Of a stretch of DNA of 64,000 bases, positions 1-64,000 are shown in pieces. The notes beneath the pieces were generated by a model. It did not search any database. It had not been told where the DNA came from and saw only the letters and a program-made list of their open reading frames with translations. The position numbers and the translations under genes were made by a program. The stretch spans positions 1 to 64,000 of the forward strand of contig JAUJOK010000020.1 in NCBI GenBank assembly GCA_030447685.1. The letters are read 5' to 3'. The stretch is from Armatimonadaceae bacterium (lineage in GTDB: Bacteria > Armatimonadota > Armatimonadia > Armatimonadales > Armatimonadaceae). How positions within the stretch are numbered: the stretch's first letter is position 1; every line of letters starts with the position of its first letter.

Positions 1-49
1 CGGGGTTTGGGTGGGCTACCCCCTGGCGCATCCGCTGAGGTTCGGGGGG

Positions 50-634
50 CTAAATCTTCCCGGGCGGGGGCGCACTCCCCCGCCCCCCCCCTCCCGCCCC
101 CCCAACATGCACCACATGGGCAACCACCCCCCCGTCCCCGGGCGGGCTTGTTCTGGTGGGGCGGCGGGGGGCCGCCGCTGCTCGTCGCTCTTCCCCTCGC
201 CGCCACGGCGGCTGCGCCCCCCACGCCGCTTCCCGCGCCGTCGGCTTCACGCCGGGGTCGTAGATGCGGTAAAAGTAGCGTCTGCCCGGCTTCAGTCCGG
301 TGATGGCGACGACATGGTACGTGCGCGTTCCGGCAGCACCCGAATGGATGGTCACGGGCAGGGAAGGTGATTTCGGGGCGTCGGCGGGAACCCAGGCCGT
401 TCGGGGCACGTCGCCCTCGCGCACCTCCACGCGCGTTTCGCACGGCTCGCGCGTGAAGTATTGCAGCGTAAAGCCCGTACGCGCTATCTCCGTTACGGGC
501 CGCGTCGGGTCTGCGAGCGGTTGCGCGTCACTTTGATGCCTGGTGGGCACGGCATCTCGCGCCTGAGCAGGCAAAACAGCTATCATGAAGCAGAGATTAA
601 GACAGACGACAAGGGCAAGGCAGCAGGACTTCAT
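50..634 (-). CDS. Secreted purple-acid-phosphatase-N/FnIII-like protein, 3' part corrupted
   Basis: The N-terminus is a clear signal peptide (Lys, then a hydrophobic stretch, ending near AQA at residues 23-25). Residues 50-135 look like the Ig-like fold that precedes calcineurin-type phosphatases, with a strand reading GLKPGRRYFYRIYDPG. From about residue 140 the frame turns into Ala/Arg/Gly/Pro low complexity. That part lies over long G and C runs (positions 60-200), so the true reading frame is probably lost through indels and the catalytic domain is missing or beyond the window edge. The start codon lies 3 bases after the stop of the ROCO GTPase, so the two genes form one transcription unit. 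The signal peptide is certain; the fold assignment is a guess from strand pattern. Confidence 0.5.
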   Translation of the reverse strand: MKSCCLALVVCLNLCFMIAVLPAQARDAVPTRHQSDAQPLADPTRPVTEIARTGFTLQYFTREPCETRVEVREGDVPRTAWVPADAPKSPSLPVTIHSGAAGTRTYHVVAITGLKPGRRYFYRIYDPGVKPTAREAAWGAQPPWRRGEERRAAAAPRRPTRTSPPGDGGVVAHVVHVGGAGGGGRGSAPPPGKI

Positions 635-637
635 ATC

Positions 638-3175
638 TTAGCGTTTATACTCGGTGGCGTGGTGCTCACACAGCCAGAGATAGTGCCCTTCCGGTGTCAG
701 CACCTTTTTCAAGCCGCCCCATTGGTGCTGGGGGTCCTTCAAATCCAGTAATCGACGTAAAGCTCGCAAGTCCGCGCCCTCCGCATGCTGCCTTCCCTCG
801 TGCATTCCGATACCTCGGGCTGAGTCCGCTTCAGGGTGTTTCGTCTCGATATCGGGAAGCGTTTTTACCAACTGTTCCATCAGTTTCAGCCGGTCTGCAA
901 ACGCTTTCGCGTCCTCTTCTGAAAACCTCAGGCCCAGCAAAGGACTGGCAAACGGAGCCACGAATTGCAGCACTTTGACCAGCCGCTGCACATAGGGAGC
1001 CATGTCGCGGAGCCATTTGGCCGGGTCGTCAATCGTATATATGCCGCTATCCGGCAAGGGGTGCCAGTCGCCGGGGTAGTGACAAAGCAGTTGGAGTTCC
1101 AGCTTTTCCCCCACGAACCAGCGCCGCCATGTGTTGGTTTGCTGCGCGTGCAGGATAAAGACATTGGGGCAGTGCGACTCGATAAGAGACTGCTCCCGCT
1201 CAAACAGCTTCAGGAATTCGCGCTGCATCAGTGCTGTCTGGTCATCAATGCGCCGATTGATATCGTTAAAGCCATGCACTATAATATCCTGCGTGTCCCA
1301 AGCCAACCCGTACAGTAGCTTCGCGACCGGTACATCCTCGCCGGTTTTCTGGCATTCCACCGTCGGCTTCTTATTAGCTACTTTGAGCAGATATTCATAG
1401 TTAAACTCATAGCTACAGGGATTGCCGTTATGGCCGGGACAGGGAACCATGCGGGTGACCTGCAAGCCGGGAAAGCGTGACAGCGTTAACTCGATGCCGT
1501 CCTTGAGCAGCGCGAAAAAGTTCTGTGGGTGCGGACCGCGCGCCGTCAGGCGCAGATACCGCTCGTGGGGAAACGCCCGCGTCAGCGCCAGGTGTGTTTC
1601 CGTCTCATCCGAAGCAAAAAGGACGCCGTAACGCCAGTGCGTGTGCGTGGTGAAGCGATGCTGGCGTGCAATAAACCAGGTGGGAATGCCCGCCGGAATG
1701 GTGCTCAGTTCAAACTTCATGGAAATCTCATGGCAGGAATCGGCGGCCTGCATAGCATCCCACTCCGCGTGGTAGTCGGCTTCATCCTGGGGAAGGCGCT
1801 CCACCACCAGGCTGATCTCCTTATTTTCCAGCGTGCGGTACGAAAGGTCGAACTGCTCCATCAGCCGCAGGAACCGCTGCTGTATCATCGGGTCCAGGTC
1901 GCTCCAAAGGCGCTCCATCTCCGCGTGCGTGAACAGGCCCTTCTCCTGGATAACGTTCTCGCTTTCCAAAACGCGGGCGATATACTGTGTCACCCATTGC
2001 GGCTTGAGTATGACCGTGTCGTTCAGTTCCTCATTGTCGCGGAAGTGCAGAATGTCTCCTAATTCGTGAAGCCACTGAGTCAATACCTTAGCGTCCTCAC
2101 CCGTTACCCCGTGTTCCGCCAGGCGCTGCCGGAACTCCCAGGTTGAAACATGCTTCTCCGTATCCGGCAGGGCGCGCATGGCATTCGCGGCGTTCAGCCA
2201 TTCCGTGGGCCACGGCTCCCCCATAAGCGGCAGGCTTCCCGCCGCCTGGCGAATCGCCTCACGCAGTTCCTCCACGCCCGCGCCGGTCTTGTTGCTGATC
2301 GTGCAATGACCGATAATCTGCGGATAGCTGCGGCGCAGATCGGACAGCGGCAAATCGGCATCGCGTTCATCCGTCCAGGTAGCCACCAGCAGAACGGGTG
2401 AATCGGGCGCAAGCGCCTTGATGGCATCCAGCCAGTAGTAAAGCCGTCCCTGCTGAAACCCGTGTCGTGCGTTCCAGGCCATCAGGAACAGGGAGCGGTT
2501 CGTCAGAAAAAATTGATGCGTGGCGTGCTGTATCTCCTGCCCGGCAAAGTCCCAGGTATTAAGCTGCATGGTCACATTCGGTTCGGTCGGATGGGCCATT
2601 TCCAGGGTGCGGACCTCGATACCGTGTGTCGTCTCCTGCTGCTCTTGAAACGGTTCGCCCCGCAGTGCGCGCAGCAGGGACGTTTTACCCACGCCTCCCT
2701 GCCCGACAACGAGCATCTTGGAAACCCATTGCCGCTGGCTGGACTCTAATTGCGCTCGGAGATAGGCCAGAACCGCCTCGGTTCCCTGTGCAACAATCTC
2801 CGGCGGCGGGCTTATTAAAGGATTGTCGGAGAGGTCCAGTGCCTTGAGGTTAGTCAGGCGAGCGATTTCCGGCGGCAGCGACGTGAGTTGGTTCTCCCAA
2901 AGGAACAGTCTCTCGAGGTTAGTCAGCCGGGCGATTTCCGGCGGCAGCGACGTCAGCGCGTTGACGTAGAGGTACAGTTGCTTGAGGTTAGTCAACTGCC
3001 AGATTTCCGGCGGCAGTGACGTGAGTTGGTTGTCGGAGAGGTCCAGCGTCACGAGGTTAGTCAACTGCCAGATTTCCGGCGGCAGTGACGTCAGTTGGTT
3101 GTCGGAGAGGCTTAATAGAATGTCGCCCCTCCGAGCCGCCTGCCGTATCTTTTCAAGCACTTCCTTCTGGTCCAT
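638..3175 (-). CDS. LRR-Roc-COR (ROCO family) GTPase
   Basis: This is an 845-residue cytoplasmic ROCO protein. Residues 15-128 hold about five 23-residue leucine-rich repeats of the LTSLPPEI type. A Ras-like Roc domain follows, with P-loop GQGGVGKTS at 158-166, a G3 motif DFAGQE at 209-214, and TWTD at 266-269 where G4 would be TKxD. A COR dimerisation domain follows (residues about 330-520, with VILKPQW and a winged-helix pattern), then a C-terminal region I do not recognise. ROCO proteins are GTPases that dimerise through COR. No kinase domain is visible. I chose ATG 3175 because GGAGGAG lies 6 bases upstream; the frame stays open for 110 more codons but that part is low quality. It is transcribed ahead of the secreted protein at 50-634. 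Confidence 0.88.
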   Translation of the reverse strand: MDQKEVLEKIRQAARRGDILLSLSDNQLTSLPPEIWQLTNLVTLDLSDNQLTSLPPEIWQLTNLKQLYLYVNALTSLPPEIARLTNLERLFLWENQLTSLPPEIARLTNLKALDLSDNPLISPPPEIVAQGTEAVLAYLRAQLESSQRQWVSKMLVVGQGGVGKTSLLRALRGEPFQEQQETTHGIEVRTLEMAHPTEPNVTMQLNTWDFAGQEIQHATHQFFLTNRSLFLMAWNARHGFQQGRLYYWLDAIKALAPDSPVLLVATWTDERDADLPLSDLRRSYPQIIGHCTISNKTGAGVEELREAIRQAAGSLPLMGEPWPTEWLNAANAMRALPDTEKHVSTWEFRQRLAEHGVTGEDAKVLTQWLHELGDILHFRDNEELNDTVILKPQWVTQYIARVLESENVIQEKGLFTHAEMERLWSDLDPMIQQRFLRLMEQFDLSYRTLENKEISLVVERLPQDEADYHAEWDAMQAADSCHEISMKFELSTIPAGIPTWFIARQHRFTTHTHWRYGVLFASDETETHLALTRAFPHERYLRLTARGPHPQNFFALLKDGIELTLSRFPGLQVTRMVPCPGHNGNPCSYEFNYEYLLKVANKKPTVECQKTGEDVPVAKLLYGLAWDTQDIIVHGFNDINRRIDDQTALMQREFLKLFEREQSLIESHCPNVFILHAQQTNTWRRWFVGEKLELQLLCHYPGDWHPLPDSGIYTIDDPAKWLRDMAPYVQRLVKVLQFVAPFASPLLGLRFSEEDAKAFADRLKLMEQLVKTLPDIETKHPEADSARGIGMHEGRQHAEGADLRALRRLLDLKDPQHQWGGLKKVLTPEGHYLWLCEHHATEYKR
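2984..3110. repeat. Near-identical 69-bp leucine-rich-repeat units
   Basis: Copies start at 2984 and 3053, exactly 69 bases apart (23 codons). They match over 58 bases with one mismatch. More diverged units continue to about 2840. The repeat is inside the ROCO gene and encodes consecutive LRRs, so it marks recent repeat duplication or gene conversion, not a CRISPR or intergenic repeat. Confidence 0.85.
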
Positions 3176-3360
3176 CGTGTCTCCTCCAGGCTCAGGTTGC
3201 TTCCCTACCCATCCGGTGGTAACCGCAGTCTCAACTTCCCTTCGCGAATCATGCACCCACAATAGGGCGGTGGGTCTACCGTATAAGGCGCATCTTCTTG
3301 GGAACCCATTACGAGTTATCAGGTACAGCAGATTCGCTAAAACCATTGGATATACCTTTT

Positions 3361-3493
3361 CCCGGAGTGTGGACACTTCGGTCTGGGGGGCGCTGCCGCG
3401 CCGAACGTCCTGCGGACGAAAGAAGAACACTGGAATCCCGTCCGCAGGACAGTCAGCCATAGGCTCCCAAGCCAGGAGTGTCCACACTCCGGG
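3361..3493. repeat. Nested palindromic intergenic element, about 133 bp
   Basis: The 424-base gap between the divergent ROCO and GH4 genes holds this element. Outer arms 3361-3377 and 3477-3493 are perfect 17-bp inverted repeats (core GGAGTGTGGACACT). Inner arms 3407-3418 and 3439-3450 are perfect 12-bp inverted repeats (core GTCCTGCGGAC). There is no coding capacity. It is similar in size and plan, but not in sequence, to the element at 15872-16002. It could be a non-autonomous mobile repeat or a structured leader; I see no T-run that would make it a terminator. Nothing else is recognisable in the gap. Confidence 0.7.
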
Positions 3494-3599
3494 GTTACAG
3501 CCCACGCCCTCCTTACGCCCAAATGTTTTCTTCCGAAGGAGGCGTAATCGGGGAAGAAAGGGAAACTAAGAGCAGAACCTTCCGAAAGGAACCAAAGAA

Positions 3600-5156
3600 G
3601 TGGCATTGAAGATAGCGATGATTGGAGCCGGTTCCATCGGCTTCACCCGGCGGCTGATGGGCGATCTGTTGACCGTCCCCGAGTTCGCCGACACCACCTT
3701 CGCGCTGACCGACATCAATGAACATAACCTGGATATGGTGACGCAGCTTTGCCGCCGCGACATCGCCGGTAATAACCTGCCCGCCAAGGTGGAGGCGACT
3801 ACCGACCGCAGAGCCGCCATTGCCGATGCGGACTACGTGATCTGCATGATCCGGCAGGGAGGGCTGGAGGCGTTTCAGACCGATATCGACATTCCGCTGA
3901 AGTACGGCATTGACCAGTGTGTCGGCGACACGCTGTGCGCGGGCGGCATCATGTACGCCCAGCGTACGATTGCCGCGATGCTCGACTTCTGCAAGGACAT
4001 CCGCGAAGTCACCAAGCCCGGCGCATTGTTCCTCAATTACTCCAACCCGATGGCGATGAACACCTGGGCCTGCAACCAGTACGGCGGGGTGAACACCGTC
4101 GGGCTGTGCCACGGCGTCCAGGGAGCGCACTGGCAGATCGCCCGCTGTATCGAGCACTGGGCCAAAGGCGAGGGGCTTATCGGGCCGGACGAGAAGGTGC
4201 ATAAGCGCGATGTGGACGTGATCGCGGCGGGAATCAACCACCAGACCTGGTTCGTCAAAGCGCAGTGGCGCGGGATGGATATGATTCCGCGTATGCTGGA
4301 GCTTTTCCAGAACCACCCGGACTACCCGCGCACGGAAAAGGTGCGTATCGATGTGCTGAAACGATTCGGCTACTACTCCACGGAGTCGAACGGCCACCTT
4401 TCCGAATACGTGCCCTGGTACCGCAAGCGCCTTCCCGAGATCAAGGAGTGGATCGACCTTAGCTCCTGGATCAACGGTGAGACCGGCGGCTATCTGCGTG
4501 TCTGCACGGAAGGGCGCAACTGGTTCGAGACCGACTTCCCGAACTGGCTGGCGCAGGAGCCGCCTAAGTTCACCCCCGAAAAGCGCAGCGAGGAGCACGG
4601 CTCCTATATTATCGAGGGGCTGGAAACGGGGCGGCTGTATCGGGGTCACTTCAACGTCGTCAACAACGGCCACATCACTAACCTGCCCAACGGCTGCATC
4701 ATCGAGATTCCGGGCTACGTGGACAAAAACGGCATCAACATGCCGGTGGTCGGCGACCTGCCGCTGGCCTGTGCTGCGACTTGCTCGGCCAGTGTCCGTG
4801 TGCAGGAGATGGGCATGGAAGCTGCTGTGCGCGGCGATGTGACCCTGCTGAAGCAGGCGATGCTGCATGACCCGTTGGTCGGCGCGGTGTGCAACCCCGA
4901 AGAGATATGGCAGATGACCGATGAGATGCTGGTGGCCCAGGCCGAATGGCTGCCGCAGTACGCCCAGGAAATACCGCAGGCGCAGGCGCGTCTGGACGAG
5001 GCCGTCAGGAATGGCACGCGCGTCCACCTGATGGACGGCTTCGAAGGGGCGGCCCGCCTGCACACCAAGACGGTCGAGGAGATGGCGGCGGCGAAGGAAG
5101 AGTCCCGCAAGAACGCCCAGGCCGCCGACAAAGGCAAAATGACCACGAACGCCTGA
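3600..5156 (+). CDS. Glycoside hydrolase family 4 (alpha-glucosidase/alpha-galactosidase type)
   Basis: GH4 enzymes hydrolyse glycosides by an NAD+ and Mn2+ dependent oxidation-elimination mechanism in the cytoplasm. The 518-residue protein shows the Rossmann motif GAGSIGFT at residues 9-16 and the conserved NPM at 149-151. The metal-ligand pair Cys170-His171 lies in GLCHG, and GINHQTWF is at 211-218. Length is slightly above the usual 430-480. The CHG type of metal site fits the alpha-galactosidase/alpha-glucosidase (MelA-like) or galacturonidase branch; the substrate cannot be fixed from sequence. The start is GTG at 3600, preceded by AAAGGA, and is read as Met-Ala-Leu-Lys-Ile with the Rossmann strand starting at once. 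It stands alone, with a strong terminator after it. Confidence 0.93.
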   Translation: MALKIAMIGAGSIGFTRRLMGDLLTVPEFADTTFALTDINEHNLDMVTQLCRRDIAGNNLPAKVEATTDRRAAIADADYVICMIRQGGLEAFQTDIDIPLKYGIDQCVGDTLCAGGIMYAQRTIAAMLDFCKDIREVTKPGALFLNYSNPMAMNTWACNQYGGVNTVGLCHGVQGAHWQIARCIEHWAKGEGLIGPDEKVHKRDVDVIAAGINHQTWFVKAQWRGMDMIPRMLELFQNHPDYPRTEKVRIDVLKRFGYYSTESNGHLSEYVPWYRKRLPEIKEWIDLSSWINGETGGYLRVCTEGRNWFETDFPNWLAQEPPKFTPEKRSEEHGSYIIEGLETGRLYRGHFNVVNNGHITNLPNGCIIEIPGYVDKNGINMPVVGDLPLACAATCSASVRVQEMGMEAAVRGDVTLLKQAMLHDPLVGAVCNPEEIWQMTDEMLVAQAEWLPQYAQEIPQAQARLDEAVRNGTRVHLMDGFEGAARLHTKTVEEMAAAKEESRKNAQAADKGKMTTNA

Positions 5157-5173
5157 CGCGGCAGAGCAGGAAA

Positions 5174-5217
5174 GAGCGCCGATCTCCCACAGCGGGGTCG
5201 GCGCTCATCTTTTCTTT
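5174..5217 (+). terminator. Rho-independent terminator of the GH4 gene
   Basis: A 9-bp stem, GAGCGCCGA (5174-5182) with TCGGCGCTC (5198-5206), is followed by CATCTTTTCTTT. It lies 18 bases after the GH4 stop. Confidence 0.8.
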
Positions 5218-5221
5218 GCAG

Positions 5222-5227
5222 TACAAT
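5222..5227 (+). promoter_or_regulatory. -10 box of the PIN toxin-antitoxin pair
   Basis: TACAAT lies 19 bases before the antitoxin ATG, directly after the GH4 terminator. A Shine-Dalgarno CGGAGG (5232-5237) lies between them. No good -35 hexamer is visible, since the terminator stem occupies that position. Confidence 0.5.
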
Positions 5228-5246
5228 AGGCGCGGAGGTTAGAAAA

Positions 5247-5468
5247 ATGGGGACGGCATCTCTGGAAGAACGTGTAGCTGCTCTGGAAGCGGAAGTGCAG
5301 CGGCTTAAGAATGAGCGTGATAAGGCAAGCGATCAGGATATGCCCTGGTGGGAGAGGCGATTCGGCGCATTCAAGGACGATCCCATGTATGAAGAAGCGA
5401 TGCGCTTGGGCACAGAATACCGCCGTTCGCAGCCAGCTCCGGCGGATGGCGACGATGTACCTGCTTGA
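5247..5468 (+). CDS. Putative antitoxin of a PIN-domain toxin
   Basis: A 73-residue acidic protein. Residues 4-28 form a short heptad-like coiled coil (SLEERVAALEAEVQRLKNE), and the C-terminal half (WWERRFGAFKDDP) could wrap the toxin. It has no recognisable DNA-binding domain, so naming it an antitoxin rests on position: it has its own TACAAT box and CGGAGG ribosome site, and its 3' end overlaps the start of the PIN gene by 14 bases. That arrangement is typical of type II toxin-antitoxin operons. A search for homologues always linked to PIN genes would test this. Confidence 0.65.
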   Translation: MGTASLEERVAALEAEVQRLKNERDKASDQDMPWWERRFGAFKDDPMYEEAMRLGTEYRRSQPAPADGDDVPA

Positions 5469-5889
5469 CACCGACCATATCACTCTTTTGGATCGTGCCG
5501 GTGCGGAAGGCGAAACCATACACGACCGTCTTGCGCAGGTTCCGGCGGAGGAGATCGCAGCAAGCATTGTCAGTTATGAGGAGCAGATGCGTGGGTGGCT
5601 TGCCTATATTGCTCAACTGCATGGTGTGGATCGTCAAGCGGATGGATACCGCCGCCTGGAACGGATGCTGGATTTCTACTGCGCCACACCATTGCTGCTC
5701 TTTGACGAACGTGCTGTCGCAATCTTTCAGCGCCTCTGGCTGGCCCGCCTGCGTATCGGCACAATGGATTTGAAGATCGCCGCTATCGCTCTGGCAAACG
5801 AAGCGATCCTGCTTTCCCGCAATCTGCGCGACTTCCAGAAGGTTCCTGGCCTGCGCGTTGAGGATTGGACAGCGCAGCGAACTCAATAG
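5455..5889 (+). CDS. PIN-domain RNase toxin (VapC/FitB-like)
   Basis: 144 residues that begin with the canonical PIN strand MYLLDTDHITLL, whose first Asp is a metal ligand. Later acidic positions are a Glu in the VSYEEQM segment (about residue 44), an Asp in GTMDLKIAA (about 104), and the terminal RNLRDFQKVPGL motif. This is the layout of VapC ribonucleases that cleave tRNA or rRNA when freed of antitoxin. The start could be ATG 5446 or ATG 5455; I took 5455 because the hydrophobic beta strand follows at once. It is coupled by overlap to the acidic gene upstream. Confidence 0.88.
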   Translation: MYLLDTDHITLLDRAGAEGETIHDRLAQVPAEEIAASIVSYEEQMRGWLAYIAQLHGVDRQADGYRRLERMLDFYCATPLLLFDERAVAIFQRLWLARLRIGTMDLKIAAIALANEAILLSRNLRDFQKVPGLRVEDWTAQRTQ

Positions 5890-5910
5890 TGCGCCGCTAA
5901 CGAGGGAATA

Positions 5911-6233
5911 TTAGTTCTCGTCGTAATCGTGGCCCCGGATGCTGCACGCCGACTCCTGCCCAACTTTTGATGCCCAGTAGCTGCCGCCGGACGGACAGGC
6001 GGGACGGCGTTTCAGATAGCCGCGCGCCACCAGATCATGTGTCAGGTGGACGTTGGCCCCGTTAAGAAGCCGCGCCTCCAGAGCAAACTGCTCCTTCGCG
6101 CCGTCTGTCTTTTGCAGATTGCTGATACAGGCGCGGCGGCGGGATGACTCGCGTGCCTTAACGAAACTGGGCGTCGCTATGCTCAGCAGTCCACCAGCGT
6201 GAACCCGCGCCGGTTGCGTGTGATAGCCCGCAC
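5911..6233 (-). pseudogene. Decayed type IV prepilin-like gene
   Basis: From GTG 6233 the frame reads basic residues, then RRGFTLVDC and a stop at 6183. RRG|FTLV is a type III signal-peptide (prepilin peptidase) site. The continuation lies in another frame and is well conserved: SFVKARESSRRRACISNLQ, then a C-terminal CPSGG...CSIRGHDYDEN. That is the layout of the short pseudopilin/DUF1559-like proteins abundant in Armatimonadota and Planctomycetota. One frameshift and lost hydrophobic codons have separated the signal from the body. It could be a sequencing error, but the missing hydrophobic helix argues for true decay. Confidence 0.7.
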
Positions 6234-6435
6234 TTCGTATTTCCTTTCCTGCCTCGGCTTGCATCGCTTTGTGCCATATTTTTCAGAGGGTGCATGACCG
6301 TAAAAAAATCAGAACTTATTTCGCTGTCACGATTTTGTACACGCTGTCGTCACACCGGCTTTGTAGAATGCCGTCATACACCAAGGCGCTCCGGCCCCGA
6401 AAAAAGCGGGCGGAGAACAGGAGACGGAAAAGACG

Positions 6436-7266
6436 ATGAAAACGATGAAGGTGCTGACTGCCGGACTGCTGCTGACCACTGCTGCCGCTCTGATGCCATT
6501 GCGACCCGCACTGGGCTGTGATGAGTGCAAGGGTAAGAAGTCGGGCACGACGCTGGGCGACCAGACGATCCTGGGCAACGGGACGGCCCGCACGTGGGTG
6601 ACACTGAAGGACGGCAAGCCGGTGGCGCTGGGCGTGACGCTGTCGGAGACCGCGCTCACGGGACTGCCGGAAAATGTGACGCACCAGGAGCACACGATGT
6701 CGCTGCCCAAGCAGGTGAACGTCGCGCCGTTCGATCATATTCAATTGGACTGGACCCAGAAGGGACCCGAACCGGCCAATGTTTATGACAAACCCCATAT
6801 CTACATCCACTTCTACACGATTACCCGTGAGCAGCAGGCGAAGATAACGGCGACGGGCAAAGATGCGGCCATCGCCGTGAAGAAGCCGGACGCGAAGTTC
6901 ATCCCGGCGGGATATATCCTGCCGCCCATTCCTGCGCTGCCGCGAATGGGAGCGCACTGGATCGACCCGAAATCACCGGAGTTCAACAAGGAGCCGTTCA
7001 CCAACACGTTCCTGTATGGCACCTATAACGGTAAGATGGCCTTCTGGGAGCCGATGATCACCAAGGCGTACCTGGAAACCAAGCCCGATGTCCGCCTTCC
7101 CGTCGCGCAGCCGGGAACCTATGAAGTGCCGGGCTACTATCCGACTCACTACTCGGTGCGTTACGATGCGCAGCGCAAAGAATATACTATCGCTCTGGAA
7201 GGGCTGACCTACCGCAGCGGCGCACCCGCCGCCGTCAAGCCGCAGCAGTTGACCAAGCGCAAATAA
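6436..7266 (+). CDS. Secreted TTHB210-like (DUF5602) protein
   Basis: 276 residues with a signal peptide (residues 1-27, hydrophobic TAGLLLTTAAALMPL). The mature N-terminus carries a CDECKGKK Cys pair (residues 28-31), which could bind metal or anchor the protein. The region 110-215 has the hallmark pattern of the TTHB210 family: HIYIHFYTI, YILPPIPALPRMGAHWIDP, then TNTFLYGTYNGKMAFWEPMIT. The Thermus founder is an anti-sigma-regulated gene product of unknown function. Closely spaced His residues suggest a metal or small-molecule site; that is inference. The gene stands alone and ends in a very strong terminator. Confidence 0.8.
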   Translation: MKTMKVLTAGLLLTTAAALMPLRPALGCDECKGKKSGTTLGDQTILGNGTARTWVTLKDGKPVALGVTLSETALTGLPENVTHQEHTMSLPKQVNVAPFDHIQLDWTQKGPEPANVYDKPHIYIHFYTITREQQAKITATGKDAAIAVKKPDAKFIPAGYILPPIPALPRMGAHWIDPKSPEFNKEPFTNTFLYGTYNGKMAFWEPMITKAYLETKPDVRLPVAQPGTYEVPGYYPTHYSVRYDAQRKEYTIALEGLTYRSGAPAAVKPQQLTKRK

Positions 7267-7284
7267 GCCGTACAGACAAGGGGG

Positions 7285-7335
7285 AAAAAGCCATCGCCGT
7301 GCCGGCAGTAGGCACGGCGATGGCTTTTTGTTTTT
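7285..7335 (+). terminator. Strong Rho-independent terminator
   Basis: Perfect 19-bp stem, 7285-7303 (AAAAAGCCATCGCCGTGCC) with 7311-7329, a 7-base loop, and T-rich sequence on the right. A-runs on the left arm make it work on both strands. Confidence 0.92.
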
Positions 7336-7339
7336 GCCT

Positions 7340-7674
7340 CACCAGGCGGGTATAAAAGGTTACGATGAAGTATCAAACGTCCGCGTCTCCACCGTCGCCG
7401 TGGACCCGGTGGAAACGTCCGTCGTCTACGCGGGCGGCCCGGCCAATGTGTATGCCAGCCATCAACCATCGCCCGCTCGACAGATGCCGGTGCGACCTGG
7501 GCAAACCTGACCGTCACCACGCCGCTGACGGGAGTGAAGCGTGACGGCCCGCATGAAGTCGCCTGCGTCCGCGTCCATCCCCGAACGCGCGAAGCCTGGC
7601 TGAACGGCCAGTGCTTCGGCAGGTGGAAAATCGCCCCACCTGCCGCCGCCGCAGGCAGACAGGCAGGGCAGTAA
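7340..7674 (+). pseudogene. BNR/sortilin-type beta-propeller gene remnant
   Basis: The first frame reads VSTVAVDPVETSVVYAGG. A second frame beginning about 7477 reads STDAGATWANLTVTTPL and then VHPRTREAWLNGQCFG, ending at TAA 7674. Repeats of the form VDP...VYAGG...S.DAGATW are blades of exo-sialidase/sortilin-like propellers. Only about 1.5 blades remain, with a frame change between 7450 and 7477 and no start or signal peptide. It sits between the DUF5602 terminator and the converging ECF-WD40 gene, so it is a leftover of a larger secreted protein. Confidence 0.65.
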
Positions 7675-7686
7675 GCGCGTTCGGCG

Positions 7687-9273
7687 CTATTCCAAGCGCC
7701 ACAGATGAACGGAGCCTTTGTTCCGGGGGGCGTCGCCCGGATAGTCCGGCCCAAGGTCGGCGCTGGCGAGCGTTTTCCCGTCGGCGGTGAAGGTTATCCC
7801 CTGAACGGTGCTGTCATGGCCGGGAAGTGTCGCTTTTAGCGTACCCGTCCCGGCGTCCCACAGGCGTACCGTCCTGTCCCGGCTTCCGGTTGCCAGCAGC
7901 GTCCCCTTGGGCGAGAACGCAGCGGCGTATACGGAGCGCTCGTGCCCTTGCAGCCGCCGGGCTTCTCCGGTCCGTGTGTCCCAGACCAGCACATCGCCGT
8001 CCGGCCCGTCGCCGGTCGCAAGCAGTGATCCGTCGGGTGAAAACGCCAGGCTGCACTGGTGCGCCGCATTCGGGCGCTCCAGCGTTTGCAGAAGCTCGCC
8101 GGTATCGGCGTCCCACAGCCGCACGTCGCCGCCAATCCAGCCGTTCTTGCCCGGCTGGTTCAACCCTATTCCGCTGCTGGAGGCCAGAACTTTACCGTCG
8201 GGAGAGAAGGCCACGGCCCACACCGCGTCCAGGTGGCGCAGAGTACGGAGCAGACGACCCGTCTCTACTTCCCAGAGACGTACTTCCCCCCGGCGCGTTT
8301 GTAAATCCCCGGTCGAGAGCATGCTTCCCGTTGCGAGCCGCGTACCGTCAGGCGAAAAGGCGGCGGATTGGGCAAGCCCGCTCATCGTCTCGCCGTCGGC
8401 GACTTCGTAATGCGCCGCGACCTCCCCGGTTGCGGCGTTCCAGAAGCGGAAGTCGCTTTTCCATCTCTCGTCATCGGTCTTCCACGCGCAGCCGCGCCCG
8501 ACGCATCGGCTGTCGGGTGTCCAGAGGATGGCCCGCCCGATCCGCTCGACACGAATGGTACGCACCAGAGTTCCCGCAGCCACATCCCGGACCTGAATCT
8601 CGCCCCACTGCTCGCCGTGTTCGTTTTCGCACTCGACATTATTGGCAAGGAGCTTCCCGTCAGAAGAGAAGGCCACAGCGCGCACGGCTCCCGCGCCATA
8701 AAGCCGCCGCATTACCCGCGTTGTAAAGTCCGCCGGAAGCGGCTCCGGCGTCAGCGATTCCTGCATCATCGGCATCAATTCCTTTCGCAGACGCGCCCGC
8801 GCATCGCGCAGACGGCTTTTTATGGTGGTGACCGGCACATCGAAAAATGCCGCGATTTCGGCGAGTGAGTGTTCCTGAATGTAGAAGAGGGTGAGGGTCA
8901 AACGTGTCTGCGGCGAGAGGCACGTCAGCGCTGCTTCGAGCACCACCCGCGTCTCGATGCGCGAGGCCACATTTGCCGGTGCGGCCAGTGTCTCCGGCAG
9001 TTCATCCAATGTCCGCTGCCGCCGCGATGCATGGCAGACATTAACCGTTACCTGTCGCAGCCAGGGAGCGAACTTCGCCGGATCGTGAAGCTGGTCGAGG
9101 CGCAGGAACGACTGTACCAGGGCATCCTGCGCGGCATCTCGCGCATCCTCGGCGCTCTGGAGGTGGTGGTACGCCAGGCCGTAGACGGCATTTCGGTAAC
9201 GCTGGACCAGAAGCGCGAACGCCTCCTTATCGCCGCCGCGCACCCGGTTCACGATTGTTTCGTCGGTCATCAT
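7687..9273 (-). CDS. ECF sigma factor fused to a C-terminal WD40 propeller
   Basis: 528 residues. Residues 1-90 are sigma-70 region 2 (DKEAFALLVQRYRNAVYGLA, then AEDARDAAQDALVQSF). Residues 110-165 are region 4 (LSPQTRLTLTLFYIQEHSL, ending VTTIKSRLRDARARLRKEL with its helix-turn-helix). From about 195 onward at least six WD40 units follow, with signatures such as AFSPDGKVLASSSG, AFSPDGSLLATGDG and VRLWDAGTG. Fusions of this kind probably let the propeller act as a built-in anti-sigma or ligand sensor; that is inference. No separate anti-sigma gene lies beside it. The start ATG-ATG is at 9273. The 263-base gap to the PhyH gene shows no clear feature. Confidence 0.9.
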   Translation of the reverse strand: MMTDETIVNRVRGGDKEAFALLVQRYRNAVYGLAYHHLQSAEDARDAAQDALVQSFLRLDQLHDPAKFAPWLRQVTVNVCHASRRQRTLDELPETLAAPANVASRIETRVVLEAALTCLSPQTRLTLTLFYIQEHSLAEIAAFFDVPVTTIKSRLRDARARLRKELMPMMQESLTPEPLPADFTTRVMRRLYGAGAVRAVAFSSDGKLLANNVECENEHGEQWGEIQVRDVAAGTLVRTIRVERIGRAILWTPDSRCVGRGCAWKTDDERWKSDFRFWNAATGEVAAHYEVADGETMSGLAQSAAFSPDGTRLATGSMLSTGDLQTRRGEVRLWEVETGRLLRTLRHLDAVWAVAFSPDGKVLASSSGIGLNQPGKNGWIGGDVRLWDADTGELLQTLERPNAAHQCSLAFSPDGSLLATGDGPDGDVLVWDTRTGEARRLQGHERSVYAAAFSPKGTLLATGSRDRTVRLWDAGTGTLKATLPGHDSTVQGITFTADGKTLASADLGPDYPGDAPRNKGSVHLWRLE

Positions 9274-9536
9274 TATTGAGTAGAAGCAATCCGCAGGGAA
9301 AAGGTGCGAAATGACCTGAAAAATTCAGGGAGCCGAACCAGGGCGGCCAGCGTCCGCGCCACAAGACAAACCCTTTTTGAATGTCTACCCTTTGCTAAAG
9401 TGGTGCGGGAATGGGTTGTACGAAAAGGAGTATACGTTATCGACAACGAACCTGTAGGGCGTACCGGGGCGGTGGGAGAAGCCAGGACTTCTTCTTCATG
9501 GCGCTCGGTGTTTTGTGACCGGGAGGTACGCTGCAA

Positions 9537-10370
9537 ATGCCTATTCTGAGTACCCAGGACCATGACTTCTTCGCGGAAAACGGCTATGTTGTCATTCCGG
9601 ACGCGGTGCCGCAGCAGAATCTGGATGCGACGGTCGCCGCGATCTGGAGTTTTCTGGGAATGGACCCCAACGACCCGGAGGACTGGTACCGCCCGCCGCA
9701 GCGCACTAACGGCATGGTGGAGATTTATCACGATCAGGCGCTGTGGGACAATCGCCAGCATCCGCGCATGCACCAGATATTTTCCGAAATCTTCGGCATC
9801 GAAAAGCTGTGGGTCAGTGAGGACCGCGCGGGGATGAAACCTCCGGCGCATCCCGGTCACCCCGAATACGATCATAAAGGCTTTATTCATTGGGATTTGG
9901 ACACGTCCAGGCTGCCGCTTCCCTTCGGGGTGCAGGGCGTCCTTTGCCTGACGGATACGACGGAAGACATGGGCGGTTTCCAGTGCATTCCCGGCTTCCA
10001 TAAGAACCTGGAGGAGTGGATAAAAACGCAGCCGCCGGATCGGAATCCTCGCGCCCCCGACCTGAAGAAGCTGCCCGAAGGGTTCGCCGTGCGCGCCATT
10101 CCCGCAAAGGCGGGCGACCTGGTCATCTGGAATCGTCTGCTGGCGCACGGCAACGGGCACAACGTCTCCAACCGTCCACGCCTCGCGCAGTATATCACCA
10201 TGTTTCCCGCGCCAAATAACGAGGAAGCCCGCCGGAAGCGCATCGAACGCTGGCGTGAGCGGCTGCCCTACAAGGAGGGCGATCCGCGCGACATCGAGCG
10301 TCTGCAGGGCAAAAGCGCCGAACTGACGCCGCTGGGACGAAAGCTGCTGGGAATCGATCTCTGGGAATAA
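9537..10370 (+). CDS. Phytanoyl-CoA dioxygenase (PhyH) family protein, copy 1
   Basis: A 277-residue Fe(II)/2-oxoglutarate dioxygenase. The facial triad is His118 and Asp120 (in FIHWDLD) with the distal His204 (LLAHGNGHN); an Arg in the following NRPRL could bind 2-oxoglutarate. The motif GFQCIPGFHKNLEEW is typical of the bacterial PhyH clade. Substrates of such bacterial enzymes are usually unknown and need not be phytanoyl-CoA. The start ATG 9537 has GGGAGG about 12 bases upstream. A paralogue follows after 20 bases, so the pair is an operon made by tandem duplication. Confidence 0.9.
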   Translation: MPILSTQDHDFFAENGYVVIPDAVPQQNLDATVAAIWSFLGMDPNDPEDWYRPPQRTNGMVEIYHDQALWDNRQHPRMHQIFSEIFGIEKLWVSEDRAGMKPPAHPGHPEYDHKGFIHWDLDTSRLPLPFGVQGVLCLTDTTEDMGGFQCIPGFHKNLEEWIKTQPPDRNPRAPDLKKLPEGFAVRAIPAKAGDLVIWNRLLAHGNGHNVSNRPRLAQYITMFPAPNNEEARRKRIERWRERLPYKEGDPRDIERLQGKSAELTPLGRKLLGIDLWE

Positions 10371-10390
10371 ACGCAGGAAAAGGAAAAACA

Positions 10391-11254
10391 ATGTCTGTTT
10401 TGACGGAAGAAGACCACAAGTTCTTCGACGAGAACGGCTATGTCGTCGTTCCGAACGCGGTGCCGCAAAAGAACCTGGATGCGGTTATCGACGCCATCTG
10501 GGAATTTCTGGGCATGGATCGTAACGACCCGAACGATTGGTACCGGGAGCCGCACCGCACCGGCAGCATGATCGAGATGTACCAGCATCAGGCGCTGTGG
10601 GATAACCGGCAGGCACCGCGTCTGCATCAGGCTTTCTCCGAGCTTTTCGGCACGGAAAAACTGTGGGTGAGTCTGGACCGCGCCAGCATGAAGCCGCCGC
10701 CCCATCCCGACCACCCCGAATACGATCATAAAGGCTTCACGCACTGGGACACCGATACGTCCAAGCTTCCTCAGCCGTTCGGGGTGCAGGGCGTCCTTTG
10801 CCTGACGGATACGACGGAAGACATGGGTGGTTTCCAGTGCATTCCCGGCTTCCATAAGAATCTGGAGGAGTGGATAAAGACGCAGCCGCCCGACCGCAAC
10901 CCCAGCGCGCCGGATTTAAACAGCCTGCCGCCGGGCATGAAGGTGACACCGATTCCGGGCAAGGCGGGCGATTTTCTGATCTGGAATCGTCTGCTGGCGC
11001 ACGGCAACGGGCACAACGTCTCCAACCGCCCCCGATTTGCGCAGTACATCTCGATGAGTCCTGCGCCTATTCCGCCGCTCACCGAACAGCAGGAAGCGCG
11101 CCGTCAGGATCGTATCCACCGCTGGCAAAACCGGCTCGGTCCTACCGGCAAAGCCTTCCCCGGCGACCCGCGCCGTGTGGAGGAACTCCACGGCAAAACG
11201 GCGGAACTGACGCCGCTCGGACGCAAGCTGCTCGGCGTCGATCTCTGGGAGTAG
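10391..11254 (+). CDS. Phytanoyl-CoA dioxygenase (PhyH) family protein, copy 2
   Basis: 287 residues, colinear with the gene just upstream and very similar throughout. The same Fe ligands sit at the same positions (His118, Asp120, His204). The 3' end has a 10-residue insertion (PPLTEQQ region). The stretch around FGVQGVLCLTDTTEDMGGF is almost identical in DNA between the two copies, while flanks differ more, which suggests gene conversion. ATG 10391 follows AGGAAAAGGAAAA, a good ribosome site. Substrate unknown; two diverged active sites may act on two related substrates. Confidence 0.9.
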   Translation: MSVLTEEDHKFFDENGYVVVPNAVPQKNLDAVIDAIWEFLGMDRNDPNDWYREPHRTGSMIEMYQHQALWDNRQAPRLHQAFSELFGTEKLWVSLDRASMKPPPHPDHPEYDHKGFTHWDTDTSKLPQPFGVQGVLCLTDTTEDMGGFQCIPGFHKNLEEWIKTQPPDRNPSAPDLNSLPPGMKVTPIPGKAGDFLIWNRLLAHGNGHNVSNRPRFAQYISMSPAPIPPLTEQQEARRQDRIHRWQNRLGPTGKAFPGDPRRVEELHGKTAELTPLGRKLLGVDLWE

Positions 11255-11273
11255 ACACCCAAAATCGCTGTGA

Positions 11274-11309
11274 CAGGAACATCGGCGCATCATTCCGTTG
11301 ATGTTCCTG
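11274..11309. terminator. Hairpin between converging genes
   Basis: A 10-bp stem, CAGGAACATC (11274-11283) with GATGTTCCTG (11300-11309), in the short gap between the second PhyH gene and the gene converging on it. There is no T-run on either side, so it may be a stabilising 3' hairpin and not an intrinsic terminator. Confidence 0.45.
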
Positions 11310-11329
11310 CCGCGCGAATGGCAATAGGC

Positions 11330-12412
11330 TTAAAGTCTCTGGCCCAGATGGTTGAGTAGCTGCGTCTGCGTTGCTCGCCGCTCCGCTAACTCCCGCTCCA
11401 CCTCATGCAGCGCCGTCACTTCCGCGTCCAGTTCGCGGCACAGCGTTTCCTCGGAGGGGGCGGCCTGGGCGGTGGAGCGGGCGCTGCGAAGGGTAAGACA
11501 GGCGGCATCGAGCACGGCTTCGATCTTGGCAAGACGCAAAGCGCACACTTCCTCCGCCTGTTTCATCTCGTCCAGGCGCGCAAGCGCCTTTTGTTTTTCC
11601 GAAAGCGTCGCTTCGGCCTCGGTGCGGGCGGCGTCGCCGGGGGCGAGCGGTACCAGGCGGCGGCGCAGCGTTTCGGTTTCGCGGGCGAGGGTTCGCCTAT
11701 CCAGAAGACGCTGGGCGCTGCGCAGGTCCTGCATCTGCCGCGCGACGGCGTGTGCGCCCTGCTGAAGCGCAGCGAATCGCGCGTGGAGGGGCAGCAGCGG
11801 CTTGCCGTGGCGCGCGGCGGCGCGCGCCTTGTGTGCGATGCGGCCCAGGCTGTTTTGAATATCCGGCTCCAGGCCGCGAAGCGCCATGCGCCGACGCAGG
11901 ATCAGGCCGATCCCGCCCACAGCGACGGCGGCGGGCAGGGACGCGCCCGCAAGAAACGCCCACGAGGGCCGAGGGGTGGCGGCAGACGCAGACAAAGGTA
12001 TTTCCAGCACCGTCATCGTCATCCGGCCACCGAGCGCAGCACGCACTTCGGACGGCTGCAGAAGATACTGATCGACGAACCGATCCAGGTCCACGCGCAC
12101 GTCCACCGAGTGAGCGTCGTGATTGCCTGTGGGAGGAACGCGAAAAACGTATCGATGCCGGTTCAAATCCTCCTCGACGATTTCGGGTGCGTGTGGATTC
12201 CAGGCCAGATACCGGTGCCTTTCCGTCCATTCTCCGTTCGCGCCGCGCCGGTACAGCGCATCGAAGGTTTCGTCGATATACGAAGACCGGGCCTCGAAGA
12301 CGCCTTCCAGAACGATGCGGTACTCGAAACGCGTGAAATCCCGCAGGGGCGGCGTGGCGATGCGCACCCCTGAGGGTTCAAGCGTAACTCGCTCTATCTC
12401 GGTTGTCGGCAT
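11330..12412 (-). CDS. Membrane-anchored coiled-coil protein of a vWA operon
   Basis: 360 residues, family not recognised. Residues 1-150 form a beta-rich domain with strands such as RFEYRIVLEGVFEARSSYIDE and HRYVFRVPPTGNHDAHSVDV. A single membrane helix at about 156-172 (LPAAVAVGGIGLIL) is followed by RRR. Residues 185-350 are a long Ala/Arg/Glu-rich coiled coil with heptads. The topology suggests an external sensory or binding domain and an internal coiled coil, or the reverse. The gene follows the vWA lipoprotein by 9 bases and is surely co-transcribed, so the two may form one envelope complex. Confidence 0.75.
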   Translation of the reverse strand: MPTTEIERVTLEPSGVRIATPPLRDFTRFEYRIVLEGVFEARSSYIDETFDALYRRGANGEWTERHRYLAWNPHAPEIVEEDLNRHRYVFRVPPTGNHDAHSVDVRVDLDRFVDQYLLQPSEVRAALGGRMTMTVLEIPLSASAATPRPSWAFLAGASLPAAVAVGGIGLILRRRMALRGLEPDIQNSLGRIAHKARAAARHGKPLLPLHARFAALQQGAHAVARQMQDLRSAQRLLDRRTLARETETLRRRLVPLAPGDAARTEAEATLSEKQKALARLDEMKQAEEVCALRLAKIEAVLDAACLTLRSARSTAQAAPSEETLCRELDAEVTALHEVERELAERRATQTQLLNHLGQRL

Positions 12413-12421
12413 AAAAAGCGC

Positions 12422-14299
12422 CTATCGCGTCCTTTGGTACCCGCTGTAGGTAAGGGACTTTTGCAGGTATTCGCCGAGGTCCGCGCGCGCAAGTTGCGGG
12501 TTCCGGTTTAGCTGTGCAACCACTATCTTGTAACGCGCCAGCAGTCTGCCGTCGCGGTCGAGATCACGGTCGTTCCATTGCTGCGCGGCCACGCCAAGGA
12601 CGGCCATGCGCTCGTCGATGCAGCGCATAGCCTCGGCGACTTGCCCCTGTCCGAGCAGGTTGCCAGCGCGGGCAAGCGCCTCGCCGGTCTGGAAGCCGAG
12701 CAGGTTTTTCTTGACGCTGCGGTTGAGCGAGGCGATCATCTCCGAGCGGCGGGGCGTGTAGGTGATACGCGAGACAGCCACCGTTTCGCGGTTCGTTTTA
12801 CGCACCAGGTCTTTGTACTTCACCGACACATCGGCGAGCTTGCGCGTTCCGCGTCCTTTCGGCACCTGTATTTCCAGCATCACTATATGGCTGTCACCCC
12901 GGTAGAAGTGGGGGATCACCATCTTGATTCCCGGCTCTTCCTTGACCTTCTGCCGATCCTGCCGGATTCCCAACTCGTCGGCGATGCGCCGGTCTATGCG
13001 CCGCTCGTCGGCCTTCACCGCCCGTGTCTGGGCCGCATCCAGTGTCTGCGCCCCCAGCACACGCACCAGCCCGACCCCGTCCGCAAGCCGGATGCGCAGC
13101 CGCACGGCCTTGGCGACGATATGCGTCAATTCGTCCAGCTCTTTCGCGAAGACTTTCGTGGTATCCGCGCCGTCGCGCAGAAAGTGATAGTTTCCCTTGC
13201 CTTCGCGCGCGATGCTCAGCATCAGGTCTTCGTTGAAGGCGACGCCGACGCCGACACTCGTGGTTTGAATGTCCTCCTCCACATGGGCGGCGGCCAGACT
13301 TTGGAAGCGCGCCGGGTCGCTCACGCCCGCCGTCACCTCACCGTCGGAAAGGAGTAGGACGAGGCTGACGCCGCCGGGCCGGGCCGCGTTTTTGCGCGCC
13401 TCCTGATAGCCAAGCTGAAGCCCGGCGTAGATGTTCGTGCCGCTGCCCGGCGTCAGACTTTTTATACGCTGGCGCGCCTTTTCCTTCGTTTCGGCGGTGA
13501 CCCGCTGGGCTGTCGTCAGTAGTTCGGCGTGATCATCGAAGGCGACTACCGAGAGCACATCGCCTGGTCGGAGCCGGTTAACGAGATCGAGGGCGGCATT
13601 GCGCGCGTGCTCCATCTTATTCTCGCTGTTCATCGAGCCGCTGCGGTCAAGAACCAGCGCGATATTCAGTGGCGGTCGGCGCGGCATCTCGCCCTTCATC
13701 GCCTGAAGCCCCACCTGCAAAAATGTCCGGTCGCCGTCCTCGATAATCTTCGTGCGCTCCGTATCAGCGACAACCGTCAGCGCCTCGCGGGTGGGAATGG
13801 GGAATGCCTGGTCATAGTCGCGGCTGAACGCTTCCAGCTTGACGCGCTTGCCGTCCACCAGAACGCCGTTCGTGATAAGTTTTTCCAGTCGGTCGCGCTC
13901 GCCGCTGCCGCCGCTATAGGTGCTGCCGATGTAGAGGCTGGGGTTCTGCGTCGCGGGCGGCGGCGCTGTCGGCTGAGGGAGTCGTTGCGCGCCGTACTGT
14001 TGGTATTGCTGGGGTACGCCGCCTGCCCCCGGATACCCGCCGCCAAATTCCGGTGATTTCTTGACCTTGCCTTCGGCGGAATTTGCTTTGCGAAGACCGG
14101 AAGAGGGGCTGCCCGGTGCAAAGGCTCCTCCGCCCTGAGCGCCGCCAGGGACATCCATTTCGCTGGCTCGATTGTCGTCCGAACGTGCCGATGGTGAACT
14201 GCGCGTCTTTTCTCGGGCGCATCCGAAGATGGGGACCAGAACCGCGCCCAGCAGGCTGGCGGCAACGAAGATGGTAAAAATACCGGCGTATCTCCTCAC
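12422..14299 (-). CDS. vWA-domain lipoprotein
   Basis: About 625 residues. I chose GTG 14299 because ACGGAGGTG lies 5-8 bases upstream; an ATG 9 codons earlier has no such site. The N-terminus reads as a lipoprotein signal ending in VPIFGC. A Pro/Gly/Gln-rich linker follows (to about residue 115). The vWA domain begins near residue 213 with an intact MIDAS, LVLDRSGSM, plus GSGTNIYAG and LLLSDGEVTAG. A C-terminal region of about 170 residues includes HIVMLEIQVPKG and resembles the tail of YfbK-type proteins. Such proteins bind partners through Mg2+ at the cell surface. It is co-transcribed with the coiled-coil gene downstream. Confidence 0.9.
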   Translation of the reverse strand: MRRYAGIFTIFVAASLLGAVLVPIFGCAREKTRSSPSARSDDNRASEMDVPGGAQGGGAFAPGSPSSGLRKANSAEGKVKKSPEFGGGYPGAGGVPQQYQQYGAQRLPQPTAPPPATQNPSLYIGSTYSGGSGERDRLEKLITNGVLVDGKRVKLEAFSRDYDQAFPIPTREALTVVADTERTKIIEDGDRTFLQVGLQAMKGEMPRRPPLNIALVLDRSGSMNSENKMEHARNAALDLVNRLRPGDVLSVVAFDDHAELLTTAQRVTAETKEKARQRIKSLTPGSGTNIYAGLQLGYQEARKNAARPGGVSLVLLLSDGEVTAGVSDPARFQSLAAAHVEEDIQTTSVGVGVAFNEDLMLSIAREGKGNYHFLRDGADTTKVFAKELDELTHIVAKAVRLRIRLADGVGLVRVLGAQTLDAAQTRAVKADERRIDRRIADELGIRQDRQKVKEEPGIKMVIPHFYRGDSHIVMLEIQVPKGRGTRKLADVSVKYKDLVRKTNRETVAVSRITYTPRRSEMIASLNRSVKKNLLGFQTGEALARAGNLLGQGQVAEAMRCIDERMAVLGVAAQQWNDRDLDRDGRLLARYKIVVAQLNRNPQLARADLGEYLQKSLTYSGYQRTR

Positions 14300-14437
14300 G
14301 AAACACCTCCGTATCGCGGTGGACAACTGACTTCGGCGGACAATCCACGAAATCGCAGGGGCTGCTTGTTTTCTGCGTACGCTTAATGGACTCCCGGCGT
14401 TCCCGCTGTCTTCAATACCGCCGAATGCGCCTGCTGC

Positions 14438-14848
14438 CTATGCGTCGCGGTTCATCAGGAACTGGGCGGCATCCTCGAAGTAGCGGCGCATGATGGGGGC
14501 GACCGGGGCAAAGGCAGGCACGGCATCCAGGGCGGCGTTCATGTGGAGCAGCCAGGCGTCCCGCTCGGCGGGACCGATAACAAAGGGCAGGTGGCGCATG
14601 CGCAGGCGGGGATGCCCGCGCTTTTCGGCATAGGCCGCCGGGCCGCCGAAAAACTGGATCAGAAAGAGGGCAAGATGCTCCCGGCTTTCGGCCAGGTCGT
14701 CAGGATACATGGGGCGCAGGATCGGGTCGGCGGCGACGCCGTCGTAAAAAGCGTCCACCAGCGCCGCGAACGCTTCCGCCGCGCCCCCGGCATCGCCGCC
14801 CACCGCTTCGTAAACGTTCTCGTGCGGCCCCATGGCTACCTTCAGCAT
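14438..14848 (-). CDS. Group II truncated haemoglobin
   Basis: 136 residues. The motif GGPAAYAEKRGHPRLRMRH carries the proximal haem ligand His86, and Trp99 (AERDAWLLHM) occupies the G8 Trp position typical of trHbO proteins. Tyr/Phe positions near residue 35 fit the B helix. These proteins bind O2, CO or peroxide and are linked to O2 storage or redox chemistry. An unusual N-terminal stretch (GGDAGGAAEAF) replaces the normal pre-A segment. It is 3 bases from the GIDE-like gene upstream and probably shares its mRNA. Confidence 0.92.
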   Translation of the reverse strand: MLKVAMGPHENVYEAVGGDAGGAAEAFAALVDAFYDGVAADPILRPMYPDDLAESREHLALFLIQFFGGPAAYAEKRGHPRLRMRHLPFVIGPAERDAWLLHMNAALDAVPAFAPVAPIMRRYFEDAAQFLMNRDA

Positions 14849-14851
14849 GCT

Positions 14852-15649
14852 CTAAGTTCCTGCGGGTGTGGTCGTCTGGGCCGTATCCGCTTTGCGGCGG
14901 CTCGGCAGCGCGGAAAAAAGAATGTAGCCCAGCAGACCGACCCCGACCACGATGACGATCCAGCCAACTATTGCATTGAACCGGCTCGACCCCTGCGCCT
15001 GGGCGGCAATCTTTGCAAACGGCAGCGAGCTGATAACGTAAATATCGCCGTCGGGGGCGGCGCGCAGCACCATCTTACCATTTTCCTGCGCGACCGTGCC
15101 GTACACCGTCAGCGTCTCGTCGGTTCCGACGGCATAAACATCCATCTCGGCGTCGTCGGGCATAGGAATGCGGGCGAATTGCGGAGCCAGCCAGGGCGCG
15201 ACTTCGGCGGGCGGCGTTCCCCGTGTCCTGATCCTGCCGGAACCTTGCTTGTGCAGGAACCGCTTATCCACGGATTTTGTGTCTATCAGCAGTTCGGCGC
15301 TTTCGCTGCGGGCGGCAAAGCGCGTGGGAACCACCCCATCATAGTCCGTAACGGTGTCCGTCCCGCCGTCGCCGTCCGACTCCTCGTGGGTAATGCGAAC
15401 GGCTTGCAGAGCCAGTGAAGTTCCATTGGGCGCGGTAAGCGTCGGATCACCGGTGGGACGAATCTCCACCCGCACCCGTTTATCCGTTCCCGCATATTTG
15501 GCAAGTTCCGCCGCGGGCGTGACCGGCGTGTCTTTAAGCTTGGCTTCGCGCTCGCCGGTGCGAATCATGCTGACGCCCCACCCGATGAAAAGGCCGAACA
15601 ACAGCAGCAGCAAGGCATATATGCCCAGCTTTCCTAAAAACGACTTCAT
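14852..15649 (-). CDS. GIDE-like bitopic membrane protein
   Basis: 265 residues with a membrane helix at 9-27 (GIYALLLLLFGLFIGWGVSMI) and a second at about 228-247 (IVGWIVIVVGVGLLGYILF). The region between lies outside the cytoplasm or in a compartment and ends with DETLTVYGTVAQENGKMVLR, the pattern seen in the GIDE domain of prokaryotic and mitochondrial membrane proteins. Function unknown. ATG 15649 has AAGGAGC just upstream. It leads the short unit that ends with the haemoglobin. Confidence 0.65.
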   Translation of the reverse strand: MKSFLGKLGIYALLLLLFGLFIGWGVSMIRTGEREAKLKDTPVTPAAELAKYAGTDKRVRVEIRPTGDPTLTAPNGTSLALQAVRITHEESDGDGGTDTVTDYDGVVPTRFAARSESAELLIDTKSVDKRFLHKQGSGRIRTRGTPPAEVAPWLAPQFARIPMPDDAEMDVYAVGTDETLTVYGTVAQENGKMVLRAAPDGDIYVISSLPFAKIAAQAQGSSRFNAIVGWIVIVVGVGLLGYILFSALPSRRKADTAQTTTPAGT

Positions 15650-15871
15650 AATAGCTCCTTACGCAGGGAAAATGGTGATGCGGGCGGGGGCGCAGGAAGG
15701 GCAACGACGGGGGAGGGGTATATCCTGGGCTGACTTGCCACCCGAACGGGTTCGGAAACGTTCCGACGGTTTCAGATTAACATGACGCTCGCTCGCTGTC
15801 AAGATGTCGAAGGACAACGGGAACAAATACCGGGTTCGACAGCGTACCCTGCAAAGGAGCAAGAGAAGCAC

Positions 15872-16002
15872 CCCGTCCCTAAAGGAACGGGCTGTTTCGT
15901 CAGGAGAAGCCCCCTGAAGGAGGCTATCCTATCCGACAGGTGTTCCTCAGCCCCATTTATGGGGCTTTTCAGCACAAGACAGCCCGTTCCTTTAGGGACG
16001 GG
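15872..16002. repeat. Palindromic intergenic element with 24-bp perfect arms
   Basis: The 378-base gap between the GIDE-like gene and the YHS gene contains perfect inverted repeats 15872-15895 and 15979-16002 (core CCCGTCCCTAAAGGAACGGG, itself partly palindromic). A smaller hairpin AGCCCC-ATTTAT-GGGGCT lies inside at 15950-15967. No coding capacity. In total length (131 bp) and nested plan it matches the element at 3361-3493, and the core CTAAAGGAA recurs in the arms at 62260-62399. It lies in the leader of the YHS gene, 25 bases before its start, so it may also shape that mRNA. Confidence 0.85.
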
Positions 16003-16027
16003 AGTTCCACACATCAGGAGGAAATTT

Positions 16028-16327
16028 ATGAAGCGCGTTCTTTTTTCCGTCGGCATCCTGGCGCTGACGACCGGTGTTGCGGCAGCGCAGCAGCAGACGC
16101 CGAAGAAAGCGGGCAAGCCGACCAAGGCAGCAGCGCCGATTGTCTGCGCGGTGATGAAAGAAAAGGTTTCCGACCCTACGAAAGCCGCTTTCAGCATGTA
16201 TAAAGGCCAGAAATACGTTTTCTGCTGCCCCGGCTGCAAGCCGGAATTCGATAAAAACCCGGCCAAGTACGCTAAAGCCGAGGCGAAGCCGGTGAAACCG
16301 ACCAAAATCAACAAAAAGAAGGCGTAG
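16028..16327 (+). CDS. Secreted YHS/TRASH-type metal-site protein
   Basis: 99 residues: signal peptide (1-20, ending AAA-QQ), a short Lys/Pro linker, then a YHS/TRASH domain with CAVMKEKVSDP (Cys 39) and KYVFCCPGCKPEFDKNPAKY. The tyrosine-valine-phenylalanine-cysteine-cysteine pattern with Cys-x2-Cys is the copper/heavy-metal binding knuckle of TRASH domains. It is probably periplasmic and binds Cu or another soft metal. ATG 16028 is set by an ideal AGGAGG 6 bases upstream. The C-terminal 20 residues are Lys-rich. It is followed by a strong terminator. Confidence 0.85.
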   Translation: MKRVLFSVGILALTTGVAAAQQQTPKKAGKPTKAAAPIVCAVMKEKVSDPTKAAFSMYKGQKYVFCCPGCKPEFDKNPAKYAKAEAKPVKPTKINKKKA

Positions 16328-16343
16328 TTACTGCGCCCGACGA

Positions 16344-16386
16344 GGAAGCCCGGCAGCCGCAAGGATCGCCGGGCTTCTTTCTTTTT
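16344..16386 (+). terminator. Rho-independent terminator
   Basis: A GAAGCCCGGC stem pairs with GCCGGGCTTC around a GCAAGG loop, then TTTCTTTTT. It ends the YHS gene mRNA. Confidence 0.9.
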
Positions 16387-16400
16387 GTCAGGGGGCTTGC

Positions 16401-16430
16401 TTGTGCGCGCCGGGCGTTTTGGCATATAAT
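16401..16430 (+). promoter_or_regulatory. Promoter of a leaderless purine permease mRNA
   Basis: TTGTGC (16401-16406), an 18-base spacer, and a perfect TATAAT (16425-16430). The ATG at 16437 is 6 bases after the -10 box, exactly where transcription would start. There is no Shine-Dalgarno, so the mRNA is predicted to be leaderless. Confidence 0.75.
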
Positions 16431-16436
16431 CGCGCC

Positions 16437-17753
16437 ATGCAGCAGCAGAATTCCCTGGACCGTCTGTTCGACCTGCGCGGGCGCGGAACCAATGTCCGCA
16501 CCGAGGTTCTGGCGGGCGTGGTGACGTTCCTGACGATGGCCTATATCATCGCTGTCAACCCCGGTATCCTCCGCGACGCCGGGCTGCCGCGCGAGGCCAC
16601 CATCGCGGCCACCTGCCTGGCGGCGGCCATTCCCACACTGCTGATGGGCTTCTGGGCCAACTTCCCGATTGCGCTTGCGCCGGGCATGGGCCTGAACGCT
16701 TTTTTGACCTATTCCATCGTCATCGGGCAGGGTGTCCGGTGGCAAACGGCGATGGGGATTGTGTTTATCGAGGGCGTGCTGATCGCCCTGCTTGTCCTGG
16801 TCGGTGCGCGCGAGGCGGTCATGCGCGCCATTCCCGTCTCACTGAAAACGGCTATCGGGGTGGGTATCGGTCTTTTTATCGCCTTTATCGGTCTGCAGCA
16901 CGCGGGCTGGGTGGTGGGAAGTGAGGCCACCATGGTGGGGCCAGGCTCGTTCCACCGCGTTCCAACGCTGGTCGCCACCGCAGGTCTGCTGGTGACGGCG
17001 GCGCTTATGGCCGCGCGGGTGCGTGGCGCGCTGCTTCTGGGAGTTATCGCGACAACGCTTTTCGCCGCTGTCGCCACGCAGTTCTTCGGCGCGAAGATGC
17101 TCAGCGCGCCCAGAAACATTCTGTCGCTGCCCGACCTTTCCACCTTCGGGCGGCTGGACATTCCCGGCGCGCTTTCCCTCAAGTTCGCGGCCACTATCTT
17201 CGCCTTTCTGATCTCCGACTTTTTCGACACGATGGGCACCGTGGTCGCGGTCGGGCGGCAGGCGGGTCTGACCGGACGCGATGGAACGACGCCCCGCTTG
17301 CGCCGCGTGCTTCTGGTGGATTCGCTGGCGGCGGTCTGGGGCGGCCTCTGCGCGGCGTCCTCAGTCACCTCCTATGTCGAAAGCGCGGCGGGGGTCAGCG
17401 AAGGGGGGCGAACCGGGCTTTCGTCCGTCGTCGTCGGTCTGTTGTTCCTGCTGGCGATGTTCTTCGCGCCGCTGATCGCCGCCGTTCCACAGGAGGCGAC
17501 CGCGCCCGCCCTGATCGTGGTCGGCTTCCTGATGCTCGGACAGATACGCGAACTTACCCTTGACCGGGTAGACGATGCCTTTCCCGCCTTTATTACCCTG
17601 CTTGCCATCCCGCTGACCTTTTCCATCGCGCGCGGCATCGCGCTGGGCTTCCTGGCCTATGCCCTGCTCCATCTCTTGCGGGGACGTATCCGGGAAGTCC
17701 CGCCGCTGTTGTGGCCTATCGCCCTGCTGTTCGCTTTGTCGCTGGCGCTGTAG
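16437..17753 (+). CDS. NCS2 family purine permease (AzgA/PbuG-like)
   Basis: A 438-residue polytopic membrane protein with about 12-14 helices. The start region DRLFDLRGRGTNVRTEVLAG leads into TFLTMAYIIAVNPGIL, the signature of the AzgA-like branch of nucleobase:cation symporters. Later come PGMGLNAFLTY, the ISDFFDTMGT motif (substrate-contact helix) and SSVTSYVESAAGVSEGGRTG. These proteins import hypoxanthine, guanine or adenine. I chose ATG 16437 because the conserved N-terminal amphipathic segment begins there and the promoter abuts it. No purine riboswitch is visible, and a leaderless transcript would leave no room for one. Confidence 0.93.
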   Translation: MQQQNSLDRLFDLRGRGTNVRTEVLAGVVTFLTMAYIIAVNPGILRDAGLPREATIAATCLAAAIPTLLMGFWANFPIALAPGMGLNAFLTYSIVIGQGVRWQTAMGIVFIEGVLIALLVLVGAREAVMRAIPVSLKTAIGVGIGLFIAFIGLQHAGWVVGSEATMVGPGSFHRVPTLVATAGLLVTAALMAARVRGALLLGVIATTLFAAVATQFFGAKMLSAPRNILSLPDLSTFGRLDIPGALSLKFAATIFAFLISDFFDTMGTVVAVGRQAGLTGRDGTTPRLRRVLLVDSLAAVWGGLCAASSVTSYVESAAGVSEGGRTGLSSVVVGLLFLLAMFFAPLIAAVPQEATAPALIVVGFLMLGQIRELTLDRVDDAFPAFITLLAIPLTFSIARGIALGFLAYALLHLLRGRIREVPPLLWPIALLFALSLAL

Positions 17754-17770
17754 GCTGCTTTCCCGCTGGG

Positions 17771-17776
17771 TAGAAT
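17771..17776 (+). promoter_or_regulatory. -10 box, probable leaderless start
   Basis: TAGAAT lies 6 bases before ATG 17783. AGGAG overlaps the gap but is only one base from the ATG, too close for normal ribosome binding, so a leaderless mRNA is more likely. No clear -35. Confidence 0.5.
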
Positions 17777-17782
17777 AGGAGC

Positions 17783-18784
17783 ATGACGGCGTTCCACCGT
17801 TATGGCAGCGAGTATTGGGAAACGGCAGGGAAGCAGGACGAGGCGGAGCTGCAGCGGCGTGTCCGGCTCGCGCTGGGGCCGGAGCCTCTGGACGATGCCG
17901 CGCATCTGCTGTCTCCCCTTCGCCTCCCCTCGCCCACACCTGCCCTGACCGGGCCGCACCCCGGCACCGAGTTCGTTATAGACCTGCTGGGCGAAGAGCC
18001 GGTGGAAGGCGCGCAGGTGCGCGCCGCGCTGACACCGGAGCGGCGCACAGCCCTGGGATTCGGACGCCTGTGGGGTCAGCCCGCCGGATACGACGTCTGG
18101 GCGCTGGTGAGTGAAACCCATCCTGCCACGCAGTTCAGCGCGCTCGCTTTGTGCTGGAGCCTGCCTGCCCTGCTTTCCGAAGGCGTGGAGATGGCCCGCG
18201 ACCTGGCCGTGTTCACCGGGCAGGCTGCGCGGCTCGCCGCTGACCTCAAAAGAACCGTCTCCCCCCGTGAACGGCCCGAAGCGGCGGTGCGCCGCGCAGA
18301 GCAGCTTTCGCGGCTGCGCGTGCGTTTCAGCAGATCGGTAGAGATGCGCCTGATGCCTGTGAACCGTCTGTTCCCTGCCCGCGCGGTCTGGCGGGCGGTG
18401 TACGCGCTGGGCCTGCGCTGGGGAAACATGGACCTTTTCCATGCGCTGGACGCCGCGCAGCGTGTTTCCCTTTTCACCGTAAGCGCCGCCGGTCAGACCG
18501 GCTACTTTCTGCCGGAGCGCGCCGCTCAGGGCGAAGGCATTCCCGGCATCGTCCTCGGCTTCGAGCTTCCACGCTCGCCGGACCCCCTGGCGGGGTATGA
18601 CCGCATGGCAGTTGCACTCGCCTATCTGCGTCAGAATCTGGGCGGACAGCCTGCAACATGCGACGGCGGCGATCTGGACGCCGACCGCCTGGAAACCGAC
18701 CGCGACGAACTGGAGGCGATGATAAGCGAAATGGCCCGCGCCGGAATCGCCCCTGGCTCCCCGGAAGCGGCTCGCTTCTTTTAA
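17783..18784 (+). CDS. ZipA-C-like (FtsZ-binding fold) protein
   Basis: 333 residues, no signal peptide or membrane helix. Residues 1-190 are Ala/Arg-rich and unrecognised. The C-terminal 120 residues follow the order of the ZipA C-terminal FtsZ-binding domain: AVYALGLRWGNMDLFH, then RVSLFTVSAAGQTGYFLPE, a GIPGIVLGFELP strand, SPDPLAGYDRMAVALAYLRQNLGG, and a final helix of Glu/Asp/Leu repeats. Classic ZipA has an N-terminal membrane anchor, which is absent here. If correct, this is a soluble FtsZ partner outside the gammaproteobacteria. The match is by pattern only; a profile search would settle it. Confidence 0.55.
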   Translation: MTAFHRYGSEYWETAGKQDEAELQRRVRLALGPEPLDDAAHLLSPLRLPSPTPALTGPHPGTEFVIDLLGEEPVEGAQVRAALTPERRTALGFGRLWGQPAGYDVWALVSETHPATQFSALALCWSLPALLSEGVEMARDLAVFTGQAARLAADLKRTVSPRERPEAAVRRAEQLSRLRVRFSRSVEMRLMPVNRLFPARAVWRAVYALGLRWGNMDLFHALDAAQRVSLFTVSAAGQTGYFLPERAAQGEGIPGIVLGFELPRSPDPLAGYDRMAVALAYLRQNLGGQPATCDGGDLDADRLETDRDELEAMISEMARAGIAPGSPEAARFF

Positions 18785-18874
18785 CCGCGCTTATTTGGGA
18801 CCTTTTAGGGGGCGGGCGTCGTCTACAGGGTGAGAAGGGCGCAGATACGTTATCGCCCAGGAAGGCCATCTTGT

Positions 18875-19402
18875 TTGAACCTGAAGCTCATCGTCCGTTT
18901 TTTGATCTGTCTCGCCGCCGCTATTTTCCTGCTCCTGAGTCTGCTGCCGAAGGCCGGGATTCCCAAAAGCCACAGTCTGCCGCCAAACGTTGTCTACGCC
19001 GGCGCCCGGGGCCGCGCCACGGGAGTCATCACGAAGAAGTACGATAAAGATGTCTGGAATCCGCTCCGCTCTGGTGAAAAGACCTATTATCTCGATTACC
19101 GATTTGCTGCCCGCGCTCCGGCGGCGCCTGGCGTCACTCGGCCCGGCGTTCCGAAAACCTATAACGGCACCGTGGTTGTGAATCGGGAACTGTACGATCT
19201 TGTCCGTATCGGTCAATCCGCTCCGGTGCGCTACGAGGTGACGCATCCCGAAATCAGCGGGCTGGACGCGCGGCAGGCGGGCCGCAGCATCCGTGGGGGC
19301 AGCGCCCTGCTGAGCGGGTGGCTCGTTTACGCCTTTGCTGCGCTCTGCGTCAGCTGCGTGCTGATGGGCCTGCTGGAAAGAAGATGGCCTCACGAAGGGT
19401 AA
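18875..19402 (+). CDS. DUF3592-like bitopic membrane protein
   Basis: About 175 residues with helix 1 at the N-terminus (LIVRFLICLAAAIFLLLSLL) and helix 2 near the C-terminus (LLSGWLVYAFAALCVSCVLM). Between them lies a beta-rich segment (RATGVITKKYDKDVW, YYLDYRFAARAP, NGTVVVNRELYDLV, APVRYEVTHPEISGL). This is the layout of DUF3592 proteins, whose function is unknown. The start is uncertain: TTG 18875 has AGGAAGG 9 bases upstream, while a GTG at 18830 has no ribosome site. It lies 26 bases ahead of putA on the same strand. Confidence 0.6.
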   Translation: MNLKLIVRFLICLAAAIFLLLSLLPKAGIPKSHSLPPNVVYAGARGRATGVITKKYDKDVWNPLRSGEKTYYLDYRFAARAPAAPGVTRPGVPKTYNGTVVVNRELYDLVRIGQSAPVRYEVTHPEISGLDARQAGRSIRGGSALLSGWLVYAFAALCVSCVLMGLLERRWPHEG

Positions 19403-19428
19403 GATGACAATCAGGAGGCCAGCACGAA

Positions 19429-22400
19429 ATGGCAGCAACGGCAGCGGCGGCGGCGGCACTCGATTCAGCGAATCGCGCCGATGATGCGCGGCAGCGGCGC
19501 ACGCGGGAGCGCGGCGAAGCGCTGCTGGCGTCTTTGCGGCGTCAGGAGCGCAGGGGCGGCGCGCAGGGTCTGCTGTACGACCGTCTTATCGGTCTGACCA
19601 CCTCCGACGAAGCGCTGAAGGTGGAACTGTTCCGCTTTGTCGATGCCCTGCCCGCCCTCAAGACGCCCGACGCCGTAGCGCAGCACCTGCGCGAATACCT
19701 GCTTCGCCCCGGCCTGAAGCTGCCGCCCGGCGCGGCGAGCCTTTTGCGGTTACTTGACCGTACCGGCCCGACACGTCGGCTGCTGGCGGGCGCATCGCAA
19801 AGGGGCGCACGGCTTATGGCGCGCCGCTTTATCGCCGGGGCGAATGCGCGCGAAGCCACAGCGGCGGTCGAGCGGCTGCGCCGTCAAAATCTGACCTTCA
19901 CCCTCGACCTGCTGGGCGAGGCCGTCACCAGTGAAACCGAGGCGCTGGCCTACCAGAAAAAGTACCTCGACCTGATCCGCGACCTGTCCGAAATCGCCCG
20001 CCGCTGGCCGGACAACCCGCAGATAGACGCCGCTCCGTTCGGCGCTCTTCCAAAGGTCAATGTCTCCCTCAAACTCTCCTCACTGTACGCCCGCTTCGAT
20101 CCGATGGCCGCCGATGCCACCGCCGAGATAGTCAAGGAACGCCTGCGCCCCATTCTGACCCTGGCCCGCGAGCGCGGCGTCTTTGTCAACTTCGACAAGG
20201 AGCAGCACGACTATTGCGCCCTCACCGGACGTATCTTTCAGGAGGTTTTCTGCGAGGATGCTTACCGCGATTGGACGGATGTCGGCATTGTTGTTCAGGC
20301 GTATCTGCGCGAATCGACGCAGGAGATGCTGGCGCTGCGTGACTGGGCGCGGCAGCGCGCCGCGCCGGTATGGGTGCGGCTGGTGAAGGGCGCGTACTGG
20401 GACTATGAAACCATTATCGCCGCCCTGCACGGCCATCCGGTCCCCGTCTTTTCCCACAAGGCCGAAACGGACGCCAATTATGAGCATCTGACAGAGATTT
20501 TAATCGAAAACTGGGAGACGTTGCGCCCCGCAGTCGCCACGCACAATGTCCGCTCCGTCGCCTATGCGCAGGCGCTTGCCGAAGAGCGAGGCCTTCCGCC
20601 GCGCGCCATCGAGTTTCAGGCGCTGTACGGCATGGGCGAGCCGATTGGCCGTGCCCTGGCGGCGTCGGGTGAGCGGGTCCGCATCTATGTTCCCTTCGGC
20701 GAGCTTTTGCCCGGCATGGCCTATCTGGTGCGCCGCCTGCTGGAAAATACCTCCAACGACTCGTTCATCCGCCGCACCGGGCAGGGCAGCGGGGAGGAGC
20801 TGCTGGCGAATCCGGCCTTGACCCGTCCCCCCACCCCCCTCCCCCCGGTGGTGGGAGTGGCGGCCCCAGGGGTAAAGGCCACGCCACGTGCCGTATCCAC
20901 CAGCGCGCCCCCCCCCCCCCCCGCGGGGGGGAGGGGGTTGGGGGGAGGGGGCAAAGAGGGAGGGGCCTCCTTCACCAACGAACCCGAAACCGATTTCGCC
21001 ATTCCCGCAAACCAGGAAAAGATGCGTCAGGCGCTGGGCGAAGTGCAGAAATACCTTGGCGAAACCGTTCCCGTTGTCATTGCGGCGCGGCGCGAGGAAT
21101 CGCCGGACGTGCGCGAGCGGTTCGATCCGTCGGATATAAGCCGGGTTGCATCCCGCGTCTGCTATGCCACACCAGAGCAGGCGGAACGCGCTATTGGCGC
21201 GGCGCACGATGCATTCCCGGCATGGCGGGAAACGCCGGTCACGGAACGCGCCGCTCTGCTGCGGCGCGTCGCCGATGAGTTCGCGCGCCGCCGTTTCGAG
21301 ATCGCGGCCTGGCAGGTGTATGAGGTGGGTAAGCCGTGGCGCGAGGCCGACGCGGATGTTGCCGAGGCGATGGACTTTTGCCGCTTCTACGCTGCCGAGA
21401 TGGAGCGTCTGTCCGAGACGCGCCGCCGCAACGTTCCCGGCGAGTGGAACGAGTATTTTTATGATGCGCGCGGCCCTGCCGTGATCATCGCTCCGTGGAA
21501 CTTTCCGCTCGCTATTCTGACCGGCATGGCTGCCGCCGCTCTCGTTGCAGGCAATCCGGTGGTACTCAAGCCCAGCGAGCAGTCGTCGCGCGTCGGCTAT
21601 TTCCTTCAGGAAGCCCTCGAAGCGGCGGGCGTGCCGCCGGGCGTGGCGAACTTCCTTCCCGGCGAAGGGGAGACGGTCGGGCCGGTGCTGGTGAACGATC
21701 CGCGCGTGACGATTATCGCCTTTACCGGGTCAAAAGCGGTGGGCCTCGGCATCCTGAACGATGCCGCCGTGGTGCGGCCCGGCCAGCGCGAGATCAAGCG
21801 CGTCATCGCGGAACTGGGCGGTAAGAATGCGGTTATCGTGGATGAGGATGCCGACCTGGACGAAGCCGTGATTGGCGTGCTTGCCTCGTCCGCCGGCTAC
21901 GCCGGGCAGAAGTGCTCTGCCTGTTCCCGCGTGATTGTCGTCGGCTCCGCGTATGAGGCATTTTGCGCCCGTCTTGCCGAGGCGATAAAAAGCATTCGTA
22001 TCGGCCCCGCCGCCGACCCGGCCACGACGCTCGGCCCCGTGGTGGATGAGGCGTCCCAGGAGCGCATCCGGCGCTACGGCGAGATCGGCACGCAGGAAGG
22101 CCGCCTGCTGGCCGAGATTCCCGTGCCCCCGGAACTTGATGGGCGCGGCTATTATGTGCCCGCCTCCGTCTTCACGGACTGCCCCGCCGATGGCAGGCTG
22201 TGTCAGGAGGAGATTTTCGGGCCGGTGCTTGCGGTGCTGCGCGTCCGCGACCTCTCGGAAGCTCTGCGCCTGGCCGACGACACGCTGTATGCCCTGACCG
22301 GCGGGCTGTATTCGCGCTCGCCGGACAACATCGCCCGTGCGCGGCGTGAGTTTCGTGTCGGCAACCTGTATATCAACCGCAAAATAACCGGTGCGCTGGT

Positions 22401-22578
22401 AGACCGGCAGCCGTTCGGCGGAGCGCGTATGAGCGGCGTCGGCTCCAAAGCGGGCGGGCCGGACTACCTGCTCCAGTTCCTCGTCCCCCGCACCATCACC
22501 GAATCGGTCATGCGCCGGGGCTTCGCCCCGACCGGCGACACTATCGTTGAGGATGCGCCGCCGCACAGCGGTATCTGA
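19429..22578 (+). CDS. putA: Bifunctional proline dehydrogenase / P5C dehydrogenase
   Basis: 1049 residues; oxidises proline to P5C (FAD domain, residues about 30-460) and P5C to glutamate (NAD+ aldehyde dehydrogenase, about 530-1030). The PRODH part shows [34 protein letters not shown] and VATHNVRS. The ALDH part has the catalytic Cys829 (AGQKCSACS) and Glu795 ([11 protein letters not shown]), with GPVLAVLRV and PFGGARMSG. There is no DNA-binding domain, so it is the minimal type. Residues about 465-520, the linker between domains, are an in-frame GC-rich palindromic insertion full of Pro and Gly. ATG 19429 follows AGGAGG. The aberrant linker probably does no harm because it joins two folded units. 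Confidence 0.95.
20825..20952. repeat. GC-rich palindromic insertion within putA
   Basis: C-rich left arm 20825-20846 and G-rich right arm about 20925-20952 are imperfect inverted repeats. Poly-C and poly-G also flank the centre. The element keeps the reading frame and encodes a Pro/Gly linker between the PRODH and ALDH domains. It resembles the repeat at 62260-62399 in base pattern, and the pnkp insertion in strategy. Confidence 0.75.
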
Positions 22579-22646
22579 CGCGCAGGACAGCCGCCAGTCG
22601 CCGCCGAATCGTAGCGTTAAACCAATATTTCCGGCAAGGCGAAATC

Positions 22647-24071
22647 ATGATCGAAAAGGGCGGCTACATCCGCGACATCTTCCAGAAACCCGTCGGCACA
22701 TCCGTCACGGCCTACGGTTGGGTAAAGACCCGGCGCGACAGCAAGGGAGTCCACTTCATCCAGTTGAACGACGGCTCCTGCTTTCAGGACCTCCAAATCG
22801 TTATCGATGCGGGAACGCTGCCCGAAGATGTGCTTTCCCAGGCGACGACGGGCGCGTGCCTGCGTGTCGGCGGCGAACTGGTTGAATCGCCGGGCGCAGG
22901 ACAGTCCGTGGAACTCAAGGCGCGCGAGATGCACGTCTACGGCCCCGCTGATCCGCAGACGTATCCCCTCCAGAAGAAGGGGCACACAATGGAGTTCCTG
23001 CGCGAGATCGCCCACCTCCGTACCCGCTCGAACACGTTCGGGGCCGTCTTCCGCGTCCGCAACGCCCTCAGCTTCGCTATCCATAAATTCTTTCAGGAGC
23101 GCGGCTTTCTCTACCTGAACGCGCCCATTATCACCACCTCGGATGCTGAGGGCGCGGGCGCGATGTTCGGCGTCACCACACTCGACCTGATGAACCTGCC
23201 GCGCACCGAAACCGGCGAGATAGACTACGACAGGGATTTCTTCGGCAAGAAAGCCGGTCTTACCGTCAGCGGACAGTTGGAAGCCGAGATATTCGCGCTC
23301 GCCTTTTCCAATGTCTACACCTTCGGCCCGACCTTCCGCGCCGAAAACTCCAACACGCCCCGCCACCTCGCCGAGTTCTGGATGATCGAGCCGGAGATGG
23401 CCTTCTATGATCTGGAAGACAACCGTAAGCTGGCCGAGGAGTTCCTGAAATACATCATCGCTTATGTGCTGGACACCTGCGCCGCCGACCTGGAGTTGTT
23501 CAACAAGCGCATCGATAACACGGTTCTGTCGACATTGGTGCATGTAGCGGGAAGCGACTTCGAACACGTCACCTACACCGAAGCCATTGCGATATTGGAG
23601 AAAGCGGGCCGCGCCTGGGAGTTCCCCGTCCACTGGGGCGTCGATCTGCAAAGCGAGCACGAGCGGTATCTGACCGAGGAGACGTTCAAGAAGCCGGTCG
23701 TCGTCACCGACTATCCGCGCGAGATAAAAGCCTTCTACATGCGCCTGAACGACGATGAAAAGACCGTCCGCGCGATGGATGTTCTCGCCCCACGTATCGG
23801 CGAGATCATCGGCGGCTCCCAGCGCGAAGAGCGGTACGACGTTCTGCTGAACAAGATACGCGCGCAGGGCCTGCCCGAAGAGGCCTACTGGTGGTATCTG
23901 GAGTTGCGAAAATACGGCACTGCCCCGCACGCGGGCTTCGGCCTGGGACTGGAGCGGATGCTGATGTACGTCACCGGCATGAAAAACATCCGCGACGTCA
24001 TTCCTTCGCACCCCTGGCTACGCCGAGTTCTGAACCGCCGCAAACCGCATCCTATGAGGGCGCTGTTATAA
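22647..24071 (+). CDS. asnS: Asparaginyl-tRNA synthetase with altered C-terminus
   Basis: A 474-residue class II synthetase. An OB-fold anticodon domain lies at 1-110 ([21 protein letters not shown]). Motif 2 is [11 protein letters not shown], and motif 3 is [16 protein letters not shown]. It aminoacylates tRNA-Asn. The normal family C-terminus after NIRDVIP is a short tail ending PGxAEF and stop. Here the DNA still encodes GYAEF-stop in the next frame (TGA at 24031-24033), but a net loss of 5 bases before it shifts the frame, so the protein ends in 16 novel basic residues ([19 protein letters not shown] region). A second copy of this 3' end lies at 24762-24869. Activity is probably retained, since the change is beyond motif 3. 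Confidence 0.93.
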
Positions 24072-24072
24072 T
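24067..24072 (+). promoter_or_regulatory. -10 box of the VapBC-like operon
   Basis: A perfect TATAAT, overlapping the extended 3' end of asnS. The antitoxin ATG lies 19 bases on, with AGGAG at 24079-24083. Confidence 0.6.
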
Positions 24073-24091
24073 AGCAGCAGGAGTATTGAGC

Positions 24092-24328
24092 ATGGCAGTG
24101 ACGATACGCGCGCATTTCGACGGCAAGGTAATCGTGCCGGACGAACCGGTGGATTTGCCCGTGAACCAGCGGCTCGAAGTAGAGATGAAACCGATTGAGG
24201 ACGACACCAGCGCATCTGCGATAGCCGAGCGCCTGCGACGGCTGGCTCAGGCATCGGGCCGAATTGCCGGTCCTGTTGTCCCGCTGGATGCATTGCGCCG
24301 TGAAAGCCTGTATGAGGAGCGCGGGTGA
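24092..24328 (+). CDS. AF2212/DUF104-like antitoxin
   Basis: 78 residues that begin TIRAHFDGKVIVPDEPVDLP, the beta hairpin typical of the short antitoxins paired with PIN toxins (VapB of the AF2212 or DUF2281-like groups). A helix (ASAIAERLRRLAQASG) and an acidic/basic C-terminus that would contact the toxin follow. It neutralises the PIN protein and may repress the operon. Ribosome site AGGAG is 8 bases upstream. The stop overlaps the GTG start of the toxin by 4 bases. Confidence 0.82.
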   Translation: MAVTIRAHFDGKVIVPDEPVDLPVNQRLEVEMKPIEDDTSASAIAERLRRLAQASGRIAGPVVPLDALRRESLYEERG

Positions 24329-24762
24329 GGATTCTGCTGGACACGAACATTGTTCTCAGGAACGCGGTCATTACTGACCCGCAGCATCCGCAGGTACATG
24401 ATGCTCTGGAACGGTTGGTGCAAGGCGGATGGGAACTTTGCATCGGAGTTCAGAACATGGTGGAATTCTGGGTTGTAGCGACTCGGCCCACGAATGTTAA
24501 TGGTCTGGGCCTTTCTCCCAGCCAGGCAGAGCAGGAGATAGCGGCAATACGAATGGCTTATACGCTTCTTCGTGACCCGGCGGATGCGATGGAACGGTGG
24601 CTTGATCTATGCGTTCGCTATACCGTGAGCGGACGCCCGGCCCATGACGCGCGTCTGGTGGCGCTTATGCTGGCGCATGGCATCACCCATCTTTTCACCT
24701 TAAATCCCACCGACTTTTCCCGCTATACCGAAATTACCGGTCTTACACCGGACGATGTGTAA
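24325..24762 (+). CDS. PIN-domain RNase toxin (VapC-like)
   Basis: 145 residues starting RILLDTNIVLR, with the first metal-binding Asp at residue 6. Acidic positions continue with the Glu in NMVEFWVVATRP and the Asp in GRPAHDARLVALML. The C-terminal strand is LFTLNPTDFSRY, with its conserved Asn/Asp. This is the canonical VapC fold. GTG 24325 overlaps the antitoxin stop, giving translational coupling. The TAA stop in turn overlaps an ATG that opens a leftover copy of the asnS 3' end, so the toxin operon sits precisely between two copies of that sequence. Confidence 0.9.
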   Translation: MRILLDTNIVLRNAVITDPQHPQVHDALERLVQGGWELCIGVQNMVEFWVVATRPTNVNGLGLSPSQAEQEIAAIRMAYTLLRDPADAMERWLDLCVRYTVSGRPAHDARLVALMLAHGITHLFTLNPTDFSRYTEITGLTPDDV

Positions 24763-24869
24763 TGCACCTGGAGCGCATGCTGATGTACGTCACCGGCATG
24801 AAAAACATCCGTGACGTTATCCTTTTATCCCCGCACCATTGGAGAACCGCCGGCTACGCCGAGTTCTGA
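24762..24869 (+). pseudogene. Second copy of the asnS 3' end
   Basis: 36 codons from ATG 24762. They encode [18 protein letters not shown] exactly as in asnS, then 10 unrelated residues, then AGYAEF and stop, the normal end of AsnRS. DNA identity to 23949-23996 is high, with a few synonymous changes. The copy keeps the proper family C-terminus that the main gene has lost, so this is the original tail or a recombination by-product of the toxin-antitoxin insertion. Confidence 0.85.
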
Positions 24870-25055
24870 AACGACAGAAAAAAGAAACAAGCTATACACT
24901 GCCAATGAGTTACGACTTTTATCTATTCCGGCCACGCATCGGAGAACCGCCTTTAGAGACGGTGGAAGCCCTGCTCGCCGAAGAAGAGGAACAGGATGAA
25001 GTCCAGCCAGTTACCTGGCCCACCAAATGAAACGACAGAAAAAGAAAACAAGCTA
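24867..25055. repeat. Pair of 28-bp direct repeats
   Basis: TGAAACGACAGAAAAA begins both copies (24867-24894 and 25028-25055). They end CAAGCTA and differ only in the placing of one G within the A-run. The first overlaps the stop of the asnS tail copy; the second overlaps the stop of the truncated MSYDFYLF reading frame. They look like recombination footprints. Confidence 0.8.
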
Positions 25056-25502
25056 GTGCCCAGGTACAGGAGGCGTTCCGTAGCTGCCGGCCTTTTACAG
25101 GAAAATCCAGCCCCAGCTCTTTCAGTCGCTATTTATGATTTCAATGCTATCGCCACGTTCGATCGGGAATATTTCTGGAGCGTCTCTTTGAGGAGGCTCG
25201 CAGACGGAATCAAAGTGGACATCGAAAACTGACAATGCGCCCGACCAGGTTGGGAGGCAACGGAATCCATAGGATATTGGTATAACACTATTTGACGATA
25301 CAGCCAGCGTCACCGTACCGTATTGGCATGAGGCGGAAAAGGCGCGAGAAGTCTTTGAAGAAATCTGGCGTTACTTAAGGTTGCTCCAGAACACAGGCCA
25401 ATTTCTTGTTTACGATCCGCAGATCGAACAGGTGCTTGATCTTGATAAGGACTTTATCTCTGTCTTAACGACGTATACGGATGTTATCCGTCGCTTGTGG
25501 TA
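24905..25502 (+). pseudogene. Shattered gene of an MSYDFYLFRP-type protein family
   Basis: The start reads MSYDFYLFRPRIGEPPLE followed by an acidic stretch and a stop at 25030. Conserved-looking parts then continue in shifting frames: LLQENPAPALSVAIYDFNAIA, then DNAPDQVG, then from about 25287 a clean stretch GITLFDDTASVTVPYWHEAE through FEEIWRYLRLLQ to a stop at 25502. The pieces appear in the correct order, with at least three frame changes. The intact family is a soluble protein of about 170-200 residues with no function known to me. A 28-bp repeat interrupts it. Confidence 0.65.
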
Positions 25503-25516
25503 AAACGGAGGTTCCC

Positions 25517-25777
25517 GTGAAAACGCAGTCGCCGGATACGCACCCGGATATAGAGAAGATTCAGATTGAAGGTTATCGGCGAATGTCGGCGGCGGAGAAG
25601 CTGCGGATCGTGGGCGACCTGAACCGCTTCGCCGTCAATCTTATTCTGGCAGAGGTGCGCCGCCGCCACCCGGACGCTGACGAGGAAGAGGTGCGTCTGC
25701 GCGCCGCCTCCCGATGGCTTCCTGCCGAACTGATGCGGAAGGCTTTTGGCTGGAATCCTGACGAGAAAGGTTATTGA
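25517..25777 (+). CDS. Small charged protein paired with a nucleotidyltransferase
   Basis: 86 residues, all-helical by composition (SAAEKLRIVGDLNRFAVNLILAEVRRRHPDADEEEVRLRAASRWL). The start is GTG 25517, set by GGAGG 5 bases upstream. It is close to the nucleotidyltransferase that follows (6-base gap). Many bacterial genomes encode such a pair: a short helical protein of roughly 80-100 residues ahead of a DUF6036-like nucleotidyltransferase. The arrangement suggests a two-gene stress or toxin-antitoxin module; this is inference from position. Confidence 0.75.
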   Translation: MKTQSPDTHPDIEKIQIEGYRRMSAAEKLRIVGDLNRFAVNLILAEVRRRHPDADEEEVRLRAASRWLPAELMRKAFGWNPDEKGY

Positions 25778-25783
25778 GCCGCC

Positions 25784-26365
25784 GTGTCCGACCCGGAAGA
25801 TTTGATTCAGATACTGGCGCGGGCGTTCGATGCGGCAGGCATTACCTACTGGGTAGGCGGTTCGATGGCGAGTACGATCCACGGCTTTGCTCGATTGACC
25901 CAGGACGTGGATATAGTCGCGGACATGGGCGAGGATCAGGTGGAGGCCTTTGTCGCGGAGCTTGCGGACAGGTTCTACGCCGACCCGGACATGATGCGCG
26001 AGGCGATTCGGACACGCTCTTCGTTCAATATTATCTACCTGGCGACGATGATGAAAGCGGACATCTTTATCATGCCGGACACAGACTGGGCGCGCTCCGA
26101 GCGTGCCCGGCGACAGCGGGCGCGAGTAGGGCAGTCTGCGGAGGCAGTTTACGTCGCCAGCGCCGAGGATATGATCCTGCAAAAGCTGGAATCGTATCGG
26201 CTGACCGGGGAACGCTCCGACCGGCAATGGGGAGATGTGCAGGGTATGTTGAAGGTGCAGGGGAAGGCGCTTGACTTCGACTATCTACGGCGGTGGGCGG
26301 GCGAGTTAGGGCTTAATCAGCTTTTAGATCACGCCTTTGACGATGCCGGTATAAAGGAAGGCTGA
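25784..26365 (+). CDS. DUF6036-like nucleotidyltransferase-fold protein
   Basis: 193 residues. The motif YWVGGSMASTIHGFARLTQDVDIVADM contains GG(S) followed by DVD, the metal-binding signature of minimal nucleotidyltransferases. FNIIYLATMMKADIFIM supplies the third acidic position, and VASAEDMILQKLESYRLTGE is the conserved downstream helix. Proteins of this fold act as AMPylating antitoxins (MNT), AbiEii-like toxins or orphan enzymes. The start is GTG 25784. It is followed after about 45 bases by a bidirectional terminator. Confidence 0.85.
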   Translation: MSDPEDLIQILARAFDAAGITYWVGGSMASTIHGFARLTQDVDIVADMGEDQVEAFVAELADRFYADPDMMREAIRTRSSFNIIYLATMMKADIFIMPDTDWARSERARRQRARVGQSAEAVYVASAEDMILQKLESYRLTGERSDRQWGDVQGMLKVQGKALDFDYLRRWAGELGLNQLLDHAFDDAGIKEG

Positions 26366-26409
26366 GCCTGCCTGCAATAAGGAGTGGGCGCAAGTAGGCA
26401 CCGTCAAAC

Positions 26410-26437
26410 AAACCCGGCGAGGAAGATCGCCGGGTTT
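26410..26437. terminator. Bidirectional Rho-independent terminator
   Basis: AAACCCGGCGA (26410-26420) pairs with TCGCCGGGTTT (26427-26437) around a GGAAGA loop, with T or A runs on each side. It serves both the nucleotidyltransferase gene and the converging sigma factor gene. Confidence 0.88.
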
Positions 26438-26440
26438 TGC

Positions 26441-27412
26441 TCAGGAAACGACAGTTTCGCGGAGCCTGCCGCCGACATCGGCGCGGCGCAGTTTTTGCAA
26501 AGCCGCCGCCTCGATCTGGCGGGCGCGCTCTCGCGAAAGGTGCAGCGCCTTGCCGACCTGCTCCAGCGTCATCGGCGCGTCGCTCTCCTCGGAGAAGCCG
26601 AAACGCAGCGACAGCACCTCGCGCTCGCGCGGCGTCAGCGTGTGCAGAGCGCGTTTTACTTCGTCACGCAGCACATGGCGGAACAGGCGCGACGACGGCG
26701 AAGCGGTCTCCTCGGCGGGCAGCAGATCGCCCAGACGGGTTGTGCTTTCCCCGGCGGGCGCATCCAGCGACATCGGCTCCGGTGTCTCCGAGCGCAGCAG
26801 CGTTTCCACCTTGTCCGCCGGGATCGCGGCCTCGGCGGCGATTTCCGCCGTCGTCGGAGGCCGGTTCAGGCGCGTTCCCAGTGTTTCCCGCACCCGCTTG
26901 ATACGGCCCAGGCTCTCGACGGCGTGCGACGGCAGCCGGATCGTGCGTCCCTGGTTTTCGATGGCGCGTCCCAGCGCCTGCCGAATCCAGTGCGTCGCAT
27001 ACGTTGAAAAGCGGAAGCCGCGCCGCCAGTCGTATTTATCGACGGCGTGAATCAGACCCAGGGTACCTTCCTGAATCAGATCCTCCAGCGGGATGCCCCG
27101 ATTCTGATATTTTTTCGCGATACTCGTAACCAGCCGCAGATTGCTGTTGACCAACTGCTCGCGCGCTTTGGTGTCGCCGCGCTCGGCGCGTCGGGCCAGC
27201 CGCAGCTCGTGGCAGGCGGACAACAGCCCACCGGTCGGACCGCCTCGCTTCGCCGCGAAGGGCACGTCCGGAATCGGCTCGTCGTTTTTACTGAGATGCG
27301 CCGAAAACGCTTCCGTGGTCCCTTCTTCTTCGTGTTCGGTGGCGTTGTTTATATTCAACTCCGCGCCTTCGCGCCGAGTGGTTTGGGTTCTCTTCAGCAT
27401 AGTCGTACTCAT
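26441..27412 (-). CDS. Sigma-70 factor (group 2, SigA paralogue)
   Basis: About 323 residues from ATG 27412 (AAAGG just upstream, AAGGAGG further). Region 2 is [20 protein letters not shown] through [24 protein letters not shown]. Region 3 follows ([15 protein letters not shown]), then region 4 ([18 protein letters not shown], ending [18 protein letters not shown]). Region 1.1 is absent. It is therefore a non-primary, housekeeping-like sigma factor that recognises -10/-35 promoters like SigA (45274-46683) and probably directs stress or stationary-phase genes. Its gene follows pnkp after 78 bases on the same strand. Confidence 0.92.
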
Positions 27413-27490
27413 GGCCTTTCTGTACCCTCCTTGGTTTGTACCCCACACCTACCCCGTTGCGTTTCCATATCGGGCAAGAAAGGCAAAAAA

Positions 27491-30088
27491 TTAAAGGCGC
27501 GGGTCAACCGGCTCGCTTTCCAGTGCGAGAACGCCGAACGCGCATTCGTGAACACGGCGCAGCGGCTCGCGCTGCACGAACCGTTCCAGACCCTCGACAC
27601 CGAGCGCGAACTCCTTCGATGCCAGCGCCCGCTTCGCGCCCAGTCCCCGCTCACGCAGGCGCGTCAGATTTTCCGGCTCCGTATACGCCGGGCCGTAGAT
27701 GATACGCAGATATTCGCGCCCCCGCACCTTCACAGCGGGCTGGCAGCCGCGCCCGCGCCCACCGACCCTTTGCGGCAGAAAATCGCGTGGCTTTACCACC
27801 ATTCCCTCGCCGCCCGCGCCGGTTTTGCGCTCCCACCAGGTTATTCCCGCCTGCCGGGACGCCGCATCGCTCGTATCCACTTCCAGCGTGTCGGTGATCT
27901 GGAAAAGCGGCGACTGCGCGGCAAGGCGTGCCAGCGTTTCGATGTGCCAGATGTGGTCGCGGTCCAGCAGTGTCCGCCCCTCGACGGCGAGCAGGTGAAA
28001 CGGCGCGAGTTTCAGGTCCGTAAGACTGCGGACTTCCCAGCAATAGCGCGCATAGGCGACGGCATACGATTCGATGTCGGCAAGGCGAACCTGAAGCTGC
28101 TCGGCGATCTTCTCCGCGCCCGCAATTCCGCGCATTGCGGCGGAGCGGGCGGCATTAAGCTCCGCCTCCACCGCTGCGCGACCGGCGGCGGCTACCGGTG
28201 CATACTGCTCGCGCAAAAGCCCCTGCGCCTTGGCATTCCAGGGCATCAGCTCAGCGTCCAGGCAGCACCAGTCGGTTTCCAGTTCGTCCCACAGATTCGC
28301 CGCCTCCAGCGCCCGCGCTACCTCCGATAGGAAGGCATCCGCAAGTGATGCGTCCTCGAAAAAAGGGCGGCCCGTGCGAGTCAGAATCGCGCCTCGCTCC
28401 CCGTCGTTCGCCCCGAAACGGGCACGGGCCGCCTGGGCATCGCGGCAGACAATCAGCACGGCGCGCGAACCCATGTGCTTTTCCTGACACACTACGCGCT
28501 CAATGCCCTTTCCGGCATAATAGGCGAAGGCTTCCGCCGGGTGCTCCAGCCATTCCTCTGTTTTGGATGTCTCGACCGGACTCATGGTCGGCGGCAGGTA
28601 CAGCAGCCAGCGCGGGTGCGCGGCGAAGCGGCTCATCACCTCCAGCGCGGCGGCGGCGTTCCCTTCCGCAACGAGAACATTGCCCGCCAGCCGCGTCTCA
28701 ATCACGCGCCGTCCGGTGAAATCGCCGATGTTCAGAAGGTCATCGTGCCGCCACTGCTCGGAGATAGCCGCTCCTCTGGCCCCCCCCGCCCCCAATAATG
28801 GGCGACCGTCGCCTGCGGGGGGGGCCAAAGAAGCGGCATACACGGCGCGGGCGTGAATGGAGACAATCTCCTTTTCCGGCCAGCGCAGGGCCGAAAGCGC
28901 GCCGCCGAAAACGCAGCCGGTATCTATATTGAGCGTGTTGTTCAGCCACTGGGGTGGGCCGGGGACCGGCGTATGGCCGTAAACCACGACGGCTTTTCCG
29001 CGATATTCCGCCGCCCAATCCCAGCGCACGGGCAGGCCGAACTCATCGGTTTCGCCGGTCGTCTCGCCGTATAAGGCGAAATCACGGACACGGCCCGAAG
29101 CGCGGCCCTGCATCTCTTCTTTCATCCCGGCGTGCGCGGCGACAAGCCGGCCCCCGTCCAGCCATAGATGCGACACCAGACCGTCCACGAAGGCGACAAA
29201 GCGCGCCCGGAAGGCTTCGCGCTCCGGCTCCGGCAAAGCCTCTATCTGTGCCAGTGAGTCGCCCAGGCCGTGCGTAATTTGAACGCTGCGGCCCTGCAAG
29301 GCGCGCATCAGCTTGTTATCGTGGTTGCCGGGGACACACAATGCCGCGCCCGCTTCCACGGCGTCCATTACCAGGGTCGCCGTTTCCACAATCTTCGGCC
29401 CCCGGTCTACCAGGTCTCCCAGGAACAGCAGGCGACGCCCTGCCGGGTGACGCCATACGTTCGCTGCATCCGGCGCATATTCCAGCCGCGTGAGCAGTTC
29501 GGATAGCTCGTCGTAACAGCCGTGAACGTCGCCGATCAGGTCAAAGGGGCCGGTGACGTCTCGCTTGTCCGTCCACAACGGCGCGCGGGTGATTGTGAGG
29601 TTCGCTATCTGCTCTTCGCCGCCCAAGTGGTAAACATGACGGAAGCCCTCGCGGCGCAGGTTTCGCAGCGAGCGGCGCAGCTCGCGCGCATGCCGCTCGA
29701 CCACATGCTTCCCGAAGTCGCGGTTCGTGCGGCCTCTGTTGCGGTCGTGGCAGACTCGCTCCGGCACGTCCAGAGCAATGGCGACCGGCACGGCATGAAA
29801 TCGCTGCGCCAGTTCCAGAAGCGGCTTGCGCGCCCCTTCCTGAACATTGGTAGCGTCAATCACCACCAGACGGCGGCGGCGCAGGCGGATAGCGGCTAAA
29901 TACTGGAGCGCGTCGAAGGCGTCACCGGTGGCATCCTGGCTGGCTTCGTCGTCGGAAACCAGGGCGCGGAAGTGGTCGGACGAAAGCACCTCGGTCGGCA
30001 GGAAATGCTTTGCCGCGAACGTGCTTTTGCCGCTGCCCGACGCTCCCAGGAGCACGACCAGTGAAAAATCGGGGATCTCGATGTTCAT
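27491..30088 (-). CDS. pnkp: Polynucleotide kinase-phosphatase-ligase (RNA repair)
   Basis: 865 residues in the three-domain order of bacterial Pnkp. The 5'-OH kinase has its P-loop GASGSGKST at residues 15-23. The 2',3'-phosphatase is a calcineurin fold with DLIGDVHGCYDEL, GDLVDRGP, VPGNHDN and GHTPVPG. The ligase-like adenylyltransferase has nucleotidyl Lys537 in EKHMGSR. With Hen1, Pnkp repairs RNA cut by ribotoxins and marks the junction by 2'-O-methylation. Residues about 421-437 are an in-frame 51-bp palindromic insertion between phosphatase and ligase. The gene is 9 bases downstream of a PhyH gene and about 5.4 kb downstream of hen1 on the same strand. Confidence 0.95.
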   Translation of the reverse strand: MNIEIPDFSLVVLLGASGSGKSTFAAKHFLPTEVLSSDHFRALVSDDEASQDATGDAFDALQYLAAIRLRRRRLVVIDATNVQEGARKPLLELAQRFHAVPVAIALDVPERVCHDRNRGRTNRDFGKHVVERHARELRRSLRNLRREGFRHVYHLGGEEQIANLTITRAPLWTDKRDVTGPFDLIGDVHGCYDELSELLTRLEYAPDAANVWRHPAGRRLLFLGDLVDRGPKIVETATLVMDAVEAGAALCVPGNHDNKLMRALQGRSVQITHGLGDSLAQIEALPEPEREAFRARFVAFVDGLVSHLWLDGGRLVAAHAGMKEEMQGRASGRVRDFALYGETTGETDEFGLPVRWDWAAEYRGKAVVVYGHTPVPGPPQWLNNTLNIDTGCVFGGALSALRWPEKEIVSIHARAVYAASLAPPAGDGRPLLGAGGARGAAISEQWRHDDLLNIGDFTGRRVIETRLAGNVLVAEGNAAAALEVMSRFAAHPRWLLYLPPTMSPVETSKTEEWLEHPAEAFAYYAGKGIERVVCQEKHMGSRAVLIVCRDAQAARARFGANDGERGAILTRTGRPFFEDASLADAFLSEVARALEAANLWDELETDWCCLDAELMPWNAKAQGLLREQYAPVAAAGRAAVEAELNAARSAAMRGIAGAEKIAEQLQVRLADIESYAVAYARYCWEVRSLTDLKLAPFHLLAVEGRTLLDRDHIWHIETLARLAAQSPLFQITDTLEVDTSDAASRQAGITWWERKTGAGGEGMVVKPRDFLPQRVGGRGRGCQPAVKVRGREYLRIIYGPAYTEPENLTRLRERGLGAKRALASKEFALGVEGLERFVQREPLRRVHECAFGVLALESEPVDPRL
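28777..28827. repeat. 51-bp palindromic insertion inside pnkp
   Basis: Perfect 13-bp arms 28777-28789 (TGGCCCCCCCCGC) and 28815-28827 enclose 25 bases. Total length 51 is divisible by three. It encodes a Pro/Gly-rich linker of 17 residues at the boundary of the phosphatase and ligase domains. Equivalent in style to the Rickettsia palindromic elements that insert in frame in genes. Confidence 0.75.
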
Positions 30089-30097
30089 GACAAAGTG

Positions 30098-30958
30098 TCA
30101 CATATACCCGGCGACGCCTAAAAGTTCGCGCGTTTCTTCGTCCACGTCCGGGTTTTGCAGAAGGCGCGTGGTCAGGCCGTCCGGGGGCTTGACGCCGTAG
30201 ATGGCCTGCTTGTTCCAGGCGGGGCCGTAGCCGAACAGCAGGAGACGCCGCAGCGTTCCGCCGGGCCGGGTCGGGAGCGCGCGGTGCCACAAACTGCCGT
30301 GGGCGAGAACGCAGCTTCCGGCGGGCAGGGGAAGCACGACCTGGCCGGGCTTGTCACTGAAATCGTCTTTTTCCAGGTCTTCTTCGATCCAGTTGTGCGA
30401 GCCGGGAACCACGCACAGCGGCCCGTTTAACTCGTTCGTGTCGTCCAGGTACAGCAGAACGTCCATGGTGAGCGGGCGCGTGAGCAGGGGCGGCAGCGGG
30501 TCGGGGATAAGGCGCTGGTGGAAATGCCATTCCGTCTCCTGGTGGGGATCGTCGGGGAAGCAGATGCGCGCCGTGAACCCACGCATCTGGACTGACGGCC
30601 CGAACAGGGCGCGGGCGATGGACAGAGTCGGCGGGAAACGAAGAAAATCGAGAAAAGCGGGATGCTTGTCCATCAGGTGGCGCAGGAAGATGCCGCCGAA
30701 CGCTTTGCCGCCGCCGCGCTCGATATGCCCGTCGTCCGTCATGACCTCATCCAGCGCAGCGCGCAGCCGCTCGACCTGCTCCATCGGCAGCAGCCGCTCG
30801 CGCACCAGATAGCCGTCACGGGTGAACTGCTCGATCTCCTGCGGCGTCGCCAGAACCTCGACATCGCGAACCGGGAATTTGCGGTGCGAGTCACGAATGC
30901 GGTAGGTGATCATGTGGCGTCCGGGAATGGCTTCCTCATGGAAGGGGATAGAGTTCAT
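30098..30958 (-). CDS. Phytanoyl-CoA dioxygenase (PhyH) family protein, third copy
   Basis: 286 residues, only distantly similar to the tandem pair at 9537-11254. The Fe ligands are His and Glu/Asp in TEWHFHQRL and the distal His in SLWHRALP. A 2-oxoglutarate arginine lies in the following GTLRRLLLFGY segment. LCVVPGSHNWIEEDLE is the family's PGSH motif. ATG 30958 has AGGAGG upstream. It is 9 bases ahead of pnkp and should be co-transcribed with it, so a role beside RNA repair is possible but unsupported; the substrate is unknown. Confidence 0.87.
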   Translation of the reverse strand: MNSIPFHEEAIPGRHMITYRIRDSHRKFPVRDVEVLATPQEIEQFTRDGYLVRERLLPMEQVERLRAALDEVMTDDGHIERGGGKAFGGIFLRHLMDKHPAFLDFLRFPPTLSIARALFGPSVQMRGFTARICFPDDPHQETEWHFHQRLIPDPLPPLLTRPLTMDVLLYLDDTNELNGPLCVVPGSHNWIEEDLEKDDFSDKPGQVVLPLPAGSCVLAHGSLWHRALPTRPGGTLRRLLLFGYGPAWNKQAIYGVKPPDGLTTRLLQNPDVDEETRELLGVAGYM

Positions 30959-31043
30959 GCGGCGAATCTGCCTCCTTTTTCTTTTGGTTGTACCCCGACA
31001 ATAAGAAAGTGGCGTTGCCTCTGCAATACGCCCTCCGGGGAAG

Positions 31044-32138
31044 CTACCGGGTCTTACCGGTCAAAAAATAGGTCTGCATCGGCCCTTTGCCCTTGATCTC
31101 CACCGGACCGCGCTGCTCGAAGCGGTAATGGTTACGCAGCCGCTGATAGGTCGCTTCCGTCACCTGAATCGCGCCGTTGACGCCGTGTGATTCCATGCGG
31201 CTGGCGATATTCACGGTGTCGCCCCAGAGGTCATAGACGAACTTGCGCGCGCCGATGACCCCGGCAACCACCGGCCCGGAATGGATGCCGATACGCATCC
31301 GAAGCGGCCCACCGTGCGGCGCGGCGCGGCCCGCCATTTCATTGCACAGCGCCAGCGCCAGTTCGGCGGCGGCTTCCGCGTGGTCGGAGCGCGGCGTCGG
31401 CAGACCGCTCACCGCCATGTAACAGTCGCCGATAGTCTTTATCTTTTCCAAACCATGCCGCTCGGCCAGGCGGTCCAGAAAAGAGAAAACATCGTTCAGC
31501 CAGATAACCACCGCTTCAGGAGCCAGTCCCGCCGCGATGGACGTAAAATCAACGATATCGGCGAACAGAACCGTGGCCTCCGGGAAGCTGTCCGCGATGA
31601 TGCCGTCCTCTTCCCGCTTGAGCCGGTCGGCGATGGGGCGGGGCAGAACATTGAGCAGCAGCCGCTCGGAAAGCTCTCGTTTCGCGTCCAGATCCTGCAT
31701 GGCCTGGGCCAGCCTGCGGTTACGGTCCTCCAACTGAAGATGCAGGAGCCGCGTTTCCAGCAGGTTGCGGATGCGCGCTGAAACTTCGTCGAAGTCGAAG
31801 GGCTTGGACAGGAAGTCACGCGCGCCTTCGGATAGAGCGCGGCGCTTGGCTTCCGGGCTGATGTCGGCGGTGAGCACCAGAATAGGAACATACGCGTCCG
31901 GCGGGATAGATTCACACATCTGCTCCATGACCGCGAAACCGTCCTGGTGCGGCATGTGCAGGTCGAGCAGGACGAGGTCGGGAGCAAGCGCGCGGAACAA
32001 GGGCACCGCCTGGCGCGAATCGGTCGTGCCGTGTATATTCGTGTAACCTTCGTCCGCCAAAACCGCTTCCAGCAGCTCCACATTGGCCTGCTGGTCGTCC
32101 ACGATCAGGATCGTGGCGCTTTTCAGGTTGTTGTTCAA
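31044..32138 (-). CDS. Response regulator with class III adenylate cyclase output
   Basis: 364 residues. Receiver domain at 8-125 with phospho-acceptor Asp59 (LVLLDLHMP), Thr90 and Lys112. A coiled-coil signalling helix follows (130-175). The class III cyclase domain runs 185-360, with metal Asp194 (LFADIVDFTS) and Asp238 in EKIKTIGDCYMAVSG; the YDLWGDTVNIASRM segment has the Asp that favours ATP. It should make cAMP when phosphorylated by the histidine kinase whose stop codon overlaps its start by 4 bases. A clear two-component pair. Confidence 0.93.
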   Translation of the reverse strand: MNNNLKSATILIVDDQQANVELLEAVLADEGYTNIHGTTDSRQAVPLFRALAPDLVLLDLHMPHQDGFAVMEQMCESIPPDAYVPILVLTADISPEAKRRALSEGARDFLSKPFDFDEVSARIRNLLETRLLHLQLEDRNRRLAQAMQDLDAKRELSERLLLNVLPRPIADRLKREEDGIIADSFPEATVLFADIVDFTSIAAGLAPEAVVIWLNDVFSFLDRLAERHGLEKIKTIGDCYMAVSGLPTPRSDHAEAAAELALALCNEMAGRAAPHGGPLRMRIGIHSGPVVAGVIGARKFVYDLWGDTVNIASRMESHGVNGAIQVTEATYQRLRNHYRFEQRGPVEIKGKGPMQTYFLTGKTR

Positions 32139-35100
32139 GTCGTGAGCGACCCCCCTGCCGGCTCCTTTTCCAGGATTTCATCAATCGTCTTCAAGAACTG
32201 CTCGACATCGAGCGGCTTGGTCAGATAGCCCTGCGCCCCCGCCTTCAGCAGCCGGGTGATACTGCCGGGCGTCGCATCGGCACTGATAACGATGACCGGA
32301 ATGTCGCGCGTCGACGGATGGCTTTGCAGCCGCTTCAGCACTTCGTCGCCAGGCATATCCGGCAGGTGCAGGTCCAGCAGGATCAGGTCGGGCTGGTGCT
32401 CTAAGGCCAGATCAAGGCCCAGCCGCCCTTGCAGCGCCGATAAAAGCGTCACTCCCGCACGCTCGGAAAGGATGGTCTCGATCAGGCTCAGGTTCGCCAG
32501 GTTGTCTTCTATATACAGCAGCGTAGCGTAGTTTTCGGGGGCGGCGACGGCCACTTCTCCAGGGGTTCCCGCCGCGCCGGGGCCGCCGCCACTACGCTCC
32601 AGCCGCTCCAGCGGGCTTTCCACCAGCGCCAGCGCGACCGTAAAGACGCTGCCTTCCCCGGCCACGCTTTCCGCTGTCAGCGCGCCGCCCATCGCCTCCA
32701 CCAGCCGCCGGGACAGCGCCAGCCCCAGGCCGGTGCCCTCGACATCCGACTGCTCCGCCCCCAGCCGCTCGAAGGGAATAAAAAGCCGCGCCATCTTTTC
32801 CGGCGCGATACCCTGTCCGGTGTCGCGCACCCCGATGCGCAGGTTCGCCCTCGTTGCGGCGTTGCTGGTGTCTATCTCACTAAACAGAGAGACGCTTCCC
32901 CCCGCGCGATTGTATTTCACGGCGTTGGACAGCAGGTTCAGCAATACCTGCGTGAGGCGCTGACGGTCGGCCAGAACATATTGGTCCGATTCCAGGGCCG
33001 TGCCGCCGTCGATCCGGCAGCCGCGCTGGGCCGCCAGCGGCTGAATCAGGTTTATCGCCTCCTGCACGACACTGCCGACACGGACCGGCTCCAGCGAAAA
33101 CTGCGCCTGGTTCGCTTCGATACGCGCGATGTCCAGCACTTCGTTGATCAGGCCCAGCAGATGGCGTCCCGCCTTCAGGATGTGATCTACGCTCCGGCTT
33201 TGCTCCGGCGCGAGGGCGCGGCGGGCCAGAAGCTGGGCAAAGCCCAGGATGCTGTTCATCGGGGTACGCAGTTCGTGGCTCATGCGGGACAGAAACTCGC
33301 TCTTGGCCTGGTTGGCGGCCTCGGCCTCCTCTTTTGCCTGGCGCAGCGCCTCCTCGGCCTGCTTGCGGTCGGTAATGTCCCGCAGGTAGGCCGTGAACAA
33401 CGGTGAATCCGAAAGCGGTATGGCGGTGGCGGCCAGTTCGACGGTGATCTGCGCGCCGTCCTTACGCAGCGCGGGCACCTCGATACGCTTGTTCAGCACC
33501 GGCCCTTCGCCGGTTCGCAGGTAGTGGGCGATTCCCCGGTTGTGCGCTTCGTGGAATGCGGGCGGGACGATCAGGTCGTTCAGGTCCTGGCCGAGCGCCT
33601 CGGCGCGCGTATAGCCGAAGGTCGCCTCCGCCGCCGGGTTGAACTCGACAACGCGGCCTTCGTGGTTTATGGTGATAACACAGTCCAGGGCATGCTGAAT
33701 GACGGCACTGCTGCGCGCCTCGCTTTCGCGCAGGGCCGCCGCCGCGCGCTTGCGCTCGGAGATATCGCGCGTATTGACCACCACGCCCGCCGCCGTCGAA
33801 TCCGGCAGGAGCGTGCGGCCCACCGATTCGCAATCGGTATAGCTGCCGTCTTTGTGCCGGAAACGGAACTCCGCCGAACCGGTCAGGCCGGGGTTTTGAA
33901 CCACCTGCGCCAGAACTGCCGCTGTGTGCGCGATGTCGTCGGGGTGAAAATAGCTGAAGGCGTTACTGCCCACCATCTCCTGGCTGGGATAGCCGAAGAT
34001 ACGCTCCGCCGCCGGACTCTGATAGCGGATAACGCCCGTCTCAGCATCCAGAATAGTGATAACATCAGAGGCATTCTCGACCACCAGGCGAAACTGCTGC
34101 TCGCTGCGCCACCGCGCCTCTTCCGCCCGCTCGCGCTCGTCGATTTCGGCCTGCAGCGCGGCGTTTGCTTGAATCAAGGCCGCCGTGCGCTCCGCGACCC
34201 GCGCCTCCAGTTCGTCATGCGCGCGCCGCAGCGCCTCCTCGGCCTGCTTGCGCTCCGTAATATCCTGCACCTGCGAGATAAAATGAAGCGGGTTTCCCTC
34301 CGCGTCCCGCACCAGCGATACCCCGACCAGGCCCCAGAAATAGTGCCCCTGCTTGTGCCGATAGCGCTTCTCGACCTGAAAAGACTCAATCTCGCCGGAC
34401 ATCACGCGGCGCTGGCTGTCGTTCGTCTTTCGCAGTCCGCGCAGATCGTCCGGGTGGCTGACGCTGGCTGTGGTGAATGTCAGCATCTCTTCGGACGAAT
34501 AGCCGAACAGCGCGCAGAACGCCCGGTTGACCTGTAAATAGCGGTCATCAAGACCGACGATAGCCATGCCGATGGACGAGCGCTCAAAGGCGCTTTTGAA
34601 CCGCTCCTCGCTTTCGCGCACCTCATACTGCCGCCGGGCGGCCTCCAGCGCCAGCGCCACCGCCTCGGCGACCGACGCCGCGAACTCCTGCTCGTCTATC
34701 GTCCACTGCCGCTGCTGTTGCCCCGTGTGTTCGTGGCAAAGGATACCGGCGACTTCGCCGCGATGCCAGACGGGGACATCCAGCATGGCCGTAATGCCGA
34801 GCGGCTTCAGATAGGATTCGGTAAACTCGCTCGTATCGGGATCGGTGCGGGCGTCATCCGCCGCCAGCAGTCGCTTCTCGCTTAAAGCCTCGAAATAGCG
34901 CGGATAGTCTTCGGCCCGCAGCCGGGTTCCTTTTTCGTGCCGGTCCTCGCGCGCATCATAGAGGTTTTCGCAGACGATCTCGGAACGGTCTTTGCTGAAC
35001 AGCCAGACGCCAACCCGGTGCACCTCCAGCGCCGCCGCATCAGCCTGCGTTATCGTTTGCAGCGCCGCCTCCCAGACAGACGTATCCATCCGGGCCAATT

Positions 35101-35146
35101 CGCGGAGCGTCGCTTCATAAAGTGGGTTTCGCTGCCTTCTCTCCAT
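32135..35146 (-). CDS. GAF-PAS hybrid sensor histidine kinase
   Basis: 1003 residues, cytoplasmic. GAF domain about 5-165 (AADDARTDPDTSEF, AMLDVPVWHRGEVAG). Three PAS domains follow in the region 175-600, with linkers of the form ITERKQAEEALRRA. HisKA has phosphorylated His624 (MSHELRTPMNSILGF). The ATPase domain has GIAPEKMARLFIPFERL and GTGLGLALSRRLVEAMGG, and a C-terminal receiver has Asp925 (LILLDLHLPDMPG). It senses a small molecule or redox signal and passes phosphate to the cyclase response regulator next to it. I chose ATG 35146 with AGGAG just upstream; the frame is open further but unconvincing. Confidence 0.93.
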   Translation of the reverse strand: MERRQRNPLYEATLRELARMDTSVWEAALQTITQADAAALEVHRVGVWLFSKDRSEIVCENLYDAREDRHEKGTRLRAEDYPRYFEALSEKRLLAADDARTDPDTSEFTESYLKPLGITAMLDVPVWHRGEVAGILCHEHTGQQQRQWTIDEQEFAASVAEAVALALEAARRQYEVRESEERFKSAFERSSIGMAIVGLDDRYLQVNRAFCALFGYSSEEMLTFTTASVSHPDDLRGLRKTNDSQRRVMSGEIESFQVEKRYRHKQGHYFWGLVGVSLVRDAEGNPLHFISQVQDITERKQAEEALRRAHDELEARVAERTAALIQANAALQAEIDERERAEEARWRSEQQFRLVVENASDVITILDAETGVIRYQSPAAERIFGYPSQEMVGSNAFSYFHPDDIAHTAAVLAQVVQNPGLTGSAEFRFRHKDGSYTDCESVGRTLLPDSTAAGVVVNTRDISERKRAAAALRESEARSSAVIQHALDCVITINHEGRVVEFNPAAEATFGYTRAEALGQDLNDLIVPPAFHEAHNRGIAHYLRTGEGPVLNKRIEVPALRKDGAQITVELAATAIPLSDSPLFTAYLRDITDRKQAEEALRQAKEEAEAANQAKSEFLSRMSHELRTPMNSILGFAQLLARRALAPEQSRSVDHILKAGRHLLGLINEVLDIARIEANQAQFSLEPVRVGSVVQEAINLIQPLAAQRGCRIDGGTALESDQYVLADRQRLTQVLLNLLSNAVKYNRAGGSVSLFSEIDTSNAATRANLRIGVRDTGQGIAPEKMARLFIPFERLGAEQSDVEGTGLGLALSRRLVEAMGGALTAESVAGEGSVFTVALALVESPLERLERSGGGPGAAGTPGEVAVAAPENYATLLYIEDNLANLSLIETILSERAGVTLLSALQGRLGLDLALEHQPDLILLDLHLPDMPGDEVLKRLQSHPSTRDIPVIVISADATPGSITRLLKAGAQGYLTKPLDVEQFLKTIDEILEKEPAGGSLTT

Positions 35147-35204
35147 CTTCTCCTGACCTGTGTGGGAAACAATTAAATGTGCTGCGCCGTCGCAGTAAGC
35201 GCCG

Positions 35205-35459
35205 TCAGGCGGCGGCCACATGCAGCAGAAGCGTGTCGCCGTCTTCCAATGACTCTGACAGATCGGCAGGCGCATCGTTGCGGCGCACGCGAACGATGCC
35301 GCGCAGTTCGCCCTCGCAGTTGAACAGGTGCAGGGACGGGAACGCGCGGGCGGCCAGCAGCAGCGCCTCGCGTACCGTCTTCTGCGCCGCCAATTCCGTT
35401 TCCGTTGCGCCGCCCGCCATCCGGCTCAGCTTCTCATCCAATTGAACTTTAATCGCCAT
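35205..35459 (-). CDS. MoaD/ThiS-like beta-grasp protein without C-terminal GG
   Basis: 84 residues with the ubiquitin-like order of strands: MAIKVQLDEKLSRMAGG, TVREALLLAARAFPSL, GIVRVRRNDAP, and LEDGDTLLLHVAAA. MoaD and ThiS sulfur carriers end in Gly-Gly; this protein ends in HVAAA, so it cannot form a thiocarboxylate unless processed. It lies 21 bases after hen1 and 59 bases before the hybrid kinase, on the same strand. Possibly a non-carrier beta-grasp protein that binds a partner. Confidence 0.75.
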   Translation of the reverse strand: MAIKVQLDEKLSRMAGGATETELAAQKTVREALLLAARAFPSLHLFNCEGELRGIVRVRRNDAPADLSESLEDGDTLLLHVAAA

Positions 35460-35480
35460 ATCCGTTTATCTCTTCCTTCC

Positions 35481-36947
35481 TCACCCTGTCTCTTCCTTCC
35501 TCGCAGCATGATTCTCCGGCGGAGCTGCCCGGTCAAAAATTGCCATCTGCGTGGGGGTGCCGCGTCCCTGCGTATCCTGATCGCCGATGCCGGAAAAGGT
35601 TGCGGCGTAGCCATGGGGCGCGGCAATACTTCCGGCCCATGTCTGAAACTGCTCACGCGTCCATTCGAAGCGGTGGTCGGGGTGGCGGAACCTGCCCGCC
35701 GGAAGCGCGGGCCAGACGCTGTTATAGTCGGCGTTGGGCGTGGTGATGATGACGCGGCGGGGCCGGGCGTGCTCGAACACGACGCGCACGAGTGACCGGA
35801 GGCGGGCGGCGTCCAGATGCTCGATGACCTCGGTGAGCAGGGCGGCGTCATAGCCCGTCAGACGCGCGTCCCGGTAAACGAGCGAGCCTTGAAACAGAGA
35901 AACCCGCGCCCGCTCGCGCTCGCCCATCCGCTCTAAATACAGACGCCGCGCCGCCCGCTCCAAAGCCATCGAGGACACATCCATGCCCGCGACATGCTCC
36001 AGGCCGGACACCTCCTTCAATAATGCCTCCATTGTTTTCCCTTCGCCGCAGCCCAGGTCAAGGACGCGGCGGGCAGGCGGGTCCAGGCCCCGCACTGCCT
36101 CTATGACGGCGGCTATGCGGCGCTCGTTCAGCCGGACCGGCGTTTCCAGTGTCTGCTCGGCGGCATCGCGCGGGGCGGCGTCGGCTCCTCCTCCTTCGTC
36201 GGCGTCCGGCATGCCTTCGATGTCGGCCAGGCGGGTCAGGGCGGCATCGGCCAGGCGGCGCTTGTAGCGCAGGTAGCGGCGCGCGATCAGGTCTTTTTCC
36301 GGGTGCGCGGGCAGCCACCCCTCGCCCCGGCGCACCAGCTTGTCCACTTCGTCCTCGCCGACGCCATAATGCTTGGCGTTGTCCAGAACCGGGATAAGCA
36401 CATACAGGTGGGTGAGCAGGTCGCGTACCGTCTGGCTGCCGGTCAGGGTGAGGGAATAGAGGTCGCTCCGGCCCCAGGCAGGGAAGCGGGTGTCCAGCGG
36501 CAGATGCGTGTTTTCGACCGTGTAGCCCAGCGGCTCCCAGATGCGGCGGATAAGCGGCTCGCCGCCGTCGCACGCCAGCGCGTGTAGCGTCGCCGACAGC
36601 GGCATCTTTTCGTTTACCCGGTCGGGACGTTCCCGGGATCGCCCGCCTAACGCCGTGCTGAAGACCTCGCCCATCGCGACAGACAGGAGCGAAGAGGGGG
36701 CGTAGGGACGGTCGGAAACATACTGCGCCAGCGTAGACGCGGCGGCGGCGCGGTTTCCGCGCACCAGCCCGATAGGGTCTATCTCCAACTGCAAAGCGGC
36801 GGTGCAGCGTTCCGGCGTCGCCTCAGGATAGAAGACACGAGCGATACCGAACGCCGTCGGCTTTTCAAACAGCGCAGCGGGATTTTTGTGCAGCAGGTAC
36901 CCCAGGTCGGCTGCGTTTTCGGCAGTACAGGTGATTGTCAGCAGCAT
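35481..36947 (-). CDS. hen1: 3'-terminal RNA ribose 2'-O-methyltransferase Hen1
   Basis: About 488 residues from ATG 36947. The N-terminal half is the Hen1-specific domain (MLLTITCTAENAADLGYLLH, ARVFYPEATPERCTAALQLE) that activates the ligase of Pnkp. The C-terminal half is a SAM methyltransferase with VLDLGCGEGKTMEALL and the Hen1 metal-binding set Glu373, Glu376, His377 (EVIEH) and His425 in HPDHRFEW. It methylates the 2'-OH of the broken RNA 3' end before ligation, protecting the repaired site. GATAAT ends 10 bases before the ATG, and no Shine-Dalgarno is seen. It opens a minus-strand run that ends with pnkp. Confidence 0.95.
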   Translation of the reverse strand: MLLTITCTAENAADLGYLLHKNPAALFEKPTAFGIARVFYPEATPERCTAALQLEIDPIGLVRGNRAAAASTLAQYVSDRPYAPSSLLSVAMGEVFSTALGGRSRERPDRVNEKMPLSATLHALACDGGEPLIRRIWEPLGYTVENTHLPLDTRFPAWGRSDLYSLTLTGSQTVRDLLTHLYVLIPVLDNAKHYGVGEDEVDKLVRRGEGWLPAHPEKDLIARRYLRYKRRLADAALTRLADIEGMPDADEGGGADAAPRDAAEQTLETPVRLNERRIAAVIEAVRGLDPPARRVLDLGCGEGKTMEALLKEVSGLEHVAGMDVSSMALERAARRLYLERMGERERARVSLFQGSLVYRDARLTGYDAALLTEVIEHLDAARLRSLVRVVFEHARPRRVIITTPNADYNSVWPALPAGRFRHPDHRFEWTREQFQTWAGSIAAPHGYAATFSGIGDQDTQGRGTPTQMAIFDRAAPPENHAARKEETG

Positions 36948-37071
36948 GAACTTGCGATTATCGATAGACGATGGGTCTTCTTGAGGATACCGGACGGGGG
37001 CGGGGCTTGGCAAGGGGCAAAAGCTGGGGTATGTTCAGAAATATGCCAGCGCCGCCCTTACAAGAGCCGTC

Positions 37072-37884
37072 GTGATTCCCGAACCGTCGTCTTCCGAGGA
37101 AGGGATAGACCGCGTTTCCCCGACGCAGCGACCCGTCGGGCGCGCGGTGATGCGGCAGCGATGGGCCGATCTGCTGTTTCTGCACTGGCCGGTCGCGCCC
37201 CAAACGCTTCAGCCGCTGCTGCCGCCGGGCCTGACCGTGGACACGTTCGGGGGCAGCGCCTATGTCGGGCTGGTACCCTTCACCATGACCGGGGTGCGTC
37301 CGGTCTGGGCACCGTCCGTGCGCTGGCTCTCCGATTTCCATGAGACCAACGTCCGCACGTATGTTCATGTGGAGGGGCGAAATCCCGGTGTCTGGTTTTT
37401 CAGTCTGGATGCCGCCAGCGCCATCGCCGTTCGTATCGCTCGCGCGGCGTGGAAATTGCCGTACCATTATGCGCGTATGTCCCTGACACGCGAAGAAGGA
37501 GACGGGCCGGAGCCGATTATCAGATATGCCTCCGAGCGGCTGTGGCCCGGCCCGCTGCCCGCCTCCTGCTCGGTTCGCTGCACACCGAGCGGTGTTGCGG
37601 CCCCGGCGGCGGCGGGAACGCGGGAGCATTTTCTGGCCGAGCGTTATATTCTGTACGCCGATGCGGGCGGGCGGCTGTTCAGCGGGCGTGTCCACCATCC
37701 GCCGTACCCGCTTCAAAGTGCGCAGGTGCATGATCTTGACGAGACGCTGGTTGCGGGAGCGGGCATCGCCCGCCCACCGGGAAAGCCCCCCTTAGCGCAC
37801 TATGCTTCCGAGGTTCGTGTCCGCGTCTTCCCGCTCCGACCCGTAAACATAAACAGGAAACATCTCCATGCCGCCACGACTTAA
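37072..37884 (+). CDS. DUF2071 (YqjF-like) protein
   Basis: 270 residues. The pattern RWADLLFLHWPVAPQTLQPLLPPGL near the N-terminus, then GSAYVGLVPFTMTGVRP, DFHETNVRTYV, PGVWFFSLDA and the late HPPYPLQSAQV segment is diagnostic of DUF2071, an acetoacetate-decarboxylase-like fold of unknown function. The start is GTG 37072. It is divergent from hen1 with a 124-base gap. The 3' end overlaps the start of the small membrane protein by 17 bases, so the two are co-translated. Confidence 0.85.
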   Translation: MIPEPSSSEEGIDRVSPTQRPVGRAVMRQRWADLLFLHWPVAPQTLQPLLPPGLTVDTFGGSAYVGLVPFTMTGVRPVWAPSVRWLSDFHETNVRTYVHVEGRNPGVWFFSLDAASAIAVRIARAAWKLPYHYARMSLTREEGDGPEPIIRYASERLWPGPLPASCSVRCTPSGVAAPAAAGTREHFLAERYILYADAGGRLFSGRVHHPPYPLQSAQVHDLDETLVAGAGIARPPGKPPLAHYASEVRVRVFPLRPVNINRKHLHAATT

Positions 37885-38293
37885 GATGACCCTTATCAGC
37901 TTTCATATCAGCGCCGTGCTTTACGTGCTGCTCGGCGTCGGTTACGGGTTTTTCTTCGCGCGTTTCCCGCAGGCGATGGAGCTTTCGCCGAGCTTCGGCC
38001 TGATGATGGGTGTCTCGGTCGGCGTGGTCTGCGTACTGCTGGCGGCGGGTATTGAGGTCGTGGTCGCGGGACTGAAGCAGAGGAAGTATTGGGCCTGGAT
38101 CACGGGGCTGGTGCTGTGCGCTCTGTTTATACCGAGCTGCTGGTTCACTGTGCCCGGAGGGCTGGCGCTCTGGGGGCTGCTCGACCCGGAAACGCGCGCC
38201 GCATTCGTCCCATCGCCTGGCGGCCCGTCTGCTGCGCCGCCGCCGCCGGGAAGGGAGTCGCACGGTCCGAGCAATCCGTGGGAAAAACGCTGA
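37868..38293 (+). CDS. Small four-helix membrane protein
   Basis: 141 residues with helices at about 8-28 (ISFHISAVLYVLLGVGYGFFF), 43-66 (LMMGVSVGVVCVLLAAGIEVV), 72-90 (YWAWITGLVLCALFIPSC) and a shorter one at about 92-104 (GLALWGLL). The C-terminus is Pro/Gly-rich and polar. It matches no family I know. It overlaps the DUF2071 gene by 17 bases, a sign of translational coupling. Confidence 0.75.
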   Translation: MPPRLKMTLISFHISAVLYVLLGVGYGFFFARFPQAMELSPSFGLMMGVSVGVVCVLLAAGIEVVVAGLKQRKYWAWITGLVLCALFIPSCWFTVPGGLALWGLLDPETRAAFVPSPGGPSAAPPPPGRESHGPSNPWEKR

Positions 38294-38323
38294 CCCCTTT
38301 CCCACGGAGCGTCGTCGTTCCGG

Positions 38324-38674
38324 CTACTTCTTTTCCAGCCCGATGCGGCCCTTGGGCGTATGGTCCCACAGGTCCAGCGAACGCGCGGCACGGGCGGTAT
38401 AGGAATCGCGGGTGCGCGCCAGCCGCCGGTCATCCTGCTCGGTGCGCTGGAACTGCAGCACGAGCGTGCGCCCGTCGGTGTCGGCCCCGGCGGCGGCGAG
38501 GCGGTCCTGCTCCACATTCCAGCGGCAGGCGGTATCGAGCGGTACATACATATAGATAAGGCCCATCGCCTCGTCGGCCACGGCAAACCGGTCGGGCGCG
38601 GCCACATCGGGGTAGCCTATCCACACAAGGCGCGGATCGTCCGCACCGGAAAGAAGCATCGGGTCTCGCATCAT
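38324..38674 (-). CDS. Hypothetical protein
   Basis: About 116 residues from ATG 38674 (an adjacent ATG at 38671 is possible). It reads DPRLVWIGYPDVAAPDRFAVADEAMGLIYMYVPLD, then a polar segment TDGRTLVLQFQRTEQDD, and ends Lys-rich. No signal peptide, membrane helix or motif. I do not recognise the family. It converges on the small membrane protein with only 30 bases between them. Confidence 0.6.
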   Translation of the reverse strand: MMRDPMLLSGADDPRLVWIGYPDVAAPDRFAVADEAMGLIYMYVPLDTACRWNVEQDRLAAAGADTDGRTLVLQFQRTEQDDRRLARTRDSYTARAARSLDLWDHTPKGRIGLEKK

Positions 38675-38797
38675 TATTTTCTGGCCTTGGATTCGGATCG
38701 TATCAGGATAACTATTTGTGCCGTGTCTGCCGCAGCATTTCACATGATTTTTGCGGGGCGCGCACGACTATTTATTGGACCTGGCAGGCAAACTCAG

Positions 38798-38826
38798 TTG
38801 ACAGTGGGGCGTCGGTGTAGTAGCAT
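38798..38826 (+). promoter_or_regulatory. Sigma-70 promoter of the desaturase-like gene
   Basis: TTGACA (38798-38803), a 17-base spacer and TAGCAT (38821-38826). The gene starts at 38890, so this mRNA has a leader of about 57 bases, unlike the leaderless genes in the window. Confidence 0.7.
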
Positions 38827-38889
38827 GAGCGGGGCGCGCGTCGCGCTGCGCTGCGCCATCTCCCCCTGAACAAAGGCAGATAACAAGTT

Positions 38890-39573
38890 ATGACTGCGAT
38901 GCTCGACCGGGCGACGGAGGACGCCCTGTTTGGTAAATACGCCGAGTTTTTCCGTGTCGCCGAGCGGGAACGGCGCTGGAACTTATGGAACGATGTGCCC
39001 TGGGAGGCGGCAAACTCGACGGCGAGCGAGACGCTGACCGAGGCCGTTCTGGAGGCGTACACCCACGAACTGTATCTGCCGGACTATGTCAGCGTCACGC
39101 TCCACGCACTGCGCTCCAGCCGGGGGCGGGCCTGGTTTGTAACGCGCTGGGCCTATGAAGAGGGCAAGCACCTGCTGGCGCTGACCGAATGGCTGCTGCG
39201 GACAGGCAAGCGCACGGATCAGGAGCTGGAAGAGTTTTCAGAAGGGCTTCTGGCCCGGACGGAATGGATGCCGACGATCTCCGACCCGGTGCCTTTGATG
39301 GTGCAGACACTGGCGCGGGAACGGGAAGAGATCAAGCGGTACCGGGCGCTCCGAGCGGCGGCGGAGGCGGAAGGGGACAGCGCGCTTACTCTGGTGTGCG
39401 ACCGGTTCCTGATCGATGAAGAGGCGCATTACGCCTTTGTGCGCGATGCGCTGCGCGTCATTCAGGAGCGCGAACCGGAACTGGTCGCCGAGGCGGTGCA
39501 GGGTATTGTTGCGGCGACCCCGGAGGGAGAAAAACTGGCTCCCTTATTGCGCGAAGAACTTGGAGTTTCGTAA
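38890..39573 (+). CDS. Ferritin-like acyl-ACP desaturase family protein
   Basis: 227 residues, all helical. The di-iron pattern is WAYEEGKHLLAL (Glu90/91, His94) and later FLIDEEAHYAFVRD (Glu177/178, His180). The soluble acyl-ACP desaturases have EENRH and DEKRH at these places, so the ligands match. It may introduce a double bond into acyl-ACP using O2 and ferredoxin, and its short length is typical of bacterial forms. ATG 38890 is 5 bases after a weak AAAGGCAGATAACAAG region. It has its own promoter. Confidence 0.8.
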   Translation: MTAMLDRATEDALFGKYAEFFRVAERERRWNLWNDVPWEAANSTASETLTEAVLEAYTHELYLPDYVSVTLHALRSSRGRAWFVTRWAYEEGKHLLALTEWLLRTGKRTDQELEEFSEGLLARTEWMPTISDPVPLMVQTLAREREEIKRYRALRAAAEAEGDSALTLVCDRFLIDEEAHYAFVRDALRVIQEREPELVAEAVQGIVAATPEGEKLAPLLREELGVS

Positions 39574-39655
39574 CCGCTCGCTGACCGGCAGGGTTCCTGC
39601 CGCCGCGATTACGGTATATAGGTATAAGCAACGAACGCGGGAAGAGGCGAGCAGG

Positions 39656-40375
39656 ATGGCTTCGGTGTGGGCGGTGGGGGATGTGCATGGGCAGTCGGCG
39701 ATGCTTGAGGCGCTGCTGGGGGCGCTGCCGCGCGGCGAGGACGATATTACCGTCTTTCTGGGCGATTACATAGACCGTGGACCAGATACGGCGGCGGTGG
39801 TGCGGCGCGTTCTGGCCGAGCACGACGCCGCCCCGGAGCGGACGGTGCTTCTGTGGGGCAACCACGAAGACCTGGCGGCGGAACACTTTAAGTTGCCGTT
39901 TCCTTCCGCACTGGAATACGATCCTTCCGACTGGTTTCGCAACGGCGGGATGAAAGCGATGGAATCGTTCGGTTTCCGAAAGCCGGAACTCTTCACCGCT
40001 CCCTGCCCGGATGAACTGCGGCGGCTGTTCGGGCTTCTGCGCCTGTTCTGGCGCTCGGAGGACCCGGCCCTGTCACCTTATATCTGGGTGCACGCCGGAA
40101 TTCCGCCGGGTCTGACGCCGGAAGAAGCGCCGCCGGAGACCCTGGTCTGGATTCGCGACCAGTTCCTGAACGCGCTTGACCCCTCCGGGCGGATCGTGAT
40201 CCATGGCCACACCCCCAGCGAGGGCGTCCGCTTGATGCCGGACAAGATCGGGATCGATACGGGCGCGGCTTATGGCGGGGTGCTCACGGCGCTGCAGCTC
40301 CCCGAGCGCCGTATCTTCCAGGCGGATAAGCGTGGCCGCGTGAGCACGTTCGACCTGCCTCCCCTTGATGATTAA
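39656..40375 (+). CDS. Calcineurin-like metallophosphoesterase (PrpA/PrpE-like)
   Basis: 239 residues. All catalytic motifs of the PPP/bis-tetraphosphatase group are present in order: VGDVHGQ, FLGDYIDRGPD, LWGNHED, WVHAGIPPG and VIHGHTP. It hydrolyses phosphoprotein or Ap4A-type substrates. ATG 39656 has GAGCAGG 1-6 bases upstream; the frame stays open upstream but into the desaturase gene, so I took the ATG immediately before the first catalytic strand. Confidence 0.92.
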   Translation: MASVWAVGDVHGQSAMLEALLGALPRGEDDITVFLGDYIDRGPDTAAVVRRVLAEHDAAPERTVLLWGNHEDLAAEHFKLPFPSALEYDPSDWFRNGGMKAMESFGFRKPELFTAPCPDELRRLFGLLRLFWRSEDPALSPYIWVHAGIPPGLTPEEAPPETLVWIRDQFLNALDPSGRIVIHGHTPSEGVRLMPDKIGIDTGAAYGGVLTALQLPERRIFQADKRGRVSTFDLPPLDD

Positions 40376-40395
40376 AAAAGTCATCCACCCTCACG

Positions 40396-40401
40396 TACAA
40401 T
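40396..40401 (+). promoter_or_regulatory. -10 box of the M28 peptidase gene
   Basis: TACAAT ends 10 bases before ATG 40412. GGGTCC is the only purine-rich stretch between, so a leaderless or very short leader is likely. Confidence 0.5.
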
Positions 40402-40411
40402 AAAGGGTCCT

Positions 40412-42067
40412 ATGCGAAAAACAAGCTGGCTTGGCTTTCTGGTCATTCTTACGTTTGTCTGTCCGGCGGCGGCAAGCCAGGCGCAGCGGCAAAGCGGCAG
40501 GACTGTCCGGCTGTCGGCCCCGGCGCGAAAGGCGGCAGAGCGTATTACGGCGGCGCAGTTGCGCGATTATCTTGGGTTTATCGCCTCGGATGAGCTGGAG
40601 GGGCGTGATACGCCCTCGCGCGGCCTGGATACGGCGGCCAAATACCTGGCATCCCATCTGTCCCGCTGGGGACTGAAACCGGCGGGCGACGGCAACTCCT
40701 ATTTTCAGCGTATCGCGCTGAGCCGGAAGAAGCTGGATGCCGTCCAGACGCGGGCGGAACTGAACGGGCAGGTCCTGCGTTATGGCGAGGACTTTCTGGC
40801 TGCGTCCGTTCCGGGAACGGCAAGCGGCCCACTGGTGTACGTCGGCCACGGGTGGGTGGTCAAGAGCAGGAATATCAATGCCTATGCGGGCGTCGATGTC
40901 AAAGACAAAATCCTGATCGTCTCCGGCGGGCGTCTGCCGAAGGGGCTGACCTTTGCCGACATTCGGAGCGGCAAAAAAGGTGAAGACTGGGACGACGCTT
41001 CCAGTTACGCCCTTCGCAACGGGGCCAAAGGGATTCTGCGTGTGCCCAATTTTCAGAATCTGGCGAATTGGGACCGCTCCCGTCGATCCGCCCAGGAATA
41101 CAGCGACGTGGTAATGGAGCGCTTTGAAACACCGGGCGCGGACGAGGTGCCCTCGCTCACTCTTTCGCCTGCCCTGTTCAGCACGCTGATGCGCGGGGAG
41201 CCGCAAAGCGCCGCCCGGCTTTATGAAAACGGGCTTACCGGGGAAGCGGGCGAAGCGTTCGCTCTGAATCCCGACAAGAGGTTCCAGTTTACCGTCGCGG
41301 TTTCGACCGATAAAACATCCACGCAGAATGTCGTCGCGGTGGTGGAGGGCAGCGACCCGCGCCTGAAAAACGAATATGTGGCTCTGGGCGCGCACTACGA
41401 TCATGTCGGGACAGGCACGCCGGTCAATGGGGACGCCATTTACAACGGGGCCGATGATGACGGTTCGGGCACGGTGGCGCTGCTGGCGATGGCCGAAAGC
41501 TTTGCGCGGGGGCCGCGTCCCAAGCGGTCCATCCTTTTCGTGTGGCATTGCGGCGAAGAGCTGGGTCTCTGGGGGTCGCGCTATTTTACGCGCTTTCCGA
41601 CGGTGCCGCTGAATGGGATAATCACCCAGCTAAACATCGACATGATCGGACGCAGCAAAAGGCCCGGCGATACGCGTCCGCGAAACCGCTCGCTTTCCGG
41701 CCCCAACGAAGTGTATGTGATCGGCTCGAAAATGATGAGCACGGAACTGGGCGCGCTCAGCGAGCGTGTCAACCGCTCCTATCTGAATCTTGGCTTCAAT
41801 TATGCCTATGATGACCCCAACGACCCGAACCGCTTTTTTTTCCGAAGTGACCATTACAGCTACGCGCAAAAAGGCATTCCGATCATCTTCTATTTCGATG
41901 GCGTCCATGAGGATTACCACCGCGTCACCGATTCTGCCGAGAAGATAGATTATCAGAAGATGGAGAAGGTGACGCGCACGATTTTCCTGACGGCCTGGGA
42001 ACTGGCGAACGCATCCACGCGCCCGCGCATCGACAAGCCGCTGCCGCCGGAGCGGAGCGGGGGATAG
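40412..42067 (+). CDS. Secreted M28 family metallopeptidase
   Basis: 551 residues. Signal peptide at 1-24 (WLGFLVILTFVCPAAA). A protease-associated (PA) domain at about 125-270 precedes the catalytic domain. The zinc ligands are His328 (GAHYDHVG), Asp348 (NGADDDGSG), Glu382/Glu383 (CGEELGL), the Asp in LNIDMIGR, and the His in HEDYHRVTD. These are exopeptidases or aminopeptidases that act on peptides outside the cytoplasm. A TACAAT box lies just before the start, and the gene is followed by the converging histone-deacetylase-like gene. Confidence 0.94.
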   Translation: MRKTSWLGFLVILTFVCPAAASQAQRQSGRTVRLSAPARKAAERITAAQLRDYLGFIASDELEGRDTPSRGLDTAAKYLASHLSRWGLKPAGDGNSYFQRIALSRKKLDAVQTRAELNGQVLRYGEDFLAASVPGTASGPLVYVGHGWVVKSRNINAYAGVDVKDKILIVSGGRLPKGLTFADIRSGKKGEDWDDASSYALRNGAKGILRVPNFQNLANWDRSRRSAQEYSDVVMERFETPGADEVPSLTLSPALFSTLMRGEPQSAARLYENGLTGEAGEAFALNPDKRFQFTVAVSTDKTSTQNVVAVVEGSDPRLKNEYVALGAHYDHVGTGTPVNGDAIYNGADDDGSGTVALLAMAESFARGPRPKRSILFVWHCGEELGLWGSRYFTRFPTVPLNGIITQLNIDMIGRSKRPGDTRPRNRSLSGPNEVYVIGSKMMSTELGALSERVNRSYLNLGFNYAYDDPNDPNRFFFRSDHYSYAQKGIPIIFYFDGVHEDYHRVTDSAEKIDYQKMEKVTRTIFLTAWELANASTRPRIDKPLPPERSGG

Positions 42068-42075
42068 AGGGCCGT

Positions 42076-43199
42076 TCAGCGCAAGGCCGCGTGCAGTAAA
42101 GCTACCTGCTCCCGCGCGTAGGCCCTTGCTTCCCGGAGTACGGCGTCCTCCACCCGTGGCGTCGCTTCCGGGGCATCATGAAGGCGGGGTATGTTGTACA
42201 TCGCATCGTAGGCGGCGGGCACGGAATCGGGAAGCTGCGCCCCGGCGCACCGCGCCTGCACCATCGTCCACAGCCGTGCCACCGTCCGCAGGTTATAGCC
42301 CCCGCCGCCCGTCACCACCACCGGCTTGCTCGCGCCCAGCGCCAGCAGCTTATCTATTGCCGCCATCCAGCCCTGTGATGTCAGCATCAGGTGGGCCAGC
42401 GGGTCGTCCCAATGGGCATCCGCTCCCAACTGCACTACCAGCGCGTCCGGAGCAAACCGCTCCAGCGCCTCCGGCACCACGGCATCGAACGCTTCGTGCC
42501 AGATTTCGTCGGTGGTGTAGGGGTAAAAGGGAACATTGATCGAGGTTCCGGCGGCGTCGCCCTCGCCTGTCTCGTCGGGGAAGCCGGTGCCGGGGAAAAG
42601 ATAGCGCCCCGATTCGTGCAGTGAAATCGTCATCACACGCGGGTCGTCATAAAAAAGCGCCTGAACCCCGTCCCCGTGGTGGACATCAATGTCGATATAG
42701 GCCACCCTGTCCACGGTCCGCAGAAGCTCGTAAATGCCCATCGCCAGATCGTTAAAGGTGCAGAACCCGGCGGCGCGGTTCGCCATCGCGTGATGCAGTC
42801 CGCCCGCCACATTGAAAGCCGTATCGTATTCACCGGACAGCACCAGGCGCGCTGCATCCATCGTGCCCCCGCTGTATAGCGCGGATGCCTCGTACATTCC
42901 CTCGAAGGCGGGCGTATCGCTCGGCCCCAGGCCGTAGCGGGCAAGATAGAGGGTCTGCTGCGCTCGCCGCTTCCCACGCGCTTCACCGCCTCCACGAAAT
43001 CCGGCGTGTGTACCTGAAGTATCTCCTCTTCGGTGGCCGCCGTCGGGGTTATCCAGTCCACCGGCCCGTCCGGCGCGAACATCCCATACACGCCCAGCAG
43101 GCGGTGGACCATCTGAAGACGCTTCTGCTGGAGCGGGTGGGAATCGCTCAGCTTATACGTCAGGAAATCATCGGTGTAGAGGAACGCGGTGCGCGGCAT
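42076..43199 (-). pseudogene. Histone deacetylase/AcuC-like gene with a frameshift
   Basis: The N-terminal frame (ATG 43199, RTAFLYTDDFLTYKL, LLGVYGMFAPDGPV) runs to about 42970. The rest is in the next frame: TLYLARYGLGPSDTPAFEGM, then HHAMANRAAGFCTFND, VAYIDIDVHHGDGVQALFYDD and GADAHWDDPLAHL. Together they form the whole class I HDAC/AcuC fold with intact Zn ligands (Asp and His in DIDVHHGD, Asp in GADAHWDD). One small indel at about 42950-42975 separates the halves. Such proteins deacetylate acetyl-CoA synthetase or polyamines. Either a real pseudogene or a consensus error; two more genes just beside it have the same defect. Confidence 0.85.
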
Positions 43200-43221
43200 A
43201 ACATCAAAGCCTTTCGGCGAT

Positions 43222-43227
43222 ATTGTA
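43222..43227 (-). promoter_or_regulatory. -10 box of the deacetylase-like gene
   Basis: TACAAT on the minus strand, 22 bases before the ATG at 43199. GAAAGG lies between as ribosome site. Confidence 0.45.
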
Positions 43228-43250
43228 CCCATAGGGAGGGAACGGCGCGG

Positions 43251-43996
43251 TTACGGCAGCTCACGGACACGGATGTTCTTGAATTCGATGGGGAGCCTTC
43301 CGATTCCAGGCACAGATACCCCGTTCGCGGTTCCGCGCCGTCTCCGCCGGAAACTTCCTCCCCCGTTCACCCAGAGCCGGATTTCGCCATTGATGCCCCG
43401 AATGTAATAGTGGTTCCATGCGCCGACCCCTTTGCTGAGCCGCTGCTTCCGGGGAAAGCTGCGCGATCCGTTGGGCGAGATCGGGGGAAAGGGCTTCATC
43501 TTCGAGACGCCCACGGGGAAGACATCGCCGTGCGTGGTGAACCAGTCGGCCTTTTTCCCGGTCTGCTTCTCATACTGCGCGGTATAGCCGTGGTCAAGCA
43601 CCTGCACTTCGATTCCGTGCGGCAATGCGCCGGGCTTCAACTCCTGAGCGATTCTTCCGGTACCCACACGAAGACGCCGGAATTACCGGCAGGACGCAGA
43701 TGCCGCCACTGCACGACCATCTCAAAATTGGTAAATGTCTGCCGGGTGCGAATAACGCCGACCGGCTGGCCGGTGCAGCTTAGAATCTCGTTTTTCCATG
43801 TCCAGGTGTCCGGGCGGCAGTTTACATTGACGAAATCCTTCTCGCCCAGGGCTTTCCAGCCTGCACCGGTGCCGTCCACGAAAGCCCTCGGCAGGTGGGC
43901 CGCAGGTTCTTCGGCAAGTCCGGCCCGCAAGCAAAGCGCAAGCATCATCGTAAGCCCGACAAAGATCGCGGTTCGCACGAAGAAGGTTTGGTTCAT
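43251..43996 (-). pseudogene. Secreted DUF1080 (3-keto-glucoside hydrolase-like) gene with frameshifts
   Basis: ATG 43996 opens a signal peptide (TFFVRTAIFVGLTMMLALCL), then GWKALGEKDFVNVNC, WTWKNEILSCTGQPVGVI and FEMVVQWRHLRPAGNSGVFVW. At about 43650 the frame shifts, and the continuation reads ELKPGALPHGIEVQVLDHGY and GAWNHYYIRGINGEIRLWVNG. A further G insertion at about 43359-43365 and a compensating loss near 43290 garble the stretch before IEFKNIRVREL, the family's last strand. DUF1080 is a lectin-like/glycoside hydrolase fold. All three indels lie in homopolymer runs. Confidence 0.8.
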
Positions 43997-44027
43997 GTTG
44001 GACTCATTCTTCCTGCCGCTCGCATGG

Positions 44028-44083
44028 GTCAAAAGCGACGCTTGAAGGCGGTGACGGTCATGGCGGCGGCGCAATGGAGAAAC
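44028..44083 (-). repeat. Leftover copy of the DUF2227 3' end
   Basis: 56 bases that match 44750-44805 with three mismatches. On the minus strand they encode HCAAAMTVTAFKRRF and stop, the tail of the DUF2227 gene. No start or body is present, so it is a fragment. It and the intact tail bracket the nucleotidyltransferase gene. Confidence 0.85.
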
Positions 44084-44143
44084 ATCCCTGAACGACGCTT
44101 GCCTTTAGCCTTTCGGGGGTGTCAATCAGCATCTGTAAACGCT

Positions 44144-44701
44144 CTATGCCAGTTCCTGCGGCAGTCGCTCAATCCAGTCAGCATCAATCAAAGCCACTTC
44201 CAGTAAGTCACGAAGGTGTGTGCGATCTTTGTCGCGGAACGCGGTCAGCTTGATGCGAACCAGAGCCTCTAAACTTAATACCCGAAACTGATCCGCCATC
44301 ACGGATTCCGCGACATCCGGGTTGGGCAGAGCCTCGTGCTCACGAACTTTCTCACCCGCGAAAACAATATGAACCGCGTCACGTGTTTTCGCCTGGGGGC
44401 CATCCAGAAAAACGTCAAGGCCCGCAATATGCCGATAAACAAAGCCAACTTTCTCCAGGGCGGAAGTCGCCGCTGTCAGGTCAGCGCGGCGAATCAGAAT
44501 ATTCACATCGCGCGTGTTTCTTACAGCGGCCTCATCCACGCGTGTCACCCAGGCCGCGACCGCATTCCCACCGGCCACGGCATACGCAACCCCCGCCTGT
44601 TCCAACGCTTCCGTCGCCCGCAGCAGACGCACCCGAACCTTTCCACCGCGCTCACCATCCTGTCCAGGGAAAATGCTCCATAGGTTGTGGTCATGGTTCA
44701 T
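44144..44701 (-). CDS. Nucleotidyltransferase-fold protein
   Basis: 185 residues. AYAVAGGNAVAAWVTRVDE and then VRNTRDVNILIRRADL give the G-G-N and DVN positions of the minimal nucleotidyltransferase signature; DVN instead of DVD replaces the second acidic metal ligand, so activity is doubtful. The third position may lie in KTRDAVHIVFAG. The C-terminal ALVRIKLTAFRDKDRTHLRDLLEVA helix is typical of DUF6036-like proteins. The gene lies between two copies of a neighbour's 3' end, like an inserted cargo gene. Confidence 0.8.
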   Translation of the reverse strand: MNHDHNLWSIFPGQDGERGGKVRVRLLRATEALEQAGVAYAVAGGNAVAAWVTRVDEAAVRNTRDVNILIRRADLTAATSALEKVGFVYRHIAGLDVFLDGPQAKTRDAVHIVFAGEKVREHEALPNPDVAESVMADQFRVLSLEALVRIKLTAFRDKDRTHLRDLLEVALIDADWIERLPQELA

Positions 44702-44750
44702 TCTAACACCGAAAAGTTAGAGGGCTGTGCTTTGTAAGGAGACTGACCTG

Positions 44751-45270
44751 TCAAAAGCGGCGCTTGAAGGCGGTGACGGCCATGTCGGCGGCGCAATGGA
44801 GAAACGCGCCGAGGAACAGGCCCAGAACCAGCATCTGGAAGTGCTGCGGGTGGGTATGGGGCAGATTTATCAGGGCGTCCAGCCACTGGCGGGAAAGGGG
44901 CGTTGCGGTCCACGGGCACGAGGGAATTAACGACTACCCAGGAGCCGATGCGGAAGATGCCGAAGACGATAGCCAGAAAATAAAGCGTCCGCACGAGCGG
45001 GCCAAGCAGGAACGAGTGCGAGATCCAGGAGCGGTGCGGGACGAGCTTCTGATAGGGCCACCAGAGCCAGCGGAAGATGCCCCAGCGCCGGTAAACGGAG
45101 GAATCCAGGTCTAAATCCGGCGAGATGGCAAGCCCGGAAAACAGCATGGAAGCGATAAGCACGGCCCCCGCGCCCAGATCGCGCGGGGTAGCCGAAAAAT
45201 GCCACCAGACCGGCACGGACAAACCTGCCGCGATGATGGTTATCTGATCATGAACCTTGCCGCTGGGCAC
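44751..45270 (-). pseudogene. DUF2227-like metal-binding membrane protein, one frameshift
   Basis: ATG 45270 begins MPSGKVHDQITIIAAGL, with a His and Asp pair followed by membrane helices and PDLDLDSSVYRRWG. WLWWPYQKLVPHRSWISHSFLLGP adds further conserved His residues. This is the DUF2227 family (integral membrane, putative metal-dependent). At about 44891-44900 (a GGGG run) the frame shifts. The intact continuation reads RQWLDALINLPHTHP, then helix LVLGLFLGAFLHCAADM and a stop TTTTGA at 44751. The length 520 is not divisible by three, so one base has been gained or lost. Confidence 0.8.
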
Positions 45271-45273
45271 GGG

Positions 45274-46683
45274 TCAGTCGATATACTCGCGCAGGCGGCG
45301 GGAGCGGTTCGGGCTGCGAAGCTTTTTCAGGGCTTTAGCTTCGATCTGGCGGATGCGCTCGCGGGTGACACGGAAGTGCCTGCCGACCTCTTCCAGCGTG
45401 TGCGGGCAGCCGTCGTTGTCCAGGCCGAAGCGCATCTTCAGCACGTCGCGCTCACGGTCCGTGAGAAGGTTCAGCACCTCGTCGATGCGGTCGCGCAGCA
45501 CGGAGCGGGAGGCCGCATCGGACGGGGAGCAGTTCTCATCGTCCTGCACGAAGTCGCACAGGTGCGAATCTTCCTCCTCGCCGACCGGCGTTTCCAGACT
45601 GAGCGGCTCCGGAGCGATACGGATGATCTCGGAAACCCGTTCGACGGACGTGCCCATCTCTTTGGCAAGCTCTTCCATCGTCGGCTCGCGCCCCAGTTGC
45701 TGAAGCAGGCTGCTGGATGCCTTGACCAGCCGGTTGATGGTTTCGACCATGTGGACGGGGATACGGATCGTGCGTCCCTGGTCGGCGATGGCGCGTGTAA
45801 TCGCCTGGCGTATCCACCACGTCGCATAGGTGGAAAATTTGAAGCCCTTGCGATAATCGAACTTCTCCACGGCGCGGATCAGGCCGATATTGCCTTCCTG
45901 AATCAGATCGGGAAAGCTCATGCCCCGGCCCGCATACCGCTTGGCGATGGAAACGACAAGGCGCAGGTTCGCCTCGGTCAGAATCAGCTTCGCCTCCAGA
46001 TCGCCGCGCTCCACTCGCTTCGCAAGGCGCATCTCCTGCTCCAGCGTGAGCAGATGGGTCTTGCCGATCTCGCGCAGCCACATGCGCACCGAATCATCCA
46101 GCGGCAGGCCGTCCGGGGCAGTAAACTCATCTTCCGGGGGCAGGCGGTCGGAAGGACGGGGATCGTCCCTCAGCGTGCGGGAAGGGGGGGCGGAAAAAAG
46201 CGCCGCCGGGTCTCTGCTGTCCGGGGTGAAGCGTCCATTTGCGGGCCATGCAGCGGCGGCCCCTGCTCCGCCGCTGCCGGAGTCGCCGCCGGTGAAAGCG
46301 GCTTCGGCGCGGAAACGGCTCTGGGCAGGGGCTGCATAGCCTGCGCGCCCGTCGTCCGTGGAAGGAGTATCCGGGAAGCCTTCCGCTCGGACAGCCGTCA
46401 GCCCTTCATTAGGACGAAACGGAAGAATATTGTTGTAGTGTTCCATGTCTTCGCAGGGGCAGGGAGTATTGTTTGAATCATCGCCGCCCGGCTGCCGCCC
46501 ATGATCCAGAAGACGCGCCAGGGTCGTCGTGGGACGCGCATTCTCCGGGAAACGATGCCTGCTTCCGCAGGAGGGACAAACATCAGGGGTAACGTCTGTA
46601 TCCGCAAGTCCCGTGCCCGTGGAGCCTTCGCCGTCAACGCTTTGCGAGCCGCTGCTCTCCCCAGCCTGTATAATCGTAGCCAC
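45274..46683 (-). CDS. sigA: Primary sigma factor SigA (RpoD)
   Basis: 469 residues. Regions 2-4 are canonical: [68 protein letters not shown] and [18 protein letters not shown]. It directs housekeeping transcription from TATAAT promoters like those in this window. Region 1.1 is replaced by a 190-residue unrelated N-terminus: a CPSC pair at 36-39 and CPC at 75-77 that could form a zinc site, then Gly/Ala/Pro-rich sequence. The start GTG 46683 has AGGAG 8 bases away; a start at Met80 would remove the Cys pairs. It follows dnaG by 56 bases, the conserved macromolecular synthesis arrangement. Confidence 0.95.
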
Positions 46684-46739
46684 GCCGCCTCTCCTATCGG
46701 CCTCTGCGACGCCGGAAGGCGTGGGGAGCGAAGCTCTTT

Positions 46740-48773
46740 TCAGAACGTGGTTTCGCCCTCATCGTTCGTCGCGGAAGCGCCACCTTTCATCTGCCGGGCC
46801 TTTTCAAACCCGCGACGTAAGAGTTCATCGGATAGGGGACCGTTTCCTTCCGTATCCGCACTGACTTCGGCACTAATTTGCCGTAATTCGGCTTCCTGGC
46901 GGCGCTTCTCCAAACACCGCCAGCAGTCCCGTATTACTTCCTCGCTGAGCGGCTCACCGTCCGGGGCCATCAGGAGGGCGTTCGCATGCTCGGCAAGGGC
47001 AGCGTCCGTCAGATCGTCCACGGCGTCGGCAGGAGAAACCTTGCCGCTGATGAGCGGCAGCAATGCTTCCACCAGCCGGGCGGTTCGTTCATCGGAAAAG
47101 TCACTGGGCTTTAGATTGGCCCGCACCAGATGCACCCATTCCGGCGAAAGAAAGGCGCGCGCCAGAATCTGCTCCGCCGCCTCGGCGCCTCCACCGCGTG
47201 GCAGCGCAGGTGGCGGCTCGGAGGCCGGCGCGGGGGAACTGAACCGGCGTAAACCGGGAGCGCCATTGCGGAACGGCGCGTTTTGCGGGCGAAAGGCGGT
47301 CGGGCCGCCGCCCCCGCTGCCATAGCCGCCACTGCCCCCACTGCCGCCGCCGCGCCTTTTCCGGTCATCCGAAAGAACGCGCTCTCCGCGAAGATAGACG
47401 GGCGGGCCGGAAGGCGTGTCCGGGGGCGAAGCCGCCGCCGCTGCTGCTGCCGGGTCGCGTCGCTGAAGATAACCGTCCAGCTCCGCCTGCAAGTCGGCCT
47501 CGACACGCACGCCGCCGGAGGCAAACGAGGGATGGTACGGAGCGAGTCGCCGTAAAAGCGTGTTGCGCTCCAGCACCGAGCGTACTTCGGCCAGGATCGG
47601 CAGCGCCTCCCGCAAGAATTGAAGCTTGCCGTCCTCGGTAGATGTGTCGCAGCGGGCGCGCAGGGCGCGCAGCCGGAACTCCGGAACCGAGACGGCGCTT
47701 TCGATGGCTTTGCGAAAGCCCGCCGCATCGCCGCGCGCCAGCACGGAGTCCGGGTCGTCGCCGGGCGGCAGGGCCAGAATCCGCAGCCGGGCGTCGTCCC
47801 CTTCCAAAAGGGCGGAGGCGCGCAGGGCGGCGCGCACTCCGGCTTCGTCGGAATCGAACGAAAGAACAACGTTTTTGGTATAGCGATGAAGGAGGCGAAC
47901 GTGCTCTTCGGTCAGCGATGTGCCCAGAGTCGCGACCACATAGGGAAACCCCGCCTGATGCGCCGCGACCACGTCCATATACCCCTCGACGACCACGGCC
48001 AGACCCACGTCCTGTATGGACTTGCGCGCCCGGTTCAGGCCGTACAAGATGCGGCTTTTGCTGAAGATGGGGGTTTCCGGCGAGTTGAGGTACTTGGGCG
48101 CGTTCTCGGCGGGCACGAGAAGCCGCCCGCCGAAGCCGACCACACGATCCTGAACGTCATGAATCGGGAAGGTGAGCCGTCCCCGGAACTTGTCGATAAG
48201 ATCGCCGCTGCGGGCCGGATGAACCAGGCCCGCCGTCTGGGCGTCGGCCATGTGCGCGCCGTTTTTCTGGAGGAAATCGGCCAGCATCGTCCAGTCGTCC
48301 GGGGCAAAACCGATTCCGAAGGCTTCCAGGGTCTCATGGACAAGGCCACGCCCCGCCGCATATTCCCGCGCCAGCCCGGCGCGCCCGAAGCTTTCCCGGA
48401 AGAACCGCTGCGCCAGAGCATTGACCGATAGAAGCCGGTCACGCTCGCTGCGAGCGCGCTCCCCGGCCTCTTTGTCTCCCGAACCCCGACTCAGGGTAAT
48501 ACCCGCGCGGTCCGCAAGCCGCTCCGCCGCCTCGATAAACGACAGGCTTTCGGCGCGCATCAAAAAGGTGAAAACATCGCCGCCCGTGGAGCACGCACCG
48601 AAACAATGCCAGCGGCTTCGTTCGGGGTCAACGGTGAAGGAGGGGGTCTTTTCCTGGTGAAAGGGGCAGATGCCTTTATACGTGCGTCCCGCCTTTTTGA
48701 GGGTGGTGTATCCCGATATCAGATCGACAATATCGGTGCGGGTGCGTATTTCTTCCTTTTCGCCCGGTTCCAT
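46740..48773 (-). CDS. dnaG: DNA primase
   Basis: 677 residues. The zinc domain has Cys36, His39, Cys57 and Cys61 ([24 protein letters not shown]). The catalytic core includes [23 protein letters not shown] and the TOPRIM stretch [17 protein letters not shown]. The C-terminal helicase-binding region is preceded by a Gly/Pro-rich linker (residues about 470-510). It makes RNA primers for replication and binds DnaB by its C-terminus. It is upstream of sigA with 56 bases between, so they share an mRNA, as in many bacteria. Confidence 0.95.
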
Positions 48774-48790
48774 AAGGGGGAATACGTAAG

Positions 48791-48825
48791 ACCAGGCACC
48801 GGGAACGTTTGTCCCGGCGCCTGGT
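48791..48825 (-). terminator. Hairpin terminator of the glycine-rich protein gene
   Basis: ACCAGGC (48791-48797) pairs with GCCTGGT (48819-48825), with a second inner stem CCGGGA-CGTTTG-TCCCGG. It separates the glycine-rich gene from dnaG. No long T-run, so termination may be partial. Confidence 0.65.
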
Positions 48826-48838
48826 CCCTGAGAATGTG

Positions 48839-49732
48839 CTACTCGACCGTAGCCACGGTGATGGCGATAACCTTGTTCCGCAGGAATTGGAACGAGACAT
48901 GCTTGCTCCGGTACGAAGCGATCAGGACCGGACCTGCGTTCTGGTGGAATTCCGGGAAGCCGTACTTTCGCACCACCTGATTGTAGGTCGAACCCAGACC
49001 GATGCCGCGTGCGGTGCGGACGTTTCCGCCGCCATAGCCGAGCGCGCGAATCTGGATCACACGACCCTGCGGCCCGATCAGGAACTCATACGAAATGAGG
49101 TTATTGCGTCCCTTGGTCTTAATGTTCCGGTTGTAGATCCAGGTTACTTCCTGCTGCCGCGCCAGCGTGGAGGTGGTTTGGCCGAAGGGGCCGACAGTTC
49201 CACCGGAGATACCTCCGCCACCGCCAAAGCCGCCGATGTCGCCCCCACCGCCGGGATAGCCGCCGCCTCCACCGCCCGGATATCCGCCTCCGCCGCCAAA
49301 GCCGCCCAGTCCTTCACCGCCACCCGGGAAGCCGCCTGCGCCAGGGAAGCCGCCCCCGCCGCCCCCAGGGTAGCCGCCGCCGCCGCCGCCAAAGCCACCC
49401 ATAGCCGGTAAACCGCCTCCTCCTCCGCCGGGATAGCCGCCGCCTCCACCGCCCGGATATCCACCTCCGCCGCCAAAGTCACCGCCACCGCCGCCAAACC
49501 CACCCTGACCGCCGCCGCCGCCGCCGCCCTGGCCGGGAGTGCGGATTCCCACTTCGCCGACCACGATCTGCGACGGGTTGCCGTACTTGCTCAGGACATT
49601 CTTGGAGGTCGTGTTCAGACGGATGCCTATCAGCGAGCGCTCTATTCCCTGTGCGGAGGCCGCACTTCCTGCCGCCAAAGTCACAACGGCCAGCAGAGCG
49701 CCCCACGCGCCCGTTTTACCACGCAACACCAT
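48839..49732 (-). CDS. Secreted glycine-rich protein with two BamE/SmpA-like halves
   Basis: 297 residues. Signal peptide 1-27 (ALLAVVTLAAGSAASA). Residues 30-60 (IGIRLNTTSKNVLSKYGNP) and 225-297 (IGLGSTYNQVVRKYGFPEF, VSFQFLRNKVIAITV) have the pattern of SmpA/OmlA folds: a G-x-S/T helix, then a KYG.P turn. Residues 66-185 are almost pure Gly with Tyr-Pro and Phe spacers (GGGYPGGGGG). The Gly tract inserts within the first half, before its WIYNRN strand. The protein is probably exported and could form a flexible surface or matrix protein. It does not share an mRNA with dnaG. Confidence 0.75.
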   Translation of the reverse strand: MVLRGKTGAWGALLAVVTLAAGSAASAQGIERSLIGIRLNTTSKNVLSKYGNPSQIVVGEVGIRTPGQGGGGGGGQGGFGGGGGDFGGGGGYPGGGGGGYPGGGGGGLPAMGGFGGGGGGYPGGGGGGFPGAGGFPGGGEGLGGFGGGGGYPGGGGGGYPGGGGDIGGFGGGGGISGGTVGPFGQTTSTLARQQEVTWIYNRNIKTKGRNNLISYEFLIGPQGRVIQIRALGYGGGNVRTARGIGLGSTYNQVVRKYGFPEFHQNAGPVLIASYRSKHVSFQFLRNKVIAITVATVE

Positions 49733-49961
49733 TTGGGTTTCCCCCTCCTTAAGTTTCCCTTTTCACGGCTCCGGGGAGCCGGCACGCCGCTTCTTGAAAA
49801 TGTTCTCTGGAAAGAAGCAGGCGCTTCCTAAATTCGCCGCCGACCCCGCGATTCCTCTAAGTGATATTTATTTCTTTTTTATTGTACCTTGTTTTTTCGC
49901 TCCGCATCACCGGTTTGCCGCTGGTCTGCCTTTGCCGGGTCCGGACAGTGCGGATTTAGGT

Positions 49962-49967
49962 TACAAT
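49962..49967 (+). promoter_or_regulatory. -10 box, leaderless glnD
   Basis: TACAAT ends 8 bases before ATG 49976 with no Shine-Dalgarno between. The 243-base gap back to the glycine-rich gene holds no other clear signal. Confidence 0.55.
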
Positions 49968-49975
49968 AAATCACC

Positions 49976-52651
49976 ATGGAAATTCTCTCCTCGCTGGAAC
50001 ACGAGCGTGACCTCGCCCTTTTTCTTGCCGCCGAGCGCGAAGCCTTGATGACGGAATGGACTTCGCAGGGCGGGGGGCGCACCTGGATGCGCCGTCACAC
50101 CGATCTTATCGACAATGTCGTGCGCCGCTTGTTTGCGCTTGCCGCTGCCCGGCAGGAAGCCGCCGACGGGCAGTCGGCGGCATCTCACTCGGATGAGGAG
50201 ACACCGCAGATCGCTATTGTCGCCACCGGCGGCTATGGGCGGCGCGAGCTTTCCCCGCACTCCGACCTGGACATTACTTTCCTGCCGTCGCGCGATGATG
50301 ACAGCTACCTGAACGGCATCATCAAAGAGATGTTCCGTCTGGTGATGGATGTTTTCCTGTCCGGCGCGCGTATCAAGGTCGGCTACGCCTACCGCCTGCT
50401 TTCCGACTACGAAGGACTGGACCATCAGACCCAGACCGCGCTTCTGGATGCGCGCTGCGTGGCAGGCAGCCAGGAACTCTTTGCCCAATTTGACCGGGTT
50501 TTTCGGGAGCGCCTTCAACGCACGGATTTTGTTTTCCAAAAATACGCCGAGCGCAATGCGACACTGGACAAAAACGGCGTTTCCCCGTATACGGTCGAGC
50601 CGAACGTCAAAGAAGGGGCGGGTGGCCTGCGCGACCTTCAGTCGGCGGAATGGGTGGCCGAAGTGCGCTGGGGCAAGCGCACCGAGGCGCTGTGGCATGA
50701 TCTGGTCCGGCGGAAAGTGGTGACTTCGGGTGAGGCCAGCGTGGTGCAAAACACGCGCGAGTTCCTGTTCACTGTCCGCAACGGACTGCACCTGATAACC
50801 GGGGACGCCCGCGATACACTGACTGCCGAACGGCAGGAAACGCTGGCCGCGCGTCTCGGTTATGAAGAAGAAGACGCAAGTTCACCGGAGACGCCGGGGG
50901 TCGAGCGTTTTATGCGCGAATACTACCACCGGGTCGCGCAGGTCCACCATATCTCTAACAAAATTCTCGTGCGCTGCCTGAACTCTCCGCTGCCGCTGGG
51001 GTCGGGACTGGGTTCCGTGCGCCGCTCGGTCACCGTGACGGAGCCTGAGGAAGCCGCTGCCGATCCTTTATGGCCGCTGCGCGCTTTGCGTGCCTGCCAG
51101 ACCTACGACCTGGACCTGGCGCTTCCCACGGAAGAGGCCATCCAGCGCCATGTGGCCGAGTTCCCGGCGCTGCCGGACCCGCATCAGGCGGGCGCGCTGT
51201 TTTTGGAACTGCTGGCGCAGCCGCGCAACGTCTACTGGGCTTTACGCCAGATGCTCAATACCGGGCTTCTGGAATGGCTGCTGCCCGAGCTTGCCGCCTG
51301 TATAGACCTGATTCCCTACGACCCGACCCACGAGCATACGGTCGGCGAGCATACGCTGCTGGTTCTGCGGAATCTGGAACGTCTGCGGGGGACGACGGAC
51401 CCGTCGCTTGCCCCCTACCGGCGGCTGCTGGAGGAGGTGCATTCGCCGGAAAGCCTGTATCTGGCTGCGCTGCTCCACGACATCGGCAAGCAGTGGACGG
51501 GCAAACATGCGGAAACCGGGGCCGAGCGTGCGGCAGAGATCTGCGGGCGTCTGGGGTACGGACCGGAGATTACCGACCGCGTCGTGTTTCTGGTGCGCCA
51601 GCATCTGCTCATGGCCGAAACGTCGCGCCTGCGTGACCTGGCTCTGGATGAAACCGTCCGCGACTTTACCCGCGTCGTGCGCGATGAGGATCGGCTGCGA
51701 ATGCTGTACCTGCTCACCTACGCCGATACGTCCGCCGTCGGCAAAGGCGTCTGGACCGAGGTGAAGGCGCGTTTTCTGGAAGACTTATATTCCCGCGCCG
51801 AGGCCGCGCTGTCCGATCCGGAGGAGGAGCCGCGCACCCCGAACGTGCAGGCGTTCCGCGAGCGCGTTCGGCGGCAGTTAGCGCGGGAAAAGAAGCTGAC
51901 GGTGGAGGCGATTCACGAGCACACCGCCGCTATGCCCGCGCCGTACCTGCTGAATACATCGCTCGAAGATATGTACCTGCACATGGCAATGATCGCCCGC
52001 GTCCGCGAAAACTACCGCCCGATGGTGGACAGCCGCACGCCTTTCGGCTCCGACTACACCGAACTGACCGTAGTGGCTTACGACGACCCGGTTCCGGGCC
52101 TGCTGGCAAAGATCGCGGGCGCGCTGTTCGCGCACGACGTCAACCTGCATTCCGCGCAGGTCTTCACCCGCAATTCGTCGGATCGTATTGCTATCGATAC
52201 GCTCTGGGTGGATTATCGCGGCAAGCCGCTGTCGCCCCACAAGCGCGGCGAACTGGAAGACACATTCCGGCAGGTGCTCACCGGTGAGATGACCGTCGCC
52301 CAACTGCTGACCAAGCGCGGCAAGACCAGCGCCATCGTGCAGCCGGTGCGCTCGCTTCTACTGGATGACCAGACATCGCCCAACTACTCCATCTTGGATG
52401 TAGTGGCCCCGGATGAGCGCGGCGTCGTTTACCGGCTCGCTTCCTCCCTGTCTGCCGTCGGTTGGAACATTCATTCGGCGCGTCTTGCAACCTGGGGCGG
52501 AAACGCGCGCAACGCCTACTACATCACCGATATCCAGAACTGCAAAGTGCCTGCGGAAGCCGCCGAACTGCTGCGCGAGCGTCTGCCGCTGGACGAAAAG
52601 GCCGGGGTCCGTAGCCGCGCCGTCCGTGCTTCTGGGGCGGCAGTGCCCTGA
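49976..52651 (+). CDS. glnD: PII uridylyltransferase/uridylyl-removing enzyme GlnD
   Basis: 891 residues. The nucleotidyltransferase motif GGYGRRELSPHSDLD lies at 85-99, with metal ligands Asp97 and Asp99. An HD domain follows with His501-Asp502 (ALLHDIGKQW). Two ACT domains close the protein (about 690-770, VVAYDDPVPGLLAKIAG; and 800-880, VVAPDERGVVYRLASSLS). It uridylylates and deuridylylates PII according to glutamine, so the organism uses the classical nitrogen signalling cascade. The first base of the ATG has TACAAT 8 bases before it. The final TGA overlaps the ATG of the next gene. Confidence 0.95.
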   Translation: MEILSSLEHERDLALFLAAEREALMTEWTSQGGGRTWMRRHTDLIDNVVRRLFALAAARQEAADGQSAASHSDEETPQIAIVATGGYGRRELSPHSDLDITFLPSRDDDSYLNGIIKEMFRLVMDVFLSGARIKVGYAYRLLSDYEGLDHQTQTALLDARCVAGSQELFAQFDRVFRERLQRTDFVFQKYAERNATLDKNGVSPYTVEPNVKEGAGGLRDLQSAEWVAEVRWGKRTEALWHDLVRRKVVTSGEASVVQNTREFLFTVRNGLHLITGDARDTLTAERQETLAARLGYEEEDASSPETPGVERFMREYYHRVAQVHHISNKILVRCLNSPLPLGSGLGSVRRSVTVTEPEEAAADPLWPLRALRACQTYDLDLALPTEEAIQRHVAEFPALPDPHQAGALFLELLAQPRNVYWALRQMLNTGLLEWLLPELAACIDLIPYDPTHEHTVGEHTLLVLRNLERLRGTTDPSLAPYRRLLEEVHSPESLYLAALLHDIGKQWTGKHAETGAERAAEICGRLGYGPEITDRVVFLVRQHLLMAETSRLRDLALDETVRDFTRVVRDEDRLRMLYLLTYADTSAVGKGVWTEVKARFLEDLYSRAEAALSDPEEEPRTPNVQAFRERVRRQLAREKKLTVEAIHEHTAAMPAPYLLNTSLEDMYLHMAMIARVRENYRPMVDSRTPFGSDYTELTVVAYDDPVPGLLAKIAGALFAHDVNLHSAQVFTRNSSDRIAIDTLWVDYRGKPLSPHKRGELEDTFRQVLTGEMTVAQLLTKRGKTSAIVQPVRSLLLDDQTSPNYSILDVVAPDERGVVYRLASSLSAVGWNIHSARLATWGGNARNAYYITDIQNCKVPAEAAELLRERLPLDEKAGVRSRAVRASGAAVP

Positions 52652-53281
52652 TGCCCGCCTCCGGGAGCCTGTGGTGCGCCTTGTTTTTTCATGCCGACTC
52701 GCCAGGCAAAGTCTTTCGCTGGATCGAGCGCCGGTACGCTAAAGAAGGGGTGCCATTGGCAAACCTCGGCCTGCTGCTGAGGGATGCGGCGCCGCCGGAC
52801 GGGCGGCGCGCGCTTGTCGGCGGCGCGGCGGACGCGCTTGCGTGGATGCAGGCGTCCGGCCCCGCCTTTCGAAGCCTCCGCCGTCGGCAGCGCTGCTCTG
52901 GGCGGACACGAAGAACCGGACGTGGGGCTATAGCCTCTGGGATTCGGCGGCGAGATGGAGCAGGAGGCGGGCAGGTGCCCCGCGCCCGGTCTGCTTGGAC
53001 GCCTGCTGGGTATCGGAGTGGCGGATGCTTCGGTCCCCGCCGTTCAATGGGCTATCGACCGTCGTCTACCCGTTGACCGTATCCCGGATGCCGCCGGTCG
53101 CCGCCGCGCCGCGCCCGTTTATCCCTACGCCACTGTCGCCAGCCTGGACGAGCGCGGCCTGCTCATCGAAAACAGCCCGCGTCTGTATCGCTTCCCCTTC
53201 GCGAGCAGTGGCAGCAATGCCGAAAACCGGAACCGGGGCCTGCGGTATAATCGGAGTGGGGAAGTGAACGGATGCGAGTGA
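52651..53281 (+). pseudogene. Broken gene coupled to glnD
   Basis: ATG 52651 overlaps the glnD stop (TGATG). The first frame reads LWCALFFHADSPGKVFRWIERRYAKEGVPLANLGLLLRD. Beyond about 52865 the plausible frame is +1 (LLGRLLGIGVADASVPAVQWAIDRRLP, VYPYATVASLDERGLLIEN), with an internal stop (TAG at about 52931). I do not recognise the family. The alternating frames over conserved-looking peptides show at least two indels. The 3' end runs into ispH. Confidence 0.45.
53246..53251 (+). promoter_or_regulatory. -10 box of ispH
   Basis: A perfect TATAAT, 20 bases before ATG 53272, with GGAGTGGGG as ribosome site between. It lies within the broken upstream gene. Confidence 0.55.
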
Positions 53282-54211
53282 TATTGGCGGGGCCGCGCGG
53301 GTTCTGCGCGGGCGTGGACCGGGCCATTGATATTGTGGATATTGCGCTGGAGGTGTACGGGCCGCCCTATTTACGTGCGGCACGAGATCATCCACAACGA
53401 TTCGTCGTCCGGCAGTTGCGCGATAAGGGAGCCGTCTTCACCGATTATCTGGCCGAGGTGCCTGAAGAAAGCAATCTGGTCTTTTCCGCGCACGGGGTTT
53501 CGCCCGCCGTGCGCGCCGAAGCCGCCGCGCGCCGCCTGAACGTCATCGACGCCACCTGCCCCTGGTCACCAAAATCCACCTGGAAGTGCACAAGTACCTG
53601 AAGCGCGGCTATGGCATCTTTTATATCGGGCATCGCGGCCATGTGGAGACCGAGGGGACGCTGGGCGAAGCGCCGGGCCGCATGCACCTGGTCTGCTCGG
53701 AAGATGAGGTCGCGGCGCTGCCGGAGCCTGCCGAAGAGAAGCTGATCTACCTGACACAGACGACGCTTTCGATTGACGAGACGCGCGGCATTGTGGACGC
53801 CCTCAAAAAACGCTTCCCCCGCCTGGAGATGCCCCCGACCGACGACATCTGTTATGCCACGCAGAACCGGCAGGACGCCGTCAAAGAGCTGGCAAAGCAG
53901 GCTGATGTGGTCTTAGTCGTCGGCTCACAGACCTCGTCCAACTCGCGCTCGCTGCGGCAGGTCGCCGCCGCGCACGGTGCGCGCGCCTACCTTATCGATG
54001 GCCCCGAAAACATTACCGACGAAATGGTGAACGGCGCGGGTCGTGGGCGTCACGGCGGGCGCGTCCGCCCCTGGAAGAGGTTGTGCAGTCTGTCATCGCC
54101 GACCTGCGCCGTCGCGGCGCTGACGAGGTCGAGGAGTTCCTGCTCAAAGAAGAGGACATGGAATTCAAGCTGCCGGCGGGCCTCATCCAACTCTGGCACG
54201 GGAAGAAGTAG
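53272..54211 (+). pseudogene. ispH: IspH (HMBPP reductase) with about five indels
   Basis: The N-terminal frame gives [19 protein letters not shown] with the first Fe-S Cys. Segments [25 protein letters not shown] (second Cys), YIGHRGHVETEGTLGEAP, DDICYATQNRQDAVKELAK (third Cys) and VGVTAGASAPEEVV can all be read, but only by changing frame at about 53366, 53400, 53560, 54036 and 54072. The end is LIQLWHGKK at 54211. IspH makes IPP/DMAPP in the MEP pathway and is normally essential. Intact active-site peptides across all frames suggest that the gene is functional in the cell and the sequence has errors, or that a second copy exists. Confidence 0.85.
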
Positions 54212-54235
54212 CAGCCGGAATTGTCCGTTATTTTT

Positions 54236-54810
54236 CCGTCACGTTTTTCCCGTCGATTGAAATCACGGCTACGGAAAACACAAAGTCCGCCTGCGCGGAC
54301 TGAGAGATGGATTCATGGCGGATGTAATGAATGCGGTTTGCTTACATCTTGTGTGGGCGACGTATGACCGGCAGCCGTTGTTGGTGCCCGAGATACGGGC
54401 ATTGGTATATCGAGAAATCATTGCCAAAGGTAAGGAGAACCTGTGTCCCGTCGTCGCTATCGGTGGTACTGATGACCATGTCCATGTGGTGGTGCAATTT
54501 GCGACGACGGTTTCCATCTCCAAGCTGGTGAAAGACATGAAGGGAGCGTCATCGCATCTGGCTAATCATCGGGAGACAGGCGTACCGGGGACGTTCAAAT
54601 GGCAGGGCACCTATGGCGTCTTTCCCATAGAGCCGGACAGCCTGCCGCGCGTTATACATTACGTGGAACGGCAGGAAGAGCATCACCGGGATGATTCGGT
54701 CGATCCGCGCCTGGAGCAAACCAGCCGCCCAACACCTCAAGAATAGTCCGCGCAGGCGGACTTTGTGTTTTCCGTAGCCGCGATTTCAATCGACGGGCAA
54801 AACGTGACGG
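54236..54810. mobile_element. IS200/RAYT-type element with 66-bp inverted ends
   Basis: About 575 bases. Left end 54236-54301 and right end 54745-54810 are inverted repeats that match at 64 of 66 positions. Each contains the hairpin AGTCCGC-CTGC-GCGGACT (54284-54301 on the left). A single tyrosine transposase gene lies between. Elements of this kind use a single-strand peel-and-paste mechanism and usually have subterminal hairpins, but such long near-perfect inverted ends are unusual. The pair REP-transposase-REP resembles a RAYT unit. It sits between ispH and the polymerase gene. Confidence 0.88.
54315..54746 (+). CDS. REP-associated/IS200-like Y1 transposase
   Basis: 143 residues, length normal for TnpA of the IS200 group. 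The HUH metal motif is DDHVHVVVQF (His-x-His), and the catalytic Tyr is in HYVERQEEHHR near the C-terminus. The N-terminal strand VCLHLVWATYDRQPLL is typical (HLVWxT). It cuts and rejoins single-stranded DNA at the hairpins of the flanking repeats. ATG 54315 is the only good start; its upstream leader is the left inverted end. Confidence 0.93.
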   Translation: MADVMNAVCLHLVWATYDRQPLLVPEIRALVYREIIAKGKENLCPVVAIGGTDDHVHVVVQFATTVSISKLVKDMKGASSHLANHRETGVPGTFKWQGTYGVFPIEPDSLPRVIHYVERQEEHHRDDSVDPRLEQTSRPTPQE

Positions 54811-54845
54811 GCAAAAATGGCGACGGGCAAAACGCGACAGAAAAA
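54790..54845. repeat. Degenerate 14-16 bp tandem repeat
   Basis: GACGGGCAAAA recurs at about 54792, 54806 and 54821, followed by weaker GACAG units. It begins within the right end of the IS200/RAYT element and continues past it. Confidence 0.6.
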
Positions 54846-54868
54846 TACGACAGACGAAACAAGGCGCG

Positions 54869-57031
54869 TCAAAACAACGACATCTGGTGTTCTTCGGCTT
54901 TGGCCTTTTTGCGTTTCGCGCCGGTGAGGGGCTTGGGGAAAAGCGTATCGAAATCATCGCCGATGGCGGCCTGAAGGCGCTGGGCGAATTTGTACAGCTT
55001 GGTCTGGTAGTATTCGATGTCTTCGTCGTCGGCGTAATCGTCGGCGAGGGCGAGGGATTTGTCTTCGCGCTGATATAAAATCGCGTAGTCGCCGACGGAA
55101 AGGCCCTGCATCGCGGCGGCATTTCGCCTTTTAGCCTCGGACGAAAACGTCTTGTCCGTGACGCGCTCGCGGCGGGCAATCTCGGCGATGCCCAGTTCGC
55201 GATTGTCGATCTGCGTCAACAGCCGCTGGTACAGCGCGCTTAGCTCCGCCTTTTTATCCGCCAGCAGCAGGTCTACCGCCTCGCTCAAGAAGCGCCGCCC
55301 GAACCGCTCGTCGGCGCGCGAACGCAGCGAGGAGCCTTTGAAGGTCTTTTTGCCCTCATATGTCACCAGCACGTAGTTCTTGGCCTTGAGCGAAAGCATC
55401 ACCGCGTAGCGGCCATCGAAGGCGAGCCGGATACCTTCAGGAAGCTCCTTTCCGACTTTGGCGACGAACTCCTCCTCCGCCTCCGGGCCGGAGACGCCGG
55501 GCGGCGGCTGGAAATAGACGCCGTCCGTGTCGATCTCGACAACGGTCGCGCCGCGCCGCTCCAGTTCGGCGGCGATGTCCTTGACAATCCCCTGGCCGAT
55601 CTCGGTGACTTTGGCCGCCGCCGCGAAGTCGTTGAAGTAGAAGGGCGCACCCAGATAGCCGTAAAACGAGTTGATCAGCAGCTTGTAGGAGCTTTGCAGC
55701 CCGTCCCAGTAGGCGGCCTGCCGCCCCTCTTTTGCGCGCCTGGCCCGCTCCTTGGCTTTCAGGCGGCGCTTGGTCAGCTCGCTCAGCATCGGCAGGAAGA
55801 GGTTAAGCTGGTCGGAGGCGGAGGTGATATTCCGGCTGAGCATGATGCTGGGATACAGCGACTCCACATCCGCCTTGACGATGCCGCGCAGAACGCCGGA
55901 CAGGCGCATCTCCGTGTAGCCGCCGCCGTAGGGCTGCGACGGCTGCTGCCGCGCGACCGCATGGCCCCTCTCCAGATACGCCCGCACGAAGACCGAATTA
56001 ATCTTTTCGCCGGAGCCGGTCACGGCGACATTTTGGTAGGCGTCGGGAACCATCTGCGTCTGGTAGAACTCGGTCGGCGCGACGATCTCGGCCAGGCGGC
56101 GCGTTTCCCGCACGTCGCCTAAAGCGTAGGCACGCACGCGCTCCGGGTCTTCCTGCCACAGCCGCAGAATGTCCGCTCGGTCCAGGTACACCCGCTCCGG
56201 CTCGGCGATATGGTAGTGCTGGGCGCACTCCTTCAAGCCGTAGGAGGAGATTTCGCCGCGAGAAACATCGAAGCGCTGGGTCTGGAACAGCGTATCGAGA
56301 ATGTGCCGCCCCCAGATATAGTGGCCGATAAAGGGGCGCGTGTTCGCCCCAATGGCGCAGTTGCGCTCCATGCCGACCGCCACTTCCGAACCGTCCCGGC
56401 CCCACAGCAGGGCCAGCCCGTGCGGCTTCGCGCGCGCGCGCAGCCAGGGCAGGTCGAACTCATAGAAGTTTTGCACCTCGTTAACGTCCGGGTCCCATTG
56501 CGTCAACAGATCGTTTAGCTGCTTGAGCATTTCGCGCTCGTAAACCTTCAGCACGGTTTCATTTTTGCGATTGTCGGAGGCGACGATCATAAAGATTCGC
56601 GCATTCTCGGCGGTGGGAGACAGATCGGTCGTTTCAATGTCAATCTGCATCCGCACGATGTCGGGGAAGGCCATGCCTTTGAACAGAGTACGCCCGGTGG
56701 CGATCAGGAACTGTTTCACCAGCGAGGCGTAGCTGAGGTGATCGCGCCGTTCCTCGCGCAAAATGCGGCGGGCTTCCAGATAGGCGCTTTTCGAGGTGAA
56801 GCGCACCAGTTGGGTATAGCCCGCCCCTTCCAGCGTCTGATACTCCGCTGCGCCGGGCAGCGTGCGCGCTTCCTTCAGAACAACCCAGGGATGAAAAGGA
56901 ATCTGTTCCCGTTCCAGCGGCCCATTGTCGGGCTGCCGCAGGAACAGCGTCGCCGTGTCCTCACCCGTTTCGACCGCCACGATGCGCGGGGTGGAATCGC
57001 TTCCGAAAAGCGCCTGCTCCATCAAGTCCAT
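54869..57031 (-). CDS. Family-B DNA polymerase with clamp-binding tail
   Basis: 720 residues. 3'-5' exonuclease: Exo I with DIET at about 130-133 (MQIDIETTDL), Exo II NFYEFDLPWL, Exo III YALGDVRETRRLAE. Polymerase: motif A KADVESLYPSIML, motif B LINSFYGYLG, motif C EIDTDGVYF (DTD). The last residues are QMSLF, an exact beta-clamp binding peptide. It is shorter than E. coli Pol II (783) and closer in layout to archaeal-like bacterial PolB. It probably acts in replication restart or repair. TATAAT lies 6 bases before the ATG. Confidence 0.93.
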   Translation of the reverse strand: MDLMEQALFGSDSTPRIVAVETGEDTATLFLRQPDNGPLEREQIPFHPWVVLKEARTLPGAAEYQTLEGAGYTQLVRFTSKSAYLEARRILREERRDHLSYASLVKQFLIATGRTLFKGMAFPDIVRMQIDIETTDLSPTAENARIFMIVASDNRKNETVLKVYEREMLKQLNDLLTQWDPDVNEVQNFYEFDLPWLRARAKPHGLALLWGRDGSEVAVGMERNCAIGANTRPFIGHYIWGRHILDTLFQTQRFDVSRGEISSYGLKECAQHYHIAEPERVYLDRADILRLWQEDPERVRAYALGDVRETRRLAEIVAPTEFYQTQMVPDAYQNVAVTGSGEKINSVFVRAYLERGHAVARQQPSQPYGGGYTEMRLSGVLRGIVKADVESLYPSIMLSRNITSASDQLNLFLPMLSELTKRRLKAKERARRAKEGRQAAYWDGLQSSYKLLINSFYGYLGAPFYFNDFAAAAKVTEIGQGIVKDIAAELERRGATVVEIDTDGVYFQPPPGVSGPEAEEEFVAKVGKELPEGIRLAFDGRYAVMLSLKAKNYVLVTYEGKKTFKGSSLRSRADERFGRRFLSEAVDLLLADKKAELSALYQRLLTQIDNRELGIAEIARRERVTDKTFSSEAKRRNAAAMQGLSVGDYAILYQREDKSLALADDYADDEDIEYYQTKLYKFAQRLQAAIGDDFDTLFPKPLTGAKRKKAKAEEHQMSLF

Positions 57032-57037
57032 GAGCCG

Positions 57038-57043
57038 ATTATA
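57038..57043 (-). promoter_or_regulatory. -10 box of a leaderless polymerase mRNA
   Basis: A perfect TATAAT (minus strand), 6 bases from the start codon. No Shine-Dalgarno is present. Confidence 0.6.
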
Positions 57044-57203
57044 CCATCCGGCATCGGCGCCTCCGCCGCCCTGCGAACGTCATTTTGCCCGCACAGCGGC
57101 AGTAAATCCTCTCTAAATTACTATGCGCTTCCTGCCGAAAATACAGATTGGCGCGTGTCCCGAAAAGATTCGACCTTCGCCGCTGATTATACGTTTTACT
57201 CTT

Positions 57204-60179
57204 ATGCAGCACGATTCATCACGCACTGTTCTGGCTTCTCTCTATCGTCCGCCGCAATCAGGCACGGGTCTGCATTTCCTCGGAAAGGCAGCCATAGACC
57301 TGCTTGTCATCGGAATAGTCTTTGTCGCGGCATTCGTCACTGCCTACTTGCTCAATGCGGCGGAGGCGATACACAGGATAGCCCGCCGCTACGAGCATAT
57401 GCAGCTTGATGAAATTCTTCTCGCGATGCTGTTTCTTCCGATTGTCTTCGCATTTTTTTCGTTTCGCCGGTGGCGCGAAGCGCAGGCGGAGAATGCTGAA
57501 ATCAAGCACGCTCAGGCGACCCTGCGACAGGTGATGACGGGGGCGCGGTGCCTGCTCTGGCATGCAGCCGTTGAAGAGCACGACGGCGAACTGACGTGGG
57601 ATCTGTGGATGAGTGACGAGGAAGCGGCTCAGCGCTGGCTGCCTATTGCTCGGGACGCCGGGCGCACGTTCTCGGAATCATGGCATCAGGCGAAGCATGC
57701 GGATGATCAGCAGCGGATGCACGAACTGAGCACAGCCTGTATCTGCGGCGGGAAATCGCACTACAGCCAGGAGTTTCGCTGCGTCCTTGCCGACGGCGGG
57801 CAGCGATGGCTGCGGGAAGATGTCCAGATGGAGGCGGCGGGGCAGTCGCGGTGGCATCTGGTCGGCGTTTGCACCGATATCACAGAACGGAAGCAGGCGG
57901 AAGAGGCGACAAAGCTGCGCGAATGGGCCATCGAGAGCAGCAGCAACGGCATCACTATTGCCGACGCCACGCAGCCGGACCTGCCGTTCGTCTATGTCAA
58001 TCCCGCCTTCGAGCGTATCACCGGCTACAGCGCCGAGGAAGTTCTGGGGCAGAACGGTCGCTTTCTTTATGGGGAAGATGATGACCAGCCCGCTCTGATG
58101 GACCTGCGGAACGCCTTCCGAGAGGGAAGAGAATGTACGGTTGTTCTGCGAAACTACCATAAGAACGGCACCCTCTTTTGGAATGAACTGCATACTTCAT
58201 TTATTTATGATGATGCAGGCAATAGAACCCATTTCCTCGGAATTCAAACCGACATCACTGAGCGCAAACGGGCAGAGGAAGCCTTGAGTTACTCGGAAGC
58301 TCTGCACCATTCGCTGGTGGAAAGTCTGCCGCTCAGCGTTTTTCGCAAGGATTGTGAGGGCCGCTTCACCTTTGTTAATGGCCGGTTCTGCAATGATCTG
58401 GGTAAGCCGCGCGCCGAGATATTGGGAAAGACCGACTTCGATTTCTTCCCGGCAGAGCTTGCGGAAAAGTACCGGCAGGATGACGATTATGTGCTGGAAA
58501 CCGGCGGCGTCTGGGAAAGCACCGAGGAGCATTCGCGGCCCGGCGGCCAGTCAACTTATGTGCAGGTGCTGAAAACCCCCATACAGGACGCCGCAGGCGG
58601 GGTCATCGGAACGCAGACGATCTTCTGGGATATTACGGAACGGCGGCATGCCGAGGAGGCGCTGCGTCAAAGCGAGGAGCGTTACCGGCGGCTTTTCGAG
58701 GATTCGCCCATCGGCATTTATCGCACGAATCCGGATGGGCGGATTCTGCTTGCCAACCCGATGCTGATCCGTCTGCTCGGCTACAATTCCTTCGAGGAGC
58801 TGGCGCAGCGCAACCTGGAAACGCAGGAGCCGGACGCCAGCTACCCGCGCGCGCTTTTCAAGGAGCGCATCGAGCGTGAGGGCGAGATTCGGGGGCTGGA
58901 AGCCGTTTGGAACAAGCGCGATGGGACGCCGATCTTCGTGTACGAAAATGCACGGGCCATTCGTGGACAGGATGGGGCTGTCGCCTATTACGAAGGCACC
59001 GTCGAAGATGTTACCGAGCGCAAAAGAGCCGAGGAGGCGCTTCGGGAAAGCGAAAAACGCTATGAGCGCATGGCGACCAATGCCCCCGGTATGGTGTATC
59101 AGTTCGTGCTGTGCGCGGATGGCTCCATCGAGTGGCCGTTTATCAGTGAGGGCTGCCGCGATGTGTACGGGTTCCGCCCGGAGGAAATCCAGCAGAACCC
59201 TACGCTCCTTATAGACATCATCCACCCGGACGACCGCCCCGGGTTCGACCGCTCGGTAGCGGAGTCCGCCGCCACGCTCCTTCCCTGGAAATGGGAAGGC
59301 TGTGTCCTCCTTCCTTCTGGGGAGCAGAAGTGGATTCAGGGAGCGTCTCGCCCGGAGCGGCAGGCCAACGGCAGCGTTCTGTGGGATGGTCTGCTTCTCG
59401 ATATCACCGAGCGCAAGCGGGCTGAGGAAGAGACGAAGCAGCTTCAGGCAAAGGTGATGCAGGCCGAGAAGCTGGCGGCGCTGGGTGAACTGGTGGCAGG
59501 CGTGGCGCACGAAATCAACAATCCGCTGGCGGCTATCTCCGGTCATGTGCAGCTTCTGGAGATGCACGGCGATTCGCAGGTTCGCGAGGACGCGGAAACG
59601 ATAAAGCGCATGACGGACCGGGTGACGCGCATTGTCCGCTCCCTGCTGACCTTCGCGCGTGGTCATGGCGGCGAGCGCTACGCCATGACACTTCCGCCTC
59701 TGGTGGACGCCGCGCTGGAGATGTGCAATTACAAGCTGAATAAGGCGGGCATCGAACTGGAAGTGCGTCATGCCGATGAGCTTCCCTGCGTCCGGGTCAA
59801 CGATACGCAGATTCAGCAGGTGATCCTGAATCTGGTTACCAACGCCGAGCATGCGCTTCGGTCGAATCCGGAAAAGGACCGCCGCATCCTTATCGCCACC
59901 GCCGTGCAGGAGCGCCAGGGAACGCCCTGGGCGATGCTTTCGGTCACGGACAACGGCGACGGGGTGCCGGAAGAGCTGCTCGGACGTATTTTCGACCCGT
60001 TCTTCACCACCAAGGATGTCGGGGAAGGAACGGGACTGGGTCTGTCCATCTGTCATGGTATCGCCGAAACGCATGGCGGCGAACTATCGGTAAAAAGCGC
60101 TGCCGGGATCGGCACAACCTTTACATTGGCCCTGCCGATGCCTGCGGACACAAGCGGCACGCAGGAAAAGAGGAACTAA
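57204..60179 (+). CDS. Membrane-bound multi-PAS histidine kinase (NtrB-like)
   Basis: About 991 residues from ATG 57204 (ATG 57123 is an alternative). Two membrane helices at about 27-50 (LGKAAIDLLVIGIVFVAAFV) and 72-90 (ILLAMLFLPIVFAFFSF) enclose a short external loop. Five PAS/PAC modules follow, separated by TERKRAEEA linkers. The kinase core has His769 in GVAHEINNPLAAISGH, with DNGDGVPEELLGRIFDPFFTTK and GLGLSICHGIAETHGG. The HEINNPL motif puts it in the NtrB/NtrY-like class. Its partner is the response regulator that begins one base after its stop. Confidence 0.93.
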   Translation: MQHDSSRTVLASLYRPPQSGTGLHFLGKAAIDLLVIGIVFVAAFVTAYLLNAAEAIHRIARRYEHMQLDEILLAMLFLPIVFAFFSFRRWREAQAENAEIKHAQATLRQVMTGARCLLWHAAVEEHDGELTWDLWMSDEEAAQRWLPIARDAGRTFSESWHQAKHADDQQRMHELSTACICGGKSHYSQEFRCVLADGGQRWLREDVQMEAAGQSRWHLVGVCTDITERKQAEEATKLREWAIESSSNGITIADATQPDLPFVYVNPAFERITGYSAEEVLGQNGRFLYGEDDDQPALMDLRNAFREGRECTVVLRNYHKNGTLFWNELHTSFIYDDAGNRTHFLGIQTDITERKRAEEALSYSEALHHSLVESLPLSVFRKDCEGRFTFVNGRFCNDLGKPRAEILGKTDFDFFPAELAEKYRQDDDYVLETGGVWESTEEHSRPGGQSTYVQVLKTPIQDAAGGVIGTQTIFWDITERRHAEEALRQSEERYRRLFEDSPIGIYRTNPDGRILLANPMLIRLLGYNSFEELAQRNLETQEPDASYPRALFKERIEREGEIRGLEAVWNKRDGTPIFVYENARAIRGQDGAVAYYEGTVEDVTERKRAEEALRESEKRYERMATNAPGMVYQFVLCADGSIEWPFISEGCRDVYGFRPEEIQQNPTLLIDIIHPDDRPGFDRSVAESAATLLPWKWEGCVLLPSGEQKWIQGASRPERQANGSVLWDGLLLDITERKRAEEETKQLQAKVMQAEKLAALGELVAGVAHEINNPLAAISGHVQLLEMHGDSQVREDAETIKRMTDRVTRIVRSLLTFARGHGGERYAMTLPPLVDAALEMCNYKLNKAGIELEVRHADELPCVRVNDTQIQQVILNLVTNAEHALRSNPEKDRRILIATAVQERQGTPWAMLSVTDNGDGVPEELLGRIFDPFFTTKDVGEGTGLGLSICHGIAETHGGELSVKSAAGIGTTFTLALPMPADTSGTQEKRN

Positions 60180-60180
60180 A

Positions 60181-61686
60181 ATGGAAGCAAGCGATAGGAG
60201 TGAAGTCACCACCAAACCGTCAGTTCTGGTTGTGGATGATGAGGCGTCGGTAGCCACGGTGCTGGCGCGCGGGCTTTCCTATGCAGGCTATGACACCACC
60301 GTAGCCTGCAGCGGCGAAGAGGCTCTGAAGCATCTGAATAGCCGCCGCTTCGATGCGCTTTTGACCGACATCCACATGCCTCGAATGCGTGGCGACGAAC
60401 TCCAGCGCATCGCCCGTGAACGCGATCCCGACCTTGCCGTGCTGCTGATTACCGCCGCGCAGGATATTTCCGGGGCGGTGGAATGTCTCAAGGAGGGCGT
60501 GTCCGACTATATGACCAAGCCCTTCGATCTAAACGATGTGTCGGTGCGGGTAAGCAAGGCGCTGGAGCGGCGGCGGCTGGAGCGGGAAAACCGGAACTAT
60601 CAGGTCGGTATGGAGCGGCGCGTGGCTGAGCTGACCGAGCGCCATATGCTGGTGCTCCAAAGCTCGCTGGCAGCGCTCATTCAGGCGCTGGAGGCCAAGG
60701 ACCCGTACACGCGCAACCATTCTCAGCGTGTTTCCACCATTTCCACCGCACTGGCGCTGCGTTTGTGTCCCGATGATCCCGGCTTCGCCGCCAAGGTGAA
60801 AGTGGCCGCTCTGTTTCACGACATCGGCAAGATCGGGGTGCCGGAGGCGATTTTGAACAAGCCGGGTAAGCTGGATGAGGCGGAAATGGCCCAGGTGCGG
60901 CGTCACCCGGAACTGGGCCTGGTGATCCTGCGCCCGCTGTTCGAGGACCCACAGATACTGGCGATTGTTCGCAACCACCATGAGCAGTGGGATGGCGGCG
61001 GTTACCCGGATGGCTTGCTGGGCGAAGAGACGGAGCCGGGCGCGTGCATTGTTGCGGTGGCCGATTCGTATGATGCCATGACTTCGGCGCGCGCTTATCG
61101 TCCCGGCATGCCGCCCGCGCGCGCCCTGCAAATCCTGCGCGAGGGCGCGGGCAAGCAGTGGGACCCCGATGTGGTGACCGGGCTTCTGGAAATGGCCGAG
61201 GCCGGTGAACTGGGCAAAGAGACGCAGCAAGCGGCGGCTCAGGAAACCCTTTCTGCCGACAGGATTACCCTTACGCAACAAGAGGCGGCCCCGCCGTCGG
61301 ACGAGGAAAACAAGCCGTGGACGCGCATCTCCAGGGTGCGCCCCGTTCTCTTCATCGACAGTGAACTGAACGAAGAGGTTCAGGAAACACTGCGGATGCG
61401 GGTCGCCGCGCTTATCGGGCAGGGCGACAGCCGCTTCATTCTGGACCTGCGCCAGGCCGGTTTTTTGTATGCGGCGGACATCCAGTTCATCTATCTGCTG
61501 CACCTGCGCGCGGAGGAGGCGGGCGGCCAGATGGCGGTGCGTGATGCGCCCGATCACGCGCTTATCGCCTTCCGCAAGGCGGGCCTTGCTCAGGTCCTGC
61601 ACTTCGAGCAGTCTCCGCTGCCGGGCATAAACCGTGCGGCAGCGACACGCTCGGAGGAGCGAAAGCCGCATAAAGCGGCGGCGTGA
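60181..61686 (+). CDS. Response regulator with HD-GYP and C-terminal STAS domain
   Basis: 501 residues. Receiver domain with Asp63 (LLTDIHMPRMRG) and Lys near SDYMTKPF. HD-GYP phosphodiesterase at 170-320 with His213-Asp214 (FHDIGKIGVPEAIL), HHEQWDGGGYPDG and Gly-Tyr-Pro at 274-276, so it should hydrolyse cyclic-di-GMP. From about residue 380 a STAS fold follows (VLFIDSELNEEVQE, FILDLRQAGFLYAADIQFIYLL), as in anti-sigma antagonists, with Leu/Ala in place of a phosphorylatable Ser. It is co-transcribed with the PAS kinase, with no gap. Confidence 0.92.
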   Translation: MEASDRSEVTTKPSVLVVDDEASVATVLARGLSYAGYDTTVACSGEEALKHLNSRRFDALLTDIHMPRMRGDELQRIARERDPDLAVLLITAAQDISGAVECLKEGVSDYMTKPFDLNDVSVRVSKALERRRLERENRNYQVGMERRVAELTERHMLVLQSSLAALIQALEAKDPYTRNHSQRVSTISTALALRLCPDDPGFAAKVKVAALFHDIGKIGVPEAILNKPGKLDEAEMAQVRRHPELGLVILRPLFEDPQILAIVRNHHEQWDGGGYPDGLLGEETEPGACIVAVADSYDAMTSARAYRPGMPPARALQILREGAGKQWDPDVVTGLLEMAEAGELGKETQQAAAQETLSADRITLTQQEAAPPSDEENKPWTRISRVRPVLFIDSELNEEVQETLRMRVAALIGQGDSRFILDLRQAGFLYAADIQFIYLLHLRAEEAGGQMAVRDAPDHALIAFRKAGLAQVLHFEQSPLPGINRAAATRSEERKPHKAAA

Positions 61687-61715
61687 GCCGGAGCGCCGCC
61701 GCTCCGGCGAACTGC

Positions 61716-62255
61716 CTATATCGTCGGCAAAAGGCGCGCCGCCAGCGTCAGCCCGGCGATAGTCTTGGCATCTTCGATCTCGCCGCGCCCGATGGCCGCT
61801 AAAGCATCGTCCAGGCGCATCGGTACCTGCTCGACGAACTCGTCCTCGTCCGGGTTTTCGGGCGCTTCGTGCAGGTCGAGCGCCAGGAAGCCGTGGATGA
61901 TTTCTGTAGAATAACCCGGCGCAACATAGCAGCTATACAGCGGCACGAGACGGCCCGGCACCTGTCCGATCTCCTCGGCAAGCTCCCGCGCGGCGCACGC
62001 CTCCGGCGTCTCGCCTGCTTCCATGCCGCCTGCCGGTATTTCCAGCAGGACTTTCCCCGCCGGCATGCGCCATTGGCGTATCAGGATGACTGTCTCTGTA
62101 TCCCGCATCGGTACGATGGCGACTGCCCCGCCGTGCTCTACGATCTCACGCTTGCTTTCCCTGCCGTTTGGCAGGCGCACCGTATCCACGCGCAGGTTCA
62201 CGACACGCCCCTCATAGATACGCGTGCTGCCGGTAGCTGTTTCCGTTAAGTCCAT
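61716..62255 (-). CDS. Nudix hydrolase (ADP-ribose pyrophosphatase type)
   Basis: About 179 residues from ATG 62255. Nudix box: GGMEAGETPEACAARELAEE followed by IG, with all metal-binding Glu residues present. The VILIRQWRMPAGKVLLEIPAG lead-in and SCYVAPGYSTEIIHGFLAL are typical of NudF-like ADP-ribose diphosphatases. It cleans up ADP-ribose to AMP and ribose 5-phosphate. GAGAGG is upstream. The start lies 5 bases from the palindromic element at 62260, which may alter translation. Confidence 0.92.
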   Translation of the reverse strand: MDLTETATGSTRIYEGRVVNLRVDTVRLPNGRESKREIVEHGGAVAIVPMRDTETVILIRQWRMPAGKVLLEIPAGGMEAGETPEACAARELAEEIGQVPGRLVPLYSCYVAPGYSTEIIHGFLALDLHEAPENPDEDEFVEQVPMRLDDALAAIGRGEIEDAKTIAGLTLAARLLPTI

Positions 62256-62259
62256 TAGA

Positions 62260-62399
62260 CCTCTCCCCCCTTCCCCCTCTCCTGAGGGAAAGGGGGTGTG
62301 ACAGTTATACATCGTCCTTCTGCGGTAGCGCAGGGTTTTGCAGAGCCTCTGGTAAAGCAGGCCCCCCTTTCCTTTAGGAGAGGGGGAAGGGGGGAGAGG
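62260..62399. repeat. Palindromic element with 37-bp arms
   Basis: Left arm 62260-62296 and right arm 62363-62399 are inverted repeats with 35 of 37 matches (core CCCCCCTTCCCCCTCTCCT). The right arm overlaps the 3' end of the gene at 62374-62850 and supplies its last residues (PPFPLS). It shares the CTAAAGGAA-like centre with 15872-16002 and the C-rich pattern with putA 20825. Confidence 0.85.
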
Positions 62400-62850
62400 C
62401 CAGCCAATCGGGAATGGTCACGGGCGGGCCGTGGCGGATAAACTCCCCGGCTTCGGCGCGGGCCGGAATCTCGTCCGCCCCACGTCGCAGCGTCGCCGCG
62501 CGCTGCTCTTCCGTTGCGTCCTCATCAAACAGGCTGTACTCGGAAAGAAGGCGCGCGCCCTGGCTGTCCACCACAAACACCGCCCAGGGATCGTCCTCCG
62601 GGCCACTCACATCCCAGAAGGTGCAGGCGTACCGGCCATCCGGCGATACGTAGACAAGCCCGCACTCCACATCCTCGAAATCGTAGCGGCGCGACAGCGG
62701 AGCAAGGAGCAGCCAGTTGAGCGCGTCGGGCACCTCGTCTGCCGCGTCCTCCATCTCGCCGTATTCCGCCAACAGTACGGTTGGGAACCACCCGTGTCGC
62801 TGTTCCCAGCGGGCAAACTCGGCTTCGGTCGGCTCCGTATAGATCGGCAT
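62374..62850 (-). CDS. Hypothetical acidic protein
   Basis: 158 residues, no signal peptide. Reads AEFARWEQRHGWFPTVLLAEYGEMEDAADE, then VECGLVYVSPDGRYACTFWDVSG, DPWAVFVVDSQGARLLSEYSLF and an acidic helix. The aromatic-rich beta pattern resembles SMI1/KNR4-like small proteins but I cannot assign it. Its last six residues come from the right arm of the palindromic element, so its natural C-terminus was probably shorter. It ends in the Nudix leader and begins 3 bases after the DUF3866 stop. Confidence 0.7.
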   Translation of the reverse strand: MPIYTEPTEAEFARWEQRHGWFPTVLLAEYGEMEDAADEVPDALNWLLLAPLSRRYDFEDVECGLVYVSPDGRYACTFWDVSGPEDDPWAVFVVDSQGARLLSEYSLFDEDATEEQRAATLRRGADEIPARAEAGEFIRHGPPVTIPDWLASPPFPLS

Positions 62851-62853
62851 GAT

Positions 62854-63969
62854 TTATAACTCCGAAGAGCGGCGCGGGCGAACGCGCGCGGCGGCCAGCG
62901 CGCCCGCTGCGGCAGCGGCATGAAAGAAAACCGGGTCGTCCTCTACCGCGCGTCCCATTGATTTGACGGCGATTCCCCGCTCGGCTAAAAGCGCCATTCC
63001 CGGCCCGCCGTCCGCTGTTTCTATTGTATGCCGCGCCCCCACCGGCGAATTGTCCACGCTTTCGCGCAGCGCGGCCAGCTTTTTGGCCGGAACAGTGAGG
63101 GCGTCGCCGCCGGGAAAGGCCAGCAGGGCGGGAGACTGGGCCAGCAGGCCGAGCGCGGTGACGGAATGGTGCGAAAGGCCGCTGTGCCGGTCGCGTTTGT
63201 CGGCCAGCGACAAACGCAGCACCCCGATAGGCGTGCCCCACAGCCGTCCCGCCAGGTCCAGCAGCGGTCCCTGCTCGATACCGGAAAAGCCGTAGCGGGT
63301 TCCCGTGCCCGCGTTGCCCGGTCCCTGGCAGACAATAATCACGTCAGCCTGCGCGATACCGCGCGCGGCCAGCAGCGCAGATGCAGCGGTAACACACTCA
63401 AAATCGCCGCCGAACGCCTGTCCCGCCGTCAGCGTCGCCTCCACCAGGCCCGCTTTTTTCAAATCACGCACCAGCGATGACAGCCCGATAGGCAGGGCGG
63501 CGGCATCGGTCATCACATAGGCGATGCGGGCATCAGGCCGCGCGGCCCGGACACCGGCGGCCACCGGCGCTATCTGCGAGTGGATATTCGCCACCACGAC
63601 CGGCGTCTGCATCAGCGTGCCCGCCGTTTCCCAGAAGGGGGCGTACTGCGGGTCCATCTCCACGGCGGGCACAGCGTGCTGGAGCGGCGTATAGCGCAGC
63701 TTGACGATATGGCCTTCGGGGTCGCCGTGCGTTTCGGGCAGCGGGCGCGACAGGTTATGGAGCACGAAATCCACGCCGCCGGTACCCAGCCCCAGGTCGC
63801 GTGCCGTCGTGTTCAGCACGACTTCGTCGCCGACCGCAATCGGGCCGGAAAGCGCGGGATAGGCGAGGGCCGGACGGCTTTCCGCCCCGTTCATGACCAC
63901 CACCACCTCCACGGAGTCCGCATCGGCGCGGGTAATGGCGGTTACGGTGGCGCGCGCTTTGTTCAGCAT
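62854..63969 (-). CDS. DUF3866 family protein
   Basis: 371 residues. Signature segments: GDEVVLNTTARDLGLGTGGVDFVLHNL, HIVKLRYTPLQHAVPAVE, RIAYVMTDAAALPIGLSSLV, VIIVCQGPGNAGTGTRYGFSG and LSHHSVTALGLL. DUF3866 proteins occur mainly in Gram-positive bacteria and thermophilic phyla; function is unknown, though GGVDFVLHN and the GPGNAGTGTRYGFSG loop suggest a nucleotide or phosphate site. The start is ATG 63969, 31 bases from the window edge, so an upstream gene could exist. Downstream it abuts the unknown protein by 3 bases. Confidence 0.9.
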   Translation of the reverse strand: MLNKARATVTAITRADADSVEVVVVMNGAESRPALAYPALSGPIAVGDEVVLNTTARDLGLGTGGVDFVLHNLSRPLPETHGDPEGHIVKLRYTPLQHAVPAVEMDPQYAPFWETAGTLMQTPVVVANIHSQIAPVAAGVRAARPDARIAYVMTDAAALPIGLSSLVRDLKKAGLVEATLTAGQAFGGDFECVTAASALLAARGIAQADVIIVCQGPGNAGTGTRYGFSGIEQGPLLDLAGRLWGTPIGVLRLSLADKRDRHSGLSHHSVTALGLLAQSPALLAFPGGDALTVPAKKLAALRESVDNSPVGARHTIETADGGPGMALLAERGIAVKSMGRAVEDDPVFFHAAAAAGALAAARVRPRRSSEL

Positions 63970-64000
63970 ACGTTATCGAAAATCACGCGCGGTGCGGATG

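Follow-up and report, generated by a model that had tools for sequence, protein, structure and literature searches.

A subclass 1.2-type Y1 transposase gene in Armatimonadaceae lies between inverted two-hairpin ends that are dispersed as REPIN-like doublets

Introduction

The arrangement reported here, a transposase gene between two REPs together with dispersed REP doublets, is already published. Nunvar et al. (2010, PMC2817692) described the REP-rayt-REP arrangement, and Bertels and Rainey (2011, PMC3116915) described REPIN doublets. Our locus resembles the RAYT/REPtron in that a single-copy Y1 gene is flanked on both sides by inverted palindromic repeats, copies of which are scattered over the genome, and in that several different genes of this kind share a genome, each with its own repeat (PMC2817692). 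Published RAYTs carry the motif Y---NP, and a GT(A/G)G foot marks the hairpins of the REPs that go with them, whereas the protein here has Y---Q--HH and each end has two hairpins and an AGCC-like tag (GTAGCC in the gene's own subtype). Like REPINs and BIMEs, the doublets we describe are inverted, about 100 bp long and extragenic, with conserved outer ends and a variable spacer (PMC3116915). The REPINs of P. fluorescens are almost symmetrical and form a single long hairpin, whereas the inner hairpins here differ; mixed pairs are also known from the y-z BIMEs of E. coli (PMC8266576). It has long been asked of these systems why the repeats spread but the RAYT genes remain in single copy.

By its protein, the locus is closest to TnpA_Y1 subclass 1.2 of Quentin et al. 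(2018, PMC6006769), with which it shares DHVH, WQ and Y---Q--HH motifs, a length of about 148 aa, low copy number and divergent copies. Quentin et al. enter that subclass as REP "no" and without the usual IS200 ends, and place most of its members in Cyanobacteria and Bacteroidetes. Most of the loci examined here have REP-like ends, and they come from Armatimonadota, Planctomycetota and others. In the standard classification, subclass 1.2 proteins are neither IS transposases nor REP-associated and so have no role. The published "no" is a reported absence and not a defining property of the subclass. The automatic REP search of Quentin et al. used a GT[AG]G foot, and such a search would miss ends of the kind found here. 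Our literature search, which had incomplete coverage, found no report of REPs in Armatimonadota and no later work on TnpA_Y1 subclasses.

Two further systems are related. In TIRYTs/TIRtrons (Di Nocera et al. 2013, PMC3733652), a RAYT-like gene lies between long terminal inverted repeats; as here, some of these are double-palindromic and repeated in the genome. TIRYTs belong to subclasses 2.1, 2.2 and 2.5 (PMC6006769), and most have a C-terminal HTH, which the protein here does not. IS200/IS605 elements (IS608, ISDra2) share the catalytic fold and residues and the lack of target duplication, but our locus has no tnpB, is not multicopy and has long inverted ends. What is new here is the presence of REP/RAYT-type repeats in a transposase branch reported without REPs, and the difference between same-type gene ends and mixed doublets.

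Anatomy of the locus

We analyzed a stretch of 64,000 nucleotides (the window) from an Armatimonadaceae genome of 5.0 Mb (116 contigs, 87.6% complete). A first-pass annotation made from the letters alone had described near-perfect 66-bp inverted ends, and we recovered them: positions 54236-54301 match the reverse complement of 54745-54810 at 64 of 66 positions, and a repeat search extends the arms to 71 nt at 94% identity (Table 1). Sliding the same 66-nt arms by 1-2 nt left 17-21 of 66 positions identical. A chance match was ruled out, as the arms score 127 against a best of 30 among 1000 shuffles. The annotation had also assigned an AGTCCGC hairpin to each end. This hairpin (AGTCCGC-CTGC-GCGGACT) is present in both arms and had no chance match in 100 shuffles of the window, but each arm holds two hairpins rather than one, with the AGTCCGC hairpin on the inside. 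A single intact ORF lies between the arms. Its TAG stop (54744-54746) extends two bases into the right inner hairpin.

Table 1. Features of the element, in window coordinates
Feature	Position	Strand	Basis
Left inverted arm, 71 nt	54231..54301	+	repeat search, shuffles
Left outer hairpin CCCGTCGATTGAAATCACGGC, TGAA loop	54249..54269	+	covariation in family
Left inner hairpin AGTCCGCCTGCGCGGACT	54284..54301	+	family covariation, shuffles
Left half-site, matches dispersed repeat family	54248..54303	+	covariance model R1, 61 bits
Subclass 1.2-type TnpA_Y1 (RAYT-like) transposase, 143 aa; DHVH, WQ, YVERQEEHH	54315..54746	+	
Right inner hairpin, foot holds the gene's TAG stop	54745..54762	-	shuffles
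Right outer hairpin	54777..54797	-	covariation in family
Right half-site, matches dispersed repeat family	54743..54798	-	64 bits
Right inverted arm	54745..54815	-	repeat search, shuffles

The surroundings of the element have features of their own. Directly upstream, ispH (4-hydroxy-3-methylbut-2-enyl diphosphate reductase, 53272-54212) is split over three frames; the frame shifts close to 53590 and again at about 54040-54080, which reflects either assembly errors or a broken gene. Downstream, and facing the element, is a gene for a family B DNA polymerase of 720 aa (54869-57031, minus strand). At and just outside the right arm, GACGGGCAAAA occurs as three direct near-repeats (54788-54850).

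The transposase and its class

The enclosed ORF is a Y1 transposase gene, as the HVH and Tyr motifs had indicated. Its product matches PF01797 (Y1_Tnp, E=4.8e-19), and DDHVH (H55/H57) and Y116 align with the active site of ISHp608 TnpA. The subclass 1.2 set (DH[IV]H, WQ, Y---Q--HH, about 148 aa) is found in the window protein. The classical RAYT (class 2) motif, Y---NP or NP(L/V)(R/K)xG, is absent, and YVERQEEHH stands in its place. Subclass 1.2 is described as having a conserved C-terminal domain of about 30 aa (PMC6006769); 19 aa follow HH in the window protein. In a tree with few reference rows and a very long E. coli RayT branch, the protein's clade of 60 rows, which includes Bacteroidota, has support of 95/95 and is separated from E. 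coli RayT and from three class 1.1 proteins. On sequence grounds, the gene is thus assigned to a Y---Q--HH branch near IS200, outside the classical RAYT classes (Y---NP). The initial description of a RAYT with two facing REPs is borne out for the inverted, dispersed ends, but the protein is not a classical RAYT. We file the locus as a putative REPtron in function whose protein, judged by its motifs, is of the subclass 1.2 type and not a class 2 RAYT.

There are four Y1 genes in the genome. The window gene is single-copy, and the others are 38-44% identical to it and are not copies. Two of them (L032 on contig C46 and L033 on C87) are likewise flanked by inverted two-hairpin ends, which differ from those of the window gene and are dispersed in the genome too. 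A separate end family thus belongs to every one of the three subclass 1.2-type genes. None of the three class 1.1 controls has inverted ends. On these two grounds we rejected the transposase as an unrelated neighbour of the repeats. In L033 (G000:C87:57892-58300) the reading frame shifts after the WQ motif and before the catalytic Tyr motif, and the end family of this gene is still dispersed. The fourth gene (L034, G000:C99:46629-47006) has no inverted ends; it encodes a divergent Y1 protein (DHLH, YIKNQAERH) between trpB-like and trpA-like ORFs and is possibly a domesticated Y1 gene without REPs.

Dispersed ends and doublets

We built a covariance model from 45 half-sites having both hairpins and counted matches at E<=0.1. 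The genome holds 68 half-sites, and the dispersed copies of the ends are nearly all inverted doublets. The outcome that would have spoken against the first-pass reading, unique ends beside a single-copy non-REP transposase, did not occur. Compensatory changes support both hairpins: 97.5% of cells are paired, and 6 pairs have double changes, against 0-1 when slid. All 27 close pairs are inverted doublets of ~115-150 bp with the outer hairpins facing out (+- arrangement), and some apparent single half-sites have degraded partners (e.g. C3:9011). A short spacer of 4-39 nt occupies the place of the gene in these doublets, and in one pair the halves overlap. The most frequent doublet centre, AGAA-TCAGTCC (TGA-AGAA-TCAGTCC), matches the 3' end of the gene, CAAGAATAGTCC (CAA GAA TAG TCC). 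Doublet edges are sharp, with conservation beginning abruptly at the element edge. We found no target duplication or target motif at the doublets.

Most doublets (22 of 26) lie outside ORFs, although ORFs cover 86% of the same loci. Both this placement and the conserved, covarying hairpins would also fit functional RNA, such as terminators or hairpins that affect mRNA stability, kept for the host, with the transposase as an unrelated neighbour. Such a host function is very improbable as the explanation, since RNA kept for the host would not follow the identity of the transposase, and separate end families bracket three transposase genes here and most relatives elsewhere.

The doublets do not all match the gene's ends in their outer hairpins. 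Nine of 26 share the gene's own outer subtype, on one half, and the other 17 carry an outer subtype (CACCATCG..GAGGCT..GTAC) that occurs at no transposase gene in this 87.6%-complete assembly. The first-pass annotation had suggested that the locus may have given rise to smaller derivatives. Such smaller units do occur, as heterotypic inverted doublets (see below), and the gene need not have generated all of them, because only nine carry its end subtype. An unlikely though serious alternative is that the gene is trapped between two REPIN remains and now moves nothing, the doublets having been spread by a transposase that is lost or unassembled. The prevalence of the other outer subtype, the incompleteness of the assembly and the full doublets that adjoin the gene at two loci elsewhere (L246 and L231) would agree with this, but the ORF is intact, its active site is conserved and its own subtype is present in the nine doublets.

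Several variants of the repeats were seen. As to the GT(A/G)G tetranucleotide at the foot of classical REP hairpins, GTAGCC precedes the outer hairpin in the gene's subtype only, with CAGCC, GAGCC and similar tags in other families. In the L007-L011 family (e.g. G000:C77:78326-78399, C56:65919-66068), the inner hairpin of several half-sites is lengthened by a palindromic insert, GCAGCACCGTGCTGTGCG. An outer-loop insert, GGCAAGCGTAGCGCAGTTGC, is present in copies C3:9011, C84:38747 and C112:5977, and in both halves of C3:9011.

Mixed doublets and same-type gene ends

The inner hairpins distinguish the doublets from the gene locus. All 26 intact doublets are heterotypic, pairing an AGTCC-type half with an AGCCTGC (22) or AATCGGC (4) half, whereas the gene locus is homotypic, with AGTCCGC in both arms. 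In the inner region, the two halves of a doublet have an identity of 0.54-0.83, against 0.96 for those of the gene locus. Because we picked doublets by similarity to the gene end, which favours homotypic ones, the bias runs against this result. Heterotypic doublets occurred in five of eight families examined: the window family, and L098, L095, L052 and L033, in which doublet means were 0.71-0.77 against 0.90-1.00 at the gene (two doublets scored for L033). Heterotypy is not universal, as L105 (0.96) and L093 (0.93), from other genomes, have near-homotypic doublets; doublets of L103 are intermediate (0.79; gene locus not scored).

These differences bear on whether the whole unit is an active IS, that is, a Y1 transposon whose ends are long terminal inverted repeats and whose internal-deletion MITEs are the doublets. 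The unit is clean, its ends are near-identical and the doublet centre resembles the gene's 3' end, all as such an element would have. We nevertheless consider this improbable. The gene is single-copy, with no closer Y1 relative in the genome than those described above, and the inner hairpins differ in doublets while the gene's two are alike. In addition, the dispersed unit stops at CACC/GCCC, whereas the inverted match of the gene-locus arms continues ~17 nt beyond it.

We favour the reading, to which we assign a probability of about 85%, that the locus is a REPtron (HuH/Y1, subclass 1.2 type) within a REPIN-like doublet population. As a likely mechanism, a transposase dimer would bind the hairpins once the doublet is single-stranded, cut and rejoin the doublet by HuH/tyrosine chemistry, and so move it in trans by single-strand transposition. 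Unlike inner hairpins may prevent the doublet from collapsing into one long hairpin and would give it a left and a right end. Predicted DNA folds contained local inner hairpins in 23 of 52 native halves and in 0 of 52 halves of artificial homotypic controls, in which the two halves form one long hairpin instead. The predicted local hairpins fit the "clover" fold that Bertels and Rainey (PMC3116915) proposed as the form a transposase can recognise. The gene copy is probably immobile, since both of its ends are of the same type. The difference in end types would account both for polarity in the mini-element and for immobility of the gene copy, and it bears on the single-copy state of RAYT genes.

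Related loci in other genomes

Inverted two-hairpin end pairs scoring at least 40 were found at 45 of 63 Y1 loci from the order and many non-cyanobacterial phyla; the 95th percentile for mismatched end pairs was 27. Almost all of the relatives' proteins have Y---Q--HH. We searched concatenated ends in 13 other genomes. Six relatives of the order gave 57, 77, 18, 4, 73 and 62 matches. Beyond the order, there were 21 in Neolewinella, 5 and 17 in two Planctomycetota, 3 in a deltaproteobacterial MAG, 42 in a Phycisphaerales MAG, 102 in a Sphaerobacter MAG and 12 in an "Actinomycetota" MAG. The ends are clearly dispersed in 10 of the 13 genomes, and the remaining three (G008, G020 and G022) have 3-5 matches only. 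Within the order, among the matches listed, every end is confined to its own genome or genus.

These end families give subclass 1.2 proteins a role. They also point to REP/REPIN systems that either have more than one origin or predate class 2 RAYTs. We propose tentatively, at somewhat less than even odds, that the class 1 IS200-like Y1 branch has its own widespread two-hairpin REP/REPIN system, in which the mini-elements would be polar and the gene ends of one type. On this proposal the composition of its ends would lock the domesticated transposase in place while it moves asymmetric doublets in trans.

By inspection, the outer-loop TGAA (TTCA on the other strand) recurs between families. The transposase gene has a complete doublet next to it, on one side, at L246 (G015:C272) and at L231 (G013:C1:2821900-2823900), a hint that such doublets may have supplied the ends of the gene.
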